Of a stretch of DNA of 10,106 bases, positions 1 to 10,106 are shown piece after piece. Each line of letters opens with the position of its first letter. Within the stretch, counting starts at the first letter, position 1. Origin of the DNA: Patescibacteria group bacterium UBA4067. GTDB taxonomy: Bacteria > Patescibacteriota > Minisyncoccia > Minisyncoccales > Minisyncoccaceae. The position numbers and the translations under genes were made by a program. Below the pieces are notes generated by a model. The model was not told the DNA's origin and searched no databases. It saw only the letters and a program-made list of their open reading frames with translations. The DNA lies in contig DFZB01000016.1 of the NCBI GenBank assembly GCA_002382025.1, positions 1 to 10,106 on the forward strand, read 5' to 3'.

Positions 1-425
1 ATATTTGTTCCATCATTTAATGTAAGAAGGATTCCTCCTTCAGAACATTCACTTAAATTAGGATTCTCGGTATTAACGATTCCTGGATTAATTGAGTTTA
101 ATATTAAAAAAACCGAAAGCAATATAATCATTCCCATAAATCCATTAATAGCCATTTCTCTTGCTTTTGATATTCTTCCTGGGTCTCCTCCTGACATAAT
201 AAAATTAACTCCTGACCATATCAATATCACTAAAAGAATCACTGCTCCCATAGCAATAATCATCATAAAAGCATAAGAAACATAATCAGTAAGAGTCGAA
301 CTTTCATTTATACTATAAGTTCCAAAGGGTGTTTTTATCTCTGGATAATTATTTTCCACCGCATAAGCTGATTGAAAAGACAATAGCAATAAAAATATTA
401 ATAAAATGTATTTGTATTTTTTCAT
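1..425 (-). CDS. VirB2-like T4SS pilin protein, 3' end cut by window edge
   Basis: I translated this frame by hand from an ATG at 425; it stays open to the left edge, giving 141 codons, so its C-terminus is missing. The N-terminus (MKKYKYILLIFLLLLSFQSAYA-type) is a Lys-rich start plus a hydrophobic core, a probable signal peptide of about 22 residues. Two further hydrophobic helices follow at about residues 50-75 and 93-117, separated by a short polar loop with SGGDPGRISKAREMA, and then NSINPGIV. Signal peptide, two helices, a GGDP/KA-type loop and an INP end are typical of the CPR T4SS pilin family (VirB2/TrbC-like), which should sit in the inner membrane or be built into a surface filament. 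The next gene upstream has the same N-terminal plan, so the two look like tandem paralogs. A Cys appears just after INP, so this protein may also carry a Cys-containing extracellular tail. It starts 11 bases after the stop at 437, with no clear Shine-Dalgarno site. The family call is fairly safe; the total length is unknown. Confidence 0.5.
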   Translation of the reverse strand, partial: MKKYKYILLIFLLLLSFQSAYAVENNYPEIKTPFGTYSINESSTLTDYVSYAFMMIIAMGAVILLVILIWSGVNFIMSGGDPGRISKAREMAINGFMGMIILLSVFLILNSINPGIVNTENPNLSECSEGGILLTLNDGTN

Positions 426-436
426 GATTTTTTATT

Positions 437-3400
437 TTATTCTTGCTTTTGAAGACAATAATAATCATTTACTAAGCTATAAATAGCATTAGTACAAGTA
501 GGATGTTGTTTATTATTCAAACACGCTTCTCTTTGTCCTGAAGTTAAATAATTCATATTATTATATGGTTGACAATTCCACATTATATCAGAAGGAGGAT
601 AGGGGAAAACAGGAAGAATTGTTGCTGATCCAGAAGATAATGTGTCTAACCCTTCTTCACAGCTTAAAAGAGCAAAACCTTTTGTTCCTTGTTTTAATGG
701 AAGACCATAACCAGTAACACATTGATCAAGTTTTTTTCTTGAATAATTAAGCGTATCAAGGATTGTCCACCTATTAGGGTCTTTTTCTTTAAGATTTTCT
801 CCTTTTCCATAACTATCAATTCTTCTTGCTAATAACTCTATTTTTTGTAAATGGCCCAATCCTATTTTAGCATTTGCTGTGGTGGTGCAATAAGAAGTAT
901 CTCTACAATCAAGACCAGAATCATGATCTTCTGGATAATTATAGTTTTCGGCAGCAGAACTATAATTAAATATTCTACACTGCTTGTCCTTTAAATCATC
1001 ATAAGGACAGACATAATAATCTTTTTTTATATTTTTTCCTCTTTCTGAAGAACAATCAATTGACCCACTTGCTCCTATTTTTGTAATGTTTACCTTGCCA
1101 CCAAATTCAAAAACCCCTATAAATCCTGTGGGCAAAGTAAGTCTACCGCAATATATTGTTCCAAAACGAGTTGTTTGCGTTACAAATTTAGCTGACGAAT
1201 AAAAATGACCATGAGATCCTCTAAAAAGACAGTATAGTCTCTGACAATATTCATTTCCACCATAAAATGCATCTTCTCCTTCTATCCATTCTATTTTTAT
1301 TCCCAATCCTTTTACATGATTTTCAATAATCTGCCTATCTTCTTCTGTTATTAAGCCAACATCTTCTCCTTCGCAAAAAGTTTTTTCAACTGTCCATGCT
1401 GGTAAAAAAGTAATAATACTTCCTTTTTCACTTTCTCGGCATGTTCCCAGTTTAACTAACGATCCATAAAAACCATCTACATAGTCTACTCTTTTTAATT
1501 TCGTTCCTCTGCCAGTACCAGGTTCATGAGGATAATAATATTTTTCTTCGGCTCCAGGACAAAGACAATTGCTTTCAAATTCATGATTTAAATAATAATC
1601 CATATAATAATCAGTTGATCCTTTTTTACTTCCGTCTGTGGAAGTAAAAGTACATTTTTTCTTAGGACCAGAAGCCCAATCTGTTATAAAATACCAAGGA
1701 TCTATACTTGTTACATAGGTGAAGCCCAAATAAATAGAAGAATCCTCTGCACAACTATAAAAATTTTTATCTACAATGTTTACTATCTCACACTCTTCAC
1801 AACAAATACATTGTTTTTCTTTGCTTGAATCACAAACAGAACAATCATCACAATAATTATCAGTAGGACACATTCCTACCTTATCGCAACTCTTTTCTCC
1901 TCCACTAGTTGGATAATTATTACACCTTAAACAATCACATTGTTCAGGTAAATCAGCAAATTCTTGTGCTTTTTCTTTTACGCTTTCAATTTCTTTTTTT
2001 ATCGTACCTGTAAATTCTAATAATTTATTGGCAAATAATTTTGCATCATTAACCAATTCTCCTAATGGTATTTCTGATACCATGTATCCTTTTTTGTCTT
2101 TGTCAGTAATCATTCTTAATGTTTCTTTACTATATGATTCTTCGTATTTAAATCCTTGCCTATAATAAAAAGTAGCTCCATCTCCAGCATAAGAATAGCT
2201 TTCTTTATTTGTTTCAACATTACAAATTCTTTTTTCTTTTAACTCTTCGTAGCTTTCTTTTTCTGAGTTATAGACATTACAATTCCCATTTTCTGCTACA
2301 CAAGGATCATTTTTTAACTCTTCTGCGTAAAGAAAGGAAGTTAATTCAGCTCTTTTTCCAGAAAAACAATTATTGTTATTAATGACAGTACAATTAAAAT
2401 CTCGACAAAATCTTACTGGATCATAAGTATAAACATATTTTCCATGACTTCCAACAAATGATTTTTCTACTATTTTCTTTCCTTGATTGTCTTTGTTTTG
2501 AAGAGAATGAAATTCAGCCATAGAAATTCTTTCTCCATAAGGATCTCTCATTTTAATTATAGCTCTGTCTAAATCTTCTAAATGGTTTTTGTAATATTCT
2601 TCAAAGGTCTCCATTCTTTTTATGGCTAAATTTAAAGTAAGAAACTTTTCTTTGTCTGTGTTTGGATCTTCCCAAAAAGCAGTAAATGGACACATGTCTG
2701 CTTTTGCTCCAGGAGGTAGGTCTTTATAACTTTCTCCGTCAACTCTAATCTTTATTTCATTTCTATCGCAATCAATTTGATCTCGCACATCTTTTACACA
2801 AGGATCATGATCGTTTGTTGTATTTAAAAAACTACTAATTTGACATCCAAAGTTTGGTTTGTAATAAGCACTACCACAACAAAAACAATTACTATCGCAA
2901 ATATTAACATCTACGTATTGACAATTTCCATCTGGATCACAAGTCTCGCAAGAATCTTTTTTAGTCTGACAAGCATAAGAAATTGATTGATCAAGATAAG
3001 ACCAGCTAGCACACCTACTACACCTACAATTATTTTCTCCGCTATCATCAATACTTTTTATTGAGTCCAATATTCTTCTCATTGGACCATCAGTAAGTTT
3101 TCCTTTACAAAGATAGTCTGCATTAAATGCTTTTACTTTTTTAATAATTGCTTGATTTAATTCTTCTATACAATAAAACATATCAACTCCTCTTAATGTA
3201 TCATCTTCTGTTATTTTCCCGTCTCCATTTCTATCTATTGTGTCTCCATTTTCATCATAAGAATAACAAAGCTCTTCTGTTACATCTTTTTTCTCTGGAT
3301 CTAATCTTTTAGAAGAGTTAGCAGCTAATATAGTTTCGACTATTGTTCCCAAAGGAATTTCTTCAAACTCTAATACATTAGGATTTGTATTTTTGTTATC

Positions 3401-3766
3401 TCTATTAAAAACCTCTGCAACATATTCTAATGGACGAATATTCATTATTACTAAATCAGGATTAATAGTTGAAGCAATAACATAAACTCCTAAAAGAATA
3501 ATCAAACCAACAAATACTGCCTGAATTCTTTCTTTGGCTATTATTATTTTAGCCATTTCTCCCTGAGCAATAATCATATTAATTCCATGATACATAATAA
3601 CGAAAACAGCTATTATCACTCCTGCGCTAATAGCTATTTTTACAAAATATACAAAAAGATCATTAGTTTGTCCCGAAACAAGTCCATCGTATTGATTTTC
3701 CAATGCAAAGGAAAGAATAGGAATAATTAAGATTAAAAAGATTACAATGATTAAAAGTTTTTTCAT
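437..3766 (-). CDS. Giant cysteine-rich secreted protein with VirB2-like pilin N-terminus
   Basis: 1109 residues. Residues 1-22 are a signal peptide or first helix. Helices follow at about 37-60 and 77-100, with the polar loop AQGEMAKIIIAKER between them and INPDLV after, matching the pilin-like plan of the downstream gene. From about 105 on there is no further membrane helix: roughly 1000 residues that should lie outside the membrane. By hand count it has 56 Cys, all after residue 166, grouped in two dense clusters (247-308 and 610-672) that share CxCxxC at the start and CxCC near the end. Each cluster is preceded by EIPLG (136-140, 565-569), suggesting an old internal duplication. DRNGDGKITEDD at 178-189 fits a 12-residue EF-hand/dockerin calcium loop. 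It has no sortase motif or C-terminal anchor. From family context I infer a T4SS-associated surface or adhesive protein, disulfide-bonded outside the cell. The ATG at 3766 lies 8 bases after the upstream stop, and no Shine-Dalgarno site is visible. The pilin-like head is well supported; the tail's function is unknown. Confidence 0.5.
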   Translation of the reverse strand: MKKLLIIVIFLILIIPILSFALENQYDGLVSGQTNDLFVYFVKIAISAGVIIAVFVIMYHGINMIIAQGEMAKIIIAKERIQAVFVGLIILLGVYVIASTINPDLVIMNIRPLEYVAEVFNRDNKNTNPNVLEFEEIPLGTIVETILAANSSKRLDPEKKDVTEELCYSYDENGDTIDRNGDGKITEDDTLRGVDMFYCIEELNQAIIKKVKAFNADYLCKGKLTDGPMRRILDSIKSIDDSGENNCRCSRCASWSYLDQSISYACQTKKDSCETCDPDGNCQYVDVNICDSNCFCCGSAYYKPNFGCQISSFLNTTNDHDPCVKDVRDQIDCDRNEIKIRVDGESYKDLPPGAKADMCPFTAFWEDPNTDKEKFLTLNLAIKRMETFEEYYKNHLEDLDRAIIKMRDPYGERISMAEFHSLQNKDNQGKKIVEKSFVGSHGKYVYTYDPVRFCRDFNCTVINNNNCFSGKRAELTSFLYAEELKNDPCVAENGNCNVYNSEKESYEELKEKRICNVETNKESYSYAGDGATFYYRQGFKYEESYSKETLRMITDKDKKGYMVSEIPLGELVNDAKLFANKLLEFTGTIKKEIESVKEKAQEFADLPEQCDCLRCNNYPTSGGEKSCDKVGMCPTDNYCDDCSVCDSSKEKQCICCEECEIVNIVDKNFYSCAEDSSIYLGFTYVTSIDPWYFITDWASGPKKKCTFTSTDGSKKGSTDYYMDYYLNHEFESNCLCPGAEEKYYYPHEPGTGRGTKLKRVDYVDGFYGSLVKLGTCRESEKGSIITFLPAWTVEKTFCEGEDVGLITEEDRQIIENHVKGLGIKIEWIEGEDAFYGGNEYCQRLYCLFRGSHGHFYSSAKFVTQTTRFGTIYCGRLTLPTGFIGVFEFGGKVNITKIGASGSIDCSSERGKNIKKDYYVCPYDDLKDKQCRIFNYSSAAENYNYPEDHDSGLDCRDTSYCTTTANAKIGLGHLQKIELLARRIDSYGKGENLKEKDPNRWTILDTLNYSRKKLDQCVTGYGLPLKQGTKGFALLSCEEGLDTLSSGSATILPVFPYPPSDIMWNCQPYNNMNYLTSGQREACLNNKQHPTCTNAIYSLVNDYYCLQKQE

Positions 3767-3774
3767 ATAATGCT

Positions 3775-4161
3775 TTATTTTTTCTTTGGTTCTTTATTTT
3801 CTTTTTTAGAAACTTCTTTTCCTTGAGGTTTTTCTTCTCCTTCTTCTTCTGGAATATTGGCATCTTTCAATGTAAGATAAGACATTATTGTCCAAAAAGG
3901 AAGAGCTCCTAAATAGGGAATAGACTCTAATATGGCTGATCCAAAAAATCTAAAACTTTTCTTTTTTAATTTTTTTGAGCTCATTCTAATTCTTGTTCCT
4001 TCTCTAAACCATATCCATGAACCTAAAAAAATAGTTCCAATAAAATCTGTAACACCAACATCATCTAAACCAAAACAAATAAGAATTATACCTATTGCGT
4101 CTAACATCAGGGCAAAGGGAAAAAATATTATTAGTTCTGGGCTCATTCTTAAACCTAACAT
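3775..4161 (-). CDS. Small three-helix membrane protein, first gene of the pilin operon
   Basis: 128 residues from the ATG at 4161. About three hydrophobic segments are visible: one after MSPELIIFFPFALMLD, one around VTDFIGTIFLGSWIWF, and one around SIPYLGALPFWTIMSYLTL. A highly charged Glu/Lys tail ending in PKKK follows and is probably cytoplasmic. I recognise no catalytic motif. Similar small membrane proteins next to pilin-like and T4SS genes are familiar from CPR genomes, but I know no assigned function; a role in pilin insertion or assembly is only inferred from position. Start choice: the frame stays open upstream to a TTG at 4230, but a strong minus-strand promoter has its -10 box at 4201-4196, so transcripts should begin near 4189 and exclude that start. 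ATGs at 4161 and 4146 are both possible. The one at 4146 has an AGG seven bases upstream and would give 123 residues. It heads the minus operon, and its stop is 8 bases before the giant cysteine-rich gene. Confidence 0.5.
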   Translation of the reverse strand: MLGLRMSPELIIFFPFALMLDAIGIILICFGLDDVGVTDFIGTIFLGSWIWFREGTRIRMSSKKLKKKSFRFFGSAILESIPYLGALPFWTIMSYLTLKDANIPEEEGEEKPQGKEVSKKENKEPKKK

Positions 4162-4166
4162 TTTTA

Positions 4167-4194
4167 TTGCTTTTAAAATAATGTATGATATAAT
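4167..4194 (+). promoter_or_regulatory. Possible promoter of the plus-strand TrbL-like operon
   Basis: TTGCTT (4167-4172), a 16-base spacer and TATAAT (4189-4194) lie upstream of the ATG at 4234, with a predicted start near 4201. The -35 match is weak. An alternative is the TAAAAT at 4221-4226, which would give an almost leaderless transcript but has no good -35 box. The -10 box here lies one base from the -10 box of the opposing promoter, so the two promoters overlap. Confidence 0.5.
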
Positions 4195-4195
4195 T

Positions 4196-4224
4196 ATTAT
4201 AGTATTTTTTAAGAATATTGTAAA
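4196..4224 (-). promoter_or_regulatory. Sigma-70-type promoter of the minus-strand pilin operon
   Basis: Read on the minus strand, TTTACA (4224-4219) and TATAAT (4201-4196) are separated by exactly 17 bases: one mismatch to the -35 consensus and a perfect -10. The predicted transcript start is near 4189, giving leaders of about 28 or 43 bases to the ATGs at 4161 and 4146. AT-rich DNA yields -10 boxes by chance, but a near-consensus pair at ideal spacing upstream of an operon is stronger evidence. Confidence 0.5.
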
Positions 4225-4233
4225 ATACAAAAA

Positions 4234-6246
4234 ATGAAAAAAAACAACGCACCATTATTCGCTTTTATTTTTATTGGATTATTGTTCTTACCATTAATAA
4301 CAAATGCGGGCTTTCTTCAAGATCCTGTTGGGTCAATATTGGGTGCTTTGGGTTTAAGTGATATAGCAGATGGTTTCGCTAAAGCTTTATCTGTTTTTCT
4401 TGTTCAATTACTTGCAGGTATTGTTACCACTATTCCTAATGCAGCTCTTCAACTTTTAAATTGGGTAGCTAGTCCTAATTTTCTTCAGATTAGCATGACT
4501 GGTCCCGACAATGAACTTGTTACTGAAGGATGGAACATAACAAGAAATTTAGCTAATATTGCTTTAATATTTGGACTAATTTTTATTGCTATAAATATTA
4601 TTCTTGGAAGCCAAGAAGTTCAAGCAAAAAAATCTTTAGTTAATTTTGTTCTTATTGCTATTTTAATTAATTTTACTCCTGTTATTTGTGGTGTTATTAT
4701 CGATGCCTCAAATGCATTAACCTCATATTTTCTTACGGGTGGAATAAATGGAAATCTGGTTAATTTTTTAGCAGAAGAAATAAATACAAATAAAAACATT
4801 GATTTTTTTGCACTTATTGTTTTTTTCTTTTTTGGAATATTTTCTGCTGTAATTTATTTACTTTATGCTCTTCTTTTCGCAGCTAGATATATTATATTAT
4901 GGATTTTAATTATCGTATCTCCTCTTGCTTTTGCATCAAAGGTTTTTCCCAAATCAAAATATATAACCAAAGTTTTCCCAAATCTTCTTTATTGGGATGA
5001 ATGGTGGGATCAATTTATTCAATGGAATGTAATTGGAATTCCTGCTGGATTCTTTATTTATCTTTCTAATGTTGCAATGGTTAAATTAACTGCAGGTGGA
5101 ATTTTTGCTGATTCAGGTGGAATATCAGTTTTTGGTGCATTATTTACTTATGTCATGCCATTTCTATTTATGGCAATTGGATTCTTTGTCACCATGTCAT
5201 CAGGAGGACCAGTAAGATCGAAAATAAGTGGACTAGGCAAACAAGCTTGGGGAAAAGCTGTTGGAGCTGGAAAAACTGCTGCTGCTGCTGGAGCTGGATA
5301 TGCTATAGGAAGAGCAAAAGCAGGTGGCACATATATCAAAGAAGGAGCCGTAGGAGGAATTGCTGGTGCAGCATATAATAAAGGAAAAAAAGATGATGAA
5401 AAAATTGACTGGCACTCAAGAGAAGGAAGAGACGAAGCAAGACAAAAATACAAAGAATATAAACAAGGAGTTAAAGAAAAAGCAGCCAAGTATGGTGTTA
5501 TTTCTCATGAAACTGCTAATGAGAAAAATAAAGCAGAGAAACAAGCAGAAGAATTTGCTAAAAAAATGGATCTTGATTATTTCAACAAGCATTATAATGA
5601 CGCAACAATGACATCAGAACAAAGAAAAGCTGGGGACATTAGATTTATGAAAGAAGATACTTCAGCCTATCTTAAAGGTGCTGGAGACAATAAACAAGAA
5701 TATCAAAGAAGATTAAAAGTTATTAATACCTACGGAGATGACTCGAAAGGACACAGAAAAATTAAAACAAAAGCTTTGATGGATGCTAGCTTTAAAAACA
5801 AAAATTTAGCCGGAGATACAAACTGGGGACAACTCTATGGTAATATAGATATAAATGAAGAGATACCAAAGATGTCTGCTCAAGAAGTATTAGAAAGTTC
5901 CTCTGCAGAATTTTTACAAAACGAAGATAATCTAGCAAAATTAAGTGCTGGACAAATAAATCACATATTAAATCGTGGATCAAAACCTCAGGTTGCTGCA
6001 ATAGAAAGCGTGGAAAAACGATATAAAAGAAATGATGAAAACTATAAAAGGTTAGACCTAGAAACTAAAGAAATAAAAAAAGCTCTTAAAGACGCAAAAG
6101 AAATGAAAAAAAATTCCGAGAAACTTGGAGGGTCTGGAGAAGCAGGGTATAGAGACTCTAAAAGAATAGAAGAATACGATGCTCAAATAAAAAATTATGA
6201 AGCCGAAATAGAAAAGAGAACAAATCTTGTTCGTATTTTCAGCTAA
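4234..6246 (+). CDS. TrbL/VirB6-like T4SS inner-membrane channel protein
   Basis: 670 residues. A signal-like hydrophobic segment at 7-23 is followed by an amphipathic stretch at about 51-75 and membrane helices at about 103-125, 134-156, 190-212, 213-235, 258-283 and 298-322. A Gly/Ala-rich linker (about 333-382) and a long, highly charged, helical and probably coiled-coil tail (about 383-670) follow. A polytopic N-terminal half with a Gly/Ala hinge and hydrophilic tail is the usual plan of TrbL/VirB6 proteins, which form part of the inner-membrane translocation platform. The segment around LLYWDEWWDQFIQWNVIGIP (251-270), between helices, resembles the conserved loop I associate with CPR members. 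It starts at the first ATG, with no Shine-Dalgarno site upstream. It is transcribed away from the pilin operon, and a small gene follows 20 bases after its stop. The family call rests on topology, context and general resemblance, not on a catalytic motif. The tail's role is unknown; it may contact the VirB4 ATPase or the substrate. Confidence 0.5.
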   Translation: MKKNNAPLFAFIFIGLLFLPLITNAGFLQDPVGSILGALGLSDIADGFAKALSVFLVQLLAGIVTTIPNAALQLLNWVASPNFLQISMTGPDNELVTEGWNITRNLANIALIFGLIFIAINIILGSQEVQAKKSLVNFVLIAILINFTPVICGVIIDASNALTSYFLTGGINGNLVNFLAEEINTNKNIDFFALIVFFFFGIFSAVIYLLYALLFAARYIILWILIIVSPLAFASKVFPKSKYITKVFPNLLYWDEWWDQFIQWNVIGIPAGFFIYLSNVAMVKLTAGGIFADSGGISVFGALFTYVMPFLFMAIGFFVTMSSGGPVRSKISGLGKQAWGKAVGAGKTAAAAGAGYAIGRAKAGGTYIKEGAVGGIAGAAYNKGKKDDEKIDWHSREGRDEARQKYKEYKQGVKEKAAKYGVISHETANEKNKAEKQAEEFAKKMDLDYFNKHYNDATMTSEQRKAGDIRFMKEDTSAYLKGAGDNKQEYQRRLKVINTYGDDSKGHRKIKTKALMDASFKNKNLAGDTNWGQLYGNIDINEEIPKMSAQEVLESSSAEFLQNEDNLAKLSAGQINHILNRGSKPQVAAIESVEKRYKRNDENYKRLDLETKEIKKALKDAKEMKKNSEKLGGSGEAGYRDSKRIEEYDAQIKNYEAEIEKRTNLVRIFS

Positions 6247-6254
6247 TAATAATT

Positions 6255-6260
6255 TATAAT
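6255..6260 (+). promoter_or_regulatory. Isolated TATAAT just before a start codon
   Basis: A perfect -10 hexamer ends six bases before the ATG at 6267, which would place a transcript start at about the start codon (leaderless). The only -35-like hexamer (TTGTTC, 6227-6232) is 22 bases away, too far for a normal promoter. It may be chance in AT-rich DNA. Confidence 0.5.
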
Positions 6261-6266
6261 TCACAT

Positions 6267-6674
6267 ATGCAAATTTTAGACTTAAAAATATTAGATTTCA
6301 TTGAAGAGATTGCAGAAAAATATAACCTAGATAAAGAAATAGAAAATGATCCACTAATTCAAAAAAATCTTTCTGAGGCAAAAAACATTGGGGAAAAACA
6401 ATTCATTAAAATTGTTTACTCTAAAAATACTTTTCCATCTTTAATTTTAAAAGATATTATAAGGGATTATTTAAATAAAAATTTAACATCTTCTCAACTA
6501 ATAAAAGAAATTAAAGAAAAATTACCAGCAGAAGAAAGTATTGCCACACAAATTTTTCAAGATATAATGAACAACTCTTTGATAGGCGAAGATTTAAAAG
6601 GATCTATAGAAAAAAACATTTCTTCTGCTGAAGGAAAAACAACTAAAAAAGGTTTGAGCCAAGAATTAGAATAA
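6267..6674 (+). CDS. Small acidic helical protein of unknown function
   Basis: 135 residues with no signal peptide, membrane helix or Cys, so probably cytoplasmic. I do not recognise a named family. The sequence is almost entirely predicted-helical, with Leu/Ile spaced 3-4 apart and many Lys/Glu, ending in a flexible Lys/Ser/Glu tail. Residues 68-100 align without gaps to residues 58-90 of the small protein encoded at 8082-8537: six identities in 33, and most hydrophobic positions conserved. The two may therefore be distant paralogs, but the match is too weak to prove it. It lies 20 bases after the TrbL-like stop on the same strand and is probably co-transcribed. Its own stop is four bases before a terminator hairpin. 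No Shine-Dalgarno site precedes the ATG; a TATAAT lies seven bases upstream. By position it is likely an accessory T4SS component; that is inference only. Confidence 0.5.
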   Translation: MQILDLKILDFIEEIAEKYNLDKEIENDPLIQKNLSEAKNIGEKQFIKIVYSKNTFPSLILKDIIRDYLNKNLTSSQLIKEIKEKLPAEESIATQIFQDIMNNSLIGEDLKGSIEKNISSAEGKTTKKGLSQELE

Positions 6675-6701
6675 AAAAGGGCATTGATATTAATCAAGCC
6701 C
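6673..6701 (-). terminator. Rho-independent terminator between convergent genes
   Basis: The stem pairs 6679-6682 plus 6684-6688 with 6693-6701: nine base pairs with one bulged A (6683) and the four-base loop ATTA. On the minus strand it is followed by TTTTTTATT (from 6678 leftward), a proper U-tract for ending the SPFH transcript. The SPFH stop codon (6692-6690) sits in the loop, so the stem also encodes the last residues of that protein. On the plus strand the hairpin starts four bases after the stop at 6674, but only a weak T-run follows, so termination that way is less certain. Confidence 0.5.
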
Positions 6702-7946
6702 TAAATCTTTAAGATTTTGCCTTACTCTTTCTTCCTTAGAAGAAGATTTCTGAGAAGAACCAGAAGATACTTGTTGTACTGCTCTTTGACCAAGTATTTG
6801 CATGGCCGCTATTAATTCTAATAACGTTGAACTTCCTGATCCTCCTGAAGTTCTAATGTCGGCAAACTGTTTTCCCTCTATGGCCATTTGTCGATGGACC
6901 ATGTCTTCAGCTGCTTTCCAATAGACTCCGTATTTTTGTTCGAATTCGTTTGGATTTTCTCTGATTTTGTTTTGAATTTCCTCTTCAGTGAGACCAATAT
7001 TTTTGCTTAATATTTGCATTATTGGTCCCGCAACCTCCATTGCTCGCTTATAGCTTTTAGCCCGAGCCTCTACTTCAATTGCCTGCTTTTCAAATTCAGC
7101 AACGGCCTTTCTGGTAGACGCTTCAGTATATCTCTTGTCTGATGGTTCAATTTGAACCACCTTCATCTTTACTACTTGGACTCCGAAATCGTCCTTAATT
7201 TTATCGATTATTGGACGCATTTCTGTCTCAAAATAGTCTCCAAGGGCAACGCTTCCAGAAAGATTAATCCATTCAAGATAGTTTCTCTTTCTGATTTGGT
7301 CCCTAACCCCACCTTGAATAAGATTTGCGCTACTGCCATACCAATTTTGGATTTTAAATATCGCCTTGACCGGGTTGACAATTTTCATTTCAACAGCCAA
7401 ACCAATATTAATTGGCATAACACTAATGTCTTCGGCAGACAAAACCCCAATATAATAGAAATAGGACTTTACGAGCACACTTCTAAGAACTTCTTCTTTG
7501 AATACGCTCTTTCCTTGTTCTGTATATTTTGTCCATTTCTGCCTGTAGACATGTCTCCGCTGAAACGGCCAGAGAAAAAGACACATTCCCTTAATTTCTC
7601 TTTGCTTCAATGTTGCATTGTTTTCTTCAACAATGTTCCATTCTTCGTCAAGACCGAAATATTTCAGCTTAAGGAAAAGCTTTTTAAATCCCATTCCCTC
7701 AACAATAATGGTGGCAAACCCTTCTTCTGGAAAGGTACCAAACACATCGTTTGGCGCCCAGATAAAATAGAGAACAACGAATGCAATGATTGGAACAATA
7801 ATTATTCCAATTATTCCTCCGACAATACCAGTAAATACTGCTAAAACAATAGCAATAATCACAGAGATTGCAACGATTACAAAGCCTTTTAAGAAAGCTT
7901 TTTTCTCCGCTACAAACTTCTCATCCATCTCTTTAACAGATGACAT
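6690..7946 (-). CDS. SPFH/Band 7 (stomatin/flotillin-like) membrane protein
   Basis: 418 residues from the ATG at 7946. Two adjacent hydrophobic segments at about 20-63, with GG in the middle, form a membrane anchor or hairpin. An SPFH/Band 7 domain spans about 72-270, with NPVKAIFKIQNW, a basic RDQIRKR stretch, and FGVQVVKMKVVQIEPSDKR at its end, as in stomatins and prohibitins. A charged Ala/Glu-rich helix follows (AVAEFEKQAIEVEARA, about 281-296), the usual oligomerising coiled coil. A Gly/Ser-rich C-terminal region with a hydrophobic helix (LLELIAAMQILG) comes last. Such proteins form large membrane rings that organise lipid domains and partner enzymes; the partner here is unknown. A TTG start at 7973 is possible, but the ATG at 7946 has AAGGAG eight bases upstream and is preferred. 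Hand-counted 60-base rows give 38-48% GC (7021, 7141, 7201, 7681), against 15-25% in sampled flanking rows. With its own promoter and terminator it is a self-contained unit, unlike its neighbours. Confidence 0.5.
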   Translation of the reverse strand: MSSVKEMDEKFVAEKKAFLKGFVIVAISVIIAIVLAVFTGIVGGIIGIIIVPIIAFVVLYFIWAPNDVFGTFPEEGFATIIVEGMGFKKLFLKLKYFGLDEEWNIVEENNATLKQREIKGMCLFLWPFQRRHVYRQKWTKYTEQGKSVFKEEVLRSVLVKSYFYYIGVLSAEDISVMPINIGLAVEMKIVNPVKAIFKIQNWYGSSANLIQGGVRDQIRKRNYLEWINLSGSVALGDYFETEMRPIIDKIKDDFGVQVVKMKVVQIEPSDKRYTEASTRKAVAEFEKQAIEVEARAKSYKRAMEVAGPIMQILSKNIGLTEEEIQNKIRENPNEFEQKYGVYWKAAEDMVHRQMAIEGKQFADIRTSGGSGSSTLLELIAAMQILGQRAVQQVSSGSSQKSSSKEERVRQNLKDLGLD

Positions 7947-7954
7947 TTTTTCTT

Positions 7955-7960
7955 CTCCTT
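7955..7960 (-). promoter_or_regulatory. Strong ribosome binding site that sets the SPFH start
   Basis: On the minus strand AAGGAG ends eight bases before the ATG at 7946. It is the only clear Shine-Dalgarno site I see in the window, and it favours this ATG over the TTG at 7973. Confidence 0.5.
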
Positions 7961-7982
7961 TTTTGGTTTTCAAATTACAATA

Positions 7983-7996
7983 ATCCCATTAGGGAT
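7983..7996. repeat. Short inverted repeat at the SPFH transcript start
   Basis: ATCCC-ATTA-GGGAT is a perfect 5-base inverted repeat with a 4-base loop. It begins at about the predicted first base of the SPFH transcript (near 7996). It could be a repressor operator or a 5' hairpin that stabilises the mRNA; a chance repeat cannot be excluded. Confidence 0.5.
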
Positions 7997-8002
7997 ACTT
8001 TA

Positions 8003-8031
8003 ATTATAAAAGATTTTGTCTTTTTTGTCAA
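8003..8031 (-). promoter_or_regulatory. Perfect-consensus sigma-70 promoter of the SPFH gene
   Basis: On the minus strand TTGACA (8031-8026), a 17-base spacer and TATAAT (8008-8003) match the bacterial housekeeping consensus at all 12 positions with ideal spacing. The predicted start near 7996 gives a leader of about 50 bases carrying the hairpin and the AAGGAG site. Confidence 0.5.
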
Positions 8032-8039
8032 TGTCGCTC

Positions 8040-8069
8040 TTGATAAACTACTCTCTTCTGTGATAAAAT
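8040..8069 (+). promoter_or_regulatory. Probable promoter of the PrgI-VirB4 operon
   Basis: TTGATA (8040-8045, five of six consensus), an 18-base spacer and TAAAAT (8064-8069) preceded by TGA, an extended -10 (TGN), lie upstream of the ATG at 8082. The predicted start near 8076 would leave a leader of only about six bases. It diverges from the SPFH promoter, with the two -35 boxes about nine bases apart. Confidence 0.5.
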
Positions 8070-8081
8070 ATAAATATTAAT

Positions 8082-8537
8082 ATGGAAGAAAAACCAACAA
8101 AAGAATTCTTTTGGAAAACATATGAAAAGCTTCCTGAAGATTTAAAAGAAGCTATCTTCTCCGAAAGCAATAATGAAGCAGTCAAAACAATTTGTTCTCG
8201 TTTTGACTTATCAGAAGACCAAACTTCTTTAATTGCAAAATATACAGGAAGAGTTTTAATGGGTCTTCTTCCTTTGAAAGAGTTGCCCATTACATTAGAA
8301 TTAGAATTAAATATTGATGAAAAAGTTGTTGAAGATATTATTAAAGAATTAACCTATGCTATTTTTAAACATTTGCGAGTTTCTTTGAATAAAATATATA
8401 GTGATAATTATTTTGATAATATTCCAATAGAAGAAGATACAAAAATTAAAAAAAGTGCTATAATAAACAAGGAACAAAAACCAAAAGAAGAACCAACCAA
8501 ATACGAAGAATATGATCCTTATAGGGAAACATTATAA
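8082..8537 (+). CDS. Small helical protein preceding prgI, function unknown
   Basis: 151 residues, with no signal peptide or membrane helix, so probably cytoplasmic. A compact helical core spans about 6-107, with AVKTICSRFDLSEDQ and GRVLMGLLPLKELP followed by an amphipathic region (DEKVVEDIIKELTYAIFKHL). A charged, Lys/Glu/Pro-rich, probably disordered tail follows from about 110 to the end. I recall similar small helical proteins beside PrgI in CPR genomes, but I know of no assigned function. The core resembles part of the small protein at 6267-6674. It is the first gene of the second plus-strand operon: its stop is two bases before the PrgI start, which argues for coupled translation and a role in the same complex. 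There is no Shine-Dalgarno site, and the probable promoter leaves almost no leader. The gene is well supported; the function is not. Confidence 0.5.
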   Translation: MEEKPTKEFFWKTYEKLPEDLKEAIFSESNNEAVKTICSRFDLSEDQTSLIAKYTGRVLMGLLPLKELPITLELELNIDEKVVEDIIKELTYAIFKHLRVSLNKIYSDNYFDNIPIEEDTKIKKSAIINKEQKPKEEPTKYEEYDPYRETL

Positions 8538-8539
8538 TC

Positions 8540-8947
8540 ATGCCATTTCAAGTACCACAATTCATAGACCATGATCCTAAAATTCTAGGACCATTCACTT
8601 TAAAACAAAGCCTTTATATCGGTATCGCGTTAGGAATTTCTTTTTTTCTTTATTTTTCTTTAGCTCAAACAAACTTCTTTTTATACGTTCTTGTTTGTGG
8701 TCTTGTTTTCGGAGCAGCCATTGCTCTAGCATTTATTAAAATTGAAGGATTAGCAATTCCATTAGTTATTAAAAATTTCATTAATTTTAACTTAAACACA
8801 AAAATGTACAGATGGGAAAGAAAAGAAACTCCTGTTTTTCTACCAACTAAAAAATCGAATAAAATAGAAGTTAAAGAAGAAAAAACAAAATTAAAAATTA
8901 AAAAAGGTGGAAGGATTGATCAATTAAATAAAAAAATATATTATTAA
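8540..8947 (+). CDS. PrgI family protein (VirB3-like T4SS membrane component)
   Basis: 135 residues. It begins FQVPQFID, then KILGPFTLKQ (14-23), the N-terminal signature of the PrgI family. Two membrane helices follow at about 25-42 and 47-66, then a polar region with YRW (90-92) and a Lys-rich tail. PrgI proteins are small inner-membrane subunits of Gram-positive and CPR-type T4SSs, encoded directly before VirB4/TraC ATPases and regarded as VirB3 counterparts. That is the order here: the next gene encodes the VirB4 N-terminal domain and the two overlap by one base (TAATG). AGGG lies about 13 bases before the ATG, too far to be a convincing ribosome binding site, so translation probably couples to the upstream gene. 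This call is firm. Confidence 0.5.
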   Translation: MPFQVPQFIDHDPKILGPFTLKQSLYIGIALGISFFLYFSLAQTNFFLYVLVCGLVFGAAIALAFIKIEGLAIPLVIKNFINFNLNTKMYRWERKETPVFLPTKKSNKIEVKEEKTKLKIKKGGRIDQLNKKIYY

Positions 8948-9588
8948 TGTCTATAACATCTCAACAATTTATTCCCGTAGAACAAATAAGAGAAGGGGTG
9001 ATGATAATGAAAGATAGATCATTGAAGGGGATCTTAATGATTTCTTCTATTAATTTTGCTTTGAAGTCTGAAGAAGAACAAAGTGCTATTATTTTTAATT
9101 TTCAAAACTTTCTTAATTCTTTGGATTTTTCTTGCCAAATAATTGTCAATTCAAGAAAAGTAAATATTACTGGCTATATCGATAAAATTAGGAATTTAGA
9201 AAATGAACAAAAAAATGAACTTCTTAAAATTCAAACTGCTGATTACAGAAAATTCATCGAAGAAATCATAGCAGAAGATTCTATTATGAGTAAAAACTTT
9301 TATGTAGTTGTTCCTTATTATCCTTTATTAGAATTGTCTAATAGCCCTCAAACAAAAAAACAATCTGCTGCTAATGTTACAGCTAGCTTAACTGAACAAA
9401 ATTTTCAAACAGGAAAATATCAATTATGGCAAAGAATGGAATACATATCATTAGGATTAAAACGTTGTGGTCTAAAATCAGTCACCTTAAACACAGAAGA
9501 TATTGTTGAGCTTTTGTGGAGCTTACATCACCCAAAACAAGCAGAAATGGGTTATTATCCTGATTTGCCACCTGAATTAATAAAATAA
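8947..9588 (+). CDS. TraC-like protein: stand-alone VirB4 N-terminal domain
   Basis: 213 residues. The sequence resembles the extreme N-terminal part of VirB4/TraC ATPases. It opens with QFIPVEQIREGVMIMKD and GILMISSINF, then a stretch ending FLNSLDF (55-61), CQIIVNSRKV, a helical YRKFIEEIIAEDS segment, NFYVVVPYY, and LLWSLHHP (189-196) near the end. It has no Walker A or B motif and is far too short to be an ATPase. The gene directly after encodes a protein that starts where this domain would normally continue, so the two together rebuild the classic VirB4 N-terminal region. Separate TraC-like and VirB4 genes are a known arrangement in CPR and some Gram-positive systems. It should act at the cytoplasmic face of the membrane with PrgI and VirB4. 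The ATG overlaps the PrgI stop by one base; there is no Shine-Dalgarno site. Confidence 0.5.
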   Translation: MSITSQQFIPVEQIREGVMIMKDRSLKGILMISSINFALKSEEEQSAIIFNFQNFLNSLDFSCQIIVNSRKVNITGYIDKIRNLENEQKNELLKIQTADYRKFIEEIIAEDSIMSKNFYVVVPYYPLLELSNSPQTKKQSAANVTASLTEQNFQTGKYQLWQRMEYISLGLKRCGLKSVTLNTEDIVELLWSLHHPKQAEMGYYPDLPPELIK

Positions 9589-9591
9589 AAT

Positions 9592-10106
9592 ATGAATTTA
9601 TTTAAACAACAAAAAAAACAAAAACTATTTGAACAAGAAACCACTGGTATAAAAGATATTATTGCTCCTTCAGTAATAGAGGTTAATCAGAACTATGTAA
9701 ATTTAGAAGAAAAAATAGCTAAAACATATTTTGTTTTTTCTTATCCTCGTTATTTATCCATGGGCTGGTTAGCACCAATTATTAACATGGATATTGCTTT
9801 TGACTTGTCTTTCTTTTTTCATCCAATTGAAACAGGAACAATATTAAGGCAGCTAAGAAAAAGCGTAACTGAAGTACAATCAGAAATAATTGAAAGGCAA
9901 GAAAAAGGCTTGATCAGAGAGCCTGCATTAGAAGTTGCCTATCAAGATCTAGAAGATCTTCGTGACAAACTTCAAACAGCTCAAGAAAAAATGTTTAAAT
10001 TTGGATTATATATTACTGTTTATGCTGACACTAAAAAAGAATTAGAAATAATTGAAACAAAAATTAGATCTGTTCTTGAATCAAGATTAATATATATTAA
10101 ACCAGC
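9592..10106 (+). CDS. virB4: VirB4-type T4SS ATPase, N-terminal part only (cut by window edge)
   Basis: I translated this by hand from the ATG at 9592; it stays open to the right edge, with 171 full codons. After a Lys/Gln-rich start it has KDIIAPSVIEV, YPRYLSMGWLAPI, a DLSFFFHPIE strand, a long charged helix containing VAYQDLEDLRDKLQ, and MFKFGLYITVYADTKKELE, all typical of the VirB4/TraC domain that precedes the HerA/FtsK-like ATPase core. Walker A and B motifs lie beyond the window, so ATPase activity is inferred from the family only. VirB4 powers pilus assembly and substrate transfer at the inner membrane. The gene starts three bases after the TraC-like stop, and the same operon supplies PrgI. 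No Shine-Dalgarno site is present. The family call is confident; the full length and any C-terminal domains are unknown. Confidence 0.5.
   Translation, partial: MNLFKQQKKQKLFEQETTGIKDIIAPSVIEVNQNYVNLEEKIAKTYFVFSYPRYLSMGWLAPIINMDIAFDLSFFFHPIETGTILRQLRKSVTEVQSEIIERQEKGLIREPALEVAYQDLEDLRDKLQTAQEKMFKFGLYITVYADTKKELEIIETKIRSVLESRLIYIKP

Follow-up and report, generated by a model that had tools for sequence, protein, structure and literature searches.

A giant pilin-headed protein and its long-tailed paralogues beside a T4SS locus in Patescibacteria

It is still not understood by what means ultrasmall parasites recognise their hosts and stay attached to them, nor what purpose their T4SS serves; the role of this system in Saccharibacteria was called completely unknown in a 2024 article (PMC11665869). 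At the locus described here, a gene for a protein with a pilin-like head and a very long tail lies next to T4SS genes. The window (the whole stretch of DNA analysed, 10 106 nucleotides) comes from an ultrasmall bacterium that is kin of known parasites of methane-making archaea.

T4SS locus and architecture of the giant protein

A T4SS had originally been predicted beside the gene of the giant protein, and was found there: PrgI was identified with PF12666, together with the N- and C-terminal parts of VirB4, which gives the VirB4 plus PrgI neighbourhood of a Patescibacteria T4SS (MPF-FATA-like; Table 1).

Table 1. Features located in the window and the basis of their assignment
Feature	Position	Strand	Basis and remarks
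N-terminal 141 aa of pilin-headed, crystallin-tailed paralogue	3..425	-	full length 471 aa (P0025); cut by contig end
Giant pilin-headed, 56-Cys protein, 1109 aa	437..3766	-	ORF with ATG start; homologues
C-terminal module, residues 901-1109	440..1066	-	separate exported-looking protein in G100, G101, G102, G040
Second Cys-rich module, residues 601-700	1667..1966	-	C610, C612, C627, C633, C653, C656 invariant in 18 sequences
First Cys-rich module, residues 241-360	2687..3046	-	C247, C252, C273, C290, C294, C296, C297, C323 invariant in 18 sequences
EF-hand-like loop DRNGDGKITEDD, residues 178-189	3200..3235	-	strict pattern in 9/27 giants
T4SS_pilin-like head, two hydrophobic helices and basic loop	3467..3670	-	PF18895, residues 33-100, below cut-off
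Putative signal peptide of giant, residues 1-21 (..LSFA|LEN)	3704..3766	-	cleavage site judged by eye
Small membrane protein directly upstream of giant	3775..4230	-	position conserved in many relatives; no family match
Polytopic membrane protein, VirB6-like	4234..6246	+	position and layout only; no informative profile match
PrgI (VirB3-like)	8540..8947	+	PF12666, 1.8e-6
VirB4 N-terminal part (TrsD-like)	8947..9588	+	NF045975, 5.7e-10; NF041427 TrsD, 7.8e-6; both below curated cut-offs
Start of VirB4 ATPase part	9592..10104	+	NF045971, 2.8e-19; partial frame, below whole-protein cut-off

The original description of the giant (a Cys-free pilin-like head, then a long tail with 56 Cys, and no C-terminal anchor) was reproduced in all its parts: the first Cys is residue 167, residues 1-112 contain none, and no Kyte-Doolittle 19-residue window above 1.3 begins beyond residue 92. 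The reading frame is conserved, with 19 proteins matched (the near-copy P0001, 17 long homologues, partial ones included, and P0019, which covers just 11 % of the query). Tails range from 760 to 1310 aa across homologues and are variable in the middle; the ALEN/AVEN motif at the putative cleavage site is recurrent. In G100, G101, G102 and G040 the giant is split into two genes, and the C-terminal part has an N-terminal hydrophobic, export-like segment of its own. This segment, the signal peptide and the basic loop between the head helices support the earlier proposal that the tail lies outside the cell, and on these sequence features it is probably exported.

The tail could not be placed by the envisaged structure prediction and fold search: AlphaFold2 modelled the full-length giant at low confidence (mean pLDDT 55.8), Foldseek with this model gave no match at E<=0.001, and the alignment of giants, used as a profile against PDB sequences, returned a single uninformative match at E 0.41. 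With the EF-hand_5 model the 12-residue loop of the giant stayed below the Pfam cut-off (E 0.16); nine of 18 alignment members matched at E<=1 (best 0.0029). Descent of the two Cys-rich modules from an internal duplication was dropped, only 17-21 columns being alignable, and a phage origin was discarded, neither the giant nor P0025 having matched a PHROG at E<=0.01.

The pilin head and its occurrence with long tails

The predicted kinship of the head with T4SS pilins was clear in orthologues and fell below the cut-off in the giant of the window. PF18895 scored 15.9 bits against the latter (cut-off 26.6; E 0.014, or 1.7e-4 in a one-genome search, likewise below cut-off); at E<=1 it matched 12/18 members of the giant alignment (best 6.3e-8) and 24/24 paralogues of set A2 (best 2e-9), and full-length P0025 reached 26.0 bits, just short of the cut-off. 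The giant has the layout of a pilin, that is, a signal peptide (judged by eye) and a pair of hydrophobic helices with a short basic loop between them, the helices lying at residues 37-66 and 71-101 in the low-confidence model. The loop was net positive in 7/8 giants and 21/23 paralogues placed by script (72 rows entered, of which 41, including all eight short pilins, were unplaced). Pilins are whole proteins of about 100-200 aa; because of its 1109 aa the giant was classed as a pilin-headed protein and not as a VirB2 pilin.

The frame at 3..425 had been taken for a small pilin, which proved wrong: it is identical to P0025 in 141/141 residues and represents the beginning of that protein. The earlier reading had overlooked this second long-tailed protein with its crystallin tail, as well as the placing of the short pilins, which sit at other loci. 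The pilin heads of the proteins described here bear 200 to 1200 additional residues.

When pilin heads with Cys-rich tails near PrgI/VirB4 were surveyed, the expected recurrence was observed: the Cys-rich giant and pilin-headed, mostly crystallin-tailed paralogues were seen across five families within the order, in most cases adjoining VirB4/PrgI. The T4SS linkage extends to the homologues: among 21 head-bearing giants that were mapped, 15 had VirB4 or PrgI on the fetched stretch, four had only a VirB6-like gene and two were located at contig ends. Seven of 21 genomes of the window's family have no giant recognisable beyond the head, and all seven have PF18895 genes. Elsewhere the same head is joined to LamG/VWA, TIG/Ig-like or M23 domains, with Ig-like, lectin-like or VWA ones in other classes; near two pilin-headed proteins of >3000 aa from other classes, no T4SS genes were recognised on the two fetched stretches.

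Each array has a single giant, whose place beside the small membrane protein and either VirB6-like or VirB4 genes is conserved, and VirB8 is seldom detectable in Patescibacteria (PMC12102498). The giant might accordingly be a channel component that bridges the cell wall in place of missing or unrecognised VirB8/VirB5-type parts, and would then not serve host binding; the varying length and sequence of its tail, and the seven genomes that have PF18895 genes though no recognisable giant, make this quite improbable.

In a tree, the heads of the long-tailed proteins separated from the eight short pilins tested (support 100/99), so they may have lost polymerisation. This, the two mega-proteins on stretches without recognised T4SS genes, and the frequent position of T4SS loci near dnaA (PMC12102498), a position that could tie genes together through expression alone, would suit a head that is a mere two-helix membrane anchor. 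The proteins would then form a general Cys- and crystallin-rich surface coat or EPS scaffold physically untied to the T4SS, and the gene neighbourhood would reflect shared expression close to the replication origin. We consider such a coat unlikely, as the VirB4/PrgI linkage persists despite differing housekeeping flanks (ksgA on the paralogue side in family f1; Jag/YidC in f22, f3-G033 and f43). Heads of giant and same-genome paralogue were 53-67 % identical in six of ten distant comparisons, with tails alignable across no more than 8-98 columns, a pattern consistent with heads having to work together; homogenisation is not general, since identity was 25-44 % in 13 comparisons within the window's family and 33-39 % in four within f43.

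Cysteines and crystallin-type tails

At a background of 0.74 % Cys (204 non-pilin genes from the fetched loci), 7.4 Cys are expected in 999 tail residues of the giant, against 56 observed (binomial P ~1e-30). Cys is the best conserved residue in giants (mean identity 0.93 versus <=0.76 for other residues), and 38 of 49 well-covered Cys columns are conserved at >=90 %. Even Cys counts (giants 20/24, with three partial giants of 27 excluded; paralogues 27/31) were discarded as proof of disulfides because the controls were mostly even too (15/20). Naming disulfides by co-occurrence of Cys columns gave several perfect pairs and too many ties among related rows, and was abandoned.

The search for disulfide-forming enzymes had a divided outcome: the same genome encodes an anchored protein of thioredoxin fold that bears a CPHC motif, while the three profiles run across 21 genomes gave VKOR in 0/21, DsbD_TM over cut-off in 0/21 and Thioredoxin_4 in 1/21. 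Judged from sequence, the tail of the giant may contain disulfides. That, under anaerobic conditions, its conserved Cys bind a metal (zinc or iron) instead, the tail being a metal-stabilised or metal-scavenging domain, is very doubtful: CxC, CxxC and CC motifs in the giant, the missing VKOR and DsbD matches and the anaerobic growth of the named relative Minisyncoccus (PMC12281837) would suit metal binding, whereas the CPHC protein and the spread of cysteines along the whole tail speak against it.

The tail of P0025 was modelled as three tandem beta/gamma-crystallin domains (41/41 PDB fold matches at E<=0.001), and the predicted structure has the two-Greek-key domain fold. Pfam crystallin models matched 0/24 A2 paralogues at E<=1, and three relatives gave sub-threshold matches (E 0.0055-0.016); the tail is crystallin-like by predicted fold and not a Pfam crystallin. 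The calcium motif of crystallins, [N/D][N/D]xx[S/T]S, was present in at least one copy in 21/24 A2 sequences (32 observed, 2.5 by shuffle; the rows are related and two are nearly identical) and in 8/32 family paralogues.

Proposed role and relation to known systems

With moderate confidence, we propose that exported, disulfide-stabilised contact proteins use the T4SS pilin fold, in a second role, as their anchor, and that together they would form the outward-facing contact part of the T4SS. Besides ordinary short VirB2-like pilins, the system of this lineage, placed in the Paceibacteria/Minisyncoccia by its named relatives, would have long, pilin-headed proteins as a second set, all of them leaving via Sec. 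The two-helix head would reside in the membrane, or in the filament or base of the T4SS, with the C-terminal tail pointing outward; in one member this tail, some 1000 residues long, would be rich in disulfides, and in the others it would mostly be of crystallin type, with three domains in tandem in the single tail modelled. The heads may assemble with the T4SS, and the tails would most likely attach to the surface of the host, before transport or in its course.

This proposal draws on the recurrence of the giant and its paralogues beside VirB4/PrgI or a VirB6-like gene, the predicted crystallin tail, the Cys conservation, the split C-terminal part with its export-like segment, the CPHC protein, the head profile matches, the similar heads of giant and paralogue in six distant comparisons and the same head on LamG/VWA, TIG/Ig-like and M23 proteins. 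It is weakened by the PF18895 scores of the giant and P0025, the lack of Pfam crystallin and giant fold matches, the seven family genomes without recognisable giant, the T4SS genes unseen near the two largest proteins, the heads not generally homogenised, the unseen VKOR and DsbD, and the even-Cys controls.

A wider and more tentative view is that in Patescibacteria the pilin fold is a general display module whose head co-assembles with the T4SS while tails (disulfide-rich, triple beta/gamma-crystallin, lectin/VWA, Ig-like or peptidoglycan hydrolase) are interchangeable; a decorated secretion filament or surface port would recognise and grip the host, which for this lineage is probably an archaeon. 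The narrower proposal also draws on the nearest relative that has a name, Ca. Microsyncoccus archaeolyticus, which encodes P0004 (52 % identical to the giant). Growth on Methanospirillum has been described for this organism, and its most strongly expressed signal-peptide genes include three 'T4SS pilins' (PMC10936435).

The arrays of VirB2-like pilins known from Patescibacteria T4SS (PMC12102498) share with the present locus the pilin-type heads, the use of PF18895 and a tandem layout (2-11 genes, often close to VirB4, in a host-dependent phylum). In the available text they are handled as small VirB2-like pilins and long tails are unmentioned, whereas the heads described here carry hundreds of extra residues; since PF18895 is among the profiles of that study, those arrays may include genes of the present kind. 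The pilin array of Southlakia epibionticum is essential (PMC10633639), and family UBA5633 has gene clusters of pilin signal peptides with pilBCDMT (PMC9763046). PrgB-type adhesins of Gram-positive conjugation share the proposed role, a surface protein making cell contact for a monoderm T4SS, but have a C-terminal LPxTG anchor (PMC12857230), where the giant has its N-terminal head; according to the available text, no PrgB-like adhesin was detected in the Patescibacteria set of PMC12102498. Microbial beta/gamma-crystallins (spherulin 3a, protein S, the Clostridium beijerinckii domain) differ from P0025, in which three tandem domains follow a pilin head, and sequence matches of the present proteins, where any, lie below Pfam cut-offs. 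Long-tailed T4SS pilins were undescribed among the literature matches listed (titles and abstract beginnings; subscription papers and preprints lay outside the scope).

The pilin head suggests an adhesin anchor that would need neither sortase nor wall-binding repeats, and pilin heads with defined extracellular domains offer concrete proteins for localisation, expression and host-binding assays.

The giant protein and its cysteines

The reading frame of the giant protein (table) starts with ATG and is real, as the original prediction had it. Its claims of a cysteine-free head, a cysteine-rich tail and no C-terminal anchor also held: the earliest cysteine is residue 167, and an anchor is excluded because no hydrophobic window begins past residue 92. 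Tail cysteines far exceed background (7.4 expected per 999 tail residues, P about 1e-30). A database search with the giant returned 19 proteins at E<=1e-3, including a near-copy with four residue differences (P0001), 17 further long homologues, among them P0004 of Ca. Microsyncoccus archaeolyticus (query coverage 100%, identity 52%), and P0019, whose match was limited to 11% of the query.

Coordinates of the features discussed (strand in brackets; L numbers are mapped stretches, G numbers genomes, C numbers contigs)
Feature	Stretch (source)	Position	Length (aa)	Cys
Cut N-terminus of the 471-aa paralogue P0025	window	3-425 (-)		
Giant	window	437-3766 (-)	1109	56
VirB6-like protein	window	4234-6246 (+)		
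SPFH/Band_7 protein	window	6690-7973 (-)		
VirB4 ATPase part, two overlapping frames	L050 (G000:C10)	646-2177 (+)	356 + 154	
CPHC thioredoxin-fold protein	L064 (G000:C61)	14-751 (-)		
LysM + M23 peptidase gene	L037	5195-6232 (+)		
Contig-cut frame L052_g05	L052 (G012)	5792-7537 (-)	581	31
Exported-looking protein	L051 (G005)	11400-14141 (-)	913	31
Mega-protein	L062 (G496)	29-10084 (-)	3351	148
Mega-protein	L063 (G398)	1631-10864 (-)	3077	107

Across 27 giants, cysteine was the best conserved residue (mean column identity 0.93; proline, the next best, 0.76), and 38/49 well-covered cysteine columns were conserved at >=90%. Even cysteine numbers (20/24 giants and 27/31 paralogues, the pilin-headed neighbours) are suggestive only, since controls gave 15/20. 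Also present in G000, the genome of the window, is a thioredoxin-fold protein with an N-terminal anchor and a CPHC motif (PF00085 1e-5, over cut-off), a candidate for extracytoplasmic disulfide formation. In profile searches of 21 family genomes, VKOR and over-cut-off DsbD_TM were found in none and Thioredoxin_4 in one. On balance, disulfides are likely. Frames of 229-407 aa with a PF00085 match occurred in 10/21 family genomes; three of these were read.

The giant is encoded by two adjacent genes in four genomes (G100, G101 and G102 of family f22; G040 of f3). The separate C-part (305-359 aa, 17-22 Cys) is without a pilin head and has its own N-terminal hydrophobic segment, which independently supports export of this module. 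In the L051 protein the pilin-like hydrophobic helices, judged by eye, are C-terminal and not N-terminal.

The pilin head

By eye, residues 1-21 of the giant form a signal peptide (LSFA/LEN); behind it come two hydrophobic helices joined by a basic loop. The predicted pilin-like head was recovered by profile in homologues. In the window's own giant PF18895 (T4SS_pilin) matched residues 33-100 weakly (E 0.014, below cut-off); 12/18 aligned giants (best 6.3e-8) and 24/24 aligned paralogues (best 2e-9) matched at E<=1. PF18895 was present in 279/286 genomes sampled across the phylum. Mean net loop charge was +1.6 (8 giants) and +2.3 (23 paralogues), with both flanks negative, counted in the 31/72 rows where the script placed the loop (0/8 short pilins); this pattern would place the loop in the cytoplasm and both termini outside.

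The 21 family genomes gave 123 PF18895 matches. Long frames (282-1315 aa) account for 42 of them and short ones (100-229 aa) for 81; the short set includes at least two long genes cut by a contig end, namely the window's 143-aa frame and one on G017:C44. The four short pilin genes of G000 lie on two contigs other than the window's (C26, C34). A tree of 72 heads, based on few columns, separated all eight short pilins (four of them G000's own, the others single sequences from G010, G016, G017 and G020) from the 64 long-tailed heads (support 100/99). In families f22, f3 and f17, giant and same-genome paralogue heads were 53-67% identical (6 comparisons), with tails aligning over 8-98 columns only. 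Such homogenised heads would be consistent with co-assembly; alternatively, the likeness may reflect a recent duplication followed by an exchange of tails. Homogenisation is not universal: head identity was lower in the 4 comparisons from f43 (33-39%) and in the 13 from the window's family (25-44%).

Pilin-headed proteins are conserved and linked to T4SS genes

The window and 20 stretches (15 genomes, G000 included) were mapped in the family, and 10 elsewhere (eight from the same order, two from other classes); what decided the choice of a stretch was a match to the giant or its head, and not the presence of T4SS genes. The broad family order is PrgI-VirB4N-VirB4, a gene for a polytopic, VirB6-like protein (labelled by position and layout only), a small membrane protein, the giant and its paralogues (315-484 aa over all; 2-4 per locus on sufficiently long contigs that carry the giant). 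The giant of f22 and f43 stands more directly behind VirB4 and the small membrane protein. The proposed T4SS neighbourhood extends to homologues: VirB4 or PrgI lies on the fetched stretch for 15/21 headed giants, a VirB6-like gene only for 4/21, and 2/21 are at contig ends. VirB4/PrgI was seen at giant loci in f1 (the window's family), f22 and f43; f3 and f17 loci have a VirB6-like gene only or a contig end.

The tail of P0025, the paralogue that was modelled, has a predicted crystallin fold. A crystallin-tail profile matched 30/32 family paralogues of 300-500 aa, some of which are in the alignment it was built from, and 10/13 paralogues at the order's distant loci, the misses being one cut 118-aa frame and two in G196.

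Three neighbouring genes deserve mention. The VirB4 ATPase part, split in G000:C10 by a frameshift or assembly error, is a single frame of about 593 aa in relatives. The SPFH/Band_7 gene lies within the T4SS cluster on the strand opposite VirB4 and has relatives in 10 other mapped stretches. The LysM + M23 gene, near a pilin-headed array and ksgA, has relatives in 12 and is a possible VirB1 substitute.

Of 21 family genomes, 14 matched the giant beyond the head, four in the head only and three not at all; in f43 the tail was recognised only in parts. Order-wide, 209/247 genomes matched the giant profile, among the matches listed mostly via the head. Some family absences may be divergence, because the head-only genome G012 has a cysteine-rich frame (L052_g05) at the giant's expected place; it adjoins a pilin-headed paralogue and was matched neither by Pfam at E<=1 nor by the giant profile.

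Other tails, earlier work and a proposed role

Pilin-headed mega-proteins occur in other classes of the phylum. Both share Ig-like/TIG domains: L062 carries T4SS_pilin (1.9e-11), TIG, Big_5 and DUF4215; L063 carries T4SS_pilin (2.4e-11), TIG, Big_5, lectin-like Laminin_G_3 (1e-10) and VWA (4.2e-7). A pilin-headed partner (751 or 642 aa) adjoins each. No T4SS gene was recognised on either fetched stretch, which disfavours a T4SS tie for every pilin-headed protein. A 4681-aa frame in G419 contains a pilin match somewhere along its length, and in P0019 the head (T4SS_pilin 6.7e-7) is fused to an M23 peptidase domain (1.6e-11).

VirB2-like pilin arrays of 2-11 genes are already published for Patescibacteria (PMC12102498), and one is essential in Southlakia (PMC10633639). 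The former survey used PF18895 and therefore may already count such genes as pilins; long tails, crystallin domains and Cys-rich giants do not feature in the sections consulted. Unlike a VirB2 pilin in size, the whole giant is therefore filed as a pilin-headed surface protein.

Most likely, Sec would export each pilin-headed protein, the head would insert as a two-helix hairpin, heads would associate with the T4SS at its base or filament, and the tails would then face outward at the contact site; we infer this topology and assembly, together with the disulfides and host binding. Observed directly are the architecture of the sequences, their linkage and their conservation. Ca. Microsyncoccus is described as a parasite of Methanospirillum, with PMX.50_00571, 00607 and 00608, labelled T4SS pilins, among its most expressed signal-peptide genes (PMC10936435), and Minisyncoccus as a parasite of Methanospirillum attached at end plugs (PMC12281837). 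Given the lifestyle described for these relatives, host contact is plausible.
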